Source: Sebaldella termitidis ATCC 33386 (lineage in GTDB: Bacteria; Fusobacteriota; Fusobacteriia; Fusobacteriales; Leptotrichiaceae). Taken from it: a stretch of DNA of 64,000 bases. The translations under genes and the position numbers were made by a program. Where the stretch lies: positions 1,178,001-1,242,000 of the forward strand of contig NC_013517.1 in NCBI RefSeq assembly GCF_000024405.1, in the 5' to 3' direction. Below, one piece after another: positions 1-64,000 of the stretch. The number at the start of each line of letters is the position of its first letter. Position 1 is the first letter of the stretch. The notes below the pieces were generated by a model. It saw nothing but the letters and a program-made list of their open reading frames with translations. It was not told where the DNA came from and made no database searches.

Positions 1-2
1 TG

Positions 3-65
3 AACAATTTACTGTATGTAAAAAATCATTTTTTAGATGCAAAAGAAATTGCAGCTGATTATTAG
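3..65 (+). CDS. C-terminal end of an unidentified gene (partial)
   Basis: An open frame runs in from the left edge and stops at TAG 63-65. It codes for about 20 residues ending in KEIAADY. It is followed 35 bases later by a hairpin with a T-rich tail, as expected at the 3' end of a transcription unit. Too little is visible to name the product. Confidence 0.35.
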   Translation, partial: NNLLYVKNHFLDAKEIAADY

Positions 66-99
66 GCAATGAGATTTTTATGCACTAATTTGATAAATA

Positions 100-131
100 A
101 AAGTCCTGTAAGGACTCAGGGCTTTACTTTT
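100..131 (+). terminator. Rho-independent terminator
   Basis: The stem AAAGTCCTG/CAGGGCTTT (one G-U pair) is followed by a T-rich stretch. It closes the gene entering from the left edge. Confidence 0.6.
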
Positions 132-149
132 ACTGCGGAAAATAAAATT

Positions 150-178
150 TTGATATTCCCTTCTTATTATGGTAGTAT
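150..178 (+). promoter_or_regulatory. Sigma-70-type promoter for the flavoprotein gene at 212
   Basis: TTGATA, a 17-nt spacer and TAGTAT lie 34 bases before the ATG of the first complete gene. Confidence 0.5.
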
Positions 179-211
179 GATAAATAAAGAAAAAACCCGG
201 GAGTTGGTAAA

Positions 212-1435
212 ATGTACACAGAAGCAGCAGTTATAGGCGGAGGCGCGGCAGGATTCATGGCTGCGGTTACAGCTAAGGCAAATGGTTTGGATATTATTAT
301 TATGGAAAGAAAAGACAGAGTTTTGAAAAAAGTTTTGGCAACAGGAAACGGAAGATGCAATTATACGAATATCAATGCCGGTATTTCTAATTATTACGGG
401 GAAGACAGAGAATTCGCAAGGGATGTGCTGGAAATATTCGGTCCTGAAAATGCAGTGGATTTTTTTGAGAAACTTGGTATAGTACATAAAATAGAAGAAA
501 ACGGAAAAGTATATCCTTACAGCGGACAGGCTTCAGCTGTGGTAGATGCACTCAGATTTGAAACACAGAGACTGGAAATACCAATTTATACTAATTTTGA
601 TGTTTCCAGAATAAAATATGAAAATTCATTGTTTAAAATTTTTTCAAATGACGGAAACAAAATAATAACATGCAAAAAACTCATTATAGCAGCAGGAGGA
701 TGTTCTTATCCCGAGCTTGGGTCAAATGGGAGCGGGTACAGGCTTGCTGAAATGATGGGGCATAAGTCAACAGAACTTAGGCCTGCACTTGTACAGCTGA
801 AAACAGAAAAAGATCCTGTAAAGGGTCTGCACGGAATAAAAGTAAATGCAAAAATTACGGCGTATTATAAAGGAAAAGAGCTGAATTCCTCTGAAGGAGA
901 ACTTTTGTTTACTGATTACGGCATATCAGGTCCGGTAGTTTTTAATCTGTCATATTTAACAGCTTTATATGACAATCTTATATTCAGGGCTGACTTAATG
1001 CCCGATTATAATATCTGTGATATAGAGAAGATGCTTACTGTAAGAAAAGAAAATCTGAGTCATCTGACAATGGAGGACTTTTTAGTGGGTATGATAAATA
1101 AAAAGTTGGGACAGCTTTTGCTGAAACGATCGGGAATAGAAAAGCTTTCTCTCTCTGTAGAAAAACTTTCTGATGAAAGAATTACCAAAATTGCATTTTT
1201 GATAAAAAATTATGATATAAAAATTCAGGAAACGACAGGTTTCAGGAATGCTCAGGTAACAGCAGGAGGAGTAAAAACAGAGGGAGTAAATCCCAAGACT
1301 ATGGAATCAAAGAAAGTGAAAAATTTATATTTTGCCGGAGAGGTGCTTGATATTTTTGGCGACTGCGGAGGATATAATCTTCAATGGGCATGGGCTTCGG
1401 GCTATCTTGCGGGAAAAAGTGCCGCCGGAAAATAA
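212..1435 (+). CDS. HI0933/BaiN-family NAD(P)/FAD-dependent oxidoreductase
   Basis: This is a 407-residue flavoprotein. The N-terminus carries a dinucleotide-binding GGGAAG loop at about residues 9-14, and residues 45-50 (GNGRCN) form the second motif typical of the HI0933 family. The C-terminus has the family signature AGGVKTEGVNPKTMESK followed by GEVLDIFGDCGGYNLQWAW, which closes the FAD site. Length is normal for the family (about 400). Members are annotated as aminoacetone-oxidase-like or bile-acid reductase-like FAD enzymes; the substrate here is unknown. The ATG is preceded by a GGAG ribosome site. A second, unrelated-length flavoprotein follows 29 bases downstream on the same strand, so the two are probably co-transcribed. 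Confidence 0.85.
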   Translation: MYTEAAVIGGGAAGFMAAVTAKANGLDIIIMERKDRVLKKVLATGNGRCNYTNINAGISNYYGEDREFARDVLEIFGPENAVDFFEKLGIVHKIEENGKVYPYSGQASAVVDALRFETQRLEIPIYTNFDVSRIKYENSLFKIFSNDGNKIITCKKLIIAAGGCSYPELGSNGSGYRLAEMMGHKSTELRPALVQLKTEKDPVKGLHGIKVNAKITAYYKGKELNSSEGELLFTDYGISGPVVFNLSYLTALYDNLIFRADLMPDYNICDIEKMLTVRKENLSHLTMEDFLVGMINKKLGQLLLKRSGIEKLSLSVEKLSDERITKIAFLIKNYDIKIQETTGFRNAQVTAGGVKTEGVNPKTMESKKVKNLYFAGEVLDIFGDCGGYNLQWAWASGYLAGKSAAGK

Positions 1436-1464
1436 ATCTATGAAAAAAGTAAAGGACTTTGGAT

Positions 1465-3051
1465 ATGTTGAGAATAAATAATATAAAAATACCTGTAAAA
1501 CACTCTAAAGAAGATGTATTAAAGCAAGCAGCGGAAATACTGGGAGTAAGAACAGACGAAATAAAGGAATTCAAAATAACGGGACAGTCAATAGATGCAA
1601 GAAATAAGAGTAATATTATATATGTGTATTCTGTGGACATAATGATTCCTGATGAAGACAGATTTTTAGAAAATAAAAATGTAAAAAAAACAGAGACTTT
1701 CATATATAAAACTGAAAAACTATCAAATATACCTGAAAAAAGGCCTGTAGTAGCAGGAAGCGGTCCTGCGGGAATATTTGCCGCGCTTATTCTGGCAGAA
1801 GCGGGACTGAAACCGGTTATACTTGAAAGAGGAAAAAATGTAGATGAAAGAAAAAAAGATGTCTATGACTTTTTTAAAACAGGTATTTTGAATACTGAAT
1901 CAAATGTACAGTTTGGTGAAGGAGGAGCCGGAACATTTTCGGACGGGAAACTTACTACAAATACTCATAATATCAGAATAAAAAAAGTGATAAATGAATT
2001 TATCGAAGCAGGCGGGGGAGAAGAACTTGATTATATGTCTAAGCCTCATGTGGGAACGGACAGATTAATAGGAATACTTAGAAATATAAGGAAAAAAATA
2101 GAAGGTCTCGGCGGAGAATACAGATTCCAGAATAAGCTTACTTCTATAAATCATTCGGACGGCAGACTTCAGGGGATAAAAGTCGCAGGACCGGGCGGAG
2201 AGTATCTGATGGAAACGGATTATCTTATTCTTGCAGTAGGACACAGCGCACGGGATACTTTTTATATGCTTAATGAGAAAAAAATAGAAATGCAGCAAAA
2301 GCCGTTTTCTGTGGGCGTAAGAATAGAGCATAAACAGGATATGATAAATAAAAGCCAGTATGGAAAACTTGCAGACGAGCTTCCGCCGGCAGAATATAAA
2401 ATAAATGTAAAATCATCAAACGGAAGAGGTGTTTATACCTTCTGTATGTGTCCAGGCGGAGTGGTAGTTCCGGCAGCGAGTGAAGACGGCTTTCTTGCGG
2501 TAAACGGAATGAGCTATTATAAAAGAAACAAAGAAAATGCCAATTCAGCAGTGCTTGTAAATGTATATCCTGAAGATTTCCGGGGTGATGACGTACTTGC
2601 AGGAGTAGAATTCCAAAGAAGGCTTGAAAAAAAAGCTTTTGAGCTCGGGGGCGGTAAATATAAAGCACCTGTACAGCTTGTAGGTGATTTTTTGAAAAAT
2701 AAAAAATCTGAAAAACTTGGAAATGTTATTCCAAGCTACAGTATAGGATATAAACTAAGCAACCTGAATGACTGTTTTCCAAAATTTATAGCAGAGTCAC
2801 TTAAAGAAGGAATACGGGAAATGGATAAAAAAATAAGGGGCTTTGCCGGCTTTGATTCTGTAATCACGGCTGTAGAAAGCCGAAGTTCCTCACCTGTGAG
2901 AATATTGCGCGATGAGAAAATGTTTTCCAGTATAAAAGGTCTGATTCCGTGCGGAGAAGGTGCCGGTCATGCTGGCGGTATTATTTCTGCTGCAGTAGAC
3001 GGAATAAAATGTGCTGAAGCCTTGAATAATATAATAAAGGAACAGCAGTAA
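1465..3051 (+). CDS. FAD-dependent dehydrogenase, COG2509 type
   Basis: About 528 residues. An N-terminal alpha/beta domain of roughly 85 residues precedes a Rossmann loop (VVAGSGPAGIFAA, about residues 95-107) and an FSDGKLTT segment typical of the COG2509 'NAD(FAD)-utilizing dehydrogenase' group. The C-terminus has an EGAGHAGGIISAAVDGI motif that completes FAD binding. The ATG at 1465 is chosen over an in-frame TTG at 1459 because AAAGGA at 1451-1456 lies 8 nt from the ATG but only 2 nt from the TTG. The physiological substrate is unknown. It is probably in an operon with the preceding flavoprotein and followed by ywbE. Confidence 0.85.
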   Translation: MLRINNIKIPVKHSKEDVLKQAAEILGVRTDEIKEFKITGQSIDARNKSNIIYVYSVDIMIPDEDRFLENKNVKKTETFIYKTEKLSNIPEKRPVVAGSGPAGIFAALILAEAGLKPVILERGKNVDERKKDVYDFFKTGILNTESNVQFGEGGAGTFSDGKLTTNTHNIRIKKVINEFIEAGGGEELDYMSKPHVGTDRLIGILRNIRKKIEGLGGEYRFQNKLTSINHSDGRLQGIKVAGPGGEYLMETDYLILAVGHSARDTFYMLNEKKIEMQQKPFSVGVRIEHKQDMINKSQYGKLADELPPAEYKINVKSSNGRGVYTFCMCPGGVVVPAASEDGFLAVNGMSYYKRNKENANSAVLVNVYPEDFRGDDVLAGVEFQRRLEKKAFELGGGKYKAPVQLVGDFLKNKKSEKLGNVIPSYSIGYKLSNLNDCFPKFIAESLKEGIREMDKKIRGFAGFDSVITAVESRSSSPVRILRDEKMFSSIKGLIPCGEGAGHAGGIISAAVDGIKCAEALNNIIKEQQ

Positions 3052-3100
3052 ATATTAGCTTGATGAACTAAAAAAATTAAAGAAGATAACTGGAGGAAAA

Positions 3101-3298
3101 ATGAACGGTCAAAATAGAAAAGATATAAAAATAGGAGCTTTGGTAGATATAGTCCTGAAAAAAGATCAGCGTACAGGAAAGCTTACACGGGGACATGTGA
3201 AAAAAATTCTGACAAACAGTCAGTTTCACCCTCACGGAATAAAAGTAATGCTGGAAGAAGAAGATCAGGTTGGTCGTGTGCAGATAATCGCAGAATAA
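3101..3298 (+). CDS. ywbE: YwbE family protein
   Basis: A 65-residue protein matching the YwbE/DUF2196 family in length and pattern: an N-terminal IKIGALVDIVLKKDQRTGKLT segment, then RGHVKKILTNS, then HPHGIKVML and a short acidic C-terminus ending GRVQIIAE. It resembles a small beta-rich KOW-like fold, and the cellular role is not established. A strong GGAGG site precedes the ATG. It follows the COG2509 flavoprotein by 49 bases. Confidence 0.85.
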   Translation: MNGQNRKDIKIGALVDIVLKKDQRTGKLTRGHVKKILTNSQFHPHGIKVMLEEEDQVGRVQIIAE

Positions 3299-3437
3299 AT
3301 ATAAGAAAATGAGCTGATTAATTAAACTGAAAAAAAATCAAAAAAAATAATGAAAACAATAGTGTTGTGATATAATATAAAAGATACAGACAAGAAAGTA
3401 CATGTATGAAATCTTATTATAGTATAAGGAGGAACAA

Positions 3438-4007
3438 ATGAACAAGAAAATATGTATATTAGCGGGAATAGCAATGCTTGCATTTTCTGCACAAGGTCTG
3501 GCAGCAGTAAAATCTACCAAATCTACTAAAACTACCAAGACAGTAAAAACAGAAGCAAAAACTAAAGCTGAAAAGCCGGTTTTGGTAAAGATGTCAATGG
3601 ATAATTGGTTTGGATTACCCGCGGATAAATTGAGATTACAGGTAAAAGGAACAAAAGATGTTTTTATAACTGATGATAATGGAAAACAAGTTCTTGCAGG
3701 ACTTGAGAAGAGAGAGACATGGTTTGGGATGAGCGGAGATGCTTTTTATTCACTGGCTGACGGCGAATCACCAAGCGGATGGGATGCAGGAGAGCTTCAG
3801 TCTATAATCATTACATATAAAAACGGATACTATAATACAGTAGTAAAGAATGTAGAAAAACAGCTGAAAACTGCCCCTGTTTCAAATGAGACTTCAAGCG
3901 GATACGAGACGATCTCGGAAGCAGTATTTACAAGCGGGAAACTTCGGTATGAAGTAAAAGAATATTTAGACAATGTAAAGGTAGAAATAGAATATAATGC
4001 AAATTAG
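3438..4007 (+). CDS. Secreted protein of unknown function
   Basis: 189 residues with a clear signal peptide (lysines, then a hydrophobic core to about residue 23, cleavage near GLAA). A low-complexity Lys/Thr-rich linker follows (residues 24-46; repeats of KSTK/KTTK), then a globular domain rich in Tyr, Glu and Asn. No motif that I recognise. The linker suggests a periplasmic or surface protein spaced from a membrane or wall. It has its own AAGGAGG ribosome site, a TATAAT-like -10 near 3370, and a terminator directly after the stop, so it is likely monocistronic. Confidence 0.6.
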   Translation: MNKKICILAGIAMLAFSAQGLAAVKSTKSTKTTKTVKTEAKTKAEKPVLVKMSMDNWFGLPADKLRLQVKGTKDVFITDDNGKQVLAGLEKRETWFGMSGDAFYSLADGESPSGWDAGELQSIIITYKNGYYNTVVKNVEKQLKTAPVSNETSSGYETISEAVFTSGKLRYEVKEYLDNVKVEIEYNAN

Positions 4008-4015
4008 TAATTAAT

Positions 4016-4045
4016 GCCGTACCGTTTTTGGTATGGCTTTATTTT
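4016..4045 (+). terminator. Rho-independent terminator
   Basis: The stem GCCGTACC/GGTATGGC with a six-base loop is followed by TTTATTTT, immediately after the secreted-protein gene. Confidence 0.7.
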
Positions 4046-4075
4046 AATAAATATTTACAGGAAAAGGAGCATAAT

Positions 4076-4582
4076 ATGAAAATGAGACATGCAAAAAATG
4101 AAGATCTGGACAAAATAATGAAAATTATTGACGAAACAGTAAAAGAAATGAATGAAAACGGGAATTTTCAGTGGGACGAATCATATCCAAACAGAGAAGT
4201 TTTTATAAATGATATAAAAGAGGGGACACTTTATGCTGCGGTAAATGACCGTGATGAAGTAATAGGAATCAGTGTTGCCAATTTTGATTCTTTTGAAGAA
4301 TATGATAATTTGGAATGGAAATCTCAAAAAAGTGATTATGTGATACATAGACTGGCTGTAGATAATGTATACAGAAATGAAGGAGTAGCGGCTTTTTTAA
4401 TGGAGAATATAGAAAAGGAAATTATTAAAAAAGGAAAATGTTACATGAGAACTGATACAAATTCTAAAAATATAAAAGCACAAAGATTTTTTGAAAAAGT
4501 GGGATATAAATTTGTCGGCGAAATAAAAGTTCCAAGATTAAAAGATACTTTTTTCTGCTATGAAAAGAGGCTTTGTGATTAA
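4076..4582 (+). CDS. GNAT family N-acetyltransferase
   Basis: 168 residues with a GNAT fold. It begins with MRHAKNEDLDKIMKII, the usual beta1-alpha1 start, contains the YVIHRLAVDNVYRNEGVAAFLM acetyl-CoA site (an R/N-x-x-G-V/I-A variant of motif A), and has a late NSKNIKAQRFFEKVGYKFVG segment, the classic 'N..A..FYek.GF' motif. The amino-group acceptor is unknown. The ATG at 4076 is preceded by AAAAGGAG; the frame stays open upstream but has no ribosome site there. It stands alone between a terminator and the tpx promoter. Confidence 0.8.
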   Translation: MKMRHAKNEDLDKIMKIIDETVKEMNENGNFQWDESYPNREVFINDIKEGTLYAAVNDRDEVIGISVANFDSFEEYDNLEWKSQKSDYVIHRLAVDNVYRNEGVAAFLMENIEKEIIKKGKCYMRTDTNSKNIKAQRFFEKVGYKFVGEIKVPRLKDTFFCYEKRLCD

Positions 4583-4619
4583 TAAAAAAGTTAATATTTT
4601 ATTTTTAATTTTTTTATGC

Positions 4620-4646
4620 TAGAATATATTTGAGTATTCAAATATA
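4620..4646 (+). promoter_or_regulatory. tpx extended -10 and overlapping 22-bp dyad operator
   Basis: An extended -10 (TGCTAGAAT, hexamer at 4620-4625) runs directly into a near-perfect dyad, TATATTTGA-GTAT-TCAAATATA (4625-4646). The dyad would cover the transcription start. This placement is typical of a repressor site, and the identity of the regulator is unknown. Confidence 0.5.
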
Positions 4647-4683
4647 AAATGATTATAAGATTTTTAAAATAGGAGGAATTAAG

Positions 4684-5199
4684 ATGTTAGAAAGAAAAGG
4701 TATCGTAACATTTAAAGGAAATCCGGTAACACTAGTGGGTGAGGAAGTAAAGCCCGGAGATAAGGCTCCAGATTTTACAGCCTTAAAAACAGATCTGTCT
4801 GAATTAAAATTAAGTGATTATAAAGGAAGAGTCGTTATATTGACATCGTTTCCATCTGTGGACACAAGTGTGTGTGCATTGCAGGCAAAAAGATTTAACG
4901 AAGAAGCAGGAAAGCTGAAAGATGATGTTTCTGTTATTACGATTTCTGTTGATCTGCCTTTTGCACTTGGAAGATTTTGTGCAGCTGAGGGAATAGAAAA
5001 TGAAGTGACTGTTTCAGATCACAGAGATTTGGATTTTGGTTATAAATATGGCTTCGTGGTAAAGGAATTAAGACTCCTTGAACGTGGAATAGTAGTAATA
5101 GATAAAGATGGAATAATAAGACATGTAGAGTATTGTAAAGAAATAGCAGAGCATCCTGATTATGATAAAGCTCTGGAAATAACAAAAAGCTTAATATAA
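4684..5199 (+). CDS. tpx: Thiol peroxidase Tpx (atypical 2-Cys peroxiredoxin)
   Basis: 171 residues, normal for Tpx. It starts with the family's RKGIVTFKGNPVTLVG segment. The peroxidatic cysteine sits in PSVDTSVCALQ at about residue 60, and the resolving cysteine in GRFCAAEG at about residue 98. Tpx reduces H2O2 and alkyl peroxides with thioredoxin as donor, probably in the cytoplasm or periplasmic side; no signal peptide is seen, so cytoplasmic. It is flanked by its own promoter with a dyad operator and by a terminator, so it is monocistronic. With AhpC at 28 kb it gives this anaerobe two peroxidases. Confidence 0.92.
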   Translation: MLERKGIVTFKGNPVTLVGEEVKPGDKAPDFTALKTDLSELKLSDYKGRVVILTSFPSVDTSVCALQAKRFNEEAGKLKDDVSVITISVDLPFALGRFCAAEGIENEVTVSDHRDLDFGYKYGFVVKELRLLERGIVVIDKDGIIRHVEYCKEIAEHPDYDKALEITKSLI

Positions 5200-5206
5200 G
5201 CAAAGG

Positions 5207-5230
5207 AAACCCGGGATTCCGGGTTTTTTA
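5207..5230 (+). terminator. Rho-independent terminator of tpx
   Basis: The stem AAACCCGG/CCGGGTTT with a four-base loop is followed by a T run. Confidence 0.8.
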
Positions 5231-5472
5231 TATGCAATTAAAATCATATATTACAATAAAAATAAATTTAAAAAAGATTAGTTAAATATAATTTATTTAT
5301 TTGTTTTTTCGTAAAATAGCCAGTGAAAATACTTAGAGGCAAATAATCATATAAAAACTTAAACATCATCTAACAATAATAAATATTGAATTCATAAATG
5401 AAATAAAATAATGAATTATTGTAGTAAAAATATATTGTTATTTTGTACGTACATTTGTTTGTAAAAATAATG

Positions 5473-5501
5473 TTGACATCAATGAAAATAAATTATATAA
5501 T
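5473..5501 (+). promoter_or_regulatory. Consensus sigma-70 promoter of the autotransporter gene
   Basis: TTGACA, exactly 17 nt, then TATAAT: both hexamers are perfect. The predicted start near 5508 gives a leader of about 145 nt. The rest of the 5231-5653 gap is AT-rich with no other gene visible. Confidence 0.75.
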
Positions 5502-5582
5502 AACTCACATGATAAGAAAAGAAATATGTAATTATTACAAATCGAAACAAAATATATTTTAGAAAATGACTCCTTATTCAAA

Positions 5583-5628
5583 ATTGGATACAAGAAGAAA
5601 CACACGACTCTAGTTTCTTGTATCTAAT
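5583..5628 (+). promoter_or_regulatory. Stable hairpin in the autotransporter mRNA leader
   Basis: GATACAAG (5587-5594) pairs with CTTGTATC (5617-5624) and AAAC with GTTT, with a 3-nt bulge, and pairing extends by four base pairs outward. It ends about 10 nt before the AGAGGAGG ribosome site and has no T tail, so it is not a terminator. It could stabilise the mRNA or tune translation. Confidence 0.5.
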
Positions 5629-5653
5629 ATTAATGAATAGAGGAGGAACAACA

Positions 5654-8401
5654 ATGAATAAGAAAATTATGTTTATTATAACTTTGGCAACAGCTTTGGT
5701 AAGCTGTTCGAGCTCTGGCGGGGGCGAAGGAAACAGTGGCGGAGGAGGAACTGCAACACCGACTCCGATTGATGTGACTAGAGATATTCCTTTTAATCAA
5801 GAAGATCCGCATAGTGCAAAAGAAGCTAAAGTAAATAAAATAGATGGTACTGGAGTTACAGTTGGTGTAGTAGATAGTAACTTTGATGTCAATAATATCG
5901 AATTCAGAGATTCAAACGGTAAAAGCCGTATAACAAAAGACAATAAATATGCCGGAAGTACAAATATACACGGAAGCCTTGTATCGGAAATAATAGGCGG
6001 GAATACAATAGGTGTAGCTCCAAAAGTACAAATCAGGGGTGAAGCAGCAGGGACTATATGTTCTGATGGAAGTAACAGCTGTATAGTAGTGCAGAGAGGT
6101 ATGTATGATAATTTATATAATAACGGTGTAAGAATATACAACCAATCATTCGGAGTAGCATCAAGAACAATAAAAACAGCTACAAAAGCTGATATGCCCT
6201 TGTCAGATCCGGTAATAGCTTTTTACAGAGATAAGGCATCAACAGACAGCCTGTTTATCTGGGCAGCAGGTAATTCGGGGAAAGACGAGGTTTCGGCAGA
6301 AGCAGGACTTCCATACTTTTATCCGGAGATGCAAAAAGGATGGATAGCAGTTATGGCTGTAAATTCTGCTGACGGAACTCCAAGCGATTATTCAAATAAA
6401 TGCGGTATAGCACAGAATTGGTGTATAGCAGCAGTTGGTGATTATGACTTTAATGTAAGAAATGTTTCAGGAATGGGGACTTCATTTGCAGCACCGGTAG
6501 TAACAGGAACAGCAGCTCTGGTTCAGCAAAAATATCCGTGGATGAACGGAGACCTTATAAGACAGACAATCCTATCTACAGCCACTGATAAAGGTGCGAA
6601 AGGTGTAGATGCAGTATATGGCTGGGGACTTCTGAATATAAGCAAAGCAGTAAAAGGACCTGCACTTTTTGATAAAAGACTTGCATTAGGTGATTATGTC
6701 AATGTAGCATTTGATAATACTACTTCCACATTTGAAAATGATATATCAGGAGATGCGGGACTTATAAAAGCAGGGACAGGAAAATTAATACTCAGCGGGA
6801 AAAATACATATACAGGGAAAAACGTAGTAAACGGCGGAGTACTGGAAGTAAACGGACAGGTAGTATCGGAAGTAGATGTACAGTCTGGAGGAACTCTGTC
6901 AAGCAACGGAGGATACATAAATAATAATGTGGTTAATAACGGAGGAACTGTCAGCAGTATAGGTCAGGGAATGAATATACAGGGAAATTATACTTCTACT
7001 CCTGAAGGTGTAATAGTAAGTACAGCAGGAGCAACAATAAATGTGGGCGGAACAGCAGATTTAAATAATTCTATTTTAAGAGTAACAGCTCCTAAAGATG
7101 ATGATAATAATCCAGTATACATAAGTAAAGAAGTGATAACAGAAAATGTAGTAAATGCAGCAAACGGAGTAACAAGCACATTTGGAAAAGTGGAAACACC
7201 TGTATTTCTTCAATCAGACGTTATATACGGAAATGACGGAGTAAAATTAAGTGTAGCAAGAAGAGATATAGCAGAATATGCTGATGAAGCTTATAATTCA
7301 GATGCAACAAGAAATAATTCATCACAAAATCTGGAACAGGTTTTGACAGCACTGGACAATAATAAAGGAAGCGATGAGTTTAGAACAAAAATAGCAATGC
7401 TGCAGCAGTCGTCATCATCAGATCTGGCAGCAACACTGGACAGTTTATCAGGACAGATTTATGCTTCGGCACAGGCATTAACATTTCAACAGTCGCAGGC
7501 AGTGAACAGAGACCTTACAAACAGACTGGTAATGCTTGGAAGCATGGAAAATAAGGCAGATATAGCAGGTCTATGGTTCAGCGGCATAGCATCTACAGGA
7601 AAACTAAAAGAATCGGGTTATGCTTCGGCGGATACAACATCATACGGCGGACAGGTAGGAATAGATAAGAATATAAATGACAGTACAATATTAGGTATAG
7701 CACTTTCTTACTCAGATGCAGAAGCAGATTTTGACCGATACGGAGGAAAATCAAAAAGCCAGAACTTTGGAGTATCACTTTACGGAAGATACGGTCAGAA
7801 AGAAGACAAATTCTATGTATTGGGAAGATTGGGAGTAGGAATTGTATCAAGTGATGTAGACAGAGAAGTAGTAACAGGAGTACAGAGTGAAAATGTATCA
7901 ATAAATCATGATGATTATGTATATTCAGGATATGGTGAAACAGGTTATAAATTCAAATTGGCGAAAAACTTTAACTTAACACCGTTTGCAGGAATATCGT
8001 ATGATTCAGTAAAAAGAGGAAGCTTTTCAGAAGACGGAAGCCTTTTGGGACTCGAAGCAGACAGCAAGACATATGATCAGACATCAGGTTCTATAGGTCT
8101 GAGAGGAGAATATGACTTTGAATGGATAGGCGGAAAAAGTACAATATTAGGATATGCATCATGGCAGAAAGCATTTAATGATGAAGATCTAAGTTTTGAG
8201 GCATCATATGTAGGACTGCCGTCAGAGAAATTCACAGTAGAGGGTATAGGACTTCCCGGAGATTCAGTATGGACAGGTGTGGGAGTAAGTACAGAAGTAA
8301 ATGACAGATGGGCATGGTATGCAAACTATGATATGCAGATAAGTGACTCTGACATTTCAAACAATGTATTTTCAGCCGGGTTCAGATATAATATAAAATA
8401 A
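5654..8401 (+). CDS. Subtilase autotransporter with lipoprotein signal (NalP-like)
   Basis: 915 residues. The ATG at 5654 is chosen because AGAGGAGG lies 7 nt upstream. Residues 1-18 form a lipoprotein signal ending LVSC, with Cys18 as the likely acylation site, followed by a Ser/Gly-rich tether. A peptidase S8 domain follows with the triad Asp74 (VVDSNFD), His106 (IHGSLV) and Ser277 (GMGTSFAAP). After about residue 370 there is an autotransporter-associated beta-strand repeat (TGKLILSGKNTYTG, then VLEVNG), a passenger stalk, and from about residue 640 a C-terminal 12-strand-type translocator barrel. The last residues are FRYNIK, so the terminal aromatic of the usual beta signal is displaced. 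Neisserial NalP has the same lipoprotein plus subtilase plus barrel plan. A role in shedding surface proteins is inferred. Confidence 0.88.
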   Translation: MNKKIMFIITLATALVSCSSSGGGEGNSGGGGTATPTPIDVTRDIPFNQEDPHSAKEAKVNKIDGTGVTVGVVDSNFDVNNIEFRDSNGKSRITKDNKYAGSTNIHGSLVSEIIGGNTIGVAPKVQIRGEAAGTICSDGSNSCIVVQRGMYDNLYNNGVRIYNQSFGVASRTIKTATKADMPLSDPVIAFYRDKASTDSLFIWAAGNSGKDEVSAEAGLPYFYPEMQKGWIAVMAVNSADGTPSDYSNKCGIAQNWCIAAVGDYDFNVRNVSGMGTSFAAPVVTGTAALVQQKYPWMNGDLIRQTILSTATDKGAKGVDAVYGWGLLNISKAVKGPALFDKRLALGDYVNVAFDNTTSTFENDISGDAGLIKAGTGKLILSGKNTYTGKNVVNGGVLEVNGQVVSEVDVQSGGTLSSNGGYINNNVVNNGGTVSSIGQGMNIQGNYTSTPEGVIVSTAGATINVGGTADLNNSILRVTAPKDDDNNPVYISKEVITENVVNAANGVTSTFGKVETPVFLQSDVIYGNDGVKLSVARRDIAEYADEAYNSDATRNNSSQNLEQVLTALDNNKGSDEFRTKIAMLQQSSSSDLAATLDSLSGQIYASAQALTFQQSQAVNRDLTNRLVMLGSMENKADIAGLWFSGIASTGKLKESGYASADTTSYGGQVGIDKNINDSTILGIALSYSDAEADFDRYGGKSKSQNFGVSLYGRYGQKEDKFYVLGRLGVGIVSSDVDREVVTGVQSENVSINHDDYVYSGYGETGYKFKLAKNFNLTPFAGISYDSVKRGSFSEDGSLLGLEADSKTYDQTSGSIGLRGEYDFEWIGGKSTILGYASWQKAFNDEDLSFEASYVGLPSEKFTVEGIGLPGDSVWTGVGVSTEVNDRWAWYANYDMQISDSDISNNVFSAGFRYNIK

Positions 8402-8440
8402 AAAACGAAAGGTATAAAAAAATAATGAATATAATAAGCT

Positions 8441-8489
8441 AAGGTGTGCTGATATAAGAAGAATAACAGCACACCTTCTTATATTTTTG
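8441..8489 (+). terminator. Rho-independent terminator of the autotransporter gene
   Basis: The perfect 10-bp stem AAGGTGTGCT/AGCACACCTT is followed by CTTATATTTTT. Confidence 0.8.
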
Positions 8490-8501
8490 GAAAAATAAAA
8501 A

Positions 8502-8537
8502 GGAAATATTAAATAAAAATATTTCCGATTTTTTATA
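8502..8537. terminator. Second, probably bidirectional terminator hairpin
   Basis: The stem GGAAATATT/AATATTTCC is flanked by an A run on the left and a T run on the right. It can serve both the autotransporter gene and the converging phosphatase gene. Confidence 0.55.
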
Positions 8538-8566
8538 TTAAAGCATAAAAAAATTCTTTCATTAGC

Positions 8567-9340
8567 TTATAAAATTTTAAAATGTTCAAGAGCTTTTACC
8601 AGACCGTTGTCATCAATGTGAGAAGTAACATAATCAGCAGATCCTTTTACAAAATCGCTTGCATTTCCCATAGCAACTCCTGTTTTCACGTGCTTAAGCA
8701 TTGTTACGTCATTTTCCCCGTCACCGAATGCCATAGTTTCTTCAAGAGGAATATTATAATATTTTAGTATAGCTTCTATTCCTACACTTTTACTTCCTCC
8801 TTTGGGAGTGACATCTATAAATTTATCATGCCATCTTGTAGCATCTATATGATTAGTACTGTTTAGCAGCATATCCTCCTGTTTCTTGTCGACGAAAGCA
8901 GTGAGCTGATAAATGTCATTTTTCGCAGTTTCCACAGCCGGATTACAAACTTCGGGTATTTTTGTATTAAGTTCACTTGCGAACCATTTTACCTGATCAT
9001 TTACCATATTAGTGAAAACTTCATTTTCTTTGATAAAGTAACATGCATATAGATTTTTGCTCGTCTGCTCAGCTATTATTTCAATATCTTCTTTTTTTAT
9101 AGACTGCTTATAGATAATTTCTTTGTTATTATAGCAATATTGACCGTTTAAAGTAACATAGCCGTCGAATTGAAAGACATTATCAAGTGTAATCATAGAA
9201 TGATGACGTCCTGTCGCTATAAACAGCTTAATATCTTTTTTTCTCAGCTCGTGTAATGCGTGAATTGTTTCCTTTGGTATCTGATGTGTTTTGAAACTGA
9301 CAAGTGTTCCGTCAATATCAAAAAAAATTGCTTTAGTCAT
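8567..9340 (-). CDS. Cof-type HAD-IIB hydrolase
   Basis: 257 residues with the complete HAD signature: FFDIDGTLV (nucleophile and acid Asp, about residues 8-10), IATGRH motif II, a Lys in KGGSKSVGIEAIL (motif III), and FGDGENDVTML (motif IV). The cap between motifs II and III is the C2B type of the Cof/YbiV group. These enzymes dephosphorylate sugar phosphates or related metabolites; the substrate cannot be told. It starts at an ATG behind AAGGAAC and is transcribed alone, convergent with the autotransporter gene. Confidence 0.85.
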   Translation of the reverse strand: MTKAIFFDIDGTLVSFKTHQIPKETIHALHELRKKDIKLFIATGRHHSMITLDNVFQFDGYVTLNGQYCYNNKEIIYKQSIKKEDIEIIAEQTSKNLYACYFIKENEVFTNMVNDQVKWFASELNTKIPEVCNPAVETAKNDIYQLTAFVDKKQEDMLLNSTNHIDATRWHDKFIDVTPKGGSKSVGIEAILKYYNIPLEETMAFGDGENDVTMLKHVKTGVAMGNASDFVKGSADYVTSHIDDNGLVKALEHFKIL

Positions 9341-9503
9341 TTTGTTCCTTCTTTCTTTTATATCATAAAATTCTTACTTTTAAATTATGTAAGTATATGT
9401 TATCTGTAACTACAAGTTTATCACTTTTTTACAGAAATGTAAATATCATACATAAAAATCTTAAAGAGCGGTAACTATAAAAAATATAATCGAGTATAAG
9501 AAA

Positions 9504-9548
9504 ATAAAAAAACTGTCTCTGAATAATAGGGTTCATTCAGGGACAGTT
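9504..9548 (-). terminator. Rho-independent terminator of the Gly/His-rich protein gene
   Basis: A 14-bp stem (one G-U) between 9511-9524 and 9535-9548 is followed on the minus strand by a T run. Confidence 0.8.
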
Positions 9549-9562
9549 CTTGTATAAATATA

Positions 9563-9925
9563 TTAACGAGTATTTGGATAAGTAAAGTTTGGATTTTCTC
9601 TCATGTATTTTTCCATGGCTGTTCTCATTTTTGCCTGTTCAGTGGCAATATCAGTATTTAATTTTTCTATTTTTTTCCAGTCAGGAGAAGTCTTAATCAT
9701 TTCTTTTTTTACATCAAGTCTTTTTTCTTCAATAGTTATCCAAGATTTTTGTATGTCAGGATTATTAGCCATCATCTGATAATGATGCCCGCCGCCATAT
9801 CCCATTCCGCCGCAGCCACCGTGGCCACCGCCGTAACCCATTCCGCCTCCGTAGCCCATGCCTCTTGCTGCTGCAAAGCCTCCGATTGACAATACTAAAG
9901 CTCCTATTGTTAAAACTTTTTTCAT
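9563..9925 (-). CDS. Secreted Gly/His-rich ZraP/Spy-like small protein
   Basis: 120 residues. A signal peptide (about 1-20, cleavage near GFAAA) is followed by Met/Gly/Tyr repeats of the GMGYGGG type. These contain one Cys and several His (HGGCGGM, GGHHYQMM) and look able to bind metal. The C-terminal half is a single amphipathic helix-turn-helix, EEKRLDVKKEMIKTSPDWKKIEKL followed by EQAKMRTAMEKYM. The 'SPDW-KKI-L' turn matches the pattern of periplasmic ZraP/Spy/CpxP proteins as I recall it; homology should be tested. It lies 133 bases downstream of the His-rich peptide gene, in the same direction as the kinase/regulator pair, and ends at a strong terminator. Confidence 0.65.
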   Translation of the reverse strand: MKKVLTIGALVLSIGGFAAARGMGYGGGMGYGGGHGGCGGMGYGGGHHYQMMANNPDIQKSWITIEEKRLDVKKEMIKTSPDWKKIEKLNTDIATEQAKMRTAMEKYMRENPNFTYPNTR

Positions 9926-10058
9926 AAAAATTCACATCCTATCATTTTTTAGTAAATATAATTTTTTGCATTTGGACAAAGATGAAATAAATATAATGAT
10001 TTCACCCAGTCTGAATAATTGTGTTATAGCTTAATTATAAAATTTTATAAATAAGAAT

Positions 10059-10181
10059 CTAGTAACGCCATGTGTGTCCGCAGCTGTCGCTGTGTCTGTG
10101 AGTTCCACCATGATGACTTCCAGCGAAAGCACCGGCAGAAATTACTAACATTAATAAAGCTGCTGTTACTAATTTTTTCAT
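10059..10181 (-). CDS. 40-residue secreted His-rich peptide with potential Cu/Ni-binding N-terminus
   Basis: A short gene with a good ribosome site (GGGGTGA, 5 nt from the ATG at 10181) and a TAG at 10059. Residues 1-20 are a textbook signal peptide ending AFA. Cleavage there leaves a 20-residue peptide beginning Gly-Ser-His-His, with five histidines, one cysteine (SDSCGH) and an aromatic C-terminus (WRY). A free N-terminal X-X-His is the ATCUN motif, which binds Cu(II) or Ni(II). A promoter with a direct repeat like that of the adjacent regulator gene lies directly upstream. No family is recognised. Function is inferred from composition and context only. Confidence 0.6.
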   Translation of the reverse strand: MKKLVTAALLMLVISAGAFAGSHHGGTHRHSDSCGHTWRY

Positions 10182-10219
10182 AAATATCACCCCATTCTTT
10201 AAAATCATTTTCTATAATT

Positions 10220-10252
10220 ATGATACCATTCTAATGTGTCAGAATTATGTCA
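10220..10252 (-). promoter_or_regulatory. Putative response-regulator box and promoter for the His-rich peptide gene
   Basis: Read on the minus strand: TGACAT, 5 nt, TGACAC, 10 nt, TATCAT. The two half-sites are 11 bp apart and end one helical turn before the -10, as in PhoB-type promoters. The same layout precedes the regulator gene at 12342-12374. The box overlaps the stop codon of the kinase gene. Confidence 0.6.
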
Positions 10253-11665
10253 AAAAACTTTTTTTATGATAAATATAAATTTATTATTTTTTATTTCAAT
10301 TTCCGGAATTAAACCATTTAATTTTAATATCATTTTTACTATGGATAAACCAAGACCATTACCGTCAATACTCTTGTCTGTGGCATTTTCACCTCTGGAA
10401 AAAGGCTCCCACAAAAGTTCTTTATCTTTAGTAAGTGCACAGTCCATAGTGTTTTCTATTTTTAATTTATTTTTATCAGAGGATATATATATTATACCAT
10501 CTTCTTTTGAATATTTTAAGGCATTTTGTATAATATTATCAAAAGCTGTTTTTAACAATTTTTCTTCACCTAAAATAATAAAATCGTCTTCGGGAAAAAC
10601 CCAGTTAATATCTTTTTCCAGTTCAAGAGTTTCATATTTCTCTATACTTCTTTTTATGAGATTTAATGAACTGACTTCAGTCTGATTAAGCTTTATACCT
10701 GGCGATGATAGTTTTGAAATAGTCAGAAGATTAGTAACAAGATCATTCATTTCTATACTTTCTTTTAAGATATTTCTGTAATACTTCGGCAGGCTGTCGC
10801 CTTTTATGATTCCGGATACCAGCGCCTGAGCATGGGAATTAATAACAGTAATAGGTGTTTTCAGCTCATGTGAGGCATTGGAAGCAAAAGACTTCAGGTT
10901 TTCGATAGATGATTCCAGATTTCCTGACATAGTATTTATGCTGTCGCTTAATTCACCTATTTCATCATTTCTGCTTATAGATATTTTTTCCGAAAAATCC
11001 AGAATAGAGATTTTTTTAGCTGCAAGATTCAGTTTTTCGAGATCCTTTGTTATTTTCTTTGAAAAAATACTGCCGATAACAGCGCTTATTAACAGAGCAG
11101 CAATTGTAGTGAGGATATTAAATAAAGAAATTTCACGTTTATAGTTTTTCATTGCAGTAAGTGAGCTAGATATAAGCAGTGTACTTTGGTCGGAAAGCTG
11201 TTCTTCGTAAAAAAGCAGCCTTAGTCCTGTTCTTTTCATTTCTATAATGGAGATATTGTCATAGAAAGTCTTTATTTTTCTTGAATCCTCCTTATGCATT
11301 CTTTCCATATCCTTATTCTGCATCATTCCTTTTAAAAACCGCGGAGGCTCGCTGTTATTATTCCGCATTCCGCCCCTCATTGCAGTATTTCCGCCATGTG
11401 TGTTATGAGACGGCGGTTTCATTATATCAATGTTAATTCCTTCTTTATCCTTTATATTTTCAAAAAAATCAGCAAGGTCAGTGTCATTGGCAGCTACTTT
11501 TCTTTTTACTTCACTGCTTATCTTTAATATCTGTTTTGACCTTCTGTGGATATAGAAGTTGTCCAGAAAAAAAATATTGAAAATATAATTCAGAAATACG
11601 GTAGTCAGGATAATAAAGATAGAAAAAATAAATATTTTCTGGAAAAAACTAATTTTTACTTTCAT
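10250..11665 (-). CDS. Sensor histidine kinase with Met/His-rich extracytoplasmic loop
   Basis: 471 residues. Two membrane helices (about residues 8-30 and 155-178) flank a periplasmic domain with an unusual segment rich in Met, His, Gly and Asn (SHNTHGGNTAMRGGMRNN, then GMMQNKDMERMHK). HAMP, then HisKA with the H box SHELKTPITVIN, then an ATPase domain with N box IIQNALKYS and G box GNGLGLSIVKMI follow. It is a complete kinase. The start is the ATG at 11665, overlapping the regulator gene by 17 bases. The Met/His-rich loop suggests copper, silver or another soft metal as signal, supported only by composition and by the His-rich neighbours. Confidence 0.85.
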   Translation of the reverse strand: MKVKISFFQKIFIFSIFIILTTVFLNYIFNIFFLDNFYIHRRSKQILKISSEVKRKVAANDTDLADFFENIKDKEGINIDIMKPPSHNTHGGNTAMRGGMRNNNSEPPRFLKGMMQNKDMERMHKEDSRKIKTFYDNISIIEMKRTGLRLLFYEEQLSDQSTLLISSSLTAMKNYKREISLFNILTTIAALLISAVIGSIFSKKITKDLEKLNLAAKKISILDFSEKISISRNDEIGELSDSINTMSGNLESSIENLKSFASNASHELKTPITVINSHAQALVSGIIKGDSLPKYYRNILKESIEMNDLVTNLLTISKLSSPGIKLNQTEVSSLNLIKRSIEKYETLELEKDINWVFPEDDFIILGEEKLLKTAFDNIIQNALKYSKEDGIIYISSDKNKLKIENTMDCALTKDKELLWEPFSRGENATDKSIDGNGLGLSIVKMILKLNGLIPEIEIKNNKFIFIIKKVF

Positions 11666-12314
11666 CAAACATATACCCCATTCCACGCACTGTTTTTATA
11701 AGATCTCCATAAGGAGAAAGCTTCTTTCTTGTTCTTTTTATAAGTGTGTCTACAACACGGTTATCCCCGTCAAAATCATAACCCCACACTTCATTGAGGA
11801 GCATATCTCTTGTCAGAAGTTTTCCTTTATTTTTTATTATATAATCCAGAAATAAACTTTCTTTTTTCGTAATTTCTATATTTTGTGAATCAATTATAAG
11901 TTCATAAGTCCCAAAATTAAATCTTAATGTTTCATACAGATAATAATCCTCATTTTCTATTTTAAGAAGCTTTTTTATTCTGAGGGTAAGGATTTTCAGA
12001 CTGAAAGGTTTGGTAATATAATCATCAGCTCCTATGCTGAGACCTTTTAGCTCATCCAGTTCCGTGTCCCTTGCAGTCATTATTATAATAGGCTTATTGG
12101 AATCATTTCTTATTTCTTTGCATATGGTCCAGCCGTCTTTTTTCGGAAGATTTATATCCAGAAGTACCAGATCCGGATTCACTTCATAGAACATATCTAT
12201 AGCGGCAGAGCCTTCGTATGCTTTGAAAATTTCAAAGTTTTCCTCAAGAAGGGTATCTTCCAGAACCTCCATAAGATTCACTTCATCTTCTACTATTAAA
12301 ATCTTTTTTTTCAT
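11649..12314 (-). CDS. OmpR-family response regulator
   Basis: 221 residues. The receiver domain has the acidic pair (VEDE), the phospho-acceptor Asp in DLVLLDINLPKKDGW, Thr in MTARDT and Lys in YITKPFS. The C-terminal winged helix has the OmpR/PhoB pattern (LLTRDMLLNEVWG, then RVVDTLIKRTRKKL and TVRGMGYMF). It is first in the pair and overlaps the kinase start by 17 bases. A direct repeat ahead of its -10 suggests autoregulation. The same repeat controls the small peptide gene beyond the kinase. Confidence 0.9.
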   Translation of the reverse strand: MKKKILIVEDEVNLMEVLEDTLLEENFEIFKAYEGSAAIDMFYEVNPDLVLLDINLPKKDGWTICKEIRNDSNKPIIIMTARDTELDELKGLSIGADDYITKPFSLKILTLRIKKLLKIENEDYYLYETLRFNFGTYELIIDSQNIEITKKESLFLDYIIKNKGKLLTRDMLLNEVWGYDFDGDNRVVDTLIKRTRKKLSPYGDLIKTVRGMGYMFDESKN

Positions 12315-12341
12315 ATAAGTACCCCTTTCTGAGATATTTAC

Positions 12342-12374
12342 ATTATATAATAATTTGGTGTCAAAATTATGACA
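12342..12374 (-). promoter_or_regulatory. Putative autoregulatory box and promoter of the first two-component pair
   Basis: On the minus strand: TGTCAT, 5 nt (AATTT), TGACAC, 10 nt, TATAAT. Spacing is identical to the site at 10220-10252. The predicted start is about 20 bases before the regulator ATG. Confidence 0.6.
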
Positions 12375-12459
12375 AAATTTATATATATATTTTTATATTA
12401 CCATTTATTAACAGTGAAATGAATAGTTTTTTATGGTATAATATAAAAGGTGATAAATA

Positions 12460-13227
12460 ATGAAGAAGGAAAAATTTCTGGAGTTATTTCCCAAAGATGC
12501 AGTAAATGAAGCCAGAAAGCTGTATAATTATTTTGAAACAGCCGAGAAATACGAAATAAATATTTTTACTGAAGAGTTTTATACACCGAATTTCTGGAAA
12601 AGACTGGGTGTTAAAATAGGCAGTATGAATGTAAAAACATGCGGACTTACGGAAGTATCAGAGAGACGCCAGATATTATTTGAGAATTATGAAGATAAAG
12701 AAGCAGAATATCCCAATAAAATTCTGAATATAAAGAACCTTTCGAAATTTAAAAAACAGGAGCATAAGGATTATCTGGGGAGTCTTCTCGGACTGAATAT
12801 AAAACGCGAACTTCTCGGTGATATTCTTGTTTATGAAAATGGAGCCTATGTTATAGTTTCAGAGAAAATCAGCGATTTTCTTCTGAATAATCTTGTGCAG
12901 ATAGGCAGAACACCATGTGAAGTTTCTGTGACAGACGATATGAAGGAGCTGCCCGAAACTGAATTTCAGGAAATAATAATCAGAGTGAATTCAGAAAGGC
13001 TGGATTCCATAGTCTCAGAGCTTGTGAATATATCAAGAGGCAGTGCTTCCGAGGCTGTAGAATCAGGAAATATAATGCTGAACTATGTTGTGCAGAAAAG
13101 AAAAGACAAAAATGTGGATATTTCTGATATAATAACCATAAGACAGCATGGAAAGTTTATTTTTTCAAATGATTTGGGAATGACAAAAAAAGGAAAAAAG
13201 AAGCTGTTATTTAAAAAATATATTTAA
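12460..13227 (+). CDS. ylmH: YlmH-family S4-domain RNA-binding protein
   Basis: 255 residues, normal for YlmH. The N-terminal two thirds contain the family's YTPNFWKR and HKDYLGSLLGLNIKRELLGDILV segments. The C-terminus is an S4 domain (RLDSIVSELVNISRGSASEAVESGNIMLNYV, then IRQHGKFIF). YlmH binds stalled large ribosomal subunits and acts in ribosome quality control in Firmicutes; the same role is inferred here. It diverges from the two-component operon and is followed closely by an unrelated-looking gene 14 bases on. Confidence 0.85.
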   Translation: MKKEKFLELFPKDAVNEARKLYNYFETAEKYEINIFTEEFYTPNFWKRLGVKIGSMNVKTCGLTEVSERRQILFENYEDKEAEYPNKILNIKNLSKFKKQEHKDYLGSLLGLNIKRELLGDILVYENGAYVIVSEKISDFLLNNLVQIGRTPCEVSVTDDMKELPETEFQEIIIRVNSERLDSIVSELVNISRGSASEAVESGNIMLNYVVQKRKDKNVDISDIITIRQHGKFIFSNDLGMTKKGKKKLLFKKYI

Positions 13228-13241
13228 TCCGGAGAAATAAT

Positions 13242-13937
13242 ATGACAAAAGAACAATTCAAGAAATTTTGCAGTTTTAGGGATGAATTCAGGAAACAGAC
13301 AGCATTATGGAATGAAGAGTATAACAAAGTATTGAAAGAGAAAATAGAATCTCTTTCAGGATGTGAAATAACTAACTCTTTTATTTATAATGAAAAACTG
13401 GATGAGATAAATGAAAATGACAATATAAAATATATATGGATTCAAGATAATCCCGGCTATAATGAAATGCTTCAAAACAGATATGCAGTGGGTGCCAGCG
13501 GAAAAGCAGGACAGAATTTTATGAAAAATGAAGGTCTTGCAGAAGATTTTGACAGGGAAGTTATTGTTCTTAATAAATCGCCTATTCATACCAAGGTTAC
13601 TGCCGTACTGTCAAAGCTGAAAAACAGGGAAATTCAGGATGAAACGCAAAGGTATATGGCAAAAGCTATTTTTACTGTGCATAATATATTTGAATGTGAT
13701 TTATGGATTTTGGGAATTTCAAATTTGAAAGGGATATTCGGAACATTTTCAAAGGATATGGAAAAATTATACAAAAATAGTGCCCTGAATAAAAAAATGT
13801 TTTTGTATTACCATTTTTCTCAGGGACAGTTTAAAAAAGCCTATAATTTGGAAGCAAATACTCTGGGGACGGATGATCCGGATAAAATTCTGGAAAGTAT
13901 AGGAATTAAGAACAGAAAAAAGTATTTTGATTTTTAG
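13242..13937 (+). CDS. Uncharacterised protein, possibly uracil-DNA-glycosylase-like fold
   Basis: 231 residues, cytoplasmic, with a good GGAGA site. I do not recognise it firmly. Two segments recall the uracil-DNA glycosylase superfamily: DNPGYNEMLQNRYAVGASGKAGQNF, where the first part resembles the 'GEnPG' water-activating loop, and LNKSPIHT in the middle of the protein. A late HFSQGQFKKAY could correspond to the DNA-intercalating 'HPS' region. The order and spacing fit, but identity is low. It starts 14 bases after ylmH and is followed 10 bases later by a small membrane-protein gene, so the three are probably co-transcribed. Confidence 0.45.
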   Translation: MTKEQFKKFCSFRDEFRKQTALWNEEYNKVLKEKIESLSGCEITNSFIYNEKLDEINENDNIKYIWIQDNPGYNEMLQNRYAVGASGKAGQNFMKNEGLAEDFDREVIVLNKSPIHTKVTAVLSKLKNREIQDETQRYMAKAIFTVHNIFECDLWILGISNLKGIFGTFSKDMEKLYKNSALNKKMFLYYHFSQGQFKKAYNLEANTLGTDDPDKILESIGIKNRKKYFDF

Positions 13938-13947
13938 GAGGAATTGT

Positions 13948-14139
13948 ATGAGAGAAGTAAACCCAAGAAAAAATAATAGTAAAATGCTTCTTGCGAGTTT
14001 TTTATTATCGTTATTTCTGGTATTGGTTATAGCAATGATAAAAATAGCCCTGCAGGCTTTTTTGTCAGTGATATGGCTCATAATACCGTTTACTATAATT
14101 ATATTCGTAATACTAAAGTCGAGAGACGAATTTTTATAG
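13948..14139 (+). CDS. Small two-helix membrane protein
   Basis: 63 residues. A basic N-terminus (REVNPRKNNSK) is followed by two hydrophobic helices (about 13-35 and 38-57) and a charged tail (KSRDEFL). It has a strong AGGAGG site. No family is recognised. It sits between the UDG-like gene and pepF, 14 bases before pepF, within one apparent operon. Confidence 0.6.
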   Translation: MREVNPRKNNSKMLLASFLLSLFLVLVIAMIKIALQAFLSVIWLIIPFTIIIFVILKSRDEFL

Positions 14140-14153
14140 AAAAGGGAGGTATA

Positions 14154-16049
14154 ATGAACAAGAGGCATTACAGCGTACTAATTTTACTTGTATTTTTAAT
14201 ATTTGGAGAGGAGATATCAATGGCAAAAGCATACGAGTCAAGAGATGAAATAGCACAGGAATATAAATGGAACCTGTCAGATATCTATAAAAACTGGGGT
14301 TTATGGAAAGAAGACTACACAAAGGCAGAGAGCATGCTGAAGGAACTCACAGAATATAAAGGAAAGCTTGAGGATAAGGATAAATTTCTGGAATTCCTTA
14401 CAAAACAGGAAGAACTGGATAAATTATCATATAAACTGTACAGATATCCGCAGTTATTGAGAGATGTCAATGCATATGACAAAGATGCCACGGAAAATCT
14501 TCAGAAGGTTCAGTTTCTGTTTTCAAAGGTAACCACTGATCTGTCGTGGGTTAATTCAGAAACTATTTCAATAGGGGAAGAAAAAGTATTGGGCTGGACA
14601 AAAGAGGAAGCATTCTCAGATTACAAATTTGGTCTGGAAAATTTATTCAGACTTGAAAAGCATATACTTCCTGAGAATGAAAACAGACTTTTATCATATT
14701 ATTCACAGTTTATGTCAGCTCCAAGAACTATTTACAGTGAACTGTCAGTATCAGATGTAAAATGGCCTGTGGTGGAATTATCTACAGGGGAAAAAGTGGA
14801 AGCAACATACGGGAACTACAGCAAGGTATTAAGTCAGAACAAAAATCAGGAAGACAGAAAAAAGATATTTGACGCTCATTACGGTACATTTAAGGAGAAG
14901 GAAAATACATACGCAGCAATTTATAATTCAATACTTCAGAAAGATATAGCAAGAAAAAATGCATATAATTATGATTCTTTTCTGGACAGCTTTCTTGAAG
15001 GAGACAATATACCAAAAGAGGTTTATCTTAACCTTATAAAAACAGCTAAAGAAGAATCGGCCCCTCTTAAAAGATACTCAAAATTAAGAAAAAAACTGCT
15101 GAATCTGAAAGAATATCATACTTATGACGGAAGTGTCAACTTAATAGATTTTAATAAGGAATATGACTATAAAACAGCAAAAGATCTTGTGATAAAATCG
15201 GTAGCTCCGCTGGGAGACGTATACCAGAGTAAATTAGAGGAGGCAGTAGGTCACGGCTGGCTTGATGTTTTTGAAACAAAAGGAAAAAGATCAGGAGCTT
15301 ATTCGGCAGGTGTATACGGTGTTCATCCTTATATGCTTCTGAATTATAATGAAACACTCGACAGTGTATTTACACTGGGTCATGAGCTTGGGCATACGCT
15401 TCATACGCTTTATTCAAGTGAAAACCAGCCTTTTGCGACACATGATTATACGATTTTCGTAGCAGAAGTAGCATCTACATTTAATGAACGTCTTCTTCTG
15501 GATTCAATGCTGAAAGATACAAAGGATCCTAAAGAAAGAATAGCTCTTCTGGAACAGGCAATAAAAAATATAACAGGAACTTTTTATTTCCAGGCTTTAC
15601 TGGCTGATTATGAATATCAGGCTCATAAGCTGGTAGATGAAGGGAAACCTGTAACACCGGAAGTATTAAACGGAATTATGAAACAGCTGTTCAAAGATTA
15701 TTATGGAAATGAAATGGCAGAAGACGAGCTTTTATATTCAGTATGGGCAAGAATACCCCATTTTTATAATTCGCCGTTTTATGTATATCAATATGCTACA
15801 TGCTTTGCATCTTCGGCAATTCTCTATGATAAGGTGATAAATGAAAAGAATCCTGAGAAAAGAGAAGAAGCCAGACAAAAATATATGGAGCTCCTGAGTT
15901 CGGGCGGAAATGACTTCCCGATGGAGCAGCTGAAAAAAGCAGGAGTGGATCTTGAAAAGAAAGAAACAATAAAGGCGGTAAGCAAACAGCTTAATGTTCT
16001 GCTGGATAAACTAGAAATAGAGATAAAAAACCTTGAAAAGTCTAATTGA
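14154..16049 (+). CDS. pepF: Oligoendopeptidase F, M3 family
   Basis: 631 residues from this start. The zinc site is HELGHTLH (about residue 410), with the third ligand Glu in the VAEVASTFNERL helix; the C-terminus has the conserved HFYNSPFYVYQYATCFASS segment of PepF substrate binding. It degrades peptides of roughly 7-17 residues. The first ATG (AAAGGGAGG site) adds a hydrophobic stretch LILLVFLIF that could act as a signal. A second in-frame ATG at 14220 has its own strong site (GGAGAGGAG at 14204-14212) and gives 609 residues, the usual cytoplasmic PepF length. Either start, or both, may be used. Confidence 0.88.
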   Translation: MNKRHYSVLILLVFLIFGEEISMAKAYESRDEIAQEYKWNLSDIYKNWGLWKEDYTKAESMLKELTEYKGKLEDKDKFLEFLTKQEELDKLSYKLYRYPQLLRDVNAYDKDATENLQKVQFLFSKVTTDLSWVNSETISIGEEKVLGWTKEEAFSDYKFGLENLFRLEKHILPENENRLLSYYSQFMSAPRTIYSELSVSDVKWPVVELSTGEKVEATYGNYSKVLSQNKNQEDRKKIFDAHYGTFKEKENTYAAIYNSILQKDIARKNAYNYDSFLDSFLEGDNIPKEVYLNLIKTAKEESAPLKRYSKLRKKLLNLKEYHTYDGSVNLIDFNKEYDYKTAKDLVIKSVAPLGDVYQSKLEEAVGHGWLDVFETKGKRSGAYSAGVYGVHPYMLLNYNETLDSVFTLGHELGHTLHTLYSSENQPFATHDYTIFVAEVASTFNERLLLDSMLKDTKDPKERIALLEQAIKNITGTFYFQALLADYEYQAHKLVDEGKPVTPEVLNGIMKQLFKDYYGNEMAEDELLYSVWARIPHFYNSPFYVYQYATCFASSAILYDKVINEKNPEKREEARQKYMELLSSGGNDFPMEQLKKAGVDLEKKETIKAVSKQLNVLLDKLEIEIKNLEKSN

Positions 16050-16074
16050 CTATTGTAAGCACTTATGATATGCT
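16046..16074 (+). promoter_or_regulatory. Promoter of crr
   Basis: TTGACT, 17 nt, TATGCT. It overlaps the pepF stop codon and sits 40 bases before the EIIA gene. Confidence 0.5.
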
Positions 16075-16113
16075 AGTAATGAAATTTAGATATAATTTTA
16101 GGAAGGTGGTAAA

Positions 16114-16620
16114 ATGGGATTATTTAATCTGTTCAAAGGAAAAGATGATAAAAAAGATTTTGATGGTAAGATATTTGCACCATTAAACGGGAAAATAGTA
16201 CCTGTGGAGGAAGTACCCGATGCAGTTTTTGCTGAAAAAATGGTTGGAGACGGGATAGCAATTGAACCAAGCGGCGGAGACCTTATTTTAGCCCCTATAG
16301 ATGGTAAAGTGGAAAAAATATTTGATACTAACCATGCTTTTAGTATTGTAACAGATTCAGGAATAGAATTATTTGTTCACTTTGGGATTGACACAGTTCA
16401 GCTTGAAGGAAAAGGATTCGAAAGACTGGTAGAAGAAGGAAAAACTGTAAAAAGAGGAACACCTATTATTAAATATGATTATGAATTTTTGAAAGCAAAT
16501 GCAAAAACAGTAATTACACCTGTGATAATTTCAAATATAGATGAATTCGCAGGACTTGAGAAATCATCAGGAGATGCTGTTGCAGGAGAAACAAAAGTAC
16601 TAGAAGTAAAATTTAAATAA
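16114..16620 (+). CDS. crr: PTS glucose-type EIIA (Crr)
   Basis: 168 residues, the length of EIIA-Glc. The phosphorylated histidine lies in LFVHFGIDTVQLEGKGF (about residue 90) and the second active-site His in DTNHAFSIVT (about residue 75). It takes phosphate from HPr and passes it to a sugar-specific EIIB. As a stand-alone EIIA it probably serves several EIIBC permeases. It has its own promoter and a strong terminator. Confidence 0.92.
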   Translation: MGLFNLFKGKDDKKDFDGKIFAPLNGKIVPVEEVPDAVFAEKMVGDGIAIEPSGGDLILAPIDGKVEKIFDTNHAFSIVTDSGIELFVHFGIDTVQLEGKGFERLVEEGKTVKRGTPIIKYDYEFLKANAKTVITPVIISNIDEFAGLEKSSGDAVAGETKVLEVKFK

Positions 16621-16638
16621 TAATCTATAAGTAAATAT

Positions 16639-16679
16639 ACTCCGTTAATTAGTTAGAATAATTAAACGGAGTTTTTTTT
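16639..16679 (+). terminator. Rho-independent terminator of crr
   Basis: The stem ACTCCGTTAATT/AATTAAACGGAGT is followed by a T run. Confidence 0.8.
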
Positions 16680-16699
16680 ATACAAGAAAAATTGTATTC

Positions 16700-16731
16700 T
16701 TCACATATAGTTCACATTGCAGTGTTATAGT
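16700..16731 (+). promoter_or_regulatory. TTCACA direct-repeat promoter ahead of the outer-membrane protein gene
   Basis: TTCACA, 5 nt, TTCACA, 9 nt, TATAGT. It has the same spacing as sites at 26683, 55891, 56897, 57434 and (minus) 61263. It is 38 kb from the nearest other coding-gene member. The leader to the ATG is about 85 nt. Confidence 0.65.
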
Positions 16732-16824
16732 ATTCATGTGACTGAAAGCTATGGAGTATTTCAAAAGCGCAATTGAAAGGCGGGGGCCTGAGAGAATAAA
16801 AAAATTAAAAACGGGAGGAAAAAT

Positions 16825-17457
16825 ATGAGAAAATTTTTACTAGTAGCCGGACTATTAGCAAGCATGGCAGTATACGCAGAAGGAAATAAAGTGGAGGTAA
16901 GAGCAGGTTTTGATTTTGGTTCTACATTCCAGCATAATTATTATGATGTAAGCGAAGATGCTAAATTTTCATATGAGCTTGGTGCTGAATACAGAAGAGA
17001 ATTACCTTATAATTTTGAATTAGGTGTAGGTTTGGCATATCAGGATCACGGAAAATTAAAATCAAAATCAAATTATAGAGGATCATACAGCTATACAACT
17101 GAGGGTGATTTATATGATTCAATACCTTTATACGTTACTGGAAGATACAATTTCAAAAATTCATCAGAAATAACACCATATGTTAAAGTAAATTTAGGAT
17201 ATTCAATTAACATGAATGACGGAACAATGAAATTAAAGTATAATGACGGTTCTGAAACTAATTTAGATGTAGATGCTAAAAATGGTTTCTATTACGGGGT
17301 AGGTGCCGGAGTGACATATAAAGGATTTGTAGCAGATTTATCATATCAGGCAAATTATTCAGATGTTGATTTTAAACAAAACGGTAGAACAGTTGAATCT
17401 TCAAGTGCTGATTTTAACAGAGTGACATTAGGATTAGGTTATACATTCGGTTTTTAA
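16825..17457 (+). CDS. Small outer-membrane beta-barrel protein
   Basis: 210 residues. A signal peptide (about 1-19, cleavage after VYA) is followed by alternating amphipathic strands: YELGAEYRREL, FELGVGLAYQDHG, SIPLYVTGRYNF, YVKVNLGYSINM, FYYGVGAGVTYKG, FVADLSYQANYS and a final RVTLGLGYTFGF. The C-terminal Phe is the BAM recognition signal. Size fits an eight-strand OmpX/OmpW/opacity-type barrel. It has its own ribosome site (GGGAGGA) and terminator. Its promoter belongs to the TTCACA-repeat group, so it is a candidate member of the 60-kb regulator's regulon. Confidence 0.8.
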   Translation: MRKFLLVAGLLASMAVYAEGNKVEVRAGFDFGSTFQHNYYDVSEDAKFSYELGAEYRRELPYNFELGVGLAYQDHGKLKSKSNYRGSYSYTTEGDLYDSIPLYVTGRYNFKNSSEITPYVKVNLGYSINMNDGTMKLKYNDGSETNLDVDAKNGFYYGVGAGVTYKGFVADLSYQANYSDVDFKQNGRTVESSSADFNRVTLGLGYTFGF

Positions 17458-17468
17458 TAATAAATAGT

Positions 17469-17500
17469 AAGAATCTGTTTTTAACAAACAGGTTCTTTTT
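17469..17500 (+). terminator. Rho-independent terminator of the outer-membrane protein gene
   Basis: The stem AAGAATCTGTTT/AAACAGGTTCTT (one G-U) is followed by a T run. Confidence 0.8.
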
Positions 17501-17560
17501 TATAAACAGAGAAAAAGTATTACAAAAAAATATAATTATTAACAAAATAAAGCCATAAAA

Positions 17561-17603
17561 AAATCAAGAGCTGTACTAAAATTTATTTTTTAGCACAGCT
17601 CCT
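17561..17603 (-). terminator. Rho-independent terminator of coaX
   Basis: On the minus strand, an 11-bp stem GAGCTGTGCTA/TAGTACAGCTC is followed by GATTTTTTT. Confidence 0.75.
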
Positions 17604-17610
17604 TTTATAA

Positions 17611-18357
17611 TTAAAGATTGCTTTCATAAAGCTCAAATAATCCGGAAATAAGGAGTTCCGGTATAAAAATAACCTTAGTCCGGCATACAGGCAGAATATT
17701 CCCGGCATTTCCGCCGGTAACAATAACAGCAGTTTTTTCTGAGAGAGAATCTTCTATTCTCTGAACCATTCCGTCAAGCATTGCAGCATTGCCAAAAACA
17801 GCACCGGAAGTAATACAGTCTTTTGTATTCAGTCCCATAAGAGGGCTGGCAGCAGAAAGATCTATATCCGGCAGCTGGGCTGTATCTTTATATAAAGCAT
17901 TTAGTCCCATACTTATTCCGGGAAGAATAGAGCCGCCCAGAAATTTATTTCCGCTGTCAATAACATTAATTGTAGTGGCAGTCCCAAAATCAAAAATAAC
18001 AGCTGGTTCTTTGTATCTGCCGGCAGCAGCTTCACATACCGCAATACGATCACTTCCAAGCAGTTTTGTATCATAAAGAGATAAATCAAGCTTCATCTTC
18101 AAATCAGAATTTACAATAACCGGAGATAGTGAAAATATTATTTTGACAGCTTCTGTGAGATAAGGAGTCAATCCGGGGTTAACTGACGAAATAATAATTC
18201 CTTTGACTTTTTTAATATCGGTACTGTCTGTGATAATCTTTATAAAGTCTTCTTTAGATCCTATAAGCTTTGCCGGATATCTTCCAACGCTTATTTGGTT
18301 GTCTTCTTTTGTTCCAAGTACAAAATTTGTATTTCCTATACTCATTGCAATAATCAT
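17611..18357 (-). CDS. coaX: Type III pantothenate kinase
   Basis: 248 residues, typical CoaX. Motifs are seen in order: MIIAMSIGNTNFVLG (phosphate loop; the usual 'DvGNT' Asp is Ser here), GSDRIAVCEAA (the G-x-D-R-I/A motif), VIFDFGTATTINVID (second acidic/phosphate loop) and GGSILPGISMGLNAL. It phosphorylates pantothenate, the first step of CoA synthesis. The replacement of the first-loop Asp by Ser (residue 6) is unusual, because that Asp is normally catalytic. The gene lies 70 bases after the Fpg-like gene on the same strand, so they may be one operon. Confidence 0.85.
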   Translation of the reverse strand: MIIAMSIGNTNFVLGTKEDNQISVGRYPAKLIGSKEDFIKIITDSTDIKKVKGIIISSVNPGLTPYLTEAVKIIFSLSPVIVNSDLKMKLDLSLYDTKLLGSDRIAVCEAAAGRYKEPAVIFDFGTATTINVIDSGNKFLGGSILPGISMGLNALYKDTAQLPDIDLSAASPLMGLNTKDCITSGAVFGNAAMLDGMVQRIEDSLSEKTAVIVTGGNAGNILPVCRTKVIFIPELLISGLFELYESNL

Positions 18358-18427
18358 AAAAGTCCTCCGTAAAATATGCAGGTCACTACGTTTATACTGC
18401 CTGATGTTTTAAATATTTATAAATTTA

Positions 18428-19261
18428 TTATCCTTTTAAGGGCTGGCAAACAGGACAAAAATAAATATTTCCGCCGAGATAAGCCTGTTTTGTTATAGCA
18501 GTACCGCAAACGGGACAAGGCTCTTTGTAAGTTTTGGCTGATAAAACTGTTTTATAATTTCCGTAGTTTCCGAATAGATCTTTTTCAGTATCTCGACCGC
18601 CGTTTTCAGCCATTTTCAGCAAAATTTCTTTAATATTCTGAAACAGTCTGTCTATATCAGAACTGTCAAGAAATTTTATTTTTGTTTTGGGATTAATTCC
18701 TGAAATAAATAAAATATCCTGAAGAATACCGTTTCCAAATCCGGGAATGCGCTGTTCCGTGGCAAGCAGAGCTTTTACCGACAATGTCGGCTTCGTATCA
18801 GATATTATTTTCTCAAAATAACTGATATCAAAATCTTTTGATAGAGGAGAAGGTTTTGTTTTAGCTACATGATAATAAAAATTATCGTTTTCTCCATGGG
18901 TAAATGCATGAAGTACTCCATACATCTGAACAGTACATACAATACATGAATTATCATCGAATTCCATAAGAAGCTGATGCTTTTCCGGAATTTTTTCTCC
19001 GGCAGGCAGATATCTTGCATTTACTCCGTCACCAAACAATATTCTTATATTTTCAGCAGTAATTTCAACTTGTCCGCCGATAGGTTCGATCTTTTCAATT
19101 TTTTTTCCTGAAAGCAGAGCATTGTAATTATCAGGATCATCATTAAAATAAAATGCAAATTTATGCGGAGACTGTGCAGCTTTAACATTTTTTATAACTT
19201 TATTTTTTACAGTCTGGTTTAATTGTTTTGCAAGATTAAAACTTTCTGGTATTTCCAGCAT
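18428..19261 (-). CDS. Fpg/Nei-family protein lacking the catalytic N-terminal proline
   Basis: 277 residues with the full Fpg/Nei layout: an N-terminal beta-sandwich, an H2TH region (KALLATEQRIPGFGNGILQDILFISGINPKTK) and a C-terminal zinc finger (CPVC, 16 residues, CPVC). The N-terminus reads M-L-E-I-P-E-S instead of M-P-E-L-P-E. The Glu at position 3 is kept, but the Pro whose amine forms the Schiff base is Leu. The zinc-finger Arg region also differs (TKQAYLGGNIYFC). It is therefore either a DNA-binding glycosylase using another nucleophile or a non-catalytic relative. I have seen similar N-termini annotated as endonuclease VIII in anaerobes. A hairpin lies in its leader. Confidence 0.75.
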   Translation of the reverse strand: MLEIPESFNLAKQLNQTVKNKVIKNVKAAQSPHKFAFYFNDDPDNYNALLSGKKIEKIEPIGGQVEITAENIRILFGDGVNARYLPAGEKIPEKHQLLMEFDDNSCIVCTVQMYGVLHAFTHGENDNFYYHVAKTKPSPLSKDFDISYFEKIISDTKPTLSVKALLATEQRIPGFGNGILQDILFISGINPKTKIKFLDSSDIDRLFQNIKEILLKMAENGGRDTEKDLFGNYGNYKTVLSAKTYKEPCPVCGTAITKQAYLGGNIYFCPVCQPLKG

Positions 19262-19297
19262 ATAATCACCTCATAACAAAAAATATAAACAGTTCAC

Positions 19298-19328
19298 AAT
19301 GCTGTTGTAAATTATAAAATACAGCATT
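19298..19328 (-). promoter_or_regulatory. Inverted repeat in the leader of the Fpg-like gene
   Basis: AATGCTGT (19298-19305) and ACAGCATT (19321-19328) form an 8-bp dyad with a 15-nt loop, 37 bases before the start codon. It could be an operator or a leader hairpin; it has no T tail. Confidence 0.35.
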
Positions 19329-19399
19329 ATACGTATATCAGCTAAAAAATAAGAAAATTAATTTTTTAGAGCAAGTGATCTATTTTTGAAAATTTTAAA

Positions 19400-19429
19400 A
19401 TAAAAAGCCTTTCAAAAAGTGAAAGACTT
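19400..19429 (-). terminator. Terminator of the sulfurtransferase gene
   Basis: On the minus strand, AAGTCTTTC/GAAAGGCTT (one G-U) with a seven-base loop is followed by TTTTATTTT. Confidence 0.6.
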
Positions 19430-19446
19430 AATATTGTCTGCATTAA

Positions 19447-20262
19447 CTATTTCTCCACTTCGTTTTCCGGATAACTTACCCAGTCGCTATAACTTCCTGA
19501 ATATAAAACAGGTTTTAGTCCGATCTCTTCAAGAAGAAGAAAATTCACACAGCCTGTTACACCGGAACCGCAGTAAACCACTATATTTTTATTAGTCAGA
19601 CTTTTGAATCTGCTGTTTAATTCTTCTCTGTTCATGACAACACCATCTACAATAGCTTCTCCGTAAGGAAAATTAACTGCACCCGGAATATGACCAGGTA
19701 TTCTGTCTACAGGTTCTGTCAGTCCCTGATATCTTTCGGCGGCACGTGAATCCACGAGAACAGTATCAGGATCATTTAATTTTGCTTTTACATAATTAAC
19801 ATCGCATAGAATATTAGTCTGTGTATCAGCAGAAAGCTTTCCTGAAACCTCAGCCTTATATTCCTTATTTGAAGTTTTGTACCCCTTTTTCTTCCATACC
19901 GGCAGACCGCCGTCAAGAACGTAAACATTTTCTTTACCTATATATTTAAAAAGCCACCACAGTCTTCCGGCACCGGCAAGGTCTCCGTCATCATAGATAA
20001 CCACTTCTGTAGAATCACTGATACCGTGCTTTTCCATAGCAGAAATAAATTTTTCCACATTCGGGAGCGGATGTCTGCCGCCGTGTTCACCTATTTTGCT
20101 GCTTAATTCATTTTCGAAGTCAATAAAAACAGCGTTTTCGATATGCTCGGTATTATAGGCATTTCTTCCGTATTCCTTATCCCCAAGGCTGAAACGACAG
20201 TCCAGTATAGTATATTTATCCATATTTTCATTTAAAAAATCAGAACTTATAAGTTTGCTCAT
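19447..20262 (-). CDS. Thiosulfate/3-mercaptopyruvate sulfurtransferase (tandem rhodanese)
   Basis: 271 residues with two rhodanese domains. The first has the inactive variant of the loop. The second has the active cysteine in VVYCGSGVTGCVNFL; the CGSGVT loop is typical of mercaptopyruvate/thiosulfate sulfurtransferases. The linker PDTVLVDSRAAERYQGLTEPVDRIPGHIPGA is characteristic. It moves sulfane sulfur to thiols or cyanide in the cytoplasm. The ATG at 20262 follows AAGGAGG and is preferred over an open extension of nine codons upstream without a ribosome site. Confidence 0.88.
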   Translation of the reverse strand: MSKLISSDFLNENMDKYTILDCRFSLGDKEYGRNAYNTEHIENAVFIDFENELSSKIGEHGGRHPLPNVEKFISAMEKHGISDSTEVVIYDDGDLAGAGRLWWLFKYIGKENVYVLDGGLPVWKKKGYKTSNKEYKAEVSGKLSADTQTNILCDVNYVKAKLNDPDTVLVDSRAAERYQGLTEPVDRIPGHIPGAVNFPYGEAIVDGVVMNREELNSRFKSLTNKNIVVYCGSGVTGCVNFLLLEEIGLKPVLYSGSYSDWVSYPENEVEK

Positions 20263-20450
20263 ATTTACCTCCTTGTATGATATATACAAATATTTTATAT
20301 CCTAAGTATATTATATTTAATGGCAATATGCAAGGCTAGTATAGCAACTGGTTCAATACTGCCGAAAAATGCTGCGGCACCTGCTGTTATTCAGTCAAAG
20401 CCGGATAAAGTGTCACGGCTGTATATGAAATTCCAAAAAGATAAATATAT

Positions 20451-20479
20451 TTGGAAAAAAATTTTAAAAATAGTATAAT
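20451..20479 (+). promoter_or_regulatory. Promoter of the SDR-hydrolase operon
   Basis: TTGGAA, 17 nt, TATAAT, 29 bases before the SDR start codon. Confidence 0.55.
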
Positions 20480-20507
20480 TAAGTTAACAGCTGAAACGGG
20501 GTGAAAT

Positions 20508-21278
20508 ATGGAAACAGTTCTGATAACAGGTGCAAGCAGCGGAATAGGCCGGGAATTTTCGAAATTATTTGCAGAAAAAGGATACAGGCTGGTGATAACA
20601 GCCAGAAGAGAAAAAAACCTTGCAGAATTAAAAAAAATGTACCCTGAAAATAATGTAGAAGTGATTCCCTGTGATCTGGGAAGTGAAGCAGGTGCAGAGT
20701 ATCTTTATAATGAAGTAAAAAAACGCAGCATAAAAGTAGATATTCTTATAAATAATGCGGGCTTTGGATTATTTGGCGAATTTTATGAAACTGATATTGA
20801 AAAAGAAAAGAAAATGATAGATCTTAATGTAAAAGCACTTGTTGAATTAAGCAAATATTTTTTACAGGAAATGCTGGAAAGAAATTCCGGCAGAATATTA
20901 AATGTAGCCTCAATAGCGGCTTTTCAGCCCGGGCCTTATATGAGTGTTTATTATGCCAGTAAAGCATTTGTACTGTCTTTTTCTGAAGCATTGAGAAATG
21001 AAGTAAGAAATACCGGAGTGTGTATTTCTGTTTTATGTCCCGGACCTGTGGAAACAGAATTTGAGAAAAGTTCAGAGCTTACTAAATCAAAGCTATTCAG
21101 TAAATTAAAACCGATTACTGCTGAAAAAGTGGCATATGCAGGATATAGAGGGCTTATGAAAAACAGGGCGGTAATAATACCGGGATTCTTTAACAGAGCA
21201 GCAATAACAGCAGGAACATTCGTACCTACAGGGATAAAAGTAAATATAGCAAGAAAAATACAGGAAAAGAAAAAATAA
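20508..21278 (+). CDS. Short-chain dehydrogenase/reductase (DltE/YqjQ-like)
   Basis: 256 residues. Classical SDR features are present in order: cofactor loop TGASSGIG (about 7-14), ARREKNL (the Arg suggests NADPH), NNAGFGLFG, catalytic Ser in NVASIAAFQPG, and YYASKAFV with Tyr and Lys at about 149 and 153. PGPVETEF follows the active site. The substrate is unknown; this subfamily is often next to lipid enzymes. It is followed 13 bases later by an alpha/beta hydrolase gene, so a shared lipid or acyl substrate is plausible. Confidence 0.85.
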   Translation: METVLITGASSGIGREFSKLFAEKGYRLVITARREKNLAELKKMYPENNVEVIPCDLGSEAGAEYLYNEVKKRSIKVDILINNAGFGLFGEFYETDIEKEKKMIDLNVKALVELSKYFLQEMLERNSGRILNVASIAAFQPGPYMSVYYASKAFVLSFSEALRNEVRNTGVCISVLCPGPVETEFEKSSELTKSKLFSKLKPITAEKVAYAGYRGLMKNRAVIIPGFFNRAAITAGTFVPTGIKVNIARKIQEKKK

Positions 21279-21291
21279 AACAGGAGGTATT

Positions 21292-22188
21292 ATGCTAAAA
21301 TCTTATTTTAAGTCTTTTGACGACAAAGAAATTTCGTATTTATTTTTTGAACCTAAAAGAACAGAGGTAAAAAAGAGTGTATTGATAATACACGGCATGA
21401 TGGAAACGAAAGAAAGATACAGTGAATTTTCAGAATTTCTTGCAAATAACGGGTATAATGTTTTTATATTTGATCTGAGAGGGCATGGTGACTTTTCCGC
21501 TGAAGGGAAGCCTGTATATTTTGAAAAGGGTGAAAATGCATATACGATTTTAAAAGATATGGAATTTTTTATAAAAAATATTATAAAAGAAGAGCCTTTA
21601 ATATTAGGGCACAGCTTTGGTTCAGTACTTACACTGAAATATGCCGAAGAGCATTCCGAAACAGATAAATTTATTCTTTCAGGCCATCCGCATATAAATG
21701 GTATCTCTTTATTTTTCGGAAAGATGTGGACAGCTTTTGAAGGAATATTCATAAAAAGAAAAAAATCTCTTTTGAACAAGACCTTTAAGTCATATAACAA
21801 GCATTTTAGACCCAATAAGACTGAATATGACTGGCTTACCAGAGATGAGGCAGAAACTGCAAGATATGCCTTAGATCCAAAATGCGGCTTTTATGCGACG
21901 CCGGGATTTTTTCACAGTTTTTTGAAGATAACGGGAGATTCTGCGAAAAATATAAAAAAAGTAAACAGTAATGCAAAGCTTCTTATATTATACGGTACAG
22001 AAGATATGGCAGCCGGTAAGGGGAAAAGTGCGGATAAACTTAAAAATAAACTGAAATCAATAGACAGAAAGATAAATATAATAGAAAACAAAAACGGAAG
22101 ACACGAATCTCTTAATGAGATAAATAAATATGAGATATATGATTCAATATTGGAATGGCTGAATAAACTGTATGAAAAAAAAGTATAG
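21292..22188 (+). CDS. Alpha/beta hydrolase, monoacylglycerol lipase/lysophospholipase type
   Basis: 298 residues. The oxyanion region is LIIHGMMETKERYSEF, then DLRGHGDFS, the nucleophile elbow GHSFGS (Ser at about residue 107), the acid Asp in LLILYGTEDMAAG, and the His in NGRHESLNEIN. This is the 'serine aminopeptidase S33/Hydrolase_4' arrangement used by PldB-like lysophospholipases. There is no signal peptide, so it acts on the cytoplasmic side. It is second in the operon with the SDR and has an AGGAGG site. Confidence 0.85.
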   Translation: MLKSYFKSFDDKEISYLFFEPKRTEVKKSVLIIHGMMETKERYSEFSEFLANNGYNVFIFDLRGHGDFSAEGKPVYFEKGENAYTILKDMEFFIKNIIKEEPLILGHSFGSVLTLKYAEEHSETDKFILSGHPHINGISLFFGKMWTAFEGIFIKRKKSLLNKTFKSYNKHFRPNKTEYDWLTRDEAETARYALDPKCGFYATPGFFHSFLKITGDSAKNIKKVNSNAKLLILYGTEDMAAGKGKSADKLKNKLKSIDRKINIIENKNGRHESLNEINKYEIYDSILEWLNKLYEKKV

Positions 22189-22368
22189 AGCATATCATAA
22201 ACCAAGAGAATGTTTCAGCAGGACAGCTATATAATATTTGTATATCTGCCGGAGTCTGCTAAGATAGTAGTATATACAAAATTAATAGCAGCAATACGAT
22301 TATAATATTTTGCTTTCAATTATTTTTGTGATAAAATAATTTTAGAATAAAACAAACGAGGTGGAATT

Positions 22369-23799
22369 ATGGCAGAAATAAAAGAATATAAAAATTTGAT
22401 AAACGGAGAATGGAAGGAATCAAAAGAACAGATCACAATTTATTCTCCCATTGATAATAAAGAAATAGGGAAAGTACAGGCTATGACACATAAAGAAATA
22501 GATGATGCCATGGCTGCAGCTAAAGCAGCAATGAAAGCCTGGAGAGAGGTTCCTATAGTAGAAAGGGCAAAGGTCCTTTATAAAGCCGCAGAATTACTGG
22601 AAAAAAGAAAAGATGAGATAGGCGAGATTCTGGCTGAGGAAGTAGCAAAAAACCTGAAATCAGCTGTTTCTGAGGTCGTGAGAACAGCTGATCTGATAAG
22701 ATATACAGCGGAAGAAGGAATAAGGGTGCACGGTGAGGTCATGAAAGGGGATACTTTTGAAGCAGCCAGTAAAAATAAACTGGCTATAATAAGAAGAGAG
22801 CCAATGGGTGTAGTACTGGCAATAGCACCTTTTAATTATCCTATAAATCTTTCTGCTTCAAAGATAGCACCAGCTCTTATAGGCGGGAATGTAGTAATAT
22901 TCAAGCCGCCTACTCAGGGAGCAATAAGCGGTCTGCTGCTCACACAGGTCTTTGAGGAAGCAGGACTTCCAAAGGGAGTGCTTAACAGTGTAACTGGGAA
23001 AGGAAGTGTAATAGGTGATTATCTTATAGCACATCCGGATGTTAACTTTATTAATTTTACAGGAAGTACGGAAGTCGGCGAGAAAATAGGGGAAGTATCA
23101 GGAATGAAGCCTATTCTCCTTGAACTTGGCGGAAAGGATGCTGCTATTGTCCTTGAAGATGCTGATCTGGAAAAAGCTGCTTCTGAAATAGTAGCTGGTG
23201 CATTCAGTTATTCAGGTCAGAGATGTACTGCGATAAAGAGAGTACTGGTCGAAGAAAAAGTTGCCGATAAACTGGCAGAAATATTAGAGAAAAAAGTAAA
23301 CAGTCTGTCAGTGGGGGATCCGTTCGATAATGCAGAAATAACACCGCTGATAAGCAACAAAGCTGCTGATTTTGTGGAAGAGCTGATTGATGATGCTGTA
23401 AATAAAGGTGCCAAAGTTATCAACCATCCTAAAAGAGAAGGCAATCTTATATGGCCGGGAGTATTTGACAATGTTACCCTTGATATGAGAATAGCATGGG
23501 AAGAGCCTTTCGGGCCTGTGCTTCCGATAATACGGGTAAAAGATGAAAATGAAGCAATAGAAATTAATAATAAATCGGAATATGGACTTCAGGCTGCTAT
23601 TTTCACCAAGGATACTACAAGAGCTTTGGAAATAGCCGATAAGCTTGAAGTGGGAACTGTACATATGAATAATAAGACACAAAGAGGTCCTGATAATTTT
23701 CCGTTTCTTGGAATAAAGAAATCCGGTGTAGGAGTTCAAGGGATAAGATATAGTATAGAAAGCATGACAAAATTAAAATCTGTTGTTATAAATATTTAG
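22369..23799 (+). CDS. gapN: NADP-dependent non-phosphorylating glyceraldehyde-3-phosphate dehydrogenase
   Basis: 476 residues, the normal size. Aldehyde dehydrogenase motifs are complete: APFNYPINLSASKIAPALIGGN, catalytic Glu in LELGGKDAAIV, catalytic Cys in SGQRCTAIKR, and the C-terminal EEPFGPVLPI. The N-terminus (KNLINGEWKESKEQITIYSPIDNKEIG) and GQRCTAIKRVLV are close to streptococcal GapN as I recall. It oxidises glyceraldehyde-3-phosphate to 3-phosphoglycerate, giving NADPH but no ATP. It is monocistronic, with a terminator. Confidence 0.88.
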   Translation: MAEIKEYKNLINGEWKESKEQITIYSPIDNKEIGKVQAMTHKEIDDAMAAAKAAMKAWREVPIVERAKVLYKAAELLEKRKDEIGEILAEEVAKNLKSAVSEVVRTADLIRYTAEEGIRVHGEVMKGDTFEAASKNKLAIIRREPMGVVLAIAPFNYPINLSASKIAPALIGGNVVIFKPPTQGAISGLLLTQVFEEAGLPKGVLNSVTGKGSVIGDYLIAHPDVNFINFTGSTEVGEKIGEVSGMKPILLELGGKDAAIVLEDADLEKAASEIVAGAFSYSGQRCTAIKRVLVEEKVADKLAEILEKKVNSLSVGDPFDNAEITPLISNKAADFVEELIDDAVNKGAKVINHPKREGNLIWPGVFDNVTLDMRIAWEEPFGPVLPIIRVKDENEAIEINNKSEYGLQAAIFTKDTTRALEIADKLEVGTVHMNNKTQRGPDNFPFLGIKKSGVGVQGIRYSIESMTKLKSVVINI

Positions 23800-23826
23800 G
23801 ATTACAGATATCAATATAAAATTAGG

Positions 23827-23868
23827 AAATAACTGCCAAAACACCTCGTGTAAAGGCAGTTATTTTCT
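23827..23868 (+). terminator. Rho-independent terminator of gapN
   Basis: The 11-bp stem AAATAACTGCC/GGCAGTTATTT is followed by TCTTT. Confidence 0.75.
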
Positions 23869-23895
23869 TTGCTGTAAATTTTATTAAAAAAACTA

Positions 23896-23924
23896 TTGAC
23901 ATCGGAGCCGAAAAGGAATATGAT
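23896..23924 (+). promoter_or_regulatory. Strong sigma-70 promoter for a short gene
   Basis: TTGACA, 17 nt, TATGAT. The spacer is relatively GC-rich. It lies 40 bases before the GTG of the 36-residue frame at 23964. Confidence 0.65.
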
Positions 23925-23963
23925 TGGGATATAGCAAGAGAATGTAACAGGGAGTGAAGTGTA

Positions 23964-24074
23964 GTGAATTTTAACAAAGACAAGTTTAAGTATACCGCAA
24001 ATGTCTTAATGGGAAAAGTTTTGATTGTTTTAATGTTAGTATATTTGTTCTCAAAATTAATTTTTACATCTTAA
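23964..24074 (+). CDS. 36-residue single-helix membrane peptide
   Basis: GTG start with GGAG 9 nt upstream. The first 12 residues are charged and polar (NFNKDKFKYTAN); then one hydrophobic helix (VLMGKVLIVLMLVYLFSKLIF) runs to the C-terminus. It has a near-consensus promoter before it and a hairpin with T tail at 24174 after it, so this 280-base unit looks like a real short gene. No family is recognised. Confidence 0.45.
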   Translation: MNFNKDKFKYTANVLMGKVLIVLMLVYLFSKLIFTS

Positions 24075-24173
24075 ATATTTTGATTATGTATGAGACATTA
24101 AAAAAATGAAAATTTTAATAATAGACTTCTGCATAGAATCAGCGGTAAAATAAGATTTTAATATAAAAAATAA

Positions 24174-24205
24174 AAACAGATTTCTTTTAGAGGTCTGTTT
24201 TTTGT
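24174..24205 (+). terminator. Terminator of the small peptide gene
   Basis: AAAACAGA pairs with TCTGTTTT and is followed by TTG. Confidence 0.55.
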
Positions 24206-24313
24206 TATATTTGTGTACAAATGAGAAAAGATGAATTTTTTAAAAATAGAAAAATTAAATAAAATATAGTATAATGAGATAATAAATTACAAACGGAGGA
24301 GTATAACTGTAAA

Positions 24314-25450
24314 ATGATTTATCTGGATAATGCAGCTTCTACCAGAATTCTGCCGGAAGTAATTCAGGAGTTGGTAAAAAGCTGCGAAGAATACTATGGG
24401 AATCCCTCGTCTATTCACAGTGCCGGTCAAAAAGCCAAAAAGCTTTTGGAAAACAGCAGGGAAGTAATAGCCGGTCTGTTTGGTGCTGAAGGAAAAGAAA
24501 TAATTTTTACTTCCGGCGGGGCGGAAGGAAATAATCTGGTTATAAAGGGTGCTGCCGAGGCATATGCATATAAAGGAAAGCATATTATAACAACTGATAT
24601 AGAACATCCGACAGTTCTGAACACTTTGTTGGATTTAGAGGAAAAAGGATATGAAATAACCTATCTTCATACTGATAAAAACGGTTTGATTAATGTGGAG
24701 GAATTAAAAGATTCACTGAGACAGGATACGATATTGGTATCAGTTATGAGTTCCAATAATGAAACAGGGGTTATTCAGCCAATAGAAGAAATAGGAAAAA
24801 TATTATCCAAAACAGCTGTTTTTTTTCATGTTGATGCGGTACAAAGTATAGGGAAGGATATAATTTATCCAAAGGAATCAAGAATATCCGCCTTTACAGC
24901 AAGTGCACATAAGTTTTACGGTCCGAAAGGGGCAGGAATAGTTTTTCTGGATAAGAATTTTCTTGTAAAGAAACAGATATTCGGAGGTCATCAGGAGAGA
25001 AACCGAAGAGCAGGAACAGAAAATCTTAATTCTGTGTATGGTATGCAGAAAGCTCTGGAAATAATATACGGAAGTATTTTTCAGGAACAGATGAATGAAA
25101 AAAGACTTCATGAATATATGGAAAAGAGAATTAAGAATGAAATAAATGATGTGGTAATAAACGGGGAAGAAGCGGACAGACTGAATACAATAACGAGTCT
25201 TACCATAAGAGGATGTGACGTGCAGACTCTTCTTGTAGCACTGGATTTGAGAGGGATATGTGTAAGCGCCGGCTCTGCCTGCATGTCAGGAGCCTTTCTG
25301 GAATCTCCGGTTTTAAAGGCTATGGGATTATCAAAGGAGGATTTGAAGTCTACCATAAGAGTCAGCATAGGAAGATATAACACGATGGAGGAAATTGATT
25401 TTTTTATTGAAAATCTAAAGGAAATTGTAAAAACCGAAAGAGGCGAATAA
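24314..25450 (+). CDS. Cysteine desulfurase, NifS/IscS type
   Basis: 378 residues. The start MIYLDNAASTR is the standard desulfurase opening. PLP contacts are seen in the HVDAVQSIGK (Asp and Gln) and SAHKFYGPKGAG segments (Schiff-base Lys at about residue 199). The catalytic Cys is in CVSAGSACMSGAF (about residue 322), in the short-loop form. It supplies sulfur for Fe-S clusters or tRNA thiolation. The next gene, hydE, begins one base after its stop, so this copy may be tuned to hydrogenase maturation or another Fe-S demand rather than general Isc, as no iscU adjoins it. Confidence 0.88.
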   Translation: MIYLDNAASTRILPEVIQELVKSCEEYYGNPSSIHSAGQKAKKLLENSREVIAGLFGAEGKEIIFTSGGAEGNNLVIKGAAEAYAYKGKHIITTDIEHPTVLNTLLDLEEKGYEITYLHTDKNGLINVEELKDSLRQDTILVSVMSSNNETGVIQPIEEIGKILSKTAVFFHVDAVQSIGKDIIYPKESRISAFTASAHKFYGPKGAGIVFLDKNFLVKKQIFGGHQERNRRAGTENLNSVYGMQKALEIIYGSIFQEQMNEKRLHEYMEKRIKNEINDVVINGEEADRLNTITSLTIRGCDVQTLLVALDLRGICVSAGSACMSGAFLESPVLKAMGLSKEDLKSTIRVSIGRYNTMEEIDFFIENLKEIVKTERGE

Positions 25451-25451
25451 C

Positions 25452-26546
25452 TTGTTAGAACAGATATTGGAAAAAGAAAGTTTGACAAAAGATGATCTGA
25501 TTTACTTAATGAAACTTACAAAACAGGATGATCTAAATAAATTGTATGAAAAAGCATACAGTATAAAAGAAAAGTATGTAGGCAGAAAAGCCTACTACAG
25601 AGGTCTGATAGAATTTTCAAACAGATGTGTGAAAAATTGTTATTATTGCGGAATAAGATCAGGCAATGAAAATGTGGAAAGATTCGACATGTCCGGTGAT
25701 GAAATAATAAAAATGGCTAAATGGGCATATGAAAATAATTATGGTTCTGTTACACTTCAATCAGGTGAAAGACAGGATAAAAATTTTGAAAAATTCGTTA
25801 AGGATATGATTCTGGATATAAAAAAAGTGAGTGACGGCAAGTTAGGTCTTACACTTTGCCTCGGGGAACAAACAGAGGATATCTACAGAGAATGGTTTGA
25901 AGCCGGAGGGCACAGGTACCTGTTAAGAATAGAAACTACCAATGAAGAGCTTTATAAGGTGATACACCCTGATAATAACATCCACTCATTTCAAAAAAGA
26001 GTAGATTGTCTGAAAACACTGAAAAAAATCGGATATCAGGTAGGAACCGGGGTAATGATAGGACTTCCCGGACAAACAGAGGAAGATCTGGTAAATGATA
26101 TTCTGTTTTTTGAGGAAATGGATATTGACATGATAGGTATGGGACCGTATGTTGTACATAAGGATACACCTCTTGGAAAAGACGTAATAAATAATGACCT
26201 AAATACAGAAGAGGAAAAATATAAAAGATTTGTATTAGGATTAAAGATGATAGCAATAACAAGGCTATACCTGAAAGATGTAAATATAGCGGCTACGACA
26301 GCACTTCAGGCTCTGAATCCTCTGGGAAGGGAACTCGGGCTGAAAGCCGGTGCCAATATATTAATGCCTATTATAACAATAGAGGAGCACAGGGAAAAAT
26401 ATCAGCTCTATGATAATAAACCATGTATAGATGATAATGCCGAAGAATGCAAGGCGTGTCTTACAGGCAGAGTTTCAAGCATAGGAGATATAGTAGGTTA
26501 CGGCGAATGGGGAGATTCTCCTCACTTTAAAAGGAAAAATTTCTAA
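25452..26546 (+). CDS. hydE: [FeFe]-hydrogenase maturase HydE (radical SAM)
   Basis: 364 residues from a TTG start one base after the preceding stop. The radical-SAM cluster site is CVKNCYYC (Cys59, Cys63, Cys66), preceded by YRGLIEFSNR as in HydE. The HydE-specific MGPYVVHKDTPLG and the C-terminal PCIDDNAEECKACLTGRVSSIG are present. It acts on a cysteine-derived precursor in building the diiron subcluster of the H-cluster. HydF, HydG and the hydrogenase are not in the window. A long perfect-stem terminator follows. Confidence 0.85.
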   Translation: MLEQILEKESLTKDDLIYLMKLTKQDDLNKLYEKAYSIKEKYVGRKAYYRGLIEFSNRCVKNCYYCGIRSGNENVERFDMSGDEIIKMAKWAYENNYGSVTLQSGERQDKNFEKFVKDMILDIKKVSDGKLGLTLCLGEQTEDIYREWFEAGGHRYLLRIETTNEELYKVIHPDNNIHSFQKRVDCLKTLKKIGYQVGTGVMIGLPGQTEEDLVNDILFFEEMDIDMIGMGPYVVHKDTPLGKDVINNDLNTEEEKYKRFVLGLKMIAITRLYLKDVNIAATTALQALNPLGRELGLKAGANILMPIITIEEHREKYQLYDNKPCIDDNAEECKACLTGRVSSIGDIVGYGEWGDSPHFKRKNF

Positions 26547-26570
26547 AAAAGAATTTTGCTAATTCATAAA

Positions 26571-26622
26571 AAAATCACCTTGTAATTATGTGTAAGCCTG
26601 TAATTACAAGGTGATTTTATAA
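26571..26622 (+). terminator. Strong terminator of the desulfurase-hydE operon
   Basis: A perfect 18-bp stem (26571-26588 with 26601-26618) has a 12-nt loop. It is symmetric in A and T flanks, so it may work in both directions. Confidence 0.8.
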
Positions 26623-26682
26623 TATCAAAAAATAAGCCTTTTACTTATTCAAAAAAGTAATATGAAATTTTTTTTTAAAATC

Positions 26683-26714
26683 TTCACATTGAGTTCACAT
26701 TGGTATGAAATAAT
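26683..26714 (+). promoter_or_regulatory. TTCACA direct-repeat promoter ahead of a noncoding transcript
   Basis: TTCACA, 5 nt, TTCACA, 9 nt, AATAAT. It has the same geometry as the promoters of the small secreted proteins near 56-61 kb. No coding frame with a ribosome site follows. Confidence 0.6.
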
Positions 26715-26720
26715 AGTATC

Positions 26721-26845
26721 ATAACAGGAAAGATAAGGTTTTTTGAGAGTAAGGAAGAGAAGTTAGACTTTAGCAGGTTTTGGATATAGAAGAAGTAGGA
26801 GCGTAAAAAAAAAGAAAACCAAGCTGAAAGCTTGGTTTTAAGGAG
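26721..26845 (+). ncRNA. Candidate small RNA of about 120 nt
   Basis: The region begins at the predicted start of the 26683 promoter and ends at a hairpin with stem AAAACCAAGC/GCTTGGTTTT and a downstream T6. Between them all frames with a plausible start are shorter than ten codons. The body is purine-rich (AAGGAAGAGAAG, GAAGAAGTAGGAG), unlike the surrounding DNA. I infer a regulatory RNA made under the same control as the envelope genes. The rest of the gap to 27005 is AT-rich with nothing else visible. Confidence 0.5.
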
Positions 26846-26850
26846 TTTTT
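26815..26850 (+). terminator. Terminator of the candidate small RNA
   Basis: A perfect 10-bp stem with TGAAA loop, ending in TTTT and followed six bases later by TTTTTT. Confidence 0.65.
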
Positions 26851-26970
26851 TGAAGAAAAAAGTTATTTTTCTTTTAGCATGATTTATTTTAACTTTATTA
26901 ACTTAGATTTTTCTTTTTATATACTTAGAGTTTACTTAGAAACAGTAAAGAATCATAAAAAAAACAGAAC

Positions 26971-27003
26971 AAAGGGCTGTGTCATAAGACGCAACCCTTT
27001 TAT
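26971..27003 (-). terminator. Terminator of the AhpF-like gene
   Basis: On the minus strand, AAAGGGTTGCGTC pairs with GACACAGCCCTTT (two G-U pairs) around TTAT. Confidence 0.65.
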
Positions 27004-27005
27004 TA

Positions 27006-27638
27006 TTAACTGTTTTTTGCTATTTCAAGTAATTCGTCAAATGTTTTCGCGCCTATTGAAGCAAGTTTGTCATTTATGAATACAGTAGGAACGGCCTGAA
27101 TATCTTTTGATTTCGCTTCCTCAGGATATATTCCCGAATCAATCATAGACACTGTAATATTATCATTGTACAGGGCTATAGAGTCCAGAGCCTGTACCAC
27201 ATCAGGACAGTGAGTGCATGACAGTGAAACAAAAACTTCGATATCAAGCGGTTTATTGATGCTTTTGATTTCATCAGCCTTATCAGTATCCAGTTTTTTT
27301 CCAAGACCGGCAAGATTAAGTATTGCCAGAACAAAACTGTTAAATTCATGTCCGCCCGGTATTCCGAAGAAATTAATCCCTGTTTTTTCATTATTTTTTA
27401 CAATAGTAAAAGCTGTTTCTCTCTTTATTCCGTATAATTCTTCAAGTTTATTATTAGAACCAAACATATAAGATTCATATTTTATAGAATCTGATATATC
27501 GGCAACTTCATTTAGGAAGCTGTCCAGTTCTTTGGATTTATCACTTTCACTTAAAAAAGATATTATTTTTATATCTTCAGTGATTTTATCGAAAAATCCT
27601 TTCAGTTGTTTTACAATATTTTCATCTAATAAAGCCAT
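27006..27638 (-). CDS. Stand-alone AhpF N-terminal domain (double thioredoxin fold)
   Basis: 210 residues that correspond end to end to the N-terminal part of AhpF: the first thioredoxin fold without a Cys pair (LKGFFDKITEDIKIISFL, then GIPGGHEFNSFVLAILNLAG), and the second with the redox pair CTHC in VSLSCTHCPDVVQALDSIA (AhpF of E. coli has CHNC) and cis-Pro AVPTVFIN. The flavoprotein reductase half is absent. It lies downstream of ahpC on the same strand, so it probably reduces AhpC after receiving electrons from a separate thioredoxin-reductase-like enzyme. Starts behind CAGGAGG. Confidence 0.88.
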   Translation of the reverse strand: MALLDENIVKQLKGFFDKITEDIKIISFLSESDKSKELDSFLNEVADISDSIKYESYMFGSNNKLEELYGIKRETAFTIVKNNEKTGINFFGIPGGHEFNSFVLAILNLAGLGKKLDTDKADEIKSINKPLDIEVFVSLSCTHCPDVVQALDSIALYNDNITVSMIDSGIYPEEAKSKDIQAVPTVFINDKLASIGAKTFDELLEIAKNS

Positions 27639-27660
27639 TTTGTCCTCCTGAATATAAAAT

Positions 27661-27710
27661 ATGGTGCCATTATGAAGCTAGGTTATGCTGACCTCATGGA
27701 ATGACACCAT
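27661..27710 (-). promoter_or_regulatory. Imperfect inverted repeat between ahpC and the AhpF-like gene
   Basis: ATGGTG (27661-27666) pairs with CACCAT (27705-27710), CATT with AATG, and inner ATGA and AGGT with TCAT and ACCT. The hairpin fills the intergenic space and lacks a T tail. It may be a processing or attenuation element that sets the AhpC to partner ratio. Confidence 0.4.
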
Positions 27711-27743
27711 TCTGAGGGATATTTAGTCATCCCGGATTATTAA

Positions 27744-28307
27744 TTAGATTTTACCTACAAGATCAAGTCCTGGTTTTAATGTTTCTTTTCCTTCTTCCCA
27801 ATGTGCAGGACAAACAAGTCCAGGGTTCTCTGTGATGAACTTAGCTGCTTTTGCTCTTCTCAGTAAGTCCTTAGCATCTCTTCCGATACCCATTTCGTTT
27901 ATTTCATAAGCCATGATTTCACCGTCAGGGTTAACTATAAAGCTTCCTCTGTATGCTGCACCTTCGTCTTCTTTATATACTTCAAACATTTTTGCGATAA
28001 TCGCATTACGATCACCTAACATAGGATATTTTATTTTTTTGATAGTTTCTGATGTATCATGCCATGCTTTATGTACAAAATGAGAATCTGTACTTACTGA
28101 ATAAATTTCAAATCCAGCTTTTTGGAATTCCTCATAATGATCAGCAACGTCTCCTAACTCTGTAGGGCATACGAATGTAAAATCACCCGGGTAGAAAAAG
28201 AAGATACTCCATTTTCCCATGATATCATTTAATGTAAGAGTTTTGAACTCCTCGTTTTGATAATATTCAATTTTAAAATCATCTAATTTTTTTCCTATTA
28301 ACGACAT
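27744..28307 (-). CDS. ahpC: Peroxiredoxin AhpC
   Basis: 187 residues, the AhpC length. The peroxidatic Cys is in DFTFVCPTELGDVADHY (about residue 47) and the resolving Cys in PGLVCPAHWEEG (about residue 166), with the GAAYRGSFIVNPDG region between. It reduces H2O2 and organic peroxides; the AhpF-like protein downstream is the likely electron donor. It has a perfect-consensus promoter and a palindrome at the start site. Confidence 0.95.
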   Translation of the reverse strand: MSLIGKKLDDFKIEYYQNEEFKTLTLNDIMGKWSIFFFYPGDFTFVCPTELGDVADHYEEFQKAGFEIYSVSTDSHFVHKAWHDTSETIKKIKYPMLGDRNAIIAKMFEVYKEDEGAAYRGSFIVNPDGEIMAYEINEMGIGRDAKDLLRRAKAAKFITENPGLVCPAHWEEGKETLKPGLDLVGKI

Positions 28308-28338
28308 TAAAAATTCCTCCTTAAAATAGTTTTATTTT

Positions 28339-28351
28339 TGTAATTATTACA
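28339..28351 (-). promoter_or_regulatory. PerR-box-like palindrome at the ahpC start site
   Basis: TGTAAT-T-ATTACA is a 6-1-6 palindrome resembling the PerR/Fur-type box (TTATAATNATTATAA). It overlaps the predicted transcription start of ahpC. No perR gene is in the window. Confidence 0.45.
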
Positions 28352-28356
28352 TTTCA

Positions 28357-28385
28357 ATTATATAATACTTTCTTTTATTTGTCAA
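28357..28385 (-). promoter_or_regulatory. Consensus sigma-70 promoter of ahpC
   Basis: On the minus strand, TTGACA, 17 nt, TATAAT: both hexamers are perfect. Confidence 0.75.
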
Positions 28386-28531
28386 TGACAAAAATAGAAA
28401 AATGCAGAAATAAAAAAAATTGTCAGAATGCAGACCAGCAAAATTATATAATTTGTTTTATGCATGTTTATTCAGCTTTTAAGTGAGGATATTTTCAGTA
28501 TGCTCAGTATTGCACAACATGTTAAAATTTA

Positions 28532-28560
28532 TTGACAAACAGTTAACTTTACTGTACAAT
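28532..28560 (+). promoter_or_regulatory. Near-consensus promoter in the ahpC-glcK gap
   Basis: TTGACA, 17 nt, TACAAT. The spacer contains a small dyad ACAGT-TAACTTT-ACTGT. No coding frame follows closely. Confidence 0.6.
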
Positions 28561-28566
28561 TGAAAT

Positions 28567-28777
28567 TGAAAAGACAAGGTATAAATACTGTCTTTTTTGA
28601 AGATTTTAAGTAATGTGAATGGGCACTACAAAAGTTGCTGCAATTATTCCAAATAAAACAGTAATTTTGAAAAAAATTTTTAAATTATACCTAAACATAC
28701 CAGAAATTTATTTGGAATAAAAACAACATAATAGAAATTAGGAAAACAGCCCTGCATATCTGTACGGGCTGTTTTTA
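28567..28777 (+). ncRNA. Candidate structured noncoding RNA of about 210 nt
   Basis: It starts at the predicted start of the 28532 promoter. A 5' hairpin (AAAAGACA 28569-28576 with TGTCTTTT 28589-28596) is followed by a long-range pair, ATTCCAAATAAA near 28645 with TTTATTTGGAAT near 28707. It ends with the terminator at 28743-28777. No frame longer than about 15 codons has a ribosome site. The 5' hairpin has a T6, so a 35-nt attenuated RNA is an alternative. Confidence 0.35.
28743..28777 (+). terminator. Rho-independent terminator
   Basis: The stem AAAACAGCCC/GGGCTGTTTT is followed by T. It ends the candidate RNA upstream of glcK. Confidence 0.75.
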
Positions 28778-28969
28778 TATATATTAGAGAAGAAAACTTA
28801 CACATCAGCCCCCGGGATTTACAGATAAGGAAAAAGAGAACGAAGACAGGTATTCCGGACTTATAGTTACAGGAGATTTTTAATAATTAATTGGTTACTA
28901 AAAACTTTATTTATGGTAAAATATATAAAAGATAAAGCTGTAAATAAAATTTCAAAGGAGGAATTTTAG

Positions 28970-29920
28970 ATGAATTATATAGGAATTGATCTCGGGGGAA
29001 CAAAAATATTAGGTGCATTATTCGATGATAACGGAACGGTAATATATAAAAATAAGAAAAAAACAAAAGCGAAGAACGGAATAAAGGCTGTAGAGGAACA
29101 GCTATTCTCACTGATAGATGATCTGACAGATAAAAGCGGAAAAGAAGAAATAAAGGCAATAGGAATAGGTGTACCGGGTCTTGTGGATGTAAAGACGGGA
29201 ACCGTGAAATTTGCTCCCAATATTGCAATGAATAATTATCCAATAGGAGATTTGATCAGAGATAAATATAAAATTGATGTATTTGTAGGAAATGATGTAA
29301 ATGTGGGAACTCTGGGGGAATGGAAATATTCTCCGGAAGGTAAGTCTTCGAACTTTATAGGTATTTTCGTGGGAACGGGTATAGGGGGAGGAATTATTAT
29401 TGATAATAAGCTTTATACAGGTTCCGGAGGTGTCGCAGGGGAATTGGGACATATGACGATAGATAGCAACGGAGCTATATGCGGGTGCGGTTCCAGAGGA
29501 TGTCTTGAAGCCGTGGCTTCGAAAACGGGAATTCAGGCTGAAATAAAAGCCAGAATAAAAAGAGGAGAAGATACTGATATAAAAGAAAGCCTTGAAAAAG
29601 AAGGGATTCTAAAAAGCGGTCCGCTGAGAGCAGCATATGACAAAGGAGATATAGTGGTAAGAGAAACTGTGGAAAGAGCAGCCAAGTATCTCGGAGTAGG
29701 TGTAGCAAATCTGATCAATATATTTGATCCTGAAGCAGTAGTATTCGGGGGAGGTGTAATAGAGGAACTCGGTGATATTATTCTTCCGATTGTAAAAGAA
29801 GAAGCTTCACGTTATGCCATGAGAAGTATTTTTGAAAATGTAAAATTTGAAAAAGCACAGCTCGGCGATGATGCGGGAATAATGGGAGCTTTTGTGCTTG
29901 CACAGGAAGGTGTTAAATAA
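28970..29920 (+). CDS. glcK: ROK-family glucokinase
   Basis: 316 residues. The ATP phosphate loop is GIDLGGTKILGALFD, the catalytic Asp lies in VFVGNDVNVGTLGEW, and ROK signatures are present: GTGIGGGIIIDNKLYTGSGGVAGELGHMTI with the zinc ligand His, and CGCGSRGCLEAVAS with the zinc cysteines. It phosphorylates glucose from non-PTS uptake or disaccharide hydrolysis. It overlaps the next gene by one base (TAATG), so they are translationally coupled. Confidence 0.88.
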   Translation: MNYIGIDLGGTKILGALFDDNGTVIYKNKKKTKAKNGIKAVEEQLFSLIDDLTDKSGKEEIKAIGIGVPGLVDVKTGTVKFAPNIAMNNYPIGDLIRDKYKIDVFVGNDVNVGTLGEWKYSPEGKSSNFIGIFVGTGIGGGIIIDNKLYTGSGGVAGELGHMTIDSNGAICGCGSRGCLEAVASKTGIQAEIKARIKRGEDTDIKESLEKEGILKSGPLRAAYDKGDIVVRETVERAAKYLGVGVANLINIFDPEAVVFGGGVIEELGDIILPIVKEEASRYAMRSIFENVKFEKAQLGDDAGIMGAFVLAQEGVK

Positions 29921-31443
29921 TGAAGGATATGTTGTGTGTCATTAGTATAGCGTCACACGGTATTTACATGAAAATATTTCAGAAAAAAGGAACTGCTGTA
30001 AAGATTATAGATAAGGCAGTACATGTTTCACTGATAGGGAAAGAAGTCTTTTTCGAGGATAAGCTTACATTTAATAAAATAAAAGAAATAATAGACACGG
30101 TAAAAAAAATGAAGATCATAGCAGAAGGTTATCAGACTGATAAAATTGTTGTTATAGGAACTACAGCAGTACGTAAGGCAAAAAATAATTACTATCTTCA
30201 GGATCAGCTGAAAATAAATACAGGTTTGGATTTACTGGTAATGGATAAGCTTGATGAAAATTATCTGGCGTATGAAAAAATATCTGTCAGTCTTGAGAAG
30301 CATCTTGATGATTATAATGAAAAAAATAACCTGATCGTTTACGTAGGTTCGGGAAATATATCCTTTTCGGTTATAAGTAACGGAATTAACATATATAACA
30401 CCAATATAGAGATAGGCTCTCTTGTTTTATCAGATATATCGGATAAGCTGAATCTCGGAACCAAAAAGAGAAATATAGTAATTGACGAATATATAAAAAG
30501 GCATTTGAGCGGGATCTTCCGAAATATTTCCGATATAAAAATAGAAAGGGTTATTCTTGCCGGAAAGTTTTTTGATATTTATATAGAAAGAGTAAAAAAT
30601 AAAAAAAGAATTGACTTTATAGAAGAGCTTACACGTGAGGAGATATTCGAATATAACAAAAAGCTTTATGAAAAATCTCCGGAAGAAATAGCTAAAACTT
30701 ATAATATAAAAAAAATCGAAGCTGAGATGCTTACTCAGAAAGTAAATATCATAAAAAATATAATACAAAAATTCAACAGCAACAAAATTATATTTGTAAA
30801 TTTCAAATTATCCAATTCAATTGCAGAGTTTCACTTTTTTAAAAATGAAAAAATAAGAAGAAAAATAGAAAAAGATTCTGTGGAAAGTGCCAGAAAAATA
30901 GCCAAAAGATACTATTATATGGAGGAACATGTAGATAAACTCGAAGAAATAATAGATAAGATTTTTAATAAGGTTCATAAAACACACGGACTGACAAAAA
31001 AGGACAGATATTATCTGACTCTTGCGAATATTTTCAGGGAAACAGGGAAGTATATTACACTTGAAAATTATATTAATTTTTCCAGAGATATTCTGGAAGC
31101 ATCAGGAATATTCGGAATCAGTACAAGAGAACATTTTTTTATTTCAAAAATCCTGAAGTATTTTGAAGAGGATATTCTGGAATTGGAAAACAGTAAATCT
31201 ATAAGCAAAGAAGAAAAACTGTCAGTGGCAAAACTGGCAGCTATATTGAAAATAGCCGAATCTCTTGATTCCAGCATGGAACAGAAAATAGCCGATCTGG
31301 AAATTACAAGTGATGAAAATGATATTTATTTTAACGTAAAGCTCAAAAAGATGATTTTTTTGGAAAAGCTGGAATTTGAAGAGAAAAAAGAAGTTTTTGA
31401 AAATGTATTCGGATTGAAAACACATTTAGTTATAAATAAATAA
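29920..31443 (+). CDS. Degenerate Ppx/GppA-family protein
   Basis: 507 residues in the layout of Ppx/GppA: an ASKHA-type N-terminal half and an HD-type helical C-terminal half. Key residues are replaced. The first loop, normally 'D-I/x-G-S-N-S', is SIASHGIYMKI. The second, normally 'DIGGGSTE', is YVGSGNISFSV. The HD motif, normally 'LHDIGK', is IFRETGK. A Glu equivalent to the catalytic one may remain in DKLDENYLAYE. It probably binds rather than hydrolyses polyphosphate or (p)ppGpp, or is a diverged phosphatase. It is translationally coupled to glcK and followed by ppk. Confidence 0.7.
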   Translation: MKDMLCVISIASHGIYMKIFQKKGTAVKIIDKAVHVSLIGKEVFFEDKLTFNKIKEIIDTVKKMKIIAEGYQTDKIVVIGTTAVRKAKNNYYLQDQLKINTGLDLLVMDKLDENYLAYEKISVSLEKHLDDYNEKNNLIVYVGSGNISFSVISNGINIYNTNIEIGSLVLSDISDKLNLGTKKRNIVIDEYIKRHLSGIFRNISDIKIERVILAGKFFDIYIERVKNKKRIDFIEELTREEIFEYNKKLYEKSPEEIAKTYNIKKIEAEMLTQKVNIIKNIIQKFNSNKIIFVNFKLSNSIAEFHFFKNEKIRRKIEKDSVESARKIAKRYYYMEEHVDKLEEIIDKIFNKVHKTHGLTKKDRYYLTLANIFRETGKYITLENYINFSRDILEASGIFGISTREHFFISKILKYFEEDILELENSKSISKEEKLSVAKLAAILKIAESLDSSMEQKIADLEITSDENDIYFNVKLKKMIFLEKLEFEEKKEVFENVFGLKTHLVINK

Positions 31444-31445
31444 TC

Positions 31446-31561
31446 TAGTGCAGTGCCTCGGCCGAATGCCGCCGGATATTTTATTTCTCGGCAGGGATTC
31501 AGGTACAGCAGAGGATAAAACAGACAGTGCAATCGGCTGATTACGGATGAAAACTGCACTA
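31446..31561 (+). repeat. GC-richer intergenic element closed by a 9-bp inverted repeat
   Basis: TAGTGCAGT (31446-31454) and ACTGCACTA (31553-31561) bracket about 100 bases that are more GC-rich than the surroundings (for example CCTCGGCCGAATGCCGCCGG). It lies between the Ppx-like and ppk genes. It could be a structured leader of ppk or a small element; no target duplication is obvious. Confidence 0.4.
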
Positions 31562-31575
31562 AGGTAAGGAGAATT

Positions 31576-33621
31576 ATGAAATATAAATCTGAAGATTTTA
31601 TAAATAGAGAATTAAGCTGGCTGGAATTTAACGACAGAGTATTGAGCGAAGCAGAATATCAGGGAAATCCTTTGTTGGAAAAATGCAAATTTATTTCTAT
31701 AACTTCTTCTAATCTGGATGAGTTTTTTATGATTAGAATAGCTGCATTAAAGGCTCAGATAGACAGTAAATTTACACAAAAAGATATTGCCGGACTGACT
31801 CCGATACAGCAGATGGAAAAAATAGAGGACAGAATAGAAACTTTGATAAAGAAGCAATATTCAATATATAGAAACGGTCTTATACCTGAACTGAAAAAGA
31901 ACGGAATCGTGTTTTTGAAATATAAGGAGCTGACAGAAGACGAGAAAAAAGCAGCAGCGGAATATTTTGAAGAAACCCTGTTTCCTATTCTTACTCCTAC
32001 AGCAATAGACAGCAGCAGACCATTTCCTTTTCTGCAGAATAAAAGCCTTAATATAATAGTGGAATTAAAAAAGGAGAAGGACAGATTTTCCTTTGTTCAG
32101 ATTCCGTCAATAGTAAACAGAATGTTCAGGCTTCCCGGAAAGAACAAATACAGATTTATTCTAATAGAAGAGATAATCAAGGAATTTATGGGGACTCTTT
32201 TTGAGGGCTACAGTATAAGGAAGATGTCGGAATTCAGAATAACAAGAGACTCTGACGTAATAATAAATGAGGACGGTGCAGAAGATCTTCTCAGTAAAAT
32301 AGAAAAATCAATAAAAAACAGAAAATGGGGAAGTCCTGTAAGGCTTGAAGTATGTGAAGACATAGAGAAAGATACCAGAGAATATCTAAAAGACATACTA
32401 AAGCTGAAAAAATCAGATGTATACAGAATTGACGGTCCGATAGACCTTACTTTTCTCATGAAATTATGGATTGAGACAGATAAGGACAAATTAAAATTTC
32501 CTCCGGAGCCTCCTGTTCTGATAAAGGAATTTCAGGGAGATGAATCTGTTTTTGATATAATGAAGGAGAAAGAGATAATATACCATCTTCCTTATGAAAG
32601 CTTTGAGCCTGTTATTGATCTTGTGGAAGAAGCGGCCAGAGATCCGAAAGTACTGGCGATAAAACAGACTCTGTACAGGGTCAGCGGTCAGTCTCCTATA
32701 GTAAAAGCCTTAAAGGATGCCGCAAGTAACGGGAAACAGGTTACAGTACTTGTGGAATTAAAGGCAAGGTTTGATGAGGAGCAGAATATCAACTGGGCAA
32801 AGGAACTGGAAAAAGCCGGATGTCATGTGATATACGGGCTGAAAGGACTGAAAACACATGCCAAACTTCTGCTGATAGTAAGACAGGAAACAGAGGGGAT
32901 ACAGAGGTATGTACATCTCAGTACGGGAAATTACAATGATAATACTGCCAAGCTGTATTCAGATATAGGCTTTTTCAGTACAAATGAAGATTTATGCACG
33001 GATATCTCTTATCTGTTTAATACGTTGACAGGGTTTTCCATGTCAAGATACTGGAATAAAGTAGCTGTAGCTCCAAATGATCTGAGAACGAAGATCTATG
33101 AGCTCATAGATAATGAGATAGAAAACCAGAAGGCAGGAAAAAAGGGAAGAATTATAATGAAGGCAAACTCTCTTACTGATAAAGAGATGATAGAGAAATT
33201 ATACGACGCTTCAAGAATAGGCGTAGAAGTAAAGCTGGTGATAAGAGGAGCATGTTCTCTGAAAGTGGGAATAAAAGATATTTCAGAAAATATAGAGGTT
33301 TTCAGTATCGTAGGAAGATACCTTGAACACAGCAGAATTTATTATTTTGAAAATGACGGGGAAAGTAAAATATATCTGTCAAGTGCAGATCTGATGTCAA
33401 GAAATCTGGACAGAAGAATTGAAATTATGTTTCCTGTGGAAGACGAAAATTTGAAAGATCAGATAGTAAAAATACTGGAGCTGAATCTCACTGATAATGT
33501 AAAAAGAAGAATTCTGGAGCCGGACGGTACATATAGAAATTCAAATGCAAGATCATCCAAAAAGATAAATGCCCAAAGTGAATTTTACAAGCTTGCCAAA
33601 AAAGGAAGCATCAGCAGTTAA
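31576..33621 (+). CDS. ppk: Polyphosphate kinase 1
   Basis: 681 residues, normal for PPK1. The N-domain opens with FINRELSWLEFNDRVL and SSNLDEFFMIR. The first phospholipase-D-like half has the autophosphorylated His in GLKTHAKLLLIVR and the STGNYNDNTAKLYSDIGFFS motif. The second half has the other His in RYLEHSRIYYF with SSADLMSRNLDRRIE. It makes polyphosphate from ATP at the membrane or cytoplasm. The adjacent Ppx-like gene is degenerate, so polymer turnover may be done elsewhere. Confidence 0.95.
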   Translation: MKYKSEDFINRELSWLEFNDRVLSEAEYQGNPLLEKCKFISITSSNLDEFFMIRIAALKAQIDSKFTQKDIAGLTPIQQMEKIEDRIETLIKKQYSIYRNGLIPELKKNGIVFLKYKELTEDEKKAAAEYFEETLFPILTPTAIDSSRPFPFLQNKSLNIIVELKKEKDRFSFVQIPSIVNRMFRLPGKNKYRFILIEEIIKEFMGTLFEGYSIRKMSEFRITRDSDVIINEDGAEDLLSKIEKSIKNRKWGSPVRLEVCEDIEKDTREYLKDILKLKKSDVYRIDGPIDLTFLMKLWIETDKDKLKFPPEPPVLIKEFQGDESVFDIMKEKEIIYHLPYESFEPVIDLVEEAARDPKVLAIKQTLYRVSGQSPIVKALKDAASNGKQVTVLVELKARFDEEQNINWAKELEKAGCHVIYGLKGLKTHAKLLLIVRQETEGIQRYVHLSTGNYNDNTAKLYSDIGFFSTNEDLCTDISYLFNTLTGFSMSRYWNKVAVAPNDLRTKIYELIDNEIENQKAGKKGRIIMKANSLTDKEMIEKLYDASRIGVEVKLVIRGACSLKVGIKDISENIEVFSIVGRYLEHSRIYYFENDGESKIYLSSADLMSRNLDRRIEIMFPVEDENLKDQIVKILELNLTDNVKRRILEPDGTYRNSNARSSKKINAQSEFYKLAKKGSISS

Positions 33622-33773
33622 TATCCTGGTCTGATAAAAAACAGCTGAAATAAGATATTGGTAATTGTTTAAAAGCCTGTATTAGCAGTGTTTTAGTATA
33701 AAAATTCATAAAATATATAAAATATACAATTAAAATTTATAAGAAATATTTGATTTTGTGTATATAAAAATAT

Positions 33774-33800
33774 TATAATGTAAGTGTTAACTTTGTTAAC
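33774..33800 (+). promoter_or_regulatory. -10 element and GTTAAC repeat at the vanW start site
   Basis: TATAAT (33774-33779) is followed by GTTAAC-TTT-GTTAAC (33786-33800). The repeat covers the predicted start of transcription, where a repressor would sit. Confidence 0.45.
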
Positions 33801-33831
33801 GTGATTTTTTAGAAGGAGGTTTGTAAAGAAA

Positions 33832-35151
33832 ATGTGGAAAAAAGTAACACTTATAATTGCTGGTATATTTTTACTTTTTGGCGGTGCATTCTTCTATTTT
33901 GTAAAGGACACAGATAAGATATATAATAATATATCAGTGTCTGGTGTTGATCTATCTGATACATCTAAGGAGACTGCGAAGAAAAAAATAGAGGAAATAA
34001 AGCTTGAAAATGTAAAGCTGAAGTATGAGGGTAAAGAGTTCATGATATCTGGTGACAGCATATCATATAAAGTTGATTCTGATACGATAGTAAATGAAGC
34101 GTATAATGTAGGAAGAAACGGAAATTTCCTGAAGAATAAGGCGAAAATATTTGCCTTGAAAGCTCTCGGGAAAAAAGTAAGCCTGCCGCTGCATTACAGT
34201 ATTAATGAGGAGGCTTTAAAAAACGAACTTGTTAAAATAGCATCCGAGGTAGATGTAAAGGAACAGGATGCCAGACTCGTGATCAATAATGATCAGATTT
34301 CTGTTATAGATGAAGTAAACGGGAAGAAAATTAACATAGAGAAAACTCTGAGTGCTGTAATGGAAAGTATAAAATATTCTAAGCATGATGATATTAATCT
34401 TGTGGCAGAAACAGCTGTTCCAAAAGTAACTAAGGAAAAACTGGGTTCTGTAAATACACTTCTTGGCGAGTATACTACTACGTTTAATTCCGGTGTATAC
34501 GGAAGAAGCGAGAATATAAAGCTCGCTGTAAAATCAATAAATGATGTTCTTCTGGAACCGCAGGATATTCTTTCGTTTAATGACAGTACAGGAATGCGTA
34601 ATCCGAAAAATGGATATAAGAGTGCGCCTGTTATAGTTAACGGAGAGATCGAACAGGGTCTCGGAGGCGGAGTCTGTCAGGTTTCATCAACGTTGTTTAA
34701 TGCAGGTGCTCTTTCAGGGCTGAAGATAGTGGAGAGAAGTAACCACTCAATTCCGTCTTCATATGTAGCACTTGGCAGAGATGCTGTTGTAGATTATGGA
34801 AATCTGGATTTGAAAATACAGAATAATTTTCAGAATCCTGTTTATATAGCAGCAGATGTAGTCGGAAGTAAAATTATTATCAAAGTATACGGAAATCAGA
34901 AGGATAAAGCAGATGAGGTAAAATTATATGCAGTAGTGAATGGAAGTATACCGAGAAAAACAAAAACTGTAAAATCTGGTAAAGCAACTAACGGAAGAGA
35001 CGGAATAAAAGCTACAACATACAGAGTGATAGTTAAAAACGGAAGTGAAACTAAAGAGGTATTATCAAGCAACTATTATCCGCCTAAGGCGAGAGTAGTA
35101 GTGCTTACTCCGGCTCCGGCAGTAGTAAGCGAAGAAGCTCCCAGCTTATAA
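33832..35151 (+). CDS. VanW family protein with membrane anchor
   Basis: 439 residues. An N-terminal signal-anchor helix (about 5-25) is followed by a PG_binding_4-like region (NISVSGVDLSDTSKETAKKKI) and a VanW domain at about residues 205-335 (LGEYTTTFNSGVYGRSENIKLA, GLGGGVCQVSSTLFNAG, RSNHSIPSSYVALGRDAVVDYG), then a short G5-like C-terminus. It lies outside the cytoplasmic membrane. VanW proteins occur with vancomycin clusters but their biochemical role is unknown. No resistance genes adjoin it. SD AAGGAGG is unusually far (13 nt) from the ATG. Confidence 0.85.
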   Translation: MWKKVTLIIAGIFLLFGGAFFYFVKDTDKIYNNISVSGVDLSDTSKETAKKKIEEIKLENVKLKYEGKEFMISGDSISYKVDSDTIVNEAYNVGRNGNFLKNKAKIFALKALGKKVSLPLHYSINEEALKNELVKIASEVDVKEQDARLVINNDQISVIDEVNGKKINIEKTLSAVMESIKYSKHDDINLVAETAVPKVTKEKLGSVNTLLGEYTTTFNSGVYGRSENIKLAVKSINDVLLEPQDILSFNDSTGMRNPKNGYKSAPVIVNGEIEQGLGGGVCQVSSTLFNAGALSGLKIVERSNHSIPSSYVALGRDAVVDYGNLDLKIQNNFQNPVYIAADVVGSKIIIKVYGNQKDKADEVKLYAVVNGSIPRKTKTVKSGKATNGRDGIKATTYRVIVKNGSETKEVLSSNYYPPKARVVVLTPAPAVVSEEAPSL

Positions 35152-35210
35152 GAATACTCCGGAAATATTACTCACAAAGCAGAACAAAAAGCAATTATAT
35201 ACGAATAATT

Positions 35211-35240
35211 AAAATGACCGGTTTTTCCGGTCATTTTTCT
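35211..35240 (+). terminator. Rho-independent terminator of the vanW gene
   Basis: AAAATGACCGG/CCGGTCATTTT is followed by T. Confidence 0.8.
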
Positions 35241-35300
35241 TTTAGTGCTGTTATTTATCTGAAAGCAGTGATTATTCACTTTAAAAATTTATATAAAAAT

Positions 35301-35340
35301 AACAGCCTTCTGCGGCGGACAAATGCCATAGAAGGCTGTT
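35301..35340 (-). terminator. Terminator of the DMT transporter gene
   Basis: An 11-bp stem AACAGCCTTCT/AGAAGGCTGTT is followed on the minus strand by ATTTTTAT. Confidence 0.7.
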
Positions 35341-35367
35341 CTTGATAATATATGATAAAATCAGAAA

Positions 35368-36279
35368 CTATTCTTTAGCCGGTTTATTTTCCGAAGTCAG
35401 CGTAAGCATCACAATCATAAGTATAATGAGAAATGCTCCTGCGAACTGATAAATTCCAAAGCTTACATGAAGCCATATAATAGAAGTTATAAGTGCGGAT
35501 AACGGCTCACTGCAGCTGAGAAGCGAGGCTTCCTTTGCATTTATATATCTCAGACTCTCTATAAAAAAATAAAAAGGTATAAGAGTACCGAGAATTACAA
35601 TAAACAGCATAGATAAGAAAATATCAAAATGTGCAAAATCTCTTACAGCTCCCCAGTCAGGAACAAACAATCCCAGTATAAAGCCTCCGATAACCATGCT
35701 CCATCCGATAATAACAGATGACGGCCATTTTAGAAGTTTTTTTACATAAATTGTGTAGAAGGCGAGGGCAAATGCAGAAGCAAGTCCCCAGAAAAAGGCT
35801 TCCTTGGAAATAATGAGAGACTCTGTATTGCCATTTGTAAGGAGTAAAAAAGTCCCGCTCAGTGCCATAAGAAGTGCTGCTGTTTCTGACAATGAAATTT
35901 TTTGTTTCAGACGTATCAGATAATAAATAATTATTATAACAGGAGCCAGATATTGCAGTAAAGTGGCAATAGCCGCATTACTTTTTGCTATGGTGGTAAA
36001 ATATGTAAACTGTACTCCCAGCATTCCAAAAATAGAATATATTATTATGTGAAAACGTGAATATTTATCTTTCCATATTCCTGTAACCTTATCTTTATTT
36101 CCTTTGTAAACGGATATGATCAGGAGCATAATGCCCGCAGTAAACATCCTTATGGAAACCACACATGATACAGATACAGAAGCATTGTTAAATAAATACT
36201 GTGATACTGTTCCGGAAACTCCCCATAAAACAGAGCTTATTATTACCATAAGAATTCCGGGCCATTTTTTATTCTTCAT
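35368..36279 (-). CDS. DMT/EamA-family exporter
   Basis: 303 residues with about ten membrane helices in two EamA repeats: the first begins with WPGILMVIISSVLWGVSGTVSQYLF and the second with ALAFYTIYVKKLL after a central loop. The late EPLSALITSIIW segment is the conserved 'E-P' motif of the second repeat. Family members export amino acids or other metabolites; the substrate is unknown. It stands alone with a GGAGG site, convergent with vanW. Confidence 0.85.
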   Translation of the reverse strand: MKNKKWPGILMVIISSVLWGVSGTVSQYLFNNASVSVSCVVSIRMFTAGIMLLIISVYKGNKDKVTGIWKDKYSRFHIIIYSIFGMLGVQFTYFTTIAKSNAAIATLLQYLAPVIIIIYYLIRLKQKISLSETAALLMALSGTFLLLTNGNTESLIISKEAFFWGLASAFALAFYTIYVKKLLKWPSSVIIGWSMVIGGFILGLFVPDWGAVRDFAHFDIFLSMLFIVILGTLIPFYFFIESLRYINAKEASLLSCSEPLSALITSIIWLHVSFGIYQFAGAFLIILMIVMLTLTSENKPAKE

Positions 36280-36403
36280 ATATCCTCCGTAAAAATAAAA
36301 TAAACTATTATAACTTTAGCACAAGATATGAAAAATAACAACAAATACTTGGGGAAATCAGACTTTTATTTACCGGATATATTTTCAGAATAAATATGCT
36401 TTA

Positions 36404-37450
36404 TTATAAACTGCTGTTTTTCCTTTCAAAATCTAACAGCCACTGTTTCCGCCATAAGCCTCCGGCATAACCTGTAAGCTTTCCGCTTTCTCCTATTATT
36501 CTGTGGCATGGTATTATTATGGCGATTCTGTTCGATCCGTTGGCTTTTCCTACTGCCCTTACTGCTTTTGGTTTATTTATAGCCAATGCCTGATCTTTAT
36601 ATGATCTGTGTTCTCCATATGGTATATCAATTAATTTTTTCCACACAAGATTCTGAAAGTCAGTTCCCGGTGTATGCAGAGGGAGGTCAAAAATTTTCCG
36701 CGTACCGGAAAAATATTCAGCGATCTGCTCTTTTAACATATCCAGATACTGGTTTTGACCAAAGATAATTTTAGCGTGAAGTGTCTTCTTCAGATATTCA
36801 AGTTCGTCATTAAGATTTTTTCTGTCAGAAAATTCCAGAAGATATATTCCTTTTTCAGTGGCGCATGCAGTCATAGGGCCAAGCAGAGTAGTAAAACGCA
36901 TTATATTAATTATATTTATTTCTGCTGAATCAGACGGAGTACTTCCAGTGGCATTTTTGAATGCATGGGAAAATCCGCTGAGGGAATTATAACCGCTGTC
37001 AAAAGCTGAATCAATTATTTTTTCCCCGCCGGAAATCTGATGCAGGGCGGAATTGATCTTTAACATTCTCTGATATTCATGAAATGTAATATCAAGATTC
37101 TTTTTGAACCATCTTCTTACTTTATTAGGTTCTATATTTAATTCATTCAAATCACTGTCCTTTAATTTTTCATCAGGATTTTTTTCCAGCTTTTTCAGAA
37201 TGATTTTTATATACTCTGGTGTAAAACCTAAGTGTTCAAGGGGATGACAGACTTTACACGGTCTGTAACCGTGTAATACTGCTTCTTTGCTTGTATGGAA
37301 AAACTCTACATTTTCTTTTTTTGGTTTTCTTGCAGTACATGTAGGGCGGCAGAATATTCCCGTAGTTTTTATTCCGGCAAAAAAGCTGCCTTCATAGGAA
37401 CTGTCTTTATTTAATAAAGCATTATACATTTCTTCAAATTTTAGTTTCAT
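36404..37450 (-). CDS. ada: Ada: methylphosphotriester/O6-alkylguanine-DNA methyltransferase and AraC regulator
   Basis: 348 residues, full-length Ada. The N-domain has four cysteines for zinc and methyl acceptance (CRPTC and CKVC, about residues 36-72). An AraC-type helix-turn-helix follows (IDSAFDSGYNSLSGFSHAFKNATGSTPS). The C-domain has the O6-methylguanine acceptor Cys in IIPCHRIIGESGKLTGYAGG. It repairs alkylated DNA and, once methylated, activates transcription. The ATG at 37450 follows AAGGAG; a longer frame upstream lacks a site. Confidence 0.92.
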   Translation of the reverse strand: MKLKFEEMYNALLNKDSSYEGSFFAGIKTTGIFCRPTCTARKPKKENVEFFHTSKEAVLHGYRPCKVCHPLEHLGFTPEYIKIILKKLEKNPDEKLKDSDLNELNIEPNKVRRWFKKNLDITFHEYQRMLKINSALHQISGGEKIIDSAFDSGYNSLSGFSHAFKNATGSTPSDSAEINIINIMRFTTLLGPMTACATEKGIYLLEFSDRKNLNDELEYLKKTLHAKIIFGQNQYLDMLKEQIAEYFSGTRKIFDLPLHTPGTDFQNLVWKKLIDIPYGEHRSYKDQALAINKPKAVRAVGKANGSNRIAIIIPCHRIIGESGKLTGYAGGLWRKQWLLDFERKNSSL

Positions 37451-37573
37451 AGGAAGACTCCTTTTTATTTTAGTATACCTGATAATTCGCTGTTTTTTCA
37501 ACCGAAAAATTAACATATATTTTTGGAATATGATATTAGTGATAATAAATTTTTATAAAAAATATATAAACTT

Positions 37574-37602
37574 TTGACAGCAGACTGGATATTAATTAAA
37601 TA
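37574..37602 (+). promoter_or_regulatory. Possible promoter upstream of the flavodoxin gene
   Basis: TTGACA, 17 nt, TAAATA. It lies about 150 bases before the flavodoxin start. The intervening DNA also holds a short frame that resembles part of a helix-turn-helix. Confidence 0.35.
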
Positions 37603-37748
37603 ATGTGGTATTATTTATAGGGAAAATATTCAATTCAACAGAAACAAATCTATTATTATCGAAACTAACATCTGGCAATTAAACAAAAAGATCTAGCAGA
37701 ACTAAGAGTAAGTGAATTTTTATAATTATTTTAGTGAGGAGAAATAGT

Positions 37749-38234
37749 ATGAAAATTTTGATTGTTTATTATTCTTTTGAGGGAAGTTGCAAGTATGTGG
37801 CAGAAGAGATCAGTAAAAATTTGAATGCCGAGATTTTAGAGCTGAAACCTAAAACAGATGTGAAGACCAAGGGTATATTAAAGTATGTTTTTGGCGGCAA
37901 ACAGGCTTTTTCAAATGAAAAACCCGAGCTTCTCCCGTTGGAAAAGAATATCAATTCTTATGATTTTATTTTTCTGGGGACACCGGTATGGGCATGGAAT
38001 TATGCGCCTGCATTAAAAACTTTTTTTTCAGAGCATAAAATAAAAGAAAAAAAGATGGCGTTATTTTGCTGCAGCGGAGGCGGAAAGGGAAAAACACTGG
38101 AAAATATGAAAAAGGAACTTTGTGAAAATGAAGTTATGGGAGAGATGGAATTTGTTAATGTTCTAAAGCAGACTAAATACAATATGGAGGCTGCAGTGGG
38201 AAACTGGGTGGATAATATTATGGAGACTTTTTGA
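37749..38234 (+). CDS. Flavodoxin family protein
   Basis: 161 residues. The FMN phosphate loop is YYSFEGSCKYVAEEI near the N-terminus (about 7-21), and the isoalloxazine loops are LGTPVWAWNYAPAL (about 80-93) and CCSGGGKGKTLENM. This pattern, with 'TPVWAW', is the short flavodoxin/NAD(P)H oxidoreductase-like type. It is an electron carrier or small reductase. GAGGAGA precedes the ATG at 37749. It is followed 70 bases later by a secreted-protein gene. Confidence 0.82.
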   Translation: MKILIVYYSFEGSCKYVAEEISKNLNAEILELKPKTDVKTKGILKYVFGGKQAFSNEKPELLPLEKNINSYDFIFLGTPVWAWNYAPALKTFFSEHKIKEKKMALFCCSGGGKGKTLENMKKELCENEVMGEMEFVNVLKQTKYNMEAAVGNWVDNIMETF

Positions 38235-38304
38235 ATGGAAAGTTGAAATTTTTTTGATTATGATGTAAAATTATGATATGAATTATGTTTTTAGGAGGGA
38301 TGAA

Positions 38305-38943
38305 ATGAAGAAAATTATATTTACAATATTTTTGGCTTTCTTTTGCATTTCATTTTCTGATATAACAGGAATAGACACTAAAAAAATAATAAGAAGTCAT
38401 TATACCGAAAAAGATCTTCTTATGAAAAAAAGTGATTATTTTCTGCCAAAAACAGGAAAAGAATTTAATTTCAGAGCTTTTGAATGGAATACATCAAAAG
38501 AAACAGCATTGAAATTTTTTGACGGGAAAAATTATACAGACCGTGGAAATGAATTGATATTCACTAATATTAACTTTGCAGGTATGGTACTGTCAGAACT
38601 GAAATTAAACTATGAAAATGACAAATTAGTAAGCTGGATTGGTTTTGGAAGAGCTGATGCGGAAACTTTAAAAGGATTGCAGGATACTTATAATTCAAAA
38701 TATAAAGGGAAAATAATAGAGACTAATACTGATGCCCTGAAAATGTACATTACCAGAGACAGGGAAAACAGCTTTTTTATTATTTTTGATCCTGATATGA
38801 CTACTTTTTATTATCAGAGTGCTGCTCAGTATGATAGAATAATCAGAGGCGAGACAGAAGAAAAAGAGCTGGAAAGAATAAGAATCGAAAATGAAAAGAA
38901 ACAAAAGGAAAAAGTAAAGCAAGATATGTTTAATGATTTATAA
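38305..38943 (+). CDS. Secreted protein of unknown function with charged C-terminal helix
   Basis: 212 residues. The signal peptide spans about 1-19 (KKIIFTIFLAFFCISFS). The middle is a mixed alpha/beta domain with FRAFEWNTSKETALKFF, reminiscent of small periplasmic domains in which a 'W.t..e.l..f' helix recurs. The last 35 residues are a highly charged coiled-coil (KELERIRIENEKKQKEKVKQDM). No family recognised. It has its own ribosome site (AGGAGGG) and ends at a good terminator. Confidence 0.6.
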   Translation: MKKIIFTIFLAFFCISFSDITGIDTKKIIRSHYTEKDLLMKKSDYFLPKTGKEFNFRAFEWNTSKETALKFFDGKNYTDRGNELIFTNINFAGMVLSELKLNYENDKLVSWIGFGRADAETLKGLQDTYNSKYKGKIIETNTDALKMYITRDRENSFFIIFDPDMTTFYYQSAAQYDRIIRGETEEKELERIRIENEKKQKEKVKQDMFNDL

Positions 38944-38950
38944 TTTTTAT

Positions 38951-38978
38951 AAAGCTGCTGTAATAGCAGCTTTTTTTT
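38951..38978 (+). terminator. Rho-independent terminator
   Basis: The stem AAAGCTGCT/AGCAGCTTT is followed by a T run. Confidence 0.8.
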
Positions 38979-39313
38979 GTACTTTTTTTATTTGTGAAAA
39001 AAAGTGTGAAATAAAATGTAATCAGGAAAACAGAAAAATTATATAAAAAAAATTAATATAATAAAAGCATGTTATAAACTCAAGGATTAACAGATTTTTT
39101 GTATTAAAAAAAATATAGTAAAAAAGTTTTCAAAATTGTTGATTTTTTCACAAAATCGAGGTAAAATACATTACTAAGAATGAATAAAAGTTCATTCGGT
39201 AATATATTTTAATATCGAATTATTTGTCGGTTAAAATATTTTATTTGGGCAGAGTAATAAAAGAGATAAGTATTTAAACTGGAAGAAAAAGAGAATTTAA
39301 AGAGGTGATTAAA
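38979..39313 (+). promoter_or_regulatory. Long AT-rich upstream region of the ferredoxin-AOR operon
   Basis: There is no gene here. A promoter-like TTGATT, 17 nt, TAAAAT sits at 39139-39167, giving a leader of about 140 nt. The leader is AT-rich, with no riboswitch that I recognise. Confidence 0.4.
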
Positions 39314-39733
39314 GTGTCAAAAGTACTTCGGGCAGATGAAATGAAAAAATGTCTCGGCTGTTTTACATGTATGAACATATGTTCTATAGTAAATCATAAG
39401 AGCCATTCGTTAACTAAAAGCGCTATAAAGATAAGAACAAGCGGCGGTATAGCGGGAAGATTCGTAGGAATAGTATGTCTTGCATGTGAAAATGACAGAG
39501 CATGTGCAGAATCATGTCCATCCGGGGCATTGGAAAAAAGAGCAGGGGGCGGTGTAAAATTTATTTCGGAGAAGTGTATAGGATGCGGTTCCTGCGAGCA
39601 GGCATGTATAGTAAATGCAGTTCACTGGGATGAAACAGAAGACAGACCAATAATATGCAAACACTGCGGGGCCTGTGCAAGGTTTTGTCCGCATGATTGT
39701 CTGAGAATGGAGGAAGTAGGAAATGATTTATGA
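39314..39733 (+). CDS. Four-cluster ferredoxin-like subunit
   Basis: 139 residues from a GTG with GAGGTGA upstream. Cysteine motifs for four [4Fe-4S] clusters are seen: CLGCFTCMNIC, CLACENDRACAESC, CIGCGSCEQAC and CKHCGACARFC. This is the HycB/DmsB-type arrangement of electron-transfer subunits. It overlaps the AOR-family gene by 11 bases, so the two proteins almost certainly form a complex in which it carries electrons to or from the tungsten or molybdenum site. Confidence 0.88.
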   Translation: MSKVLRADEMKKCLGCFTCMNICSIVNHKSHSLTKSAIKIRTSGGIAGRFVGIVCLACENDRACAESCPSGALEKRAGGGVKFISEKCIGCGSCEQACIVNAVHWDETEDRPIICKHCGACARFCPHDCLRMEEVGNDL

Positions 39734-41477
39734 AAAATACATAAGAGTACTGCATATAGATCTTACAGCTAAAAAAGTAAGGATAGAACACAGGGAGGAT
39801 CTATACGGATATCTTGGCGGAGTGGGTGTAGCTTCCAAGCTTCTTGAAGAAAATATGCATCCCGAGCTTGATCCGCTGGATGAAAAACAGCCTGTAATAT
39901 TTGCAATCGGTGCGGCGAGTACAATATTTCCTGTAATTACTAAAACAGTAGCGACTTTCATATCACCTCTTACTGGAGAATACGGTGAAAGCTATGCCGG
40001 CGGAAGAATGGCGATGTCTTTATTTTATGCCGGATATGATGCGGTAGTAATTACCGGAAAATCAGATAAACCGGTTTATATATCCATAAAAAAGAATAAT
40101 GTGGAATTCAAGGATGCCAGAGCAATGTGGGGGCTTGATCCCAATGAAGTGGAAAGAATACTTCGCGAAAGAGAAAAAGGACATGGGAAAAGAAGTATTG
40201 TGAGTATCGGACCTGCCGGAGAAAATCTGAGCAGTTTTGCATGTGTATGTGTGGATATTTTCAGACACTTTGGAAGACTGGGACTCGGAGCCTGCTTTGG
40301 AAGTAAAAATCTGAAAGCGGTTTTGACTATAGGAGATAAAGATATCCCTATTAAGGACTTTAAAAATTATTTTTCCGTATATCAGGAAATATATAAAGAA
40401 TGCAGTGAAACAACAGCGATGACAAAATATCATGATTTGGGAACACCGGTAAATATAGAACCGTTAAATGCTGCCGGAGCTCTTCCTACACGAAATCTTC
40501 AGCAGACATCTTTTGAAAACAGTGAGGATATCTCAGGCGAGACCTTTGCAGATAAGAATCTTGTGAGAAAAATGTCATGTACAGGGTGTCCTGTGGGCTG
40601 TATACATATCGGCCAGCTTAGAAGACAGTTTGATAAAGGACATGAGTATGAGTCGCTGACAGTAGCATATGATTATGAGCTGATATTTTCATTAGGGACT
40701 TTTTTGGGGGTGAAAACTTCCGAAGAGGTGCTTAATCTGATTGATCATGTGGAAAAGACAGGATTTGATGCAATGTCTATGGGTGTGGTTCTCGGCTGGG
40801 CAACGGAAGCTCTGACAAAAGGAATTATTACAGAAGAACAGACAATGCTTCCATTGGCTTTCGGTGATTCTGAAAATTATGCCAAGGCTATAGAATACAC
40901 TGCTAAAGGAGCAAATGAATTTTACAGGGATCTCGGAAAAGGGTCGGCTTATGTTTCAGCAAAATACGGCGGCTCGGATTTTGCACTGGAGATATCCAAA
41001 AATGAAATGGCCGGATATCATACAGGTTATGGGGCACTTGTGGGAGCAGCTGTAGGGACAAGGCATTCACATTTATGCAACGGAGGGTATTCCATAGATC
41101 AGAGCGGCGACAGTGAATTTGACGGGGACAAATTAGTGGATAAGCTTTATAAGGAAGAAGTGGAGAGATGTATGCTTAATTCACTCATAATATGTCTGTT
41201 TGCCAGAAAGGTTTATAACAGGGAGAAAGTATTAAAAGTATTGAATTCTATCGGACGGGAAACAACAGATGATGAGCTTACAGCAATAGCTGAGAGAATT
41301 TACAGAACAAAGCTTCGTATAAAAAAGGCACTCGGCTATAACCAGAAGGATATAAAATTTCCAAAAAGATTTTTTGAAACTGTAAGTATGAATGGAGAAC
41401 TAAAACCAGAGATTGCACAGGAATTGATAAACAAATTTATTAGTAAAAATGAAGAGCTTATGAACAGGGAAGTATAA
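39723..41477 (+). CDS. Aldehyde:ferredoxin oxidoreductase family enzyme
   Basis: 584 residues. The N-domain has the AOR opening (YIRVLHIDLTAKKVRIEH, then LGGVGVASKLL). The pterin-contact region is FISPLTGEYGESYAGGRMAMSLFYAGYDAVVITGKS. The [4Fe-4S] site CTGCPVGCIHIG (Cys-x2-Cys-x3-Cys) lies at about residues 287-295, with the fourth Cys likely in LNSLIICLFAR. These enzymes use bis-pterin tungsten (or molybdenum) to oxidise aldehydes or reduce acids. Substrate unknown. It is translationally coupled to the ferredoxin gene and followed by a MoaD-like carrier. Confidence 0.88.
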   Translation: MIYEKYIRVLHIDLTAKKVRIEHREDLYGYLGGVGVASKLLEENMHPELDPLDEKQPVIFAIGAASTIFPVITKTVATFISPLTGEYGESYAGGRMAMSLFYAGYDAVVITGKSDKPVYISIKKNNVEFKDARAMWGLDPNEVERILREREKGHGKRSIVSIGPAGENLSSFACVCVDIFRHFGRLGLGACFGSKNLKAVLTIGDKDIPIKDFKNYFSVYQEIYKECSETTAMTKYHDLGTPVNIEPLNAAGALPTRNLQQTSFENSEDISGETFADKNLVRKMSCTGCPVGCIHIGQLRRQFDKGHEYESLTVAYDYELIFSLGTFLGVKTSEEVLNLIDHVEKTGFDAMSMGVVLGWATEALTKGIITEEQTMLPLAFGDSENYAKAIEYTAKGANEFYRDLGKGSAYVSAKYGGSDFALEISKNEMAGYHTGYGALVGAAVGTRHSHLCNGGYSIDQSGDSEFDGDKLVDKLYKEEVERCMLNSLIICLFARKVYNREKVLKVLNSIGRETTDDELTAIAERIYRTKLRIKKALGYNQKDIKFPKRFFETVSMNGELKPEIAQELINKFISKNEELMNREV

Positions 41478-41533
41478 AAATTATTTGATTAGCAGCAGGA
41501 ATTTTTTAGAATGAATACGGCAGGTGATGAAAG

Positions 41534-41764
41534 ATGAAAGTCAGGCTTCTGTTAACTTCCTGGTTCAAAAGGTACGGAGACGGGAAAGATTTTCTGGAAA
41601 TAGAAGTGCAGGAAGGAAGCAGTGTGGAAGATGTATTAAAAAAGAGCGGCATCCCTTTTGACGAAATAGGATTTGTGCATTCAGGAGGCAAGCTGAAGCA
41701 TATGTCGGAGATTGTCGCTGATTCTGAGGAGCTGAAGGTTTTTACCAGAATCATCGGGGGATAA
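41534..41764 (+). CDS. MoaD/ThiS-like sulfur carrier
   Basis: 76 residues with a beta-grasp pattern: VRLLLTSWFKRYGDGKDFLEIEV, a helix EDVLKKSGI, and the C-terminus LKVFTRIIGG. The terminal Gly-Gly is the adenylated and thiocarboxylated end in MoaD and ThiS. Its place after the AOR-family gene suggests a carrier that supplies sulfur to the tungsten/molybdenum pterin of that enzyme. Terminator follows 16 bases after the stop. Confidence 0.8.
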   Translation: MKVRLLLTSWFKRYGDGKDFLEIEVQEGSSVEDVLKKSGIPFDEIGFVHSGGKLKHMSEIVADSEELKVFTRIIGG

Positions 41765-41779
41765 TATAATTTTTACAGA

Positions 41780-41805
41780 AGGCCGGAGCTAATCCGGTCT
41801 TTTTG
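41780..41805 (+). terminator. Terminator of the ferredoxin-AOR operon
   Basis: AGGCCGGA/TCCGGTCT (one G-U) is followed by TTTT. Confidence 0.75.
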
Positions 41806-41923
41806 GATAAAAAACATTTTAACAGCTTAACAGCAAAATAAAATTGGCGTTTTAAATATTTTTTTATTAGAAGCAATGTGTTAGTGCTTTTTTTGAAAAT
41901 TCACTAATTAGCTATTTTTGCAA

Positions 41924-41966
41924 AAAAATAGAGACTTTCAGCTGTTAACTGTCAATCTCTATTTTT
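41924..41966. terminator. Bidirectional hairpin
   Basis: AAAAATAGAGA/TCTCTATTTTT forms an 11-bp stem with an internal CAG..CTG dyad. It ends the minus-strand membrane-protein gene and backs up the AOR terminator. Confidence 0.6.
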
Positions 41967-41993
41967 AATGAATGTAATTTATCATAAATTTGA

Positions 41994-42485
41994 TTATATA
42001 AACTGGAATAGGGAAATTTGCTGAAGAACCGCCTGAGTAGACTTTGTCATTCCCAGTGAAGTATATTTAATTTTTCTGTCAGCTGTAACTATAATAAACT
42101 TAGCAATAGAACCATTTATAAAACTAACTTCCTTTATCTGATTATATAAAACTTCTTCTTTTCCTATAATTAATCCATTTTCATAAATATCAAAGGAAGG
42201 GGTTTTAAAATAATCTATAATAAACCATAATCCGAGAAAAATACAAAAAATAGAAGCACCTATTATCATAAATGGAGATTCTTCTGCACCGGATGAAACG
42301 TGTACCCATCTTACACCCCGAGAATACAGATATAAGATAAAGCATGCTGACATAATGAGTATTAATCCCATGATAATTAAAGCCTTTGTTTTTTTTAGTT
42401 CTCCTTTGTGACTTCCGAATATGTTATTATTTTTTGAAGAATCAGAAGTTTTTGAAATACTTTCAGCTAAATTGAGTATATGCAT
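41994..42485 (-). CDS. Two-helix membrane protein of unknown function
   Basis: 163 residues. A polar N-terminus of about 37 residues is followed by two hydrophobic helices (ALIIMGLILIMSACFILYLY and PFMIIGASIFCIFLGLWFII). The cytoplasmic C-terminal domain, FDIYENGLIIGKEEVLYNQIKEVSF, has the look of a PH-like (bPH) fold as in DUF6585-type proteins. No function known. The start at 42485 follows TAAGGAG. Confidence 0.55.
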   Translation of the reverse strand: MHILNLAESISKTSDSSKNNNIFGSHKGELKKTKALIIMGLILIMSACFILYLYSRGVRWVHVSSGAEESPFMIIGASIFCIFLGLWFIIDYFKTPSFDIYENGLIIGKEEVLYNQIKEVSFINGSIAKFIIVTADRKIKYTSLGMTKSTQAVLQQISLFQFI

Positions 42486-42518
42486 ATTTATTCTCCTTAA
42501 ATTAAGTTTGTAAGGCAT

Positions 42519-42870
42519 ATTATATTATAATTTCTTGGTAAAATCAAAAAAATAAAATTTGATTTTTTTATCTGGCAGCAGTTTCATTGCTTCTATTCTA
42601 ATAAAATAAAATTTATTTTTAAAATATTATATGTTTAATGAACTTGGGGAAATATCATTTGCTGCGGTATTTTATTGATTTTTGGCAGAAATAATAATGA
42701 AGATAATATTACGGCTAAGAAACCCTGTAAAAAATATCATAAAAAAATATACGTTCTTTCATAAATATAAAACTTATGCTATTATAATAAAAGATAATTT
42801 GTACAAGGAGTACTTTATGAATAATTACTATAAGGAATATTTTGAGAATATGAAAATTAAGGAGAGTATA
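42519..42870 (+). promoter_or_regulatory. Upstream region of the deoxynucleoside kinase gene
   Basis: No confident gene in the first 300 bases. A TATAAT at 42783-42788 is the likely -10. Two in-frame starts with good ribosome sites follow: AAGGAG then ATG 42817, and AAGGAGAG then ATG 42871. Confidence 0.4.
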
Positions 42871-43497
42871 ATGGACGGCATAATATGTGTAGACGGAGTA
42901 GTCGGCGTGGGTAAAAGTACGCTGGGAAAGCTGATAGCTGAAAAATACAGCATGATTTTTTTTGAAGAGCCTGTGGTTAATAACCCTATATTAGATAAAT
43001 TTTATTATGATAAAAAAAGATACAGCTTTCCGCTGCAGATATTCTTTCTGAATAAAAGATTCAAAGCCATGAAAGAAGCAGCAAAAATAAATAAATGTGT
43101 AATGGACAGATCAATATATGGGGATGTTATATTTTCCAGAATGCTGATGGAAGACGGAGATATGACGCATGAGGAATTTGAGCTTTATGAAGAGCTGCTT
43201 TATAATATGCTGGAGCACATCCAAAAACCGAAGCTGATGATCTATCTGGAAACAAGTGTAGATTCGGCCATGGAAAAGATAAAAAAAAGAGGCAGGGAAT
43301 ACGAGCTGGTAGTTACAAGGGGATATTGGGAAAGCCTTAATGCGAATTACAGAGCGTATTTTGAAAGCTATAATATTTCGGATATTTTGAAAATAAATGT
43401 AGATAACATGGATTTTGTTTCTAATTTTGAGGATAAGGAGCATATACTGAAACTCATTGATAATAAAATAAAAGAGATTGAAAATCAGACAAAATAA
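42871..43497 (+). CDS. Deoxynucleoside kinase
   Basis: 208 residues. The P-loop GVVGVGKST lies at about residues 9-17, the substrate Glu in FFEEPVVNN, the DRS motif in CVMDRSIYGDVIFSRML, and the lid arginines in KKRGREYE. It phosphorylates deoxynucleosides for salvage; dA/dG or dC specificity cannot be told. The start at 42871 places the P-loop at the normal distance from Met. An in-frame ATG at 42817, also with a ribosome site, would add 18 residues (NNYYKEYFENMKIKESI), so two forms are possible. Confidence 0.85.
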   Translation: MDGIICVDGVVGVGKSTLGKLIAEKYSMIFFEEPVVNNPILDKFYYDKKRYSFPLQIFFLNKRFKAMKEAAKINKCVMDRSIYGDVIFSRMLMEDGDMTHEEFELYEELLYNMLEHIQKPKLMIYLETSVDSAMEKIKKRGREYELVVTRGYWESLNANYRAYFESYNISDILKINVDNMDFVSNFEDKEHILKLIDNKIKEIENQTK

Positions 43498-43581
43498 AGG
43501 ATATCCAAAGGAAAAGCTAAGACGGAGATTGTAAACTGTTAGCATTATAAGAAAATTATTTTCTTCATAAAACTCCTTCAG

Positions 43582-43606
43582 AAAGCCCTTTTTTAGGGCT
43601 TTTTCA
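43582..43606 (+). terminator. Rho-independent terminator
   Basis: AAAGCCCT/AGGGCTTT is followed by TT. Confidence 0.75.
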
Positions 43607-43777
43607 TATGCAGTTGAAAAATACGGAAGTTTGCTTTTTTATATTTTAGAGAATAAAAAAGTAAATAAATCACTATATTTGTTTAATTACTGAATAAAAT
43701 AAATGCTATATTATACTAGATTATTATATAGAAAATATAGTATAATTAATGTAATAACTTTTTTTGAGGTGAGTGTT

Positions 43778-45274
43778 GTGAATGATTTTTTGAGAGTAAT
43801 GAATTCAGATAGATATCAATATACTGAAAGTAATGTATTTATCGAAGAGAAAATGGAAGACAGAATTGCGACATTTGATATGTTTTTCAGAAAAGCAGAA
43901 GGGGACGGTTTTGCAGTGGTTGCAGGGATATCTGATGTTTTGGAACTGATAGATATCATTAATAATACTGATGAAAAAACAAAAAGAGAATATCTGAGCA
44001 GGGTAATACAAGAGGAAGACCTTGTAGAATATCTCTCAACTATGAAATTTACCGGATCTGTAAGCGGATTGCGCGATGGTGAAATAGCTTATCCGAATGA
44101 ACCGGTACTTACAATAACAGCACCATTAATACAGGCTAAAATTTTGGAAACCCCTATTTTGAATATTTTGAATCATCAGATGGCTGTGGCAACAAAGACA
44201 TCAAGAGTAACAAGAGCGGCCAAAGATGTACCGGTGTCAGCTTTCGGGAGCAGAAGGGCCCATGGATTTGACAGTGCGGTAAGAGGATCAAAAGCATCAT
44301 ATATAGCAGGATGTGATTCACATTCTAATCTTGTGACAGAATATTTATACGGGATAAAAAGTATAGGAACAATGGCACATTCATATGTTCAGAGTTTTGG
44401 AGTAGGCGAAAAGGCTGAATACATAGCATTTGACAAGTTTATAAAACATAATAAGGAAGAAAGACACACTCTCATACTGCTCATAGACACTTACAATACA
44501 CTTGAAATGGGACTGAAAAATGCAATAAAAGCCTTCAAGGCAAACGGAATAGATGATACTTACGAAGGGTCATACGGTATCAGGCTTGATTCCGGAGATC
44601 TGGCTTACTTATCGAAAAAATGCAGGATTGCATTGGATGAAGCCGGACTGACTAAAGCAAAAATAGCTCTGACTAACAGTCTTGACGAATATCTGATAAG
44701 ATCACTGCTGGATCAGGGAGTAAAAGCTGATTTATTCGGTGTAGGCGATTCTATTGCTGTTTCTAAAGACAGACCATGCTTTGGCGGGGTTTATAAAATA
44801 GTGGAGATAGACGGTGAAAGACTGATAAAGCTGTCAAATGACATAGTAAAAATATCAAATCCCGGGAAAAAAGAAATATACAGACTGTTTGAAAACGAAA
44901 AGGCTATAGCAGATCTTGTCGTATTAAAAGAAAAAGATTCTGATACGGACAAAATACTTATGAAAAAAGAGCTTGTAATAGTAGATGAAAATAACAGATT
45001 TAACTCTTATAAATTCAAAGAAAATGCTTATGATTTTGAAAAAATAACAAAAGATTTTATAATAGACGGAAAAAGAACAGATGAGTATGATGAGCTTACA
45101 GATATAAAAAAATCTAAGGCACATTATGAAAACAGACTTACACAGCTTTTGAAAGGACACAAAAGACTGGATAATCCTCATACATACATGGTAGATTTGT
45201 CAATGGATCTGTATCATTTGAAGTCATCGCTCATAAAAAAAATAAAGAGTCAGATGCAAAATCTGGACGAATAA
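43778..45274 (+). CDS. pncB: Nicotinate phosphoribosyltransferase
   Basis: 498 residues from a GTG with GAGGTG six bases upstream. Motifs: MNSDRYQYTESNVF (N-terminus), FGSRRAHGFDSAVRGSKASYIAGCDSHSN (active-site region), the phosphoribosyl-binding LIDTYNT, and GIRLDSGDLAYLSKK. It makes nicotinate mononucleotide from nicotinate and PRPP with ATP, the salvage route to NAD. Length fits the longer NAPRTase class. It has a TATAAT near 43739. Confidence 0.88.
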   Translation: MNDFLRVMNSDRYQYTESNVFIEEKMEDRIATFDMFFRKAEGDGFAVVAGISDVLELIDIINNTDEKTKREYLSRVIQEEDLVEYLSTMKFTGSVSGLRDGEIAYPNEPVLTITAPLIQAKILETPILNILNHQMAVATKTSRVTRAAKDVPVSAFGSRRAHGFDSAVRGSKASYIAGCDSHSNLVTEYLYGIKSIGTMAHSYVQSFGVGEKAEYIAFDKFIKHNKEERHTLILLIDTYNTLEMGLKNAIKAFKANGIDDTYEGSYGIRLDSGDLAYLSKKCRIALDEAGLTKAKIALTNSLDEYLIRSLLDQGVKADLFGVGDSIAVSKDRPCFGGVYKIVEIDGERLIKLSNDIVKISNPGKKEIYRLFENEKAIADLVVLKEKDSDTDKILMKKELVIVDENNRFNSYKFKENAYDFEKITKDFIIDGKRTDEYDELTDIKKSKAHYENRLTQLLKGHKRLDNPHTYMVDLSMDLYHLKSSLIKKIKSQMQNLDE

Positions 45275-45364
45275 AAAGAATAACTGTTCAATACAGTATT
45301 TACGCAAGAAAATGCAAAAAAAATACAGCATGTAAAAAATTCTTTATGTATTTGCATTTTTATA

Positions 45365-45373
45365 TGCTATAAT
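45365..45373 (+). promoter_or_regulatory. Extended -10 promoter of potABC
   Basis: TGCTATAAT, an extended -10 with a perfect hexamer, lies 39 bases before the potA start. Confidence 0.5.
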
Positions 45374-45411
45374 AAGGATTGTAGTCGTTTATAATTCAGG
45401 AGGATTGATAA

Positions 45412-46515
45412 TTGGAAAGAAATTTAGAAATAAAGGGAGTGAAAAAGACTTTTGGAAAAGATGAAATTCTGAAAGGCGTAAACTTAAATATAAAAAAAGG
45501 CGAATTTTTCTCTATATTAGGACCGTCAGGATGCGGAAAAACCACAATTCTGAGAATGATTGCCGGTTTTATAAAGCCTGATGAGGGAGAAATTCTTTTA
45601 AATAATGAAAGAATAGATAAGATAGATCCGAATAAAAGAAATGTCAATACGGTATTTCAAAATTACGCATTGTTTCCTCATATGACAGTGTTTGATAATG
45701 TGGCATTTCCTCTGAAGATAAAAAAAGTTTCAAAAGACGAAATAGAAAAAGAAGTCTTGAAATATTTGAAGCTTGTTCATCTTGAAGAATATAAAGATAA
45801 ATTTCCAAAGAGTCTGTCAGGCGGGCAAAAGCAGAGAGTGGCAATAGCAAGAGCACTTATCGGCAAGCCTGATATTTTGCTTTTGGATGAGCCTTTATCT
45901 GCATTGGATGCTAAACTCAGACAGAAACTTCTGATAGAACTGGATACTATCCATGATGAAGTAGGGATTACTTTTATCTTCGTAACTCATGACCAGACAG
46001 AAGCACTCAGTGTTTCTGATAGAATTGCAATTATGAATAAAGGTGAAATACTTCAGATAGGAACGCCGAATGAAATATATGAATCTCCTGAAAATGCTTT
46101 TGTGGCGGATTTCATAGGAGAGACTAATTTTCTCAGCGGTAAGGTAACAGAGGTACATGAAAAACACGGCTATATAGAAACACCAATTCTAGGCAGAATG
46201 AAAATAGAGCTAGACAAACCAGTAAAAGTAGGAGACACCGTAGTATTAACATTAAGACCAGAAAAAATAAAGATTTCGAATAACAGACCAAATTTTTTAC
46301 ATGATAATTATAATATCCTTCACGGAATGATAGAAGAAGTCATTTATACAGGATTTCAGAGTAAGCTTTTTGTAAAGGTGGAGAACAGTGAAAACCTTAT
46401 AAAAGTATTTAATCCGCATGTGGAATATCTGGTAGAGGAAGAGATTTACGAGTGGAAAGAGGAAGTTTATATTTTTTGGAATTATGAAGATGCCTATTTA
46501 GTGGAGGTGAAATAG
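45412..46515 (+). CDS. potA: Spermidine/putrescine ABC transporter ATPase PotA
   Basis: 367 residues from a TTG, with AGGAGG eight bases upstream. Walker A GPSGCGKTT, Q-loop NYALFPHMTV, signature LSGGQKQRVAIARAL, Walker B ILLLDEPLSALD and switch His VTHDQ are all intact. The C-terminal TOBE domain (about 240-367) is complete. It drives uptake through PotB and PotC, whose genes follow with 1-base spacing and overlap. Confidence 0.92.
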   Translation: MERNLEIKGVKKTFGKDEILKGVNLNIKKGEFFSILGPSGCGKTTILRMIAGFIKPDEGEILLNNERIDKIDPNKRNVNTVFQNYALFPHMTVFDNVAFPLKIKKVSKDEIEKEVLKYLKLVHLEEYKDKFPKSLSGGQKQRVAIARALIGKPDILLLDEPLSALDAKLRQKLLIELDTIHDEVGITFIFVTHDQTEALSVSDRIAIMNKGEILQIGTPNEIYESPENAFVADFIGETNFLSGKVTEVHEKHGYIETPILGRMKIELDKPVKVGDTVVLTLRPEKIKISNNRPNFLHDNYNILHGMIEEVIYTGFQSKLFVKVENSENLIKVFNPHVEYLVEEEIYEWKEEVYIFWNYEDAYLVEVK

Positions 46516-46516
46516 T

Positions 46517-47350
46517 ATGGGAAAAAAAGGTGGTTTTTCTTATTACATTTCACTTCTTTTGTGGTTAACAGCCTTTTTTGTTATTCCGACGCTGATAATA
46601 GCAGTTATCAGTTTTTTGAAAAAAGGGCCTTATGGAGGAGTGATTTTCTGGCAGTTTAGTCTGGATGCATATGCGAATTTATTTGATAAGGTATTTTTGA
46701 AAATAATATTCAAGACATTGGAAATATCAATATGGGTAACAATTGTAACTCTTGTTCTTGCACTGCCTACGGCATATTATATCTCAAGATCAAAATTAAA
46801 AAGTTTTTGGCTTCTTTTGATAATAATCCCGTTTTGGACTAATTTTCTGGTAAGAATATATTCATTTATTGCAATACTGGGAAATAACGGCATAGTGAAT
46901 AAAGCCCTGCAGCTTGTATTTAATCTTGACGGCCCGATACAGCTGCTTTATAATAAAAATGCGGTAATAATAGTAACTGTTTATATTTATCTGCCGTATG
47001 CCATACTTCCGCTTTATTCATCAATAGAAAAATTTGATTTTTCGCTGCTTGATGCGGCAAGAGATCTTGGAGCTACGAAATTTAAGGCAATGGTTAAGGT
47101 TTTTCTTCCGGGGATAAAATCAGGGCTTATTTCGGCCATTATACTGACATTTATTCCGGCAGTCGGTTCATATGCAGTACCTGACCTTCTTGGCGGAAAT
47201 GATGCATTAATGCTTGGGAATATAATAGGGAAGAGGCTTCTTGATGCGAGAGACTGGCCTATAGCTTCTGCTGTGTCAATGCTGCTTATAGTATTTACCA
47301 CGATTGCAGTATTGTTATTTATGAGATCAGATAACGGGGAGGATGAATAA
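46517..47350 (+). CDS. potB: Spermidine/putrescine ABC permease PotB
   Basis: 277 residues with six membrane helices. The EAA loop that docks to the ATPase is LLDAARDLGATKFKAMVKVFLPGIKSGL. The PotB-type N-terminus (LLLWLTAFFVIPTLIIAVISFLKKG) is present. It begins one base after potA and overlaps potC by one base. Confidence 0.9.
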   Translation: MGKKGGFSYYISLLLWLTAFFVIPTLIIAVISFLKKGPYGGVIFWQFSLDAYANLFDKVFLKIIFKTLEISIWVTIVTLVLALPTAYYISRSKLKSFWLLLIIIPFWTNFLVRIYSFIAILGNNGIVNKALQLVFNLDGPIQLLYNKNAVIIVTVYIYLPYAILPLYSSIEKFDFSLLDAARDLGATKFKAMVKVFLPGIKSGLISAIILTFIPAVGSYAVPDLLGGNDALMLGNIIGKRLLDARDWPIASAVSMLLIVFTTIAVLLFMRSDNGEDE

Positions 47351-48135
47351 TGGATGACAAAAGAAGAATTTCACTTTTTTTCTTTATATTGGTTCTGATA
47401 TTCTTTTATCTGCCTATAATAATGCTGGTAGTACTTTCGTTTAATAATTCAAGAGGATTCAGCTGGGGCGGATTTTCACTGAAATGGTACATAGAATTAT
47501 TTAGAAATTCCCCTGATTTATGGGAGGCAGTTTTAAGAAGTATATTAATAGCACTTGGTTCATCGTTTTTATCAGTGGTGATTGCCACTCTGGGAGCTAT
47601 TGCAATAAAATGGTATAACTTTAAAGTAAAAAAGTACGTAAAATTTATTTCGTATATTCCATTAGTAATACCTGATATTATAATGGGAATATCGCTGGCA
47701 ATATTCTTTGCCAATATAGTAAAAGGCGGTGTGCCTTTGAGCATGTGGACTATATTTATAGCACATACCACATTTAACATACCCTTTGCGTTATTTATAA
47801 TAATGTCAAGGCTTGACGAATTTGATTATTCTGTAGTAGAGGCGGCATATGATCTCGGGGCAAGTGAGTTTACCACACTGGTAAAGGTAATAATCCCTAT
47901 GATGATGCCGGGAATAATAGCCGGATTTTTAATGGCAGTAACGCTTTCCTTTGATGATTTTGTCATAACATCATTTGTCTCAGGAAACGGACAGCCGACA
48001 TTGCCTATATATATATATGCATCGATAAAACGTGGAGTATCTCCTGTGGTGAATGCATTGTCGGTAATTTTGATAATAGGAACAATTATACTGACTTTTT
48101 CCAGCAGAAAATTACAGAAAAATTTGCTCGGCTGA
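47350..48135 (+). CDS. potC: Spermidine/putrescine ABC permease PotC
   Basis: 261 residues, six helices. The EAA loop is VVEAAYDLGASEFTTLVKVIIPMMMPGI, and the PotC-type FNNSRGFSWGGFSLKWYIELF loop follows the first helix. It is the last gene of the transporter here; the usual potD gene for the periplasmic binding protein does not follow, since the next gene is a helicase. Confidence 0.9.
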   Translation: MDDKRRISLFFFILVLIFFYLPIIMLVVLSFNNSRGFSWGGFSLKWYIELFRNSPDLWEAVLRSILIALGSSFLSVVIATLGAIAIKWYNFKVKKYVKFISYIPLVIPDIIMGISLAIFFANIVKGGVPLSMWTIFIAHTTFNIPFALFIIMSRLDEFDYSVVEAAYDLGASEFTTLVKVIIPMMMPGIIAGFLMAVTLSFDDFVITSFVSGNGQPTLPIYIYASIKRGVSPVVNALSVILIIGTIILTFSSRKLQKNLLG

Positions 48136-48273
48136 TATTTTGGCCGGAATCAGATTTTTGACAGCAGAAATCTGATTTATTAGAACGGTATCCAGCCGGT
48201 TGACGGTTTACAGGATACTAAATCATACATAAAATTATGGATATAAAAAAGAAGAAAGAAAAGAGGAAAAAAA

Positions 48274-49866
48274 ATGAACGATAAAAGCTTTTTAGATTTG
48301 GGAGTGAGCGAAGCAACACTTAAAGCACTTGATAAAAAAGGATTTACATCTCCGAGTGCTATTCAGACACTTGTAATTCCCGAACTTTTAAAAGAAAGAA
48401 CAAATTTGATAGGACAGGCTCAGACAGGGACAGGAAAAACAGCAGCATTTGCTATACCGATTCTGGAAACACTGGATTGTGACGGGAGCGTAAGAGCGAT
48501 AGTTCTCGCACCAACAAGAGAGCTAGCCAATCAGGTGGCAGATGAAATGTATTCTTTAAGGGGTAAAAAAGAAATAAAGGTGCTACCTGTTTACGGCGGA
48601 CAGTCAATTGACCAGCAGATAAAAAAGATAAAAAAAGGAATAGACGTAATAGTAGGAACTCCGGGGAGAATACTGGACTTAATGAACAGAAAGGTTATAA
48701 AGCTTAATAATCTTGAATATTTTGTACTGGATGAAGCTGATGAAATGCTTAATATGGGATTTATAGAGGATATAGAACTGATTCTTGAGAGAACAAATGA
48801 AGATAAAAAAATGCTGTTTTTCTCGGCTACAATACCTGATTCTATAATGAAAATAGCTAAAAAATTCATGAAGGACTATAAATTACTAAAGGTAAAAACA
48901 AAAGAGCTGACTACTAATCTTACTGAGCAGATTTATTTTGAAGTAACCGAAGGGGATAAATTTGAGGCTTTATGCAGAGTTTTGGACTATGTTCATGATT
49001 TTTACGGAATTGTATTCTGCAGAACAAAATCAGATGTGGATGATGTAGCACAGCACTTGAAAGGAAGAGGCTACGATGCTGAAGCTATACATGGTGATAT
49101 AACTCAGGCAATGAGAATGAAAACACTTGAGGATTTTAAGAAAAAGAGAATAAATATCCTTGTGGCTACAGATGTGGCAGCAAGAGGAATAGATGTTAAT
49201 GATCTTACGCATGTAATTAACTACTCAATACCGCAGGAGCCTGAATCATACGTTCACAGAATAGGAAGAACAGGAAGAGCAGGGAAAAAGGGAATAGCAA
49301 TAACATTCGTTACACCTAAGGAAGCTTCAAAAATTTCCAAAATACAAAGACTTACAAAAACAGATATAAAGAAAGAAAAAATACCTAAGATAGAAGAAGT
49401 AATCAGCGTAAAAAAAGAAAATCTTTATGCCTGTGTGGAAGAGATAGAAAAAGAGGAAGATTTCGGTTACTACACAGGTATGGCGAAGGAACTTCTGGGA
49501 GATAAAGATCCCGAAGTAGTTTTGGCTTCACTTTTAAGACATATGTACGATGATGAGTTTCTTCCTGAAAGCTATAACGAAATTTCGGAAGTAAAAACTG
49601 GAAGAGGTCTGAACGCTAATAATGCCGGTGACGATAAAACAAGACTATTTATAGCTCTTGGTAAAAAAGACGGTTATACTCCGGGGAAATTACTGGATTT
49701 ATTAAATAAAAAAGCTAAAACTCCAGGAAGAAAAGTACGTGATATAAAGATAATGGATAATTTTTCTTTTATTACAGTACCTTTGAGAGAAGCTGAATTT
49801 ATAATGAAAGCACTTAATAAAAGCAATAAAAACAAGCCGCTTGTAGAAAAAGCAAAAAAGAAATAA
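48274..49866 (+). CDS. DEAD-box RNA helicase (DeaD/CshA type)
   Basis: 530 residues. Motifs are in order: AQTGTGKTAAF (I), PTRELANQ (Ia), TPGRILD, DEADEML (II), FSAT (III), VFCRTKSDVDD, DVAARGIDV (V) and HRIGRTGRAG (VI). The C-terminus (about 440-515) is a DbpA-type RNA-binding domain (TRLFIALGKKDGYTPGKLLDLLN, then DIKIMDNFSFITVP). It unwinds RNA in ribosome assembly, mRNA decay or cold adaptation. It is monocistronic with a downstream hairpin. Confidence 0.92.
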   Translation: MNDKSFLDLGVSEATLKALDKKGFTSPSAIQTLVIPELLKERTNLIGQAQTGTGKTAAFAIPILETLDCDGSVRAIVLAPTRELANQVADEMYSLRGKKEIKVLPVYGGQSIDQQIKKIKKGIDVIVGTPGRILDLMNRKVIKLNNLEYFVLDEADEMLNMGFIEDIELILERTNEDKKMLFFSATIPDSIMKIAKKFMKDYKLLKVKTKELTTNLTEQIYFEVTEGDKFEALCRVLDYVHDFYGIVFCRTKSDVDDVAQHLKGRGYDAEAIHGDITQAMRMKTLEDFKKKRINILVATDVAARGIDVNDLTHVINYSIPQEPESYVHRIGRTGRAGKKGIAITFVTPKEASKISKIQRLTKTDIKKEKIPKIEEVISVKKENLYACVEEIEKEEDFGYYTGMAKELLGDKDPEVVLASLLRHMYDDEFLPESYNEISEVKTGRGLNANNAGDDKTRLFIALGKKDGYTPGKLLDLLNKKAKTPGRKVRDIKIMDNFSFITVPLREAEFIMKALNKSNKNKPLVEKAKKK

Positions 49867-49893
49867 AATAGAGCAGACTGTTTCAGAATAAAA

Positions 49894-49945
49894 TCTGCAC
49901 AAAGAAGAAGTGAGACTTTATCATTTGTGCAGAAGATTTTGAGAT
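49894..49945 (+). terminator. Hairpin after the helicase gene
   Basis: A perfect 10-bp stem TCTGCACAAA/TTTGTGCAGA, with a 20-nt loop, is followed by AGATTTTG. The T tail is weak, so termination efficiency is uncertain. Confidence 0.5.
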
Positions 49946-50059
49946 AGTCATTTTTTATTAAAAAACCGCAATTAAAAATATTATATGAAAAAAAGTTGAA
50001 TTTGGAACTCATTTATATTAATATAAATATAGAAATCAATAAGAGGAGTTAGTATAAAT

Positions 50060-50539
50060 ATGTCAATAATTAACGAAACAAAGAAGTATCTTCATATGCT
50101 AGTAAAAATACTTGTATTTATATTGATTTTATGTGCATTCAAGCTTGTGGAAAGTTTTTTTGAGGTAAGACGTATGCCTGAAATGTATGTAATCAGCTAT
50201 TTTGTATTTGCTTATTTTATTTTGGCAAGATTATTCAGCGAGAGAAAAGAAAAAATCATGATGATGATATATATTTTTATTGATACTGCGGTGCTTATTT
50301 ATCTTTTGAAAAAAGGAACAGGGTATATGATGTTATATCTGGCTTTTTTTCTTATATTATCTGTGATGATGATAATAATGTATTATTATTTTAATAAAAA
50401 TGAAAGAAAAGATAGAAGAAGAAAGTTTCTTATTTTTCTGATACCGTGTTACTCGTTATTTATAAAGTTTGTTTTTGCACTGACGTATATATATCTTCAT
50501 ATAGATGAGTATAATATATTTTCTTTGTGGTTTTTATAA
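50060..50539 (+). CDS. Multi-helix membrane protein of unknown function
   Basis: 159 residues with about four or five hydrophobic helices (LVKILVFILILCAFKLV, MYVISYFVFAYFILARLF, MMMIYIFIDTAVLIYLL, YMMLYLAFFLILSVMMIIMYYYF, FLIFLIPCYSLFIKFVFALTYIYL). There is a charged loop SERKEK in the middle and KNERKDRRRK before the last helix. Its size and topology recall PsiE-type phosphate-starvation proteins, but I cannot confirm this. It lies alone with its own ribosome site. Confidence 0.55.
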   Translation: MSIINETKKYLHMLVKILVFILILCAFKLVESFFEVRRMPEMYVISYFVFAYFILARLFSERKEKIMMMIYIFIDTAVLIYLLKKGTGYMMLYLAFFLILSVMMIIMYYYFNKNERKDRRRKFLIFLIPCYSLFIKFVFALTYIYLHIDEYNIFSLWFL

Positions 50540-50565
50540 TAAAGAATTTTGGCGGAGCTGTGTAT

Positions 50566-50620
50566 AAAAACAGCCAAAACTATGAATAACAGAATACTCA
50601 GAGTTTTGCTGCTGTTTTTC
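50566..50620 (+). terminator. Rho-independent terminator
   Basis: The arms AAAAACAGC and CAAAACT pair with AGTTTTG and GCTGTTTTT. Confidence 0.6.
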
Positions 50621-50670
50621 GTTTGTGAAAAATATTAGTAATACAGAGTGTAAGATTTTGGAAGTGTTAA

Positions 50671-50699
50671 TTGAAAAATGAAGTAAAATATGATAGAAT
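50671..50699 (+). promoter_or_regulatory. Promoter of the tpiA-gpmI-secG operon
   Basis: TTGAAA, 17 nt, TAGAAT, 30 bases before tpiA. Confidence 0.6.
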
Positions 50700-50729
50700 A
50701 AAACAAAAAATGAAGAAGGGAAGTTTGCC

Positions 50730-51485
50730 ATGAGAAAGATAATTGTAGCAGGAAACTGGAAGATGAACAAAACAAATAAAGAGGCAGTAAGCTTTTTATC
50801 AGAATTAAAAGGTCTAGTAGGCGGGATAAATGAGGTAGAAACTGTAATAGGAGCACCATTTACAGCTTTATCAGATGCGGTGAAAGAAGTAGAAGGTTCA
50901 AATGTAAAAATCGCTGCACAAAATATGAATCCAAATGAAAGCGGTGCATATACAGGAGAAATATCACCTCTTATGCTGAAAGAATTAGGTGTGGAATATG
51001 TAATACTGGGGCATTCTGAAAGAAGAGAGTATTATGGTGAAAATAACGAATTCATAAATGCAAAAGTAAAAGCTGCTCTGAATCATGGGTTAAAGCCTAT
51101 TTTATGTGTCGGGGAAAAACTGGAAGAGAGAGAAGCAGGGAAGACAGAAGATGTAGTGGCTAATCATGTGCAGGGTGGACTTGACGGAATAACTGCAGAA
51201 GAAATGAAAAATGTGGTAATAGCTTATGAGCCTGTATGGGCAATAGGAACAGGAAAAACAGCTACACCTGAGCAGGCTGAACTTGTTCATAACTTCATAA
51301 GATTGTTATTAATAGATTTATACGGAAAAGAAATCGGGGAAGGTGTAACTATCCAATACGGAGGTTCAATGAAACCTGATAATGCAAAAGAATTAATTTC
51401 ACAAAAGAATATAGACGGCGGACTAATTGGAGGAGCAAGCTTAGAAGCAAAAAGTTTTTCTGAAATAGTAAAAGCAGCGTTATAA
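50730..51485 (+). CDS. tpiA: Triosephosphate isomerase
   Basis: 251 residues. N-terminal Lys in AGNWKMNKT, catalytic His in ILGHSERREYYGE, catalytic Glu in VIAYEPVWAIGTGKTATPEQA, and phosphate loops IQYGGSMKPDN and GGLIGGASL. It interconverts the triose phosphates in glycolysis. It begins the operon with gpmI, 18 bases on. Confidence 0.96.
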   Translation: MRKIIVAGNWKMNKTNKEAVSFLSELKGLVGGINEVETVIGAPFTALSDAVKEVEGSNVKIAAQNMNPNESGAYTGEISPLMLKELGVEYVILGHSERREYYGENNEFINAKVKAALNHGLKPILCVGEKLEEREAGKTEDVVANHVQGGLDGITAEEMKNVVIAYEPVWAIGTGKTATPEQAELVHNFIRLLLIDLYGKEIGEGVTIQYGGSMKPDNAKELISQKNIDGGLIGGASLEAKSFSEIVKAAL

Positions 51486-51503
51486 ACGGAGAGGAATAGA
51501 TTA

Positions 51504-53045
51504 ATGAAAAAACCAATAGTACTGATGATTTTAGACGGATGGGGAATAAATGAGAATCCGGATCAGGTAAATGCAATAAGAATGGCAGATCCGGTTAATT
51601 TTAACAGATACTGGAATTCATATCCGCATACACAGCTTAGAGCAGACGGTGAATTTGTTGGACTGCCTGAAGGACAGTTCGGAAATTCTGAAGTAGGACA
51701 TTTGAACATAGGTGCAGGAAGAGTAGTATACCAGCTTCTTCCCAAGATTACTAAAGCTATAAAAGAAAGAACAATATTAGATAACAAGGTTCTTTCGGAT
51801 ATTATGGAAAAAACAAAAGAGAACGGAAAGGCGCTTCATTTGACAGGACTTATGTCTGACGGAGGAGTGCATTCACATATCAGCCATATTTTAGGTGTGG
51901 TGGAAATGGCCAAAGAAAAAGGTCTTAATGAAGTTTATGTCCACGCTATCATGGATGGAAGAGATACTCCCCCTAAATCAGGAGTGAATTATCTTAAAGA
52001 TCTGGAAGACGGACTGAAAAAAATAGGTATAGGAAAAACAGCTTCAGTAGTAGGAAGATACTATGCAATGGACAGAGATACAAATTGGGAGAGAACAGAA
52101 GAAGCATATGATCTTATGACTCTGGGAAACGGAATAAAAGCTAAAAGCTCTGATGAAGCAATAACCGGGGCATATAACAGAGATGAAACAGACGAGTTCG
52201 TGAAAGCGACAATAATAGTAAATGAGGACGAAACTCCCGTTGCACTGGTAAAGGACGGAGACGGTATTATTTTCTGCAATTTCAGACCAGACAGGGCAAG
52301 ACAGCTTACGAGAGCATTTATGGAAGAGCCTTTTACAGGTTTTACAAGAAAAGCACATCCAAAGGTAAGTTTCGTATGTATGGCACAGTATGACGAGAAA
52401 TTTGGTCTTCCTGTGGCTTACCCACCGGAAACAATAGTAAATACTTTCGGTGAAATATTATCAAAACATGGAATGAAACAGATAAGAACTGCTGAAACTG
52501 AAAAATATGCACATGTTACTTTCTTTTTTAACGGCGGTGTAGAAGATACATATCCGGGGGAGATAAGACTTCTTACTCCTTCGCCGAGTGTTGCTACATA
52601 TGATTTGAAACCTGAAATGAGTGCATATGAAGTAACTGATAAGCTTTTGGAGGAGCTTCAAAAAGGAGATACCGATGTTGTTATCCTGAACTTTGCCAAT
52701 ACTGACATGGTAGGTCATACAGGAATTATAGAAGCAGAGATAAGAGCCGTAAAAGCTGTAGATGAATGTCTGAATAAGATAGCTTCAAAAGTGCTGGAAA
52801 TGGAAGGAATGGTTCTGGTTACTGCAGATCACGGTAACGGAGATCTGATGGTAGATCCTGTTACTAAAGCTCCGTATACTGCACATACTGCAAATCCGGT
52901 ACCATTTATACTGATATCAGATAAATTAAAAAATATAAAACTAAGAAATGACGGGAAGCTGGCTGACTTAACGCCTACTATTCTGGATATCTTAAAAATA
53001 GAGAAGCCTGCTGAAATGACAGGTGAATCTCTAATAGTAAAATAG
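51504..53045 (+). CDS. gpmI: 2,3-bisphosphoglycerate-independent phosphoglycerate mutase
   Basis: 513 residues. Metal and active-site motifs of the alkaline-phosphatase superfamily: LMILDGWGINE, the nucleophile Ser in QFGNSEVGHLNIGAGR (about residue 62), DGRDTPPKSG, FRPDRARQLTRAF, FANTDMVGHTG and TADHGNGDLM. It uses manganese and interconverts 3- and 2-phosphoglycerate. It is followed eight bases later by secG. Confidence 0.96.
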   Translation: MKKPIVLMILDGWGINENPDQVNAIRMADPVNFNRYWNSYPHTQLRADGEFVGLPEGQFGNSEVGHLNIGAGRVVYQLLPKITKAIKERTILDNKVLSDIMEKTKENGKALHLTGLMSDGGVHSHISHILGVVEMAKEKGLNEVYVHAIMDGRDTPPKSGVNYLKDLEDGLKKIGIGKTASVVGRYYAMDRDTNWERTEEAYDLMTLGNGIKAKSSDEAITGAYNRDETDEFVKATIIVNEDETPVALVKDGDGIIFCNFRPDRARQLTRAFMEEPFTGFTRKAHPKVSFVCMAQYDEKFGLPVAYPPETIVNTFGEILSKHGMKQIRTAETEKYAHVTFFFNGGVEDTYPGEIRLLTPSPSVATYDLKPEMSAYEVTDKLLEELQKGDTDVVILNFANTDMVGHTGIIEAEIRAVKAVDECLNKIASKVLEMEGMVLVTADHGNGDLMVDPVTKAPYTAHTANPVPFILISDKLKNIKLRNDGKLADLTPTILDILKIEKPAEMTGESLIVK

Positions 53046-53053
53046 GAGGAAAA

Positions 53054-53254
53054 ATGACAACTTTACTGACAATAGTACTGGTTGTACTTGCTGCGTTGTT
53101 AATAGGTCTTATATTAATGCAGCCTGACAGAAGCCAGGGAATGGTAAATAACTCAAACATATTCGATAATACAAAAGAACCGATTGAGCAGCTGACAGAA
53201 TATATAGCAATTGCTTTTCTGGTTGTAGCTATATTATTCCAAATAATCAGGTAA
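53054..53254 (+). CDS. secG: Preprotein translocase subunit SecG
   Basis: 66 residues with two membrane helices (about 3-22 and 48-64), joined by the conserved LILMQPDRSQGM segment of SecG. It is part of SecYEG. Third gene of the tpiA operon, a linkage common in bacteria. Confidence 0.88.
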   Translation: MTTLLTIVLVVLAALLIGLILMQPDRSQGMVNNSNIFDNTKEPIEQLTEYIAIAFLVVAILFQIIR

Positions 53255-53264
53255 TTTTAATAAA

Positions 53265-53306
53265 AGAAATAGGTATGCCGGAAAGATCAGCATATCTATT
53301 TTCTTT
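53265..53306 (+). terminator. Terminator of the tpiA-gpmI-secG operon
   Basis: AGAAATAGGTATGC pairs with GCATATCTATTTTCT with one bulge, followed by TTATG. Confidence 0.65.
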
Positions 53307-53323
53307 ATGTAAATGGAGGAATT

Positions 53324-54550
53324 ATGAATCTTTTTGAAAATCAGAATCAGGATAAAAAACCTCTGGCGTACAGATACAGACCGAAAACTCTGGAAGAATT
53401 CGCAGGGCAGAAAAATATAGTAGGCGATAAAGGTGTGCTAAAGAAGATACTAATCAAATCAAGATTTATGAATTCTATATTCTGGGGTCCTTCCGGAACA
53501 GGAAAAACTACACTTGCCGAAATAGTAGCAGAACAGCTGAATTATTACTATGAATATCTGAATGCAACTAAAGCTTCTGTTAATGATATTAAGGAGATAG
53601 CCGAAAAAGCCAAGAAAAGATTTTCCATTGAGGGAAAACAGACGATTTTATTTTTTGATGAAATACACAGATTTAATAAACTACAGCAAGATTCCCTGCT
53701 TCACGATATAGAAATCGGCAATATTATATTAATAGGTGCCACTACTGAAAATCCTTATTTTAATCTAAATAATGCGCTCTTATCAAGATGTCTTATGTTT
53801 GAATTTAAGAAACTCGATAAAGAAGATATTTTTGGTATTTTGAAAAGGATAAGGGAAAAAGAAGAAATAGAGCTTAGTGATGATGTGCTGAACTACATTT
53901 CCGATATTGTAGAAGGTGATGCAAGGCAGGCAATAAATTTTCTTGAGCTTCTTAGTAATCTTGAAGATGTAAATCTAAGTGTGGATGAAGTGAGACAGAT
54001 AATTCAGACAAGAAAATCTTATGACAGGGTAGAAGATAAATATGATACTATTTCTGCTATGATAAAAAGTATAAGGGGCAGTGACCCTGATGCAGCTGTT
54101 TACTGGGTGGCAAAAATGCTCTCAGGCGGTGAAGATCCGTTATATCTGGCAAGAAGACTTGTGATTCTCGCTTCTGAAGATATAGGACTGGCAAATGCTA
54201 ATGCTCTTCCTGTAGCAGTAGCCGGAATGCAGGCTGCCAAGGATATAGGAATGCCTGAAGTACGCATAATTTTGGCAGAGGTAGCTGTATATCTTGCTTT
54301 GTCTCCCAAAAGTAATTCAGCGTACATGGCTATTGACAAGGCAATAAGCGAAATAGAAAATAACAGTATACAGGAAGTTCCAAAACACCTGACAAAGCTG
54401 GGTGCAAAGGACTATAAATATCCGCATGCGTATAAAGGTAATTTTGTAAAACAGGATTATATGAAAATTAAAATCAAATTTTATGAATATGGCGAAAATA
54501 AATTTGAAATAGCGGCCAACGAAAGGTTGAAAAAATTATGGGGCGAATAA
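53324..54550 (+). CDS. rarA: Replication-associated recombination protein A (RarA/MgsA)
   Basis: 408 residues. It starts with PLAYRYRPKTLEEFAGQKNIVG, as in RarA. AAA+ motifs: Walker A FWGPSGTGKTT, Walker B ILFFDEIHRFNKLQQD, sensor 1 LIGATTENPYF, and Arg finger NALLSRC. The C-terminal helical domain has RRLVILASEDIGLAN and PKHLTKLGAKDYKYPHAY. It acts at stalled replication forks. Ribosome site GGAGG. It is 30-48 bases before the next gene. Confidence 0.93.
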   Translation: MNLFENQNQDKKPLAYRYRPKTLEEFAGQKNIVGDKGVLKKILIKSRFMNSIFWGPSGTGKTTLAEIVAEQLNYYYEYLNATKASVNDIKEIAEKAKKRFSIEGKQTILFFDEIHRFNKLQQDSLLHDIEIGNIILIGATTENPYFNLNNALLSRCLMFEFKKLDKEDIFGILKRIREKEEIELSDDVLNYISDIVEGDARQAINFLELLSNLEDVNLSVDEVRQIIQTRKSYDRVEDKYDTISAMIKSIRGSDPDAAVYWVAKMLSGGEDPLYLARRLVILASEDIGLANANALPVAVAGMQAAKDIGMPEVRIILAEVAVYLALSPKSNSAYMAIDKAISEIENNSIQEVPKHLTKLGAKDYKYPHAYKGNFVKQDYMKIKIKFYEYGENKFEIAANERLKKLWGE

Positions 54551-54598
54551 TAAAAAAAAGTGTTTTGAACTTTATTAAAGATGGGAGAAAAGAAAAAT

Positions 54599-55885
54599 AT
54601 GAATAATTTTCTGAGCCTGCTTTTAGTATTTTTATTAGTTTTTTTAAACGGTTTCTTTGTTGCAGCCGAATTTTCCATTGTAAAAATAAGGGCTTCTAAA
54701 ATAGAAACTCTTTTGGGAACCGGGGATAAAAAGGCCGGCTATACCAAAAAAGTTTTGGATGACCTGAATTCATATCTTTCAGCCTGTCAGTTTGGTATAA
54801 CTCTGGCTTCGCTGGGACTAGGGTGGATAGGAGAGCCTGCTGTAGCCAATATTCTGAGCCCGTTATTTAATTATTTTACCGTGGATGAGGTACTAAAACA
54901 CACTATTTCATTTGTAATAGGTTTTTCATTGATAACAGCGTTTCATATAGTATTGGGAGAATTGGTACCTAAATCAATAGCGATTTTGAGTTCGGAAAAA
55001 GTAGCACTTGCTGCTTCTCATCCCCTGATAATATTCTATAAGCTGAGTTATCCCGTAATATGGCTATTTGATAGAAGTACAAACTTTATATTAAGAATTT
55101 TTGGCATTAAAAACATTAGTACCCACGAAGAAATACACACAAATGATGAAATAATGCTGTTATTAACTGAAAATTATAAGCACGGACTTTTGAATAAAGA
55201 AGAACTGACTCTCGTAGATAATGTTTTTGAACTTTCTGAAAAAAATGTAATGAGTGTTATGATTCCCCGAACAGATATGCAGTGCATATATATGGGAGAT
55301 AATTTAGAAAAAATAATGGACTTTGTGCTTGACGGAAAGTATACGAGATATCCCGTATGCCGTGAAAATAAAGATAATATCATAGGATTTGTGCATATAC
55401 GTGATTTATGCAAGCAGGTCATTTTGAATACAGAAAATGATATTGAAGATATAATGAGGGAAATAATATTCGTTCCTGATACTATGTCGGTGAATGCTCT
55501 GTTCAAAAGGTTTCAGGAGGATCATTCCCAGATAGCGATAGTAATAGATGAATACGGAGGTACTGCAGGACTTGTTACTCTTGAGGATATATTAGAAGAA
55601 CTGGTGGGTGAGATTCAGGACGAATTTGATATAAATGACGTATCGGAAATAAAGAAAATTTCAGACACAGTTTATTCGGTAGACGGTAAAGTTACCATTG
55701 ACAGAATAAATAAACTGCTTAATATAAATATAGAAACTAAGGTAGAAACAATAGGTGGGCTGTTTAGTCTGGAGTATGGATCTCTTCCGGAAGCCGGAGA
55801 AAAAATAATTCATGACGGATATGAATTTACCATAATAAAATCTAATAATAAAAGGGTATTAAGAGTAAAAATAGAGAAAATATAA
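54599..55885 (+). CDS. CNNM/CorC-type membrane protein with CBS pair
   Basis: 428 residues. The CNNM membrane domain (about 1-190) opens with SLLLVFLLVFLNGFFVAAEFSIVKIRASKIE and has four hydrophobic segments. Two CBS domains follow (MIPRTDMQCIYMG, DGKYTRYPVC, EDIMREIIFVPDTMSVNALFKRFQ, IVIDEYGGTAGLVTLEDILEELVGEI), then a CorC/HlyC transporter-associated domain. Relatives export Mg2+ or are called hemolysin C. An ATG six codons upstream (54581) is possible; neither start has an ideal site. Confidence 0.88.
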   Translation: MNNFLSLLLVFLLVFLNGFFVAAEFSIVKIRASKIETLLGTGDKKAGYTKKVLDDLNSYLSACQFGITLASLGLGWIGEPAVANILSPLFNYFTVDEVLKHTISFVIGFSLITAFHIVLGELVPKSIAILSSEKVALAASHPLIIFYKLSYPVIWLFDRSTNFILRIFGIKNISTHEEIHTNDEIMLLLTENYKHGLLNKEELTLVDNVFELSEKNVMSVMIPRTDMQCIYMGDNLEKIMDFVLDGKYTRYPVCRENKDNIIGFVHIRDLCKQVILNTENDIEDIMREIIFVPDTMSVNALFKRFQEDHSQIAIVIDEYGGTAGLVTLEDILEELVGEIQDEFDINDVSEIKKISDTVYSVDGKVTIDRINKLLNINIETKVETIGGLFSLEYGSLPEAGEKIIHDGYEFTIIKSNNKRVLRVKIEKI

Positions 55886-55890
55886 AAAAG

Positions 55891-55922
55891 TTCATAAATA
55901 ATTCACATTGATGTAGTATAAT
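55891..55922 (+). promoter_or_regulatory. TTCAYA/TTCACA direct-repeat promoter, copy 1 of the cluster
   Basis: TTCATA, 5 nt, TTCACA, 9 nt, TATAAT. It drives the coiled-coil gene at 55954. Confidence 0.7.
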
Positions 55923-55953
55923 TAAATTGGTAAAGAATAATGAGGTGATAAAA

Positions 55954-56283
55954 GTGAAAAAAATGTTATTAGCCATGTTTTTAATAGTCTTGAGTTTATC
56001 TTCAGTGAGCTTTGGTGCTAAGGATGATCATTATAAAAACAGAGTGGAAAAACAAAAAGCATACGATAAAATTTCTTCAAAATATGAAAAAAAAATAGAA
56101 GATTTAAATAAAAAACTTTCCAAAAAAAATGACGAGCTTGATAAAGCAAAAAGCCAGAAAAAACCTGATAATAAAAAGATAAAAGAAATAACGGGTGAAC
56201 GTGATAAAATTAAAGGTGAGCTTGAATCAGTGCATTCTGATTTTAGAAAAGATTTATCAAAAAATAAGTTGAGTGATTTTTAA
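55954..56283 (+). CDS. Small secreted coiled-coil protein (Spy/ZraP-like), copy A
   Basis: 109 residues from a GTG with GAGGTG six bases upstream. A signal peptide (about 1-20, ending SFGA) is followed by one long charged region. Its pattern is shared with the genes at 57004, 57500 and 60788: Y-x2-I-x-S-K-Y-x2-K-I-x2-L, then KKPDNKKIKEITGERDKIKGEL, then a C-terminal DFRKDLSKNKLSDF. The 'Pro-Asp' turn between two helices recalls ZraP, CpxP and Spy, which are periplasmic chaperones or sensors; FadA-type fusobacterial adhesins are an alternative. Function inferred only. It has its own promoter and terminator. Confidence 0.65.
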   Translation: MKKMLLAMFLIVLSLSSVSFGAKDDHYKNRVEKQKAYDKISSKYEKKIEDLNKKLSKKNDELDKAKSQKKPDNKKIKEITGERDKIKGELESVHSDFRKDLSKNKLSDF

Positions 56284-56312
56284 AGAGCAGTTAAGTAATT
56301 AACTGCTCTTTT
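56282..56312 (+). terminator. Rho-independent terminator
   Basis: The stem AAAGAGCAGTTAA/TTAACTGCTCTTT has a GTAA loop. Confidence 0.8.
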
Positions 56313-56349
56313 ATATTTGTAGCTATTCACTGGGACTGCTCTCAAAAAT

Positions 56350-56655
56350 TTATTTGAAGAGCTCATCTCCGCTTTTAAAATCAAAGCCGGGATGAAAATC
56401 AAAACGAACTGCACCGACAGCAGCCTTTCCTTTGACAGCTTTGCTGATTCTTGCTAAACCTTTATTGCCGAAACCGGCACATAATTCTAACGCTTTTACT
56501 CCTTGGTCCGCCAATTCCACAGCTACTGTCTCAGCCTCTTCATAATCTTTTACACCAACGACAGTAAGGCTGACAGCTGGTGTGTTAACTACTGTTCTAT
56601 GTATTTTGGCGTCTGCTTCCGGTGCAATAAATATAAATGCCGCATTTACTTTCAT
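56350..56655 (-). CDS. DUF6506 family protein
   Basis: 101 residues. The pattern AAFIFIAPEADAKIHRTVVNTPAVSLTVVGVKDYEEAETVA, then KALELCAGFGNKGLARISKAVKGKAAVGAVRFDFHPG, is that of the DUF6506 family as I recall. It looks like a small alpha/beta fold with conserved Glu-Leu-Cys and Gly-Phe-Gly. Biochemical role unknown. It interrupts the coiled-coil cluster on the other strand. The start at 56655 follows GAGGAAG. Confidence 0.7.
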   Translation of the reverse strand: MKVNAAFIFIAPEADAKIHRTVVNTPAVSLTVVGVKDYEEAETVAVELADQGVKALELCAGFGNKGLARISKAVKGKAAVGAVRFDFHPGFDFKSGDELFK

Positions 56656-56896
56656 AAGAAATCTTCCTCTCAAAATTTTTAAAATAAAGATATTGAAACT
56701 TTAGTACACTTATATTATAAATTAAACAAGAATTTTATGACTGCTGTAGATAAAGAAAAAATATCCTCAATTAGCTGCAATTTTATCAATATTTAAATTA
56801 AAAAGCAAGAAAATTTACTGAATATCCCTAAAAAATCAGAATTTTTTTAATGGAAGCCAATGATTTGAAAATTATTATTTTTAAAAATTTAAAAAC

Positions 56897-56928
56897 TTCA
56901 TAATAACTTCACATAGATAGTATATTAT
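56897..56928 (+). promoter_or_regulatory. TTCAYA/TTCACA direct-repeat promoter, copy 2 of the cluster
   Basis: TTCATA, 5 nt, TTCACA, 9 nt, TATTAT. It drives the gene at 57004. The remaining 240 bases up to the DUF6506 gene are AT-rich with nothing else visible. Confidence 0.7.
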
Positions 56929-57003
56929 ATACTTAAGAAAGAAATTATTATAGTGATTTATTTATAAAAATAAATGAACTGCTATATCAGTGAGGTGATT
57001 AGA

Positions 57004-57357
57004 ATGAAAAAAGTTATTGGCATAATAATTGTTATAATAGGATTGTACGAGGTTGGCTTTAGCAGTGGAAATTCATATACAGACGGAAAGTATACTGCTT
57101 CGGATTCAAGGGAAAGACTTAGATATGAACAGGTTTACTCGGGATACAGTGATAAAATAGATCTTTTGTATAAAAGACTGGATGAAAAAAATAAAGCATT
57201 ATCAAGTGAAAAGAACAGAAGAAGTCCTGACTGGGGAAAAATAGAGAGACTGGAAAATGAAAAACGTATAATAAAAAGGGAACTGGATAATACTTATAAA
57301 GATTTAAGATATGATTTGAGAAGGAACAGAATAAATGACTATTCTTATAGAAGTTAA
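57004..57357 (+). CDS. Small secreted coiled-coil protein (Spy/ZraP-like), copy B
   Basis: 117 residues, ATG with GAGGTGATT upstream. The signal sequence (about 1-19, KVIGIIIVIIGLYEVGFS) lacks a clear AxA site. The mature part carries the shared pattern: YEQVYSGYSDKIDLLYKRLDEKNKAL, then RRSPDWGKIERLENEKRIIKREL, then DLRYDLRRNRINDYS. It is strongly basic in the last third. It is a paralogue of the 55954 and 57500 proteins, with its own regulated promoter and terminator. Confidence 0.65.
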   Translation: MKKVIGIIIVIIGLYEVGFSSGNSYTDGKYTASDSRERLRYEQVYSGYSDKIDLLYKRLDEKNKALSSEKNRRSPDWGKIERLENEKRIIKRELDNTYKDLRYDLRRNRINDYSYRS

Positions 57358-57368
57358 CATAATTTCAA

Positions 57369-57402
57369 AAAGATTGTAAGATGAAAAATACAATCTTTTT
57401 TT
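57369..57402 (+). terminator. Rho-independent terminator
   Basis: The stem AAAGATTGTA/TACAATCTTT is followed by a T run. Confidence 0.75.
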
Positions 57403-57433
57403 ATTTGTAAAAAAATAAAAAATAATTATAAAC

Positions 57434-57465
57434 TTCATAATAAATTCACACAGGCATGGTATTAT
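57434..57465 (+). promoter_or_regulatory. TTCAYA/TTCACA direct-repeat promoter, copy 3 of the cluster
   Basis: TTCATA, 5 nt, TTCACA, 9 nt, TATTAT. It drives the gene at 57500. Confidence 0.7.
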
Positions 57466-57499
57466 AATAATATAGAAAAAAAACAATGAGGTGATTAAA

Positions 57500-57880
57500 A
57501 TGAAAAAGTTATTATTAATAGGAATGGTATTAATGTTAGGAATATCTTCAACAGGATTTAGCGCAAGACATAATGACAGAAATTCAAATAGAGGATATAA
57601 TGAAAGATATAGAAATGAAAAACAGAAAAATGAAAATGAAAAAAGATATAATCAAATATATTCAAGATACAGCGGGAAAATAAATTCATTAGAAGCAAGT
57701 CTTAGAAATAAGGATAATGAAATAAAAAGAGAAAGAGTACAGAAAAGACCTGACAGAAGAAGAATGGAAAGACTGAACAGCGAAAGAAATTCTATCAGAA
57801 GAGAACTGGATTCTACATATGCACAGTTAAGAAGAGAACTGGACAGAAATAAACTTACAGCTTACGGGCCGAGAAGATAA
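57500..57880 (+). CDS. Small secreted coiled-coil protein (Spy/ZraP-like), copy C
   Basis: 126 residues. A clear signal peptide (about 1-22, ending TGFSA) is followed by an Asn/Arg-rich stretch (RHNDRNSNRGYNERYRNE). The shared domain follows: YNQIYSRYSGKINSLEASLRNKDNEI, then QKRPDRRRMERLNSERNSIRREL, then AQLRRELDRNKLTAYG. The mature protein is very basic. It is the closest to the pattern consensus among the four. Separate promoter and terminator show the three tandem genes are independent units under one control. Confidence 0.65.
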   Translation: MKKLLLIGMVLMLGISSTGFSARHNDRNSNRGYNERYRNEKQKNENEKRYNQIYSRYSGKINSLEASLRNKDNEIKRERVQKRPDRRRMERLNSERNSIRRELDSTYAQLRRELDRNKLTAYGPRR

Positions 57881-57898
57881 AATTTTGAAATTAATATA

Positions 57899-57937
57899 AA
57901 ATACAGAATATCAATAAATGATATTCTGTATTTTTTT
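57899..57937 (+). terminator. Rho-independent terminator
   Basis: A perfect 15-bp stem (57899-57913 with 57919-57933) is followed by T residues. Confidence 0.85.
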
Positions 57938-57955
57938 GTATATTCTGAATCGGTA

Positions 57956-57984
57956 TGAAAAAACAGGGACTTTTGTCTCTGTTT
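57956..57984 (-). terminator. Terminator of the VOC/PhnB-like gene
   Basis: AAACAGGGAC/GTCTCTGTTT (one G-U) has the T tail on the minus strand. Confidence 0.55.
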
Positions 57985-58058
57985 ATAGAGTTTGTTAAGT
58001 TTTATAAAGCTTGCATAAGATATTCGGATATTTCTAAAAAATATCTGCAAAACAAATT

Positions 58059-58478
58059 TTATAATGTAGTATCATGATTTAGATTCCAAGATAATCCGAA
58101 TTTATCTGTCACAGAACCGTAGCATTCACTCCATGGTGTTCTTTGGAGAGGCATAGTTGCATTTCCGCCGTTTTCCAGCTGTGAAAAAACTTCTTTTATG
58201 TCTTCCAGCGATGATGATCTGTAAGCTGTAACAATGTTATTTCCAAAATTATAATTATATGCAGGCGGAACATCTGCAAACATGATTGTTTCCCCGCCTA
58301 TTTTTAATTCTCCGTGGGAAATAAGATTTTTCGTTTCATCAGTAAGTGCCGGGTCATTTTCACTTTTTACTTCCGAAAAAGTTTCAAAAATTGGTTCTGC
58401 TTTAAAGATTTTTCCGTAAAATTCCATAGCTTCCCTGCAGTTTCCGTTGAATAAAAAATATGGAGTTATTTTTGCCAT
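58059..58478 (-). CDS. VOC-superfamily PhnB-like protein
   Basis: 139 residues. The pattern ITPYFLFNGNCREAMEFYGKIFKAEPIF, then ISHGELKIGGETIMFADVPP, and the C-terminal TPWSECYGSVTDKFGLSWNLN is that of PhnB/YjdN-like glyoxalase-fold proteins (once called 3-demethylubiquinone methyltransferase-like). Metal-binding residues are only partly present. Function unknown. The start at 58478 follows GGAAGAA. Confidence 0.8.
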   Translation of the reverse strand: MAKITPYFLFNGNCREAMEFYGKIFKAEPIFETFSEVKSENDPALTDETKNLISHGELKIGGETIMFADVPPAYNYNFGNNIVTAYRSSSLEDIKEVFSQLENGGNATMPLQRTPWSECYGSVTDKFGLSWNLNHDTTL

Positions 58479-58546
58479 AATAATTCTTCCTTTCAAATTT
58501 ATATATTTGTATTATTATAGCAGATTTTTTATAAAATAAACAATGT

Positions 58547-59923
58547 TTATACGGCTTTTTCTATATCAAACCAAAATTTTACCCCGTTTTCGGTATTAAC
58601 TACACCGGAATCACAGTTTAGCTTTTCAAGTATTCCCTTTACAATAGCCAGTCCCAGACCAGTTCCTCCATATTTTCTGCTGCGTGAATCATCCTCTTTG
58701 AAAAATGGTTTCCAGATTTTATCAATAACTTCTTCCGGAATCAAAGGCCCGTTATTTATAATCTCAATAGTAAGATAATTTCCCTTTGAAAAAGAATGCA
58801 CTCTTATTATCCCTGTTCCGTCATCGGGAACAAATGAGATGGCATTGCTTATAAGATTGGTAAGTACCTGAAGCAGTAAAGTCCGATTGGAATTTACCAT
58901 GATTTTCGGAACATTAAAGTCAAGAAGAATATTTTTGGCATCAAAATCTACTTTATATTTAAGGAGGATAGAATTAATAAATTCCCTCAATTCAAAAACT
59001 TCATATTGGAATTCATGTAAAAGTGATGAACTTTTTAACAGAACCAGAAGTGAATCAATGAGCTTGGTCATATGCTGTCCTTCATTTATTATTTCTCCGG
59101 CGTATTCCTGAAGCTCTTCTACAGTATCCGCATATCCTCCGGCAATAAATTCCGCATGTGTATTCATAATAGTAATGGGTGTTTTCAGTTCATGAGTTAT
59201 GGCAGTAATAAAATTTTTGGTATCCTGATCTTTTTTTCTTTCGTAATCAATATCCTGTTGTAATTCAACATTCATGTTTTTCAGATTTTGAAGATTATTT
59301 TCCAGTGTCTGGGAAAGCAGGTTCAGATTATTGGCAGTTTCGCCAAATTCATCCCTGGTGTGTAGGTCGAGCTTTTCAGAGAAGTTAAGATTAATAATCT
59401 CTTTGATATTCCCGTTGATTAATGTGATTTTTTTGGAAAGGTATCTTGAAAAAATCATAACCAGAGGAATCGAAAAAACAAGAGATATCAAACCAACATA
59501 AACATAAAAAGTATTGGAAACTTCCACGGCATTTTCTACCTGTTCAAGCGGGGTTATCAGGGCATACTGTCCTTCAGGCGTTTTTCTTATTATAAGCTTC
59601 AGCCATGTGGGACCTCTTGAAAATCTTAGTATTTCAAATTCATAATTATTTTTTTTGAAAGCTTTTGTAGTTTTATTTCTGGTATCTTCAAGCATTCTTC
59701 TGGGAATAAAGTGATATGAGGTTTCATCGTCGATGTCAATGCTCTTTTTTTCCACAGGGATCAGTTTTCTGGTATCCAGAGTGGATGCAATACGCATAAG
59801 ATCTTTTTCTCTCAGTGCTACATAGTAACTGTTTAAAAATAATTTATTTGATAATATTCCGAATGTTATTGTAGAAATTATTAATAACATTGTAAAGAAG
59901 AATATCTTATATATTATTTTCAT
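58547..59923 (-). CDS. Sensor histidine kinase of the second two-component pair
   Basis: 458 residues. Two membrane helices (about 5-25 and 143-165) flank a periplasmic domain of about 115 residues with many charged residues but no Met/His-rich stretch. HAMP, HisKA (H box THELKTPITIMNTH) and an ATPase domain (N box LTNLISNAISFV, G box GGTGLGLAIVKGI) follow. It overlaps the regulator gene by 17 bases, as in the pair at 10-12 kb; the two pairs look paralogous. The neighbouring small periplasmic proteins could be its accessory sensors, as CpxP is for CpxA; this is an inference. Confidence 0.87.
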   Translation of the reverse strand: MKIIYKIFFFTMLLIISTITFGILSNKLFLNSYYVALREKDLMRIASTLDTRKLIPVEKKSIDIDDETSYHFIPRRMLEDTRNKTTKAFKKNNYEFEILRFSRGPTWLKLIIRKTPEGQYALITPLEQVENAVEVSNTFYVYVGLISLVFSIPLVMIFSRYLSKKITLINGNIKEIINLNFSEKLDLHTRDEFGETANNLNLLSQTLENNLQNLKNMNVELQQDIDYERKKDQDTKNFITAITHELKTPITIMNTHAEFIAGGYADTVEELQEYAGEIINEGQHMTKLIDSLLVLLKSSSLLHEFQYEVFELREFINSILLKYKVDFDAKNILLDFNVPKIMVNSNRTLLLQVLTNLISNAISFVPDDGTGIIRVHSFSKGNYLTIEIINNGPLIPEEVIDKIWKPFFKEDDSRSRKYGGTGLGLAIVKGILEKLNCDSGVVNTENGVKFWFDIEKAV

Positions 59924-60560
59924 TTTTCACCTCAAATTTATATCCAAATCCTTTTACAGTGGTAATATATTCATGTCCTATTTTCTTTCTCAGATTCTTA
60001 ATATGAGTATCTACTGTTCTGGGATCACTTTCACAGAGAAGATCCCATACATTATTCAGAATCTGCTCTCTGGAAAAAATCTTACTGTGGTTTTTGGCAA
60101 GATAAAACAGCAGATCGTATTCCTTTGGAGGAAGATCAACAATTTTTTCATTTAAATATACATTTTTTTCATTTTTTAAAAATCTAAAGTTTCCTATTGT
60201 GTATATCTCATCACCCAGAAGGTTTTTCAAACGAAGCTCCAGAATTTTCAGGCTGAAAGGCTTTCTTATATAATCATCTGCTCCTATTTCAAGTCCTCTT
60301 ATCTCGTCTTCTTCCTGAGTTTTGGCAGTAAGCATAAGGACAGGAGTAGTTTTTTCACTTTTAATGGCTCTGCATACTTCATAGCCGTCTTTTTTCGGCA
60401 TCATAACATCAAGGAGCACAAGATCCGGATTCCATTCATAAAAAAGATCCAGCCCTTCCTCACCATCAGCGGCCTCTCTTACGATATAACCGTTTTTTAC
60501 AAGAAAAGAACGAACTACTTTACGTATTCTTTCTTCATCTTCTACAATTAAAATTTTCAT
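59907..60560 (-). CDS. OmpR-family response regulator of the second pair
   Basis: 217 residues. Receiver motifs VEDEERIRK, DLVLLDVMMPKKDGY (phospho-Asp), LTAKTQ and YIRKPFS; the winged-helix domain has LPPKEYDLLFYLAKN, IFSREQILNNVWD, RTVDTHIKNLRKKIG and TVKGFGYKFE. It is the best candidate to bind the TTCACA repeats found at six promoters in this window, four of them within 5 kb. Its own upstream region has one isolated TTCACA but not the full repeat. Confidence 0.9.
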   Translation of the reverse strand: MKILIVEDEERIRKVVRSFLVKNGYIVREAADGEEGLDLFYEWNPDLVLLDVMMPKKDGYEVCRAIKSEKTTPVLMLTAKTQEEDEIRGLEIGADDYIRKPFSLKILELRLKNLLGDEIYTIGNFRFLKNEKNVYLNEKIVDLPPKEYDLLFYLAKNHSKIFSREQILNNVWDLLCESDPRTVDTHIKNLRKKIGHEYITTVKGFGYKFEVKNENNI

Positions 60561-60582
60561 TTTCCCTCCTTAATGTGGTCGG

Positions 60583-60614
60583 CATCCTGTAATATCAGAA
60601 TTTTCGTCAGGATG
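60583..60614 (-). promoter_or_regulatory. Leader hairpin of the second regulator gene
   Basis: CATCCTG/CAGGATG form a 7-bp stem with an 18-nt loop, 23 bases before the start codon and just ahead of the GGAGGG ribosome site. Confidence 0.4.
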
Positions 60615-60635
60615 ACAGTGTGAATTTTATATCTA

Positions 60636-60664
60636 TTTATATCATATAAATAAAATTATGTAAA
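60636..60664 (-). promoter_or_regulatory. Promoter of the second two-component pair
   Basis: On the minus strand: TTTACA, 17 nt, TATAAA. Confidence 0.5.
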
Positions 60665-60690
60665 AAAGATTATTTATAAAATGTAAATAG

Positions 60691-60742
60691 GGAGAAATAA
60701 ATATCTGTTTTTTGGCAATAGTGTCAGAATATTTATTTCTCC
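60691..60742 (-). repeat. Large perfect inverted repeat between the fourth coiled-coil gene and the regulator gene
   Basis: GGAGAAATAAATAT pairs perfectly (14 bp) with ATATTTATTTCTCC, and CTG/CAG add to the inner stem. There is no T run after it on either strand. It may be a processing or attenuation hairpin in a transcript reading from the coiled-coil gene into the regulator. Confidence 0.5.
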
Positions 60743-60787
60743 AAAATATTTTTGGATTTATAATATTAAAAGGTGTAGCGGGCTGTA

Positions 60788-61198
60788 TTATCCTCTTTGA
60801 GGGGCGGGTCTGCTGCCTCTGTGCAGATTTTTTCCGGTATGTCCTGCTCTTAAATTGTTGTCTTTCATCTCGGCTCTCATCTGGTAACCCAGCAGCTCTT
60901 TCTGCGCCTTTAAGTCTGCTTTCTTTTTAGTAAGGTTTTCTACTTTTTTCCAGTCAACCTTCTCTGCTCTGAGCTGTTTTTGTAATTCCTGTCTGTTCTC
61001 CAAAAGACTTACATCAAGCTTGTTAAATTTGTCTTCGTATTTAGAGTAAATCTGCTCATATAATTTTTTATTTTCTGCCGAGATTGTTTTTTGTATCTGT
61101 TTAGCGGGAACCTGTACAGGAACAGCCTGCTCCGCAAAAGAGAATGAAGATAATGCTGTCATTACAGACAGTGTTGCAATTATATTTTTTTTAATCAT
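60788..61198 (-). CDS. Small secreted coiled-coil protein (Spy/ZraP-like), copy D
   Basis: 136 residues, ATG with GAGGTGATC upstream. Signal peptide about 1-22 (ending SFA), then a proline/valine linker (QAVPVQVPAKQIQ) and the shared domain: YEQIYSKYEDKFNKLDVSLLENRQEL, then KVDWKKVENLTKKKADLKAQ, then GYQMRAEMKDNNLRAG. The C-terminal tail is Arg/His/Pro-rich (HTGKNLHRGSRPAPQRG). The helix-turn-helix spacing aligns well by eye with E. coli ZraP. It lies directly upstream of the second two-component pair, the position CpxP and ZraP genes take relative to their kinases. Confidence 0.68.
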   Translation of the reverse strand: MIKKNIIATLSVMTALSSFSFAEQAVPVQVPAKQIQKTISAENKKLYEQIYSKYEDKFNKLDVSLLENRQELQKQLRAEKVDWKKVENLTKKKADLKAQKELLGYQMRAEMKDNNLRAGHTGKNLHRGSRPAPQRG

Positions 61199-61231
61199 TT
61201 TGATCACCTCATAAATTTTTTCTATATAACT

Positions 61232-61263
61232 ATAATATAATATCAATGTGAAATGTAAGTGAA
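61232..61263 (-). promoter_or_regulatory. TTCACT/TTCACA direct-repeat promoter of copy D
   Basis: On the minus strand: TTCACT, 5 nt, TTCACA, 9 nt, TATTAT. The first half-site differs from TTCAYA at its last base. The remainder of the 61264-61522 gap is AT-rich; a weak TTGAAT, 17 nt, TAATAT at 61362-61390 may serve the next gene. Confidence 0.65.
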
Positions 61264-61522
61264 GAAAAAAAATATTTTTAAAATAAAAATTTCAGGTAAA
61301 ATATTCTGGATATTATCTGGCTGTATAACATAAAAAGTTATATTTTTTAACAGGATTTTTCTTGAATTATTTTATAAATAATAGTAATATGTTAACAGTT
61401 ATATTCAAAATTATATCAGCGTTATTCCTTTTGAATAGCAGGCATAAAAGACAAAGAGCTGAAAATTTTGATAAATAACCGGGAGTAAAAAATATATTAC
61501 TGGGAAGTATTAGGAGAGAACG

Positions 61523-62152
61523 ATGAAGAAGTTTTTTGGCATATTATTTGTATTAGCAATAACAGGGGTTTTGTATTATGCATTTTTGGGAAGCTTCAGA
61601 TATAAAAATTATCTGTATTCCGATTATGTTTTTATGTTAAAAGAAAATGGGAAAGTATACAAAATGGATCCGGTTCAGCTCGTGGGAGACAGGATAACCG
61701 GAAAACGCTATGTCCTGCTGGGACTTAGCAAAAGCTGGAGTTACGGGCATGAAATACAAAAAATATTTATGTTCGCAGGGTCTGATTATAAAATTAATAA
61801 TACTGATTCAAGGTTTTATGATGGAATTCTGACTCCGGATTATTCAAAAGAAAATCCGGTAAAAATCACTGAAATCAAAAAAGAGATAAATATTCATAAG
61901 AGTGAAGAGATAGAGATACTGGATATTAATTATAACGGAAGAAATGAAACTATGACGCTTGAGCCGAATAATAAAAATCCGGAATTTAAAGCATTTAGTT
62001 TTTGGATCTGTTCCAAAAGAAGAAACGGATATAGCTGTGGAAACCGCAGAGGATACGGGATAGATTTTGAGAAGCTGAAAAATAAATTTGGTTTGAATTT
62101 AGATATTGAAATAAATAACAGAGAAAAAGTGGTTTATTTTATAAAAAAATAG
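61523..62152 (+). CDS. Membrane-anchored or secreted protein of unknown function
   Basis: 209 residues. One N-terminal hydrophobic helix (about 4-24, FFGILFVLAITGVLYYAFL) is followed by a polar domain rich in Tyr, Lys and Asn. Two cysteines near the C-terminus (FWICSKRRNGYSCGNRRGYGID) could form a disulfide. No family recognised. It has GGAGAG before the ATG. Confidence 0.55.
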   Translation: MKKFFGILFVLAITGVLYYAFLGSFRYKNYLYSDYVFMLKENGKVYKMDPVQLVGDRITGKRYVLLGLSKSWSYGHEIQKIFMFAGSDYKINNTDSRFYDGILTPDYSKENPVKITEIKKEINIHKSEEIEILDINYNGRNETMTLEPNNKNPEFKAFSFWICSKRRNGYSCGNRRGYGIDFEKLKNKFGLNLDIEINNREKVVYFIKK

Positions 62153-62360
62153 CAATATAAAAGACAGGAAGCAGAAAACCTGTTTTTTTAATGCTATCTG
62201 GTATTAATGCCAGAAAAAGATACAAAGTGTGTATAATTATGATATAATATAAGAAACAAAAGCATAATAAAAAATTTTGAAAAAAATCGTATATAATGTT
62301 ATTATATTAAGAAAATTAAATGTAATATGAGAAATATACCGTTTGCAGAATGGAGAAAAA

Positions 62361-63605
62361 ATGATAAAAGTATTAAAGGGTATGAAGGACAGATATTTTG
62401 AAGATATTAGAAAATATGATTATATTATAGATAGTGCAAAAAATGTTTTTTCAAAGTATGGTTTTGAAAAAATAATTACTCCTATTGTGGAAGAAACAGA
62501 ATTATTTGAAAGAGGAGTAGGCGAAGAAACTGACGTAGTCTCTAAGGAAATGTACACTTTTCTTGACAAAGCAGGAAGAAGTATAACTATGCGTCCTGAA
62601 GGCACAGCCGGTGTAGTAAGAGCTTATCTGCAGGCTGGTCTTTATAAATCCGATCCTCTGGTAAAGTGGTTTTATTACGGCCCTATGTATAGATATGAGG
62701 CTCCGCAGAAAGGGAGATACAGAGAGTTTCATCAGGTAGGAGTAGAAGCTTTCGGTGTAAGAGATCCTTTTGCGGATGCTGAGATAATAAAAATGGGATG
62801 TGAATTTCTTGAAACAGCAGGAATAAAAAATCTTACAGTGGAAATAAACAGTCTTGGAAACAGCAGCTCAAGACAAAGATATACTGCCGAGCTGAAAAAA
62901 TTTATAGAAGAAAGACTTGATAAACTATGCGATAACTGTAAAACCAGATATAAAAAAAATCCTTTGAGAGTACTTGACTGTAAATCAGAGGCTTGTCAGG
63001 AGCAGTATAAGAATGCACCTGTTCTAAAAGATTATCTTGATGAGGAAAGCAGCACTTATTATGAGGAATTAAAGAAATATCTGGAATTGCTTGAAGTAAA
63101 TTATGTGGAAAATTACAGACTGGTACGCGGTCTTGATTATTATTCAGATACGGTTTTTGAAATTAAGTCTGAGAATCTCGGGGCACAGTCCACTGTTCTT
63201 GCAGGGGGAAGATATGATAAGCTTCTGGAAATACTGGGAGATATACAGATGCCCGGAATAGGGTTTGCCGCAGGGACAGAGAGAATAGCACTTCTAATGG
63301 ACGAATCATTGTTGAAAGAGGAAGAAAAGCCCGTATATGTGGTTTATTTTCCTGAAACAAAGGAATATGCGCTGAATATAATAAAAATTTTGAGAGAAAA
63401 CGGCATAAAAGTAGATTTTGACTATGGAATGAAGAGTTTTAAGTCGCAAATGAAAAAAGCAGGAAAATTAAACTCAAAATATGTTATAATATTAGGGGAA
63501 GATGAGAAAAACGAAAATAAAGCAGTACTGAAAAATTTTGATACAGGGGAACAGGAAAAACTTGAAATTGAAAAAGTCATAGAAAGGGTAAATGGAGATG
63601 TATAG
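62361..63605 (+). CDS. hisS: Histidyl-tRNA synthetase
   Basis: 414 residues. It starts MIKVLKGMKDRYFEDI. Class II motifs: motif 1 region YGFEKIITPIVEETELFERGVG, motif 2 MYRYEAPQKGRYREFHQVGVEAFG, the histidine-A loop LVRGLDYYSDTVFE, and motif 3 FAAGTERIALLM. The anticodon-binding domain is C-terminal. The ATG at 62361 follows TGGAGA. No T-box is visible upstream. The aspS start lies inside its last codons, so the two genes are coupled. Confidence 0.95.
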   Translation: MIKVLKGMKDRYFEDIRKYDYIIDSAKNVFSKYGFEKIITPIVEETELFERGVGEETDVVSKEMYTFLDKAGRSITMRPEGTAGVVRAYLQAGLYKSDPLVKWFYYGPMYRYEAPQKGRYREFHQVGVEAFGVRDPFADAEIIKMGCEFLETAGIKNLTVEINSLGNSSSRQRYTAELKKFIEERLDKLCDNCKTRYKKNPLRVLDCKSEACQEQYKNAPVLKDYLDEESSTYYEELKKYLELLEVNYVENYRLVRGLDYYSDTVFEIKSENLGAQSTVLAGGRYDKLLEILGDIQMPGIGFAAGTERIALLMDESLLKEEEKPVYVVYFPETKEYALNIIKILRENGIKVDFDYGMKSFKSQMKKAGKLNSKYVIILGEDEKNENKAVLKNFDTGEQEKLEIEKVIERVNGDV

Positions 63606-64000
63606 AACGCATAATTTAGGCCAGTTAAGAATAGAAAATGCAGGAGAAGAAGTAGTTTTATCAGGATGGGTCGCGAATGTCCGAGATATGAATCATTTTT
63701 TATTTCTGGTTTTGAGAGACAGAGAAGGAATAACACAGGTAATAATAGATAAAGAAAACTCTCCCGAAGGGTTATTTGAAAAGGTAAAAGCATTAAATAA
63801 CGAAGATGTGGTAAGGGTAACCGGAACTGTCAGAGAGAGAAGCAGTAAAAATAAAGATATGCCTACAGGTGATATAGAAGTGGCAGCCGATACTGTGGAT
63901 ATTCTCAGCAGATCACTGCAGCTTCCGTTTGCGATAAATGATAATATAACTAATCTTAGTGAGGATATGAGACTGAAATACAGATATCTTGATCTGAGAA
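63598..64000 (+). CDS. aspS: Aspartyl-tRNA synthetase (N-terminal part, runs off the window)
   Basis: The first 134 residues are visible, starting MYRTHNLGQLRIENAGEEVVLSGWV, the standard AspRS opening. The OB-fold anticodon-binding domain follows (NHFLFLVLRDREGITQVII, VVRVTGTVRERSSKNKDMPTGDIEV), reaching NLSEDMRLKYRYLDLR at the edge, the start of the catalytic domain. The ATG overlaps the hisS stop. The hisS-aspS pair is common in bacteria. Confidence 0.93.
   Translation, partial: MYRTHNLGQLRIENAGEEVVLSGWVANVRDMNHFLFLVLRDREGITQVIIDKENSPEGLFEKVKALNNEDVVRVTGTVRERSSKNKDMPTGDIEVAADTVDILSRSLQLPFAINDNITNLSEDMRLKYRYLDLR

What the first reader, a model, noticed from the sequence alone, without database searches (positions are those of the whole stretch)
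55891..61263. A six-promoter regulon with a shared direct-repeat box around an unassigned two-component system
Seen: six intergenic sites (16700, 26683, 55891, 56897, 57434 on plus; 61263 to 61232 on minus) share TTCAYA, 5 nt, TTCACA, 9 nt and a -10 hexamer with invariant spacing; the copy D site has TTCACT as its first half. The 11-bp half-site period and its position replacing the -35 match how PhoB/OmpR-family activators bind. Four sites flank the regulator at 59907-60560. Inference: this regulator activates a regulon of small periplasmic proteins, an outer-membrane barrel and a noncoding RNA, like an envelope-stress response built independently of sigma-E or Cpx.
Basis: partly seen in the sequence, partly recalled or inferred. 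Interest (0 to 1): 0.88.

Follow-up and report, generated by a model that had tools for sequence, protein, structure and literature searches.

The report
Sebaldella envelope regulon with PhoB-like box
In the termite-gut bacterium Sebaldella, about 30 promoters share one switch sequence that is probably turned on by a neighbouring sensor-regulator pair, and they drive small periplasmic chaperone-like proteins, outer-membrane proteins and small RNAs, which looks like an undescribed cell-envelope response.

Summary
All six sites exist with invariant spacing (6 found, 0.13 expected). The genome (size matches Sebaldella termitidis) holds about 30; 29 are intergenic. The motif is enriched in all four Sebaldella genomes and near absent in 56 other relatives, the same distribution as the two-component system beside four of the sites. 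Fusobacterium response regulators with a nearly identical recognition helix carry the box before their own gene. The genome's true PhoB sits in a pst operon whose promoter has four TTTACA repeats, so this is not the Pho regulon.

The four small proteins beside the regulator are ZraP-like: a profile search and a fold search both put ZraP (3lay) first. Copy D, regulator and kinase lie in tandem in all four genomes, with the box in front of D. Of 26 first genes, 20 look exported; three sites drive conserved small-RNA-like transcripts.

Best reading: an OmpR/PhoB-family activator that replaces the -35 element and runs an envelope regulon resembling Cpx-CpxP or Bae-Spy but not orthologous to them. 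Direct binding, signal and stress role are inferred. One point is open: a sister genus has the box but no detected orthologue of the regulator.

The parts
16700..16731 (+). activator box and -10 (TTCACA-N5-TTCACA-N9-TATAGT) before an outer-membrane barrel gene
   Evidence: orthologous site in G001
16825..17457 (+). outer-membrane beta-barrel protein (PF13505, E 1e-13)
26683..26714 (+). activator box and -10 (best-scoring site of the window, 39.3 bits)
26715..26856 (+). predicted small RNA srnA, ending near a GC-rich hairpin (about 26815-26840); conserved in two other Sebaldella genomes; no Rfam match
55891..55922 (+). activator box and -10 before gene A
55954..56283 (+). gene A, small exported ZraP-like protein (GTG start)
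56897..56928 (+). activator box and -10 before gene B
57004..57357 (+). gene B, small exported ZraP-like protein
57434..57465 (+). activator box and -10 before gene C
57500..57880 (+). gene C, small exported ZraP-like protein
61232..61263 (-). activator box and -10 (TTCACT first half) before gene D and, by read-through, probably the regulator and kinase
   Evidence: order conserved in four genomes
60788..61198 (-). gene D, small exported ZraP-like protein; AlphaFold2 model is a helical hairpin matching ZraP
60561..60787 (-). D-regulator intergenic stretch with a long hairpin (GGAGAAATAAATAT...ATATTTATTTCTCC) conserved in four genomes; no U-tract follows it
59907..60560 (-). OmpR/PhoB-family response regulator (P0001), the proposed activator
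58547..59923 (-). sensor histidine kinase (P0002): two membrane helices, HAMP, HisKA, HATPase_c

Best explanation
The box is a two-half-site binding site for the OmpR/PhoB-family response regulator at 59907-60560. The phosphorylated regulator binds as a head-to-tail dimer over the -35 region (about -38 to -22) and recruits RNA polymerase to a -10 hexamer 9 nt downstream, as PhoB does at class II promoters. The kinase at 58547-59923 senses an unknown cell-envelope signal. The regulon has about 30 promoters: five ZraP-like small periplasmic proteins, two outer-membrane barrels, DKNYY-family proteins, lipoproteins, a large two-partner-secretion-type exoprotein, an operon with a periplasmic cyclophilin, and three small RNAs. 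Because D, regulator and kinase are in tandem behind one box, the system probably amplifies itself, and D or its paralogues may feed back on the kinase as CpxP and ZraP do. Shown: sites, spacing, intergenic placement, conservation, co-occurrence with the two-component system, ZraP-like sequence and fold. Inferred: direct binding, activation, operon read-through, feedback, stress function.
For: Sites real and non-random; fixed coupling of box and -10 (17 of 19); 29 of 30 intergenic. Motif count (up to 1 mismatch; forward+reverse, control in brackets): own 19 (0), G001 20 (1), G002 7 (0), G003 6 (0); 17 (9) over 56 other relatives. Regulator orthologues (85-98%) and full-length kinase orthologues (70-95%) only in the same four genomes. 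Sites before D and before other ZraP-like genes near the two-component system are conserved in the genus. Fusobacterium regulators 51-54% identical, helix DDRTIDTHIKNLRKKIG against DPRTVDTHIKNLRKKIG, carry TTCAYA-N5-TTCACA-N9-TATACT 37-43 nt before their own start in three genomes and TTCACA-N5-TTCATA in a fourth. The genome's PhoB lies with pstB and phoU behind TTTACA repeats. 20 of 26 first genes look exported against 18.8% genome-wide (PMC3035275), p about 2e-10. ZraP is the best match of A-D by profile (3lay, E 2.4e-5) and by fold (prob 1.00, TM 0.77-0.80 on target length). The nearest kinases outside the genus (G050, G058; 35-36%) lie beside a regulator preceded by small exported proteins, one with the same K-x-DW-x-x-I signature.
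Against: No DNA-binding or expression data. G004, of another genus in the family, has box-like sites before exported proteins but no orthologue of this regulator was found; its genome is 88% complete. The Sebaldella regulator has no box directly before its own start, so autoregulation needs read-through past a hairpin. The regulator tree does not resolve Sebaldella with the Fusobacterium group that carries the box. Some targets are not envelope genes (458056, 1308125, 4053487 loci), one site is inside a coding region (4057669), and no DegP/DsbA-type gene was seen among first genes.
Confidence: 0.74

Rival explanations
1. The box belongs to the phosphate (Pho) regulon: TTCACA direct repeats resemble PhoB/PhoP boxes of other bacteria and the regulator merely sits nearby.
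For: Same architecture as a pho box (11-bp repeats, 9 nt to the -10); recognition helix is PhoB-like.
Against: A separate PhoB lies next to pstB-phoU, and that promoter has four TTTACA/TTTATA repeats, not TTCACA. None of the roughly 30 sites is before a recognised phosphate gene. The motif is confined to Sebaldella.
Confidence: 0.04
2. Another response regulator of Sebaldella binds the box (for example the one at window 11649-12314, or 2460776, which is shared with G004).
For: Seven full-length OmpR-family regulators exist in the genome; the one in the window is 4.4 kb from the 16700 site; G004 has the box but lacks P0001 and keeps the 2460776 orthologue.
Against: 2460776 orthologues occur at 67-83% identity in nearly all motif-poor Leptotrichiaceae tested. 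The 11649-12314 regulator has its own, different repeat, GTCATA-N5-GACACC-N9-TATAAT, before its gene. Neither is flanked by four conserved boxes.
Confidence: 0.14
3. The regulator and box are real but the regulon is a surface-remodelling or host-contact response, like CarSR of Fusobacterium, not a stress response.
For: Many targets are surface or secreted proteins (barrels, DKNYY proteins, large exoprotein); CarSR controls an adhesin operon and senses coaggregation (PMC12186487). No DegP, DsbA or BAM gene is among first genes seen here.
Against: Several ZraP-like proteins, a periplasmic cyclophilin operon and small RNAs are typical of Cpx/Bae-type responses (PMC6737893); box sites precede an LTXXQ (Spy/CpxP) protein in G004 and PBP1A-like genes in G050/G058.
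Confidence: 0.3
4. The sites are a dispersed repeat or a chance AT-rich promoter pattern.
For: None beyond AT richness.
Against: Flanks differ between sites, spacing to the -10 is fixed, 29 of 30 are intergenic and most are oriented to the next gene; reversed-pattern controls are near zero.
Confidence: 0.01

Closest known systems
Cpx response (CpxAR with CpxP) of Enterobacteria
   Same: OmpR-family two-component system beside a small periplasmic CpxP/Spy/ZraP-type protein gene that carries the regulon's promoter; regulon includes periplasmic folding factors and a small RNA (PMC6737893)
   Different: Regulator far below the CpxR cut-off (125.9 of 341 bits); ZraP-like genes are multicopy; D, regulator and kinase are in tandem, not divergent; box is TTCAYA-N5-TTCACA; small RNAs have their own box promoters
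BaeSR-Spy and ZraSR-ZraP
   Same: Two-component system controlling a ZraP/Spy-type periplasmic chaperone; ZraP represses its own ZraSR system (title of a reference in PMC6737893)
   Different: ZraR is a sigma54-dependent NtrC-type regulator (own knowledge), this one is OmpR/PhoB type; A-D have no cysteine and 0-2 histidines, so zinc sensing is not suggested
PhoBR and the pho box
   Same: Direct repeats with 11-bp period taking the place of the -35; similar recognition helix
   Different: The genome has its own PhoB with a TTTACA box; targets are envelope genes
CarSR of Fusobacterium nucleatum
   Same: Two-component system of the same phylum controlling surface protein genes
   Different: CarR binds an A/T-rich 17-bp motif without the TTCAC core (PMC12186487); represses radD
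Sigma-E response of Fusobacterium nucleatum with FoxI/FoxJ
   Same: Phylum-level envelope response with small RNAs (PMC11005410)
   Different: Sigma-factor promoter, not an activator box with a sigma70-type -10

Membership tests
OmpR/PhoB-family response regulator | Receiver domain plus C-terminal winged helix (Trans_reg_C) | tested here: met
   PF00072 E 9e-31 and PF00486 E 2.5e-23, both above cut-off
PhoB (phosphate regulator) | PhoB equivalog score and linkage to pst/phoU | tested here: not met
   185 of 296 bits; the PhoB candidate with pstB and phoU is a different gene
CpxR / BaeR orthologue | NCBIfam equivalog cut-off | tested here: not met
   CpxR 125.9 of 341 bits, BaeR 158 of 380 bits
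ZraP-type periplasmic protein | Exported helical-hairpin protein with significant similarity to ZraP in sequence and fold | tested here: met
   Profile hit to 3lay E 2.4e-5; top six fold hits 3lay, prob 1.00; single sequences are below curated cut-offs
ZraP orthologue with zinc binding | NCBIfam equivalog cut-off and metal-ligand Cys/His | tested here: not met
   18-21 of 200 bits; no cysteine in A-D
Spy/CpxP (LTXXQ) | LTXXQ motif, PF07813 | tested here: not met
   No PF07813 hit for A-D; met only by the box-driven gene of G004, L056, 35.7 bits against a cut-off of 24.3
Two-component envelope stress response | Induction by envelope damage | not testable with these tools
   No expression data
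Two-component envelope stress response | Regulon dominated by exported or outer-membrane proteins, with folding factors | tested here: met
   20 of 26 first genes exported by a simple hydrophobicity rule; ZraP-like proteins and a cyclophilin operon
Class II activator promoter | Box overlaps the -35 at a fixed distance from the -10 | tested here: met
CarR regulon | A/T-rich 17-bp CarR motif | tested here: not met
   Table 1 of PMC12186487 compared with alignment A1

The most novel reading that the evidence does not exclude
A separate, Fusobacteriota-wide envelope surveillance system: a PhoB-like regulator that uses TTCAYA-type repeats drives ZraP-like or Spy-like periplasmic chaperones and dedicated small RNAs. 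It is strongly expanded in Sebaldella (several ZraP paralogues, three small-RNA loci) and present in reduced form elsewhere in the phylum (C-rich tandem small RNAs and a TolC-like gene in Fusobacterium, PBP1A-like genes in another genus, an LTXXQ protein in a sister genus).
Probability: 0.35. Interest if true: 0.75.

Novelty: new variant of a known kind. Interest (0 to 1): 0.6.

Why it matters
Envelope stress control is known mostly from Proteobacteria; in Fusobacteriota the papers found here describe a sigma-E response and a few two-component systems. A predicted regulon with a precise box, about 30 targets, ZraP-like proteins and three small-RNA loci gives a testable account of a second envelope pathway in an early-branching diderm phylum, and suggests that the pairing of a sensor kinase with a small helical periplasmic protein recurs across distant diderms.

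Tried and rejected
Pho regulon: rejected on the PhoB box and target list. Regulator 2460776 as the binder: rejected by its distribution. CarR equivalence: rejected by motif. Rfam search of the three small-RNA loci: only chance-level matches, best E 0.099. AlphaFold2 of the kinase sensor region failed (pLDDT 47, two sequences), so the signal stays unknown. The regulator search of genome contigs gave mostly distant homologues and no useful species names. A regulator tree did not resolve orthology between Sebaldella and Fusobacterium. Phage collection search with srnA: no match. Papers on a Sebaldella two-component regulon: none found.
Full report
Origin. The window is bases 1178001-1242000 of the chromosome of a genome of 4,486,650 bases. 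The total and the chromosome length of 4,418,842 equal those published for Sebaldella termitidis NCTC 11300 (PMC3035275).

Observation. With up to two mismatches the pattern finds six places in the window against 0.13 expected. A matrix made from 26 genome sites scores them 29-39 bits; the next best place is a register-shifted overlap of the D site at 12.6 bits, and the best unrelated place scores 10.7. The matrix was trained on sites that include these six, so the scores describe separation and are not an independent test; the reversed-pattern controls are (0 against 19 genome-wide at one mismatch or fewer).

Genome-wide. A pattern scan, a relaxed pattern and a calibrated sequence model agree on about 30 sites. 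Twenty-nine of 30 lie between genes although about 83% of the window is coding. Asking only for the double half-site, 19 perfect copies exist against 3 in the reversed control, and 17 of the 19 have a -10 hexamer exactly 9 nt downstream. Box and -10 are therefore one unit, placed as a PhoB-type activator site that takes over the -35.

What the sites drive. Of 30 sites, 26 are before protein genes, 3 before small-RNA-like transcripts and 1 is inside a coding region, antisense. Of the 26 first genes, 20 have a signal-peptide-like N-terminus; 18.8% of genes in the genome do (PMC3035275), p about 2e-10. The list holds small helical exported proteins (A-D and 1529702), two outer-membrane barrels, three DKNYY-family proteins, lipoproteins, a 2396-residue exported protein and several small exported proteins. 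One operon has an exported cyclophilin as its second gene (PF00160).

The small proteins. Single sequences give only weak matches to ZraP and Metal_resist. A profile of 12 family members finds Salmonella ZraP (3lay) as the best solved structure, E 2.4e-5, with an almost gapless match; the next hits are coiled-coil proteins such as vimentin (E 0.008). The AlphaFold2 model of D is a helical hairpin with pLDDT above 95 in most of its core, and the top six fold matches are all 3lay, probability 1.00, TM-score 0.77-0.80 on the target. Its Foldseek E-value is only 0.035, as expected for a short helical protein, so sequence and fold carry the claim together. A-D lack cysteine and the LTXXQ motif, so they are ZraP-like in fold, not ZraP orthologues and not evident zinc sensors.

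The regulator. Regulator and kinase are an ordinary OmpR/PhoB pair with no close named relative. Four lines link them to the box. First, distribution: clear orthologues only in the four Sebaldella genomes, which are the only ones among the own genome and 59 relatives with strong motif enrichment. Second, position: boxes before the ZraP-like genes around the pair are kept in the other species as far as their contigs show, and D-regulator-kinase is in tandem in all four. Third, autoregulation in relatives: in Fusobacterium, regulators 51-54% identical with a nearly identical recognition helix have the same box with the same spacing 37-43 nt before their own start; the promoter-pattern scan found three of these independently of the regulator search. 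Regulators of another genus with a changed helix (DERVVDTQIKILRKKIG) carry TACACA repeats instead. Fourth, the genome's own PhoB, with yet another helix, sits behind TTTACA repeats. The correspondence of helix and box base is suggestive, with few independent points, and the tree leaves orthology to Fusobacterium open.

Wider occurrence. The kinases most like this one outside the genus (35-36% over full length, G050 and G058) lie beside a regulator preceded by two small exported proteins, one with the same signature. Box-like sites also stand before a PBP1A-like gene in both of those genomes, before tandem C-rich small-RNA-like units and a TolC-like gene in Fusobacterium, and before an LTXXQ protein and two small exported proteins in G004. 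These are weaker matches and the regulators there are not identified.

Small RNAs. srnA (window 26715 to about 26856) is conserved in two other Sebaldella genomes; srnB (3818035) in three; srnC (3824376) in one. srnB and srnC share a stem CAGTATAA/TTATACTG, with one pair changed on both sides (A-U to G-C), and a loop GGAGUUUUU. One compensatory pair is weak support for the structure. None matched Rfam at a meaningful level. Targets are unknown.

Mechanism and limits. Most likely the phosphorylated regulator activates by class II contact at a box in the -35 region, the D promoter also supplies the regulator and kinase by read-through, and ZraP-like proteins act as periplasmic chaperones with possible feedback, as CpxP and ZraP do (PMC6737893). 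Binding, sign of regulation, read-through past a conserved hairpin, feedback and the inducing signal are inferred. The main loose end is G004, with boxes but no orthologous regulator found in an 88% complete genome.

Verdict. Observation confirmed and enlarged; interpretation largely supported in mechanism, unproven in physiology. It is a new variant of a known kind: an OmpR/PhoB-type envelope regulon with multicopy ZraP-like proteins and small RNAs in Fusobacteriota.

Noticed in passing
L235/L243 (G041), L043 (G053), L238 (G048): In larger Fusobacterium genomes, TTCACA-N5-TTCACA-N9-TATATT stands before tandem copies of a short RNA-like unit with a C-rich hairpin (AAAATCTTTCCCCAAGATGTTTT) and a terminator; reminiscent of FoxJ, whose C-stretch also lies in a hairpin loop.
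   Followed up: partly
L232 (G050), L233 (G058): Box-like site (TTCATAATAACATCACATAAATATGAAATAAT) conserved before a PBP1A-like gene in two genomes of another genus.
   Followed up: partly
L056, L046/L234 (G004): Sister genus has box sites before an LTXXQ (Spy/CpxP) protein and two small exported proteins, yet no orthologue of the Sebaldella regulator was found.
   Followed up: partly
window 60561-60787 (-): Long hairpin between gene D and the regulator, conserved in four Sebaldella genomes, not followed by a U-tract; perhaps a processing or attenuation element.
   Followed up: partly
G000:C1:4057669-4057700 (L035, L145): High-scoring box antisense inside an NAD(P)HX epimerase/dehydratase-like gene; similar sites found in G001 and G002.
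   Followed up: no
window 26840-26895: After the srnA hairpin a 10-codon reading frame (TTG start, MKKKVIFLLA) behind AAGGAG is conserved in three genomes.
   Followed up: no
L133 2330-2400 (G000:C1 about 322860-322930): Promoter of pstB-phoU-phoB-phoR has four 11-bp TTTACA/TTTATA repeats and the -10 at 9 nt: a likely pho box of Sebaldella.
   Followed up: partly
window about 12340-12370 (-): The second two-component system of the window (11649-12314) has its own repeat GTCATA-N5-GACACC-N9-TATAAT before the regulator gene.
   Followed up: no
L082, L083, L085, L086: Regulators of another Fusobacteriaceae genus carry TACACA-N5-TACACA repeats before their own genes, with a changed recognition helix.
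   Followed up: partly
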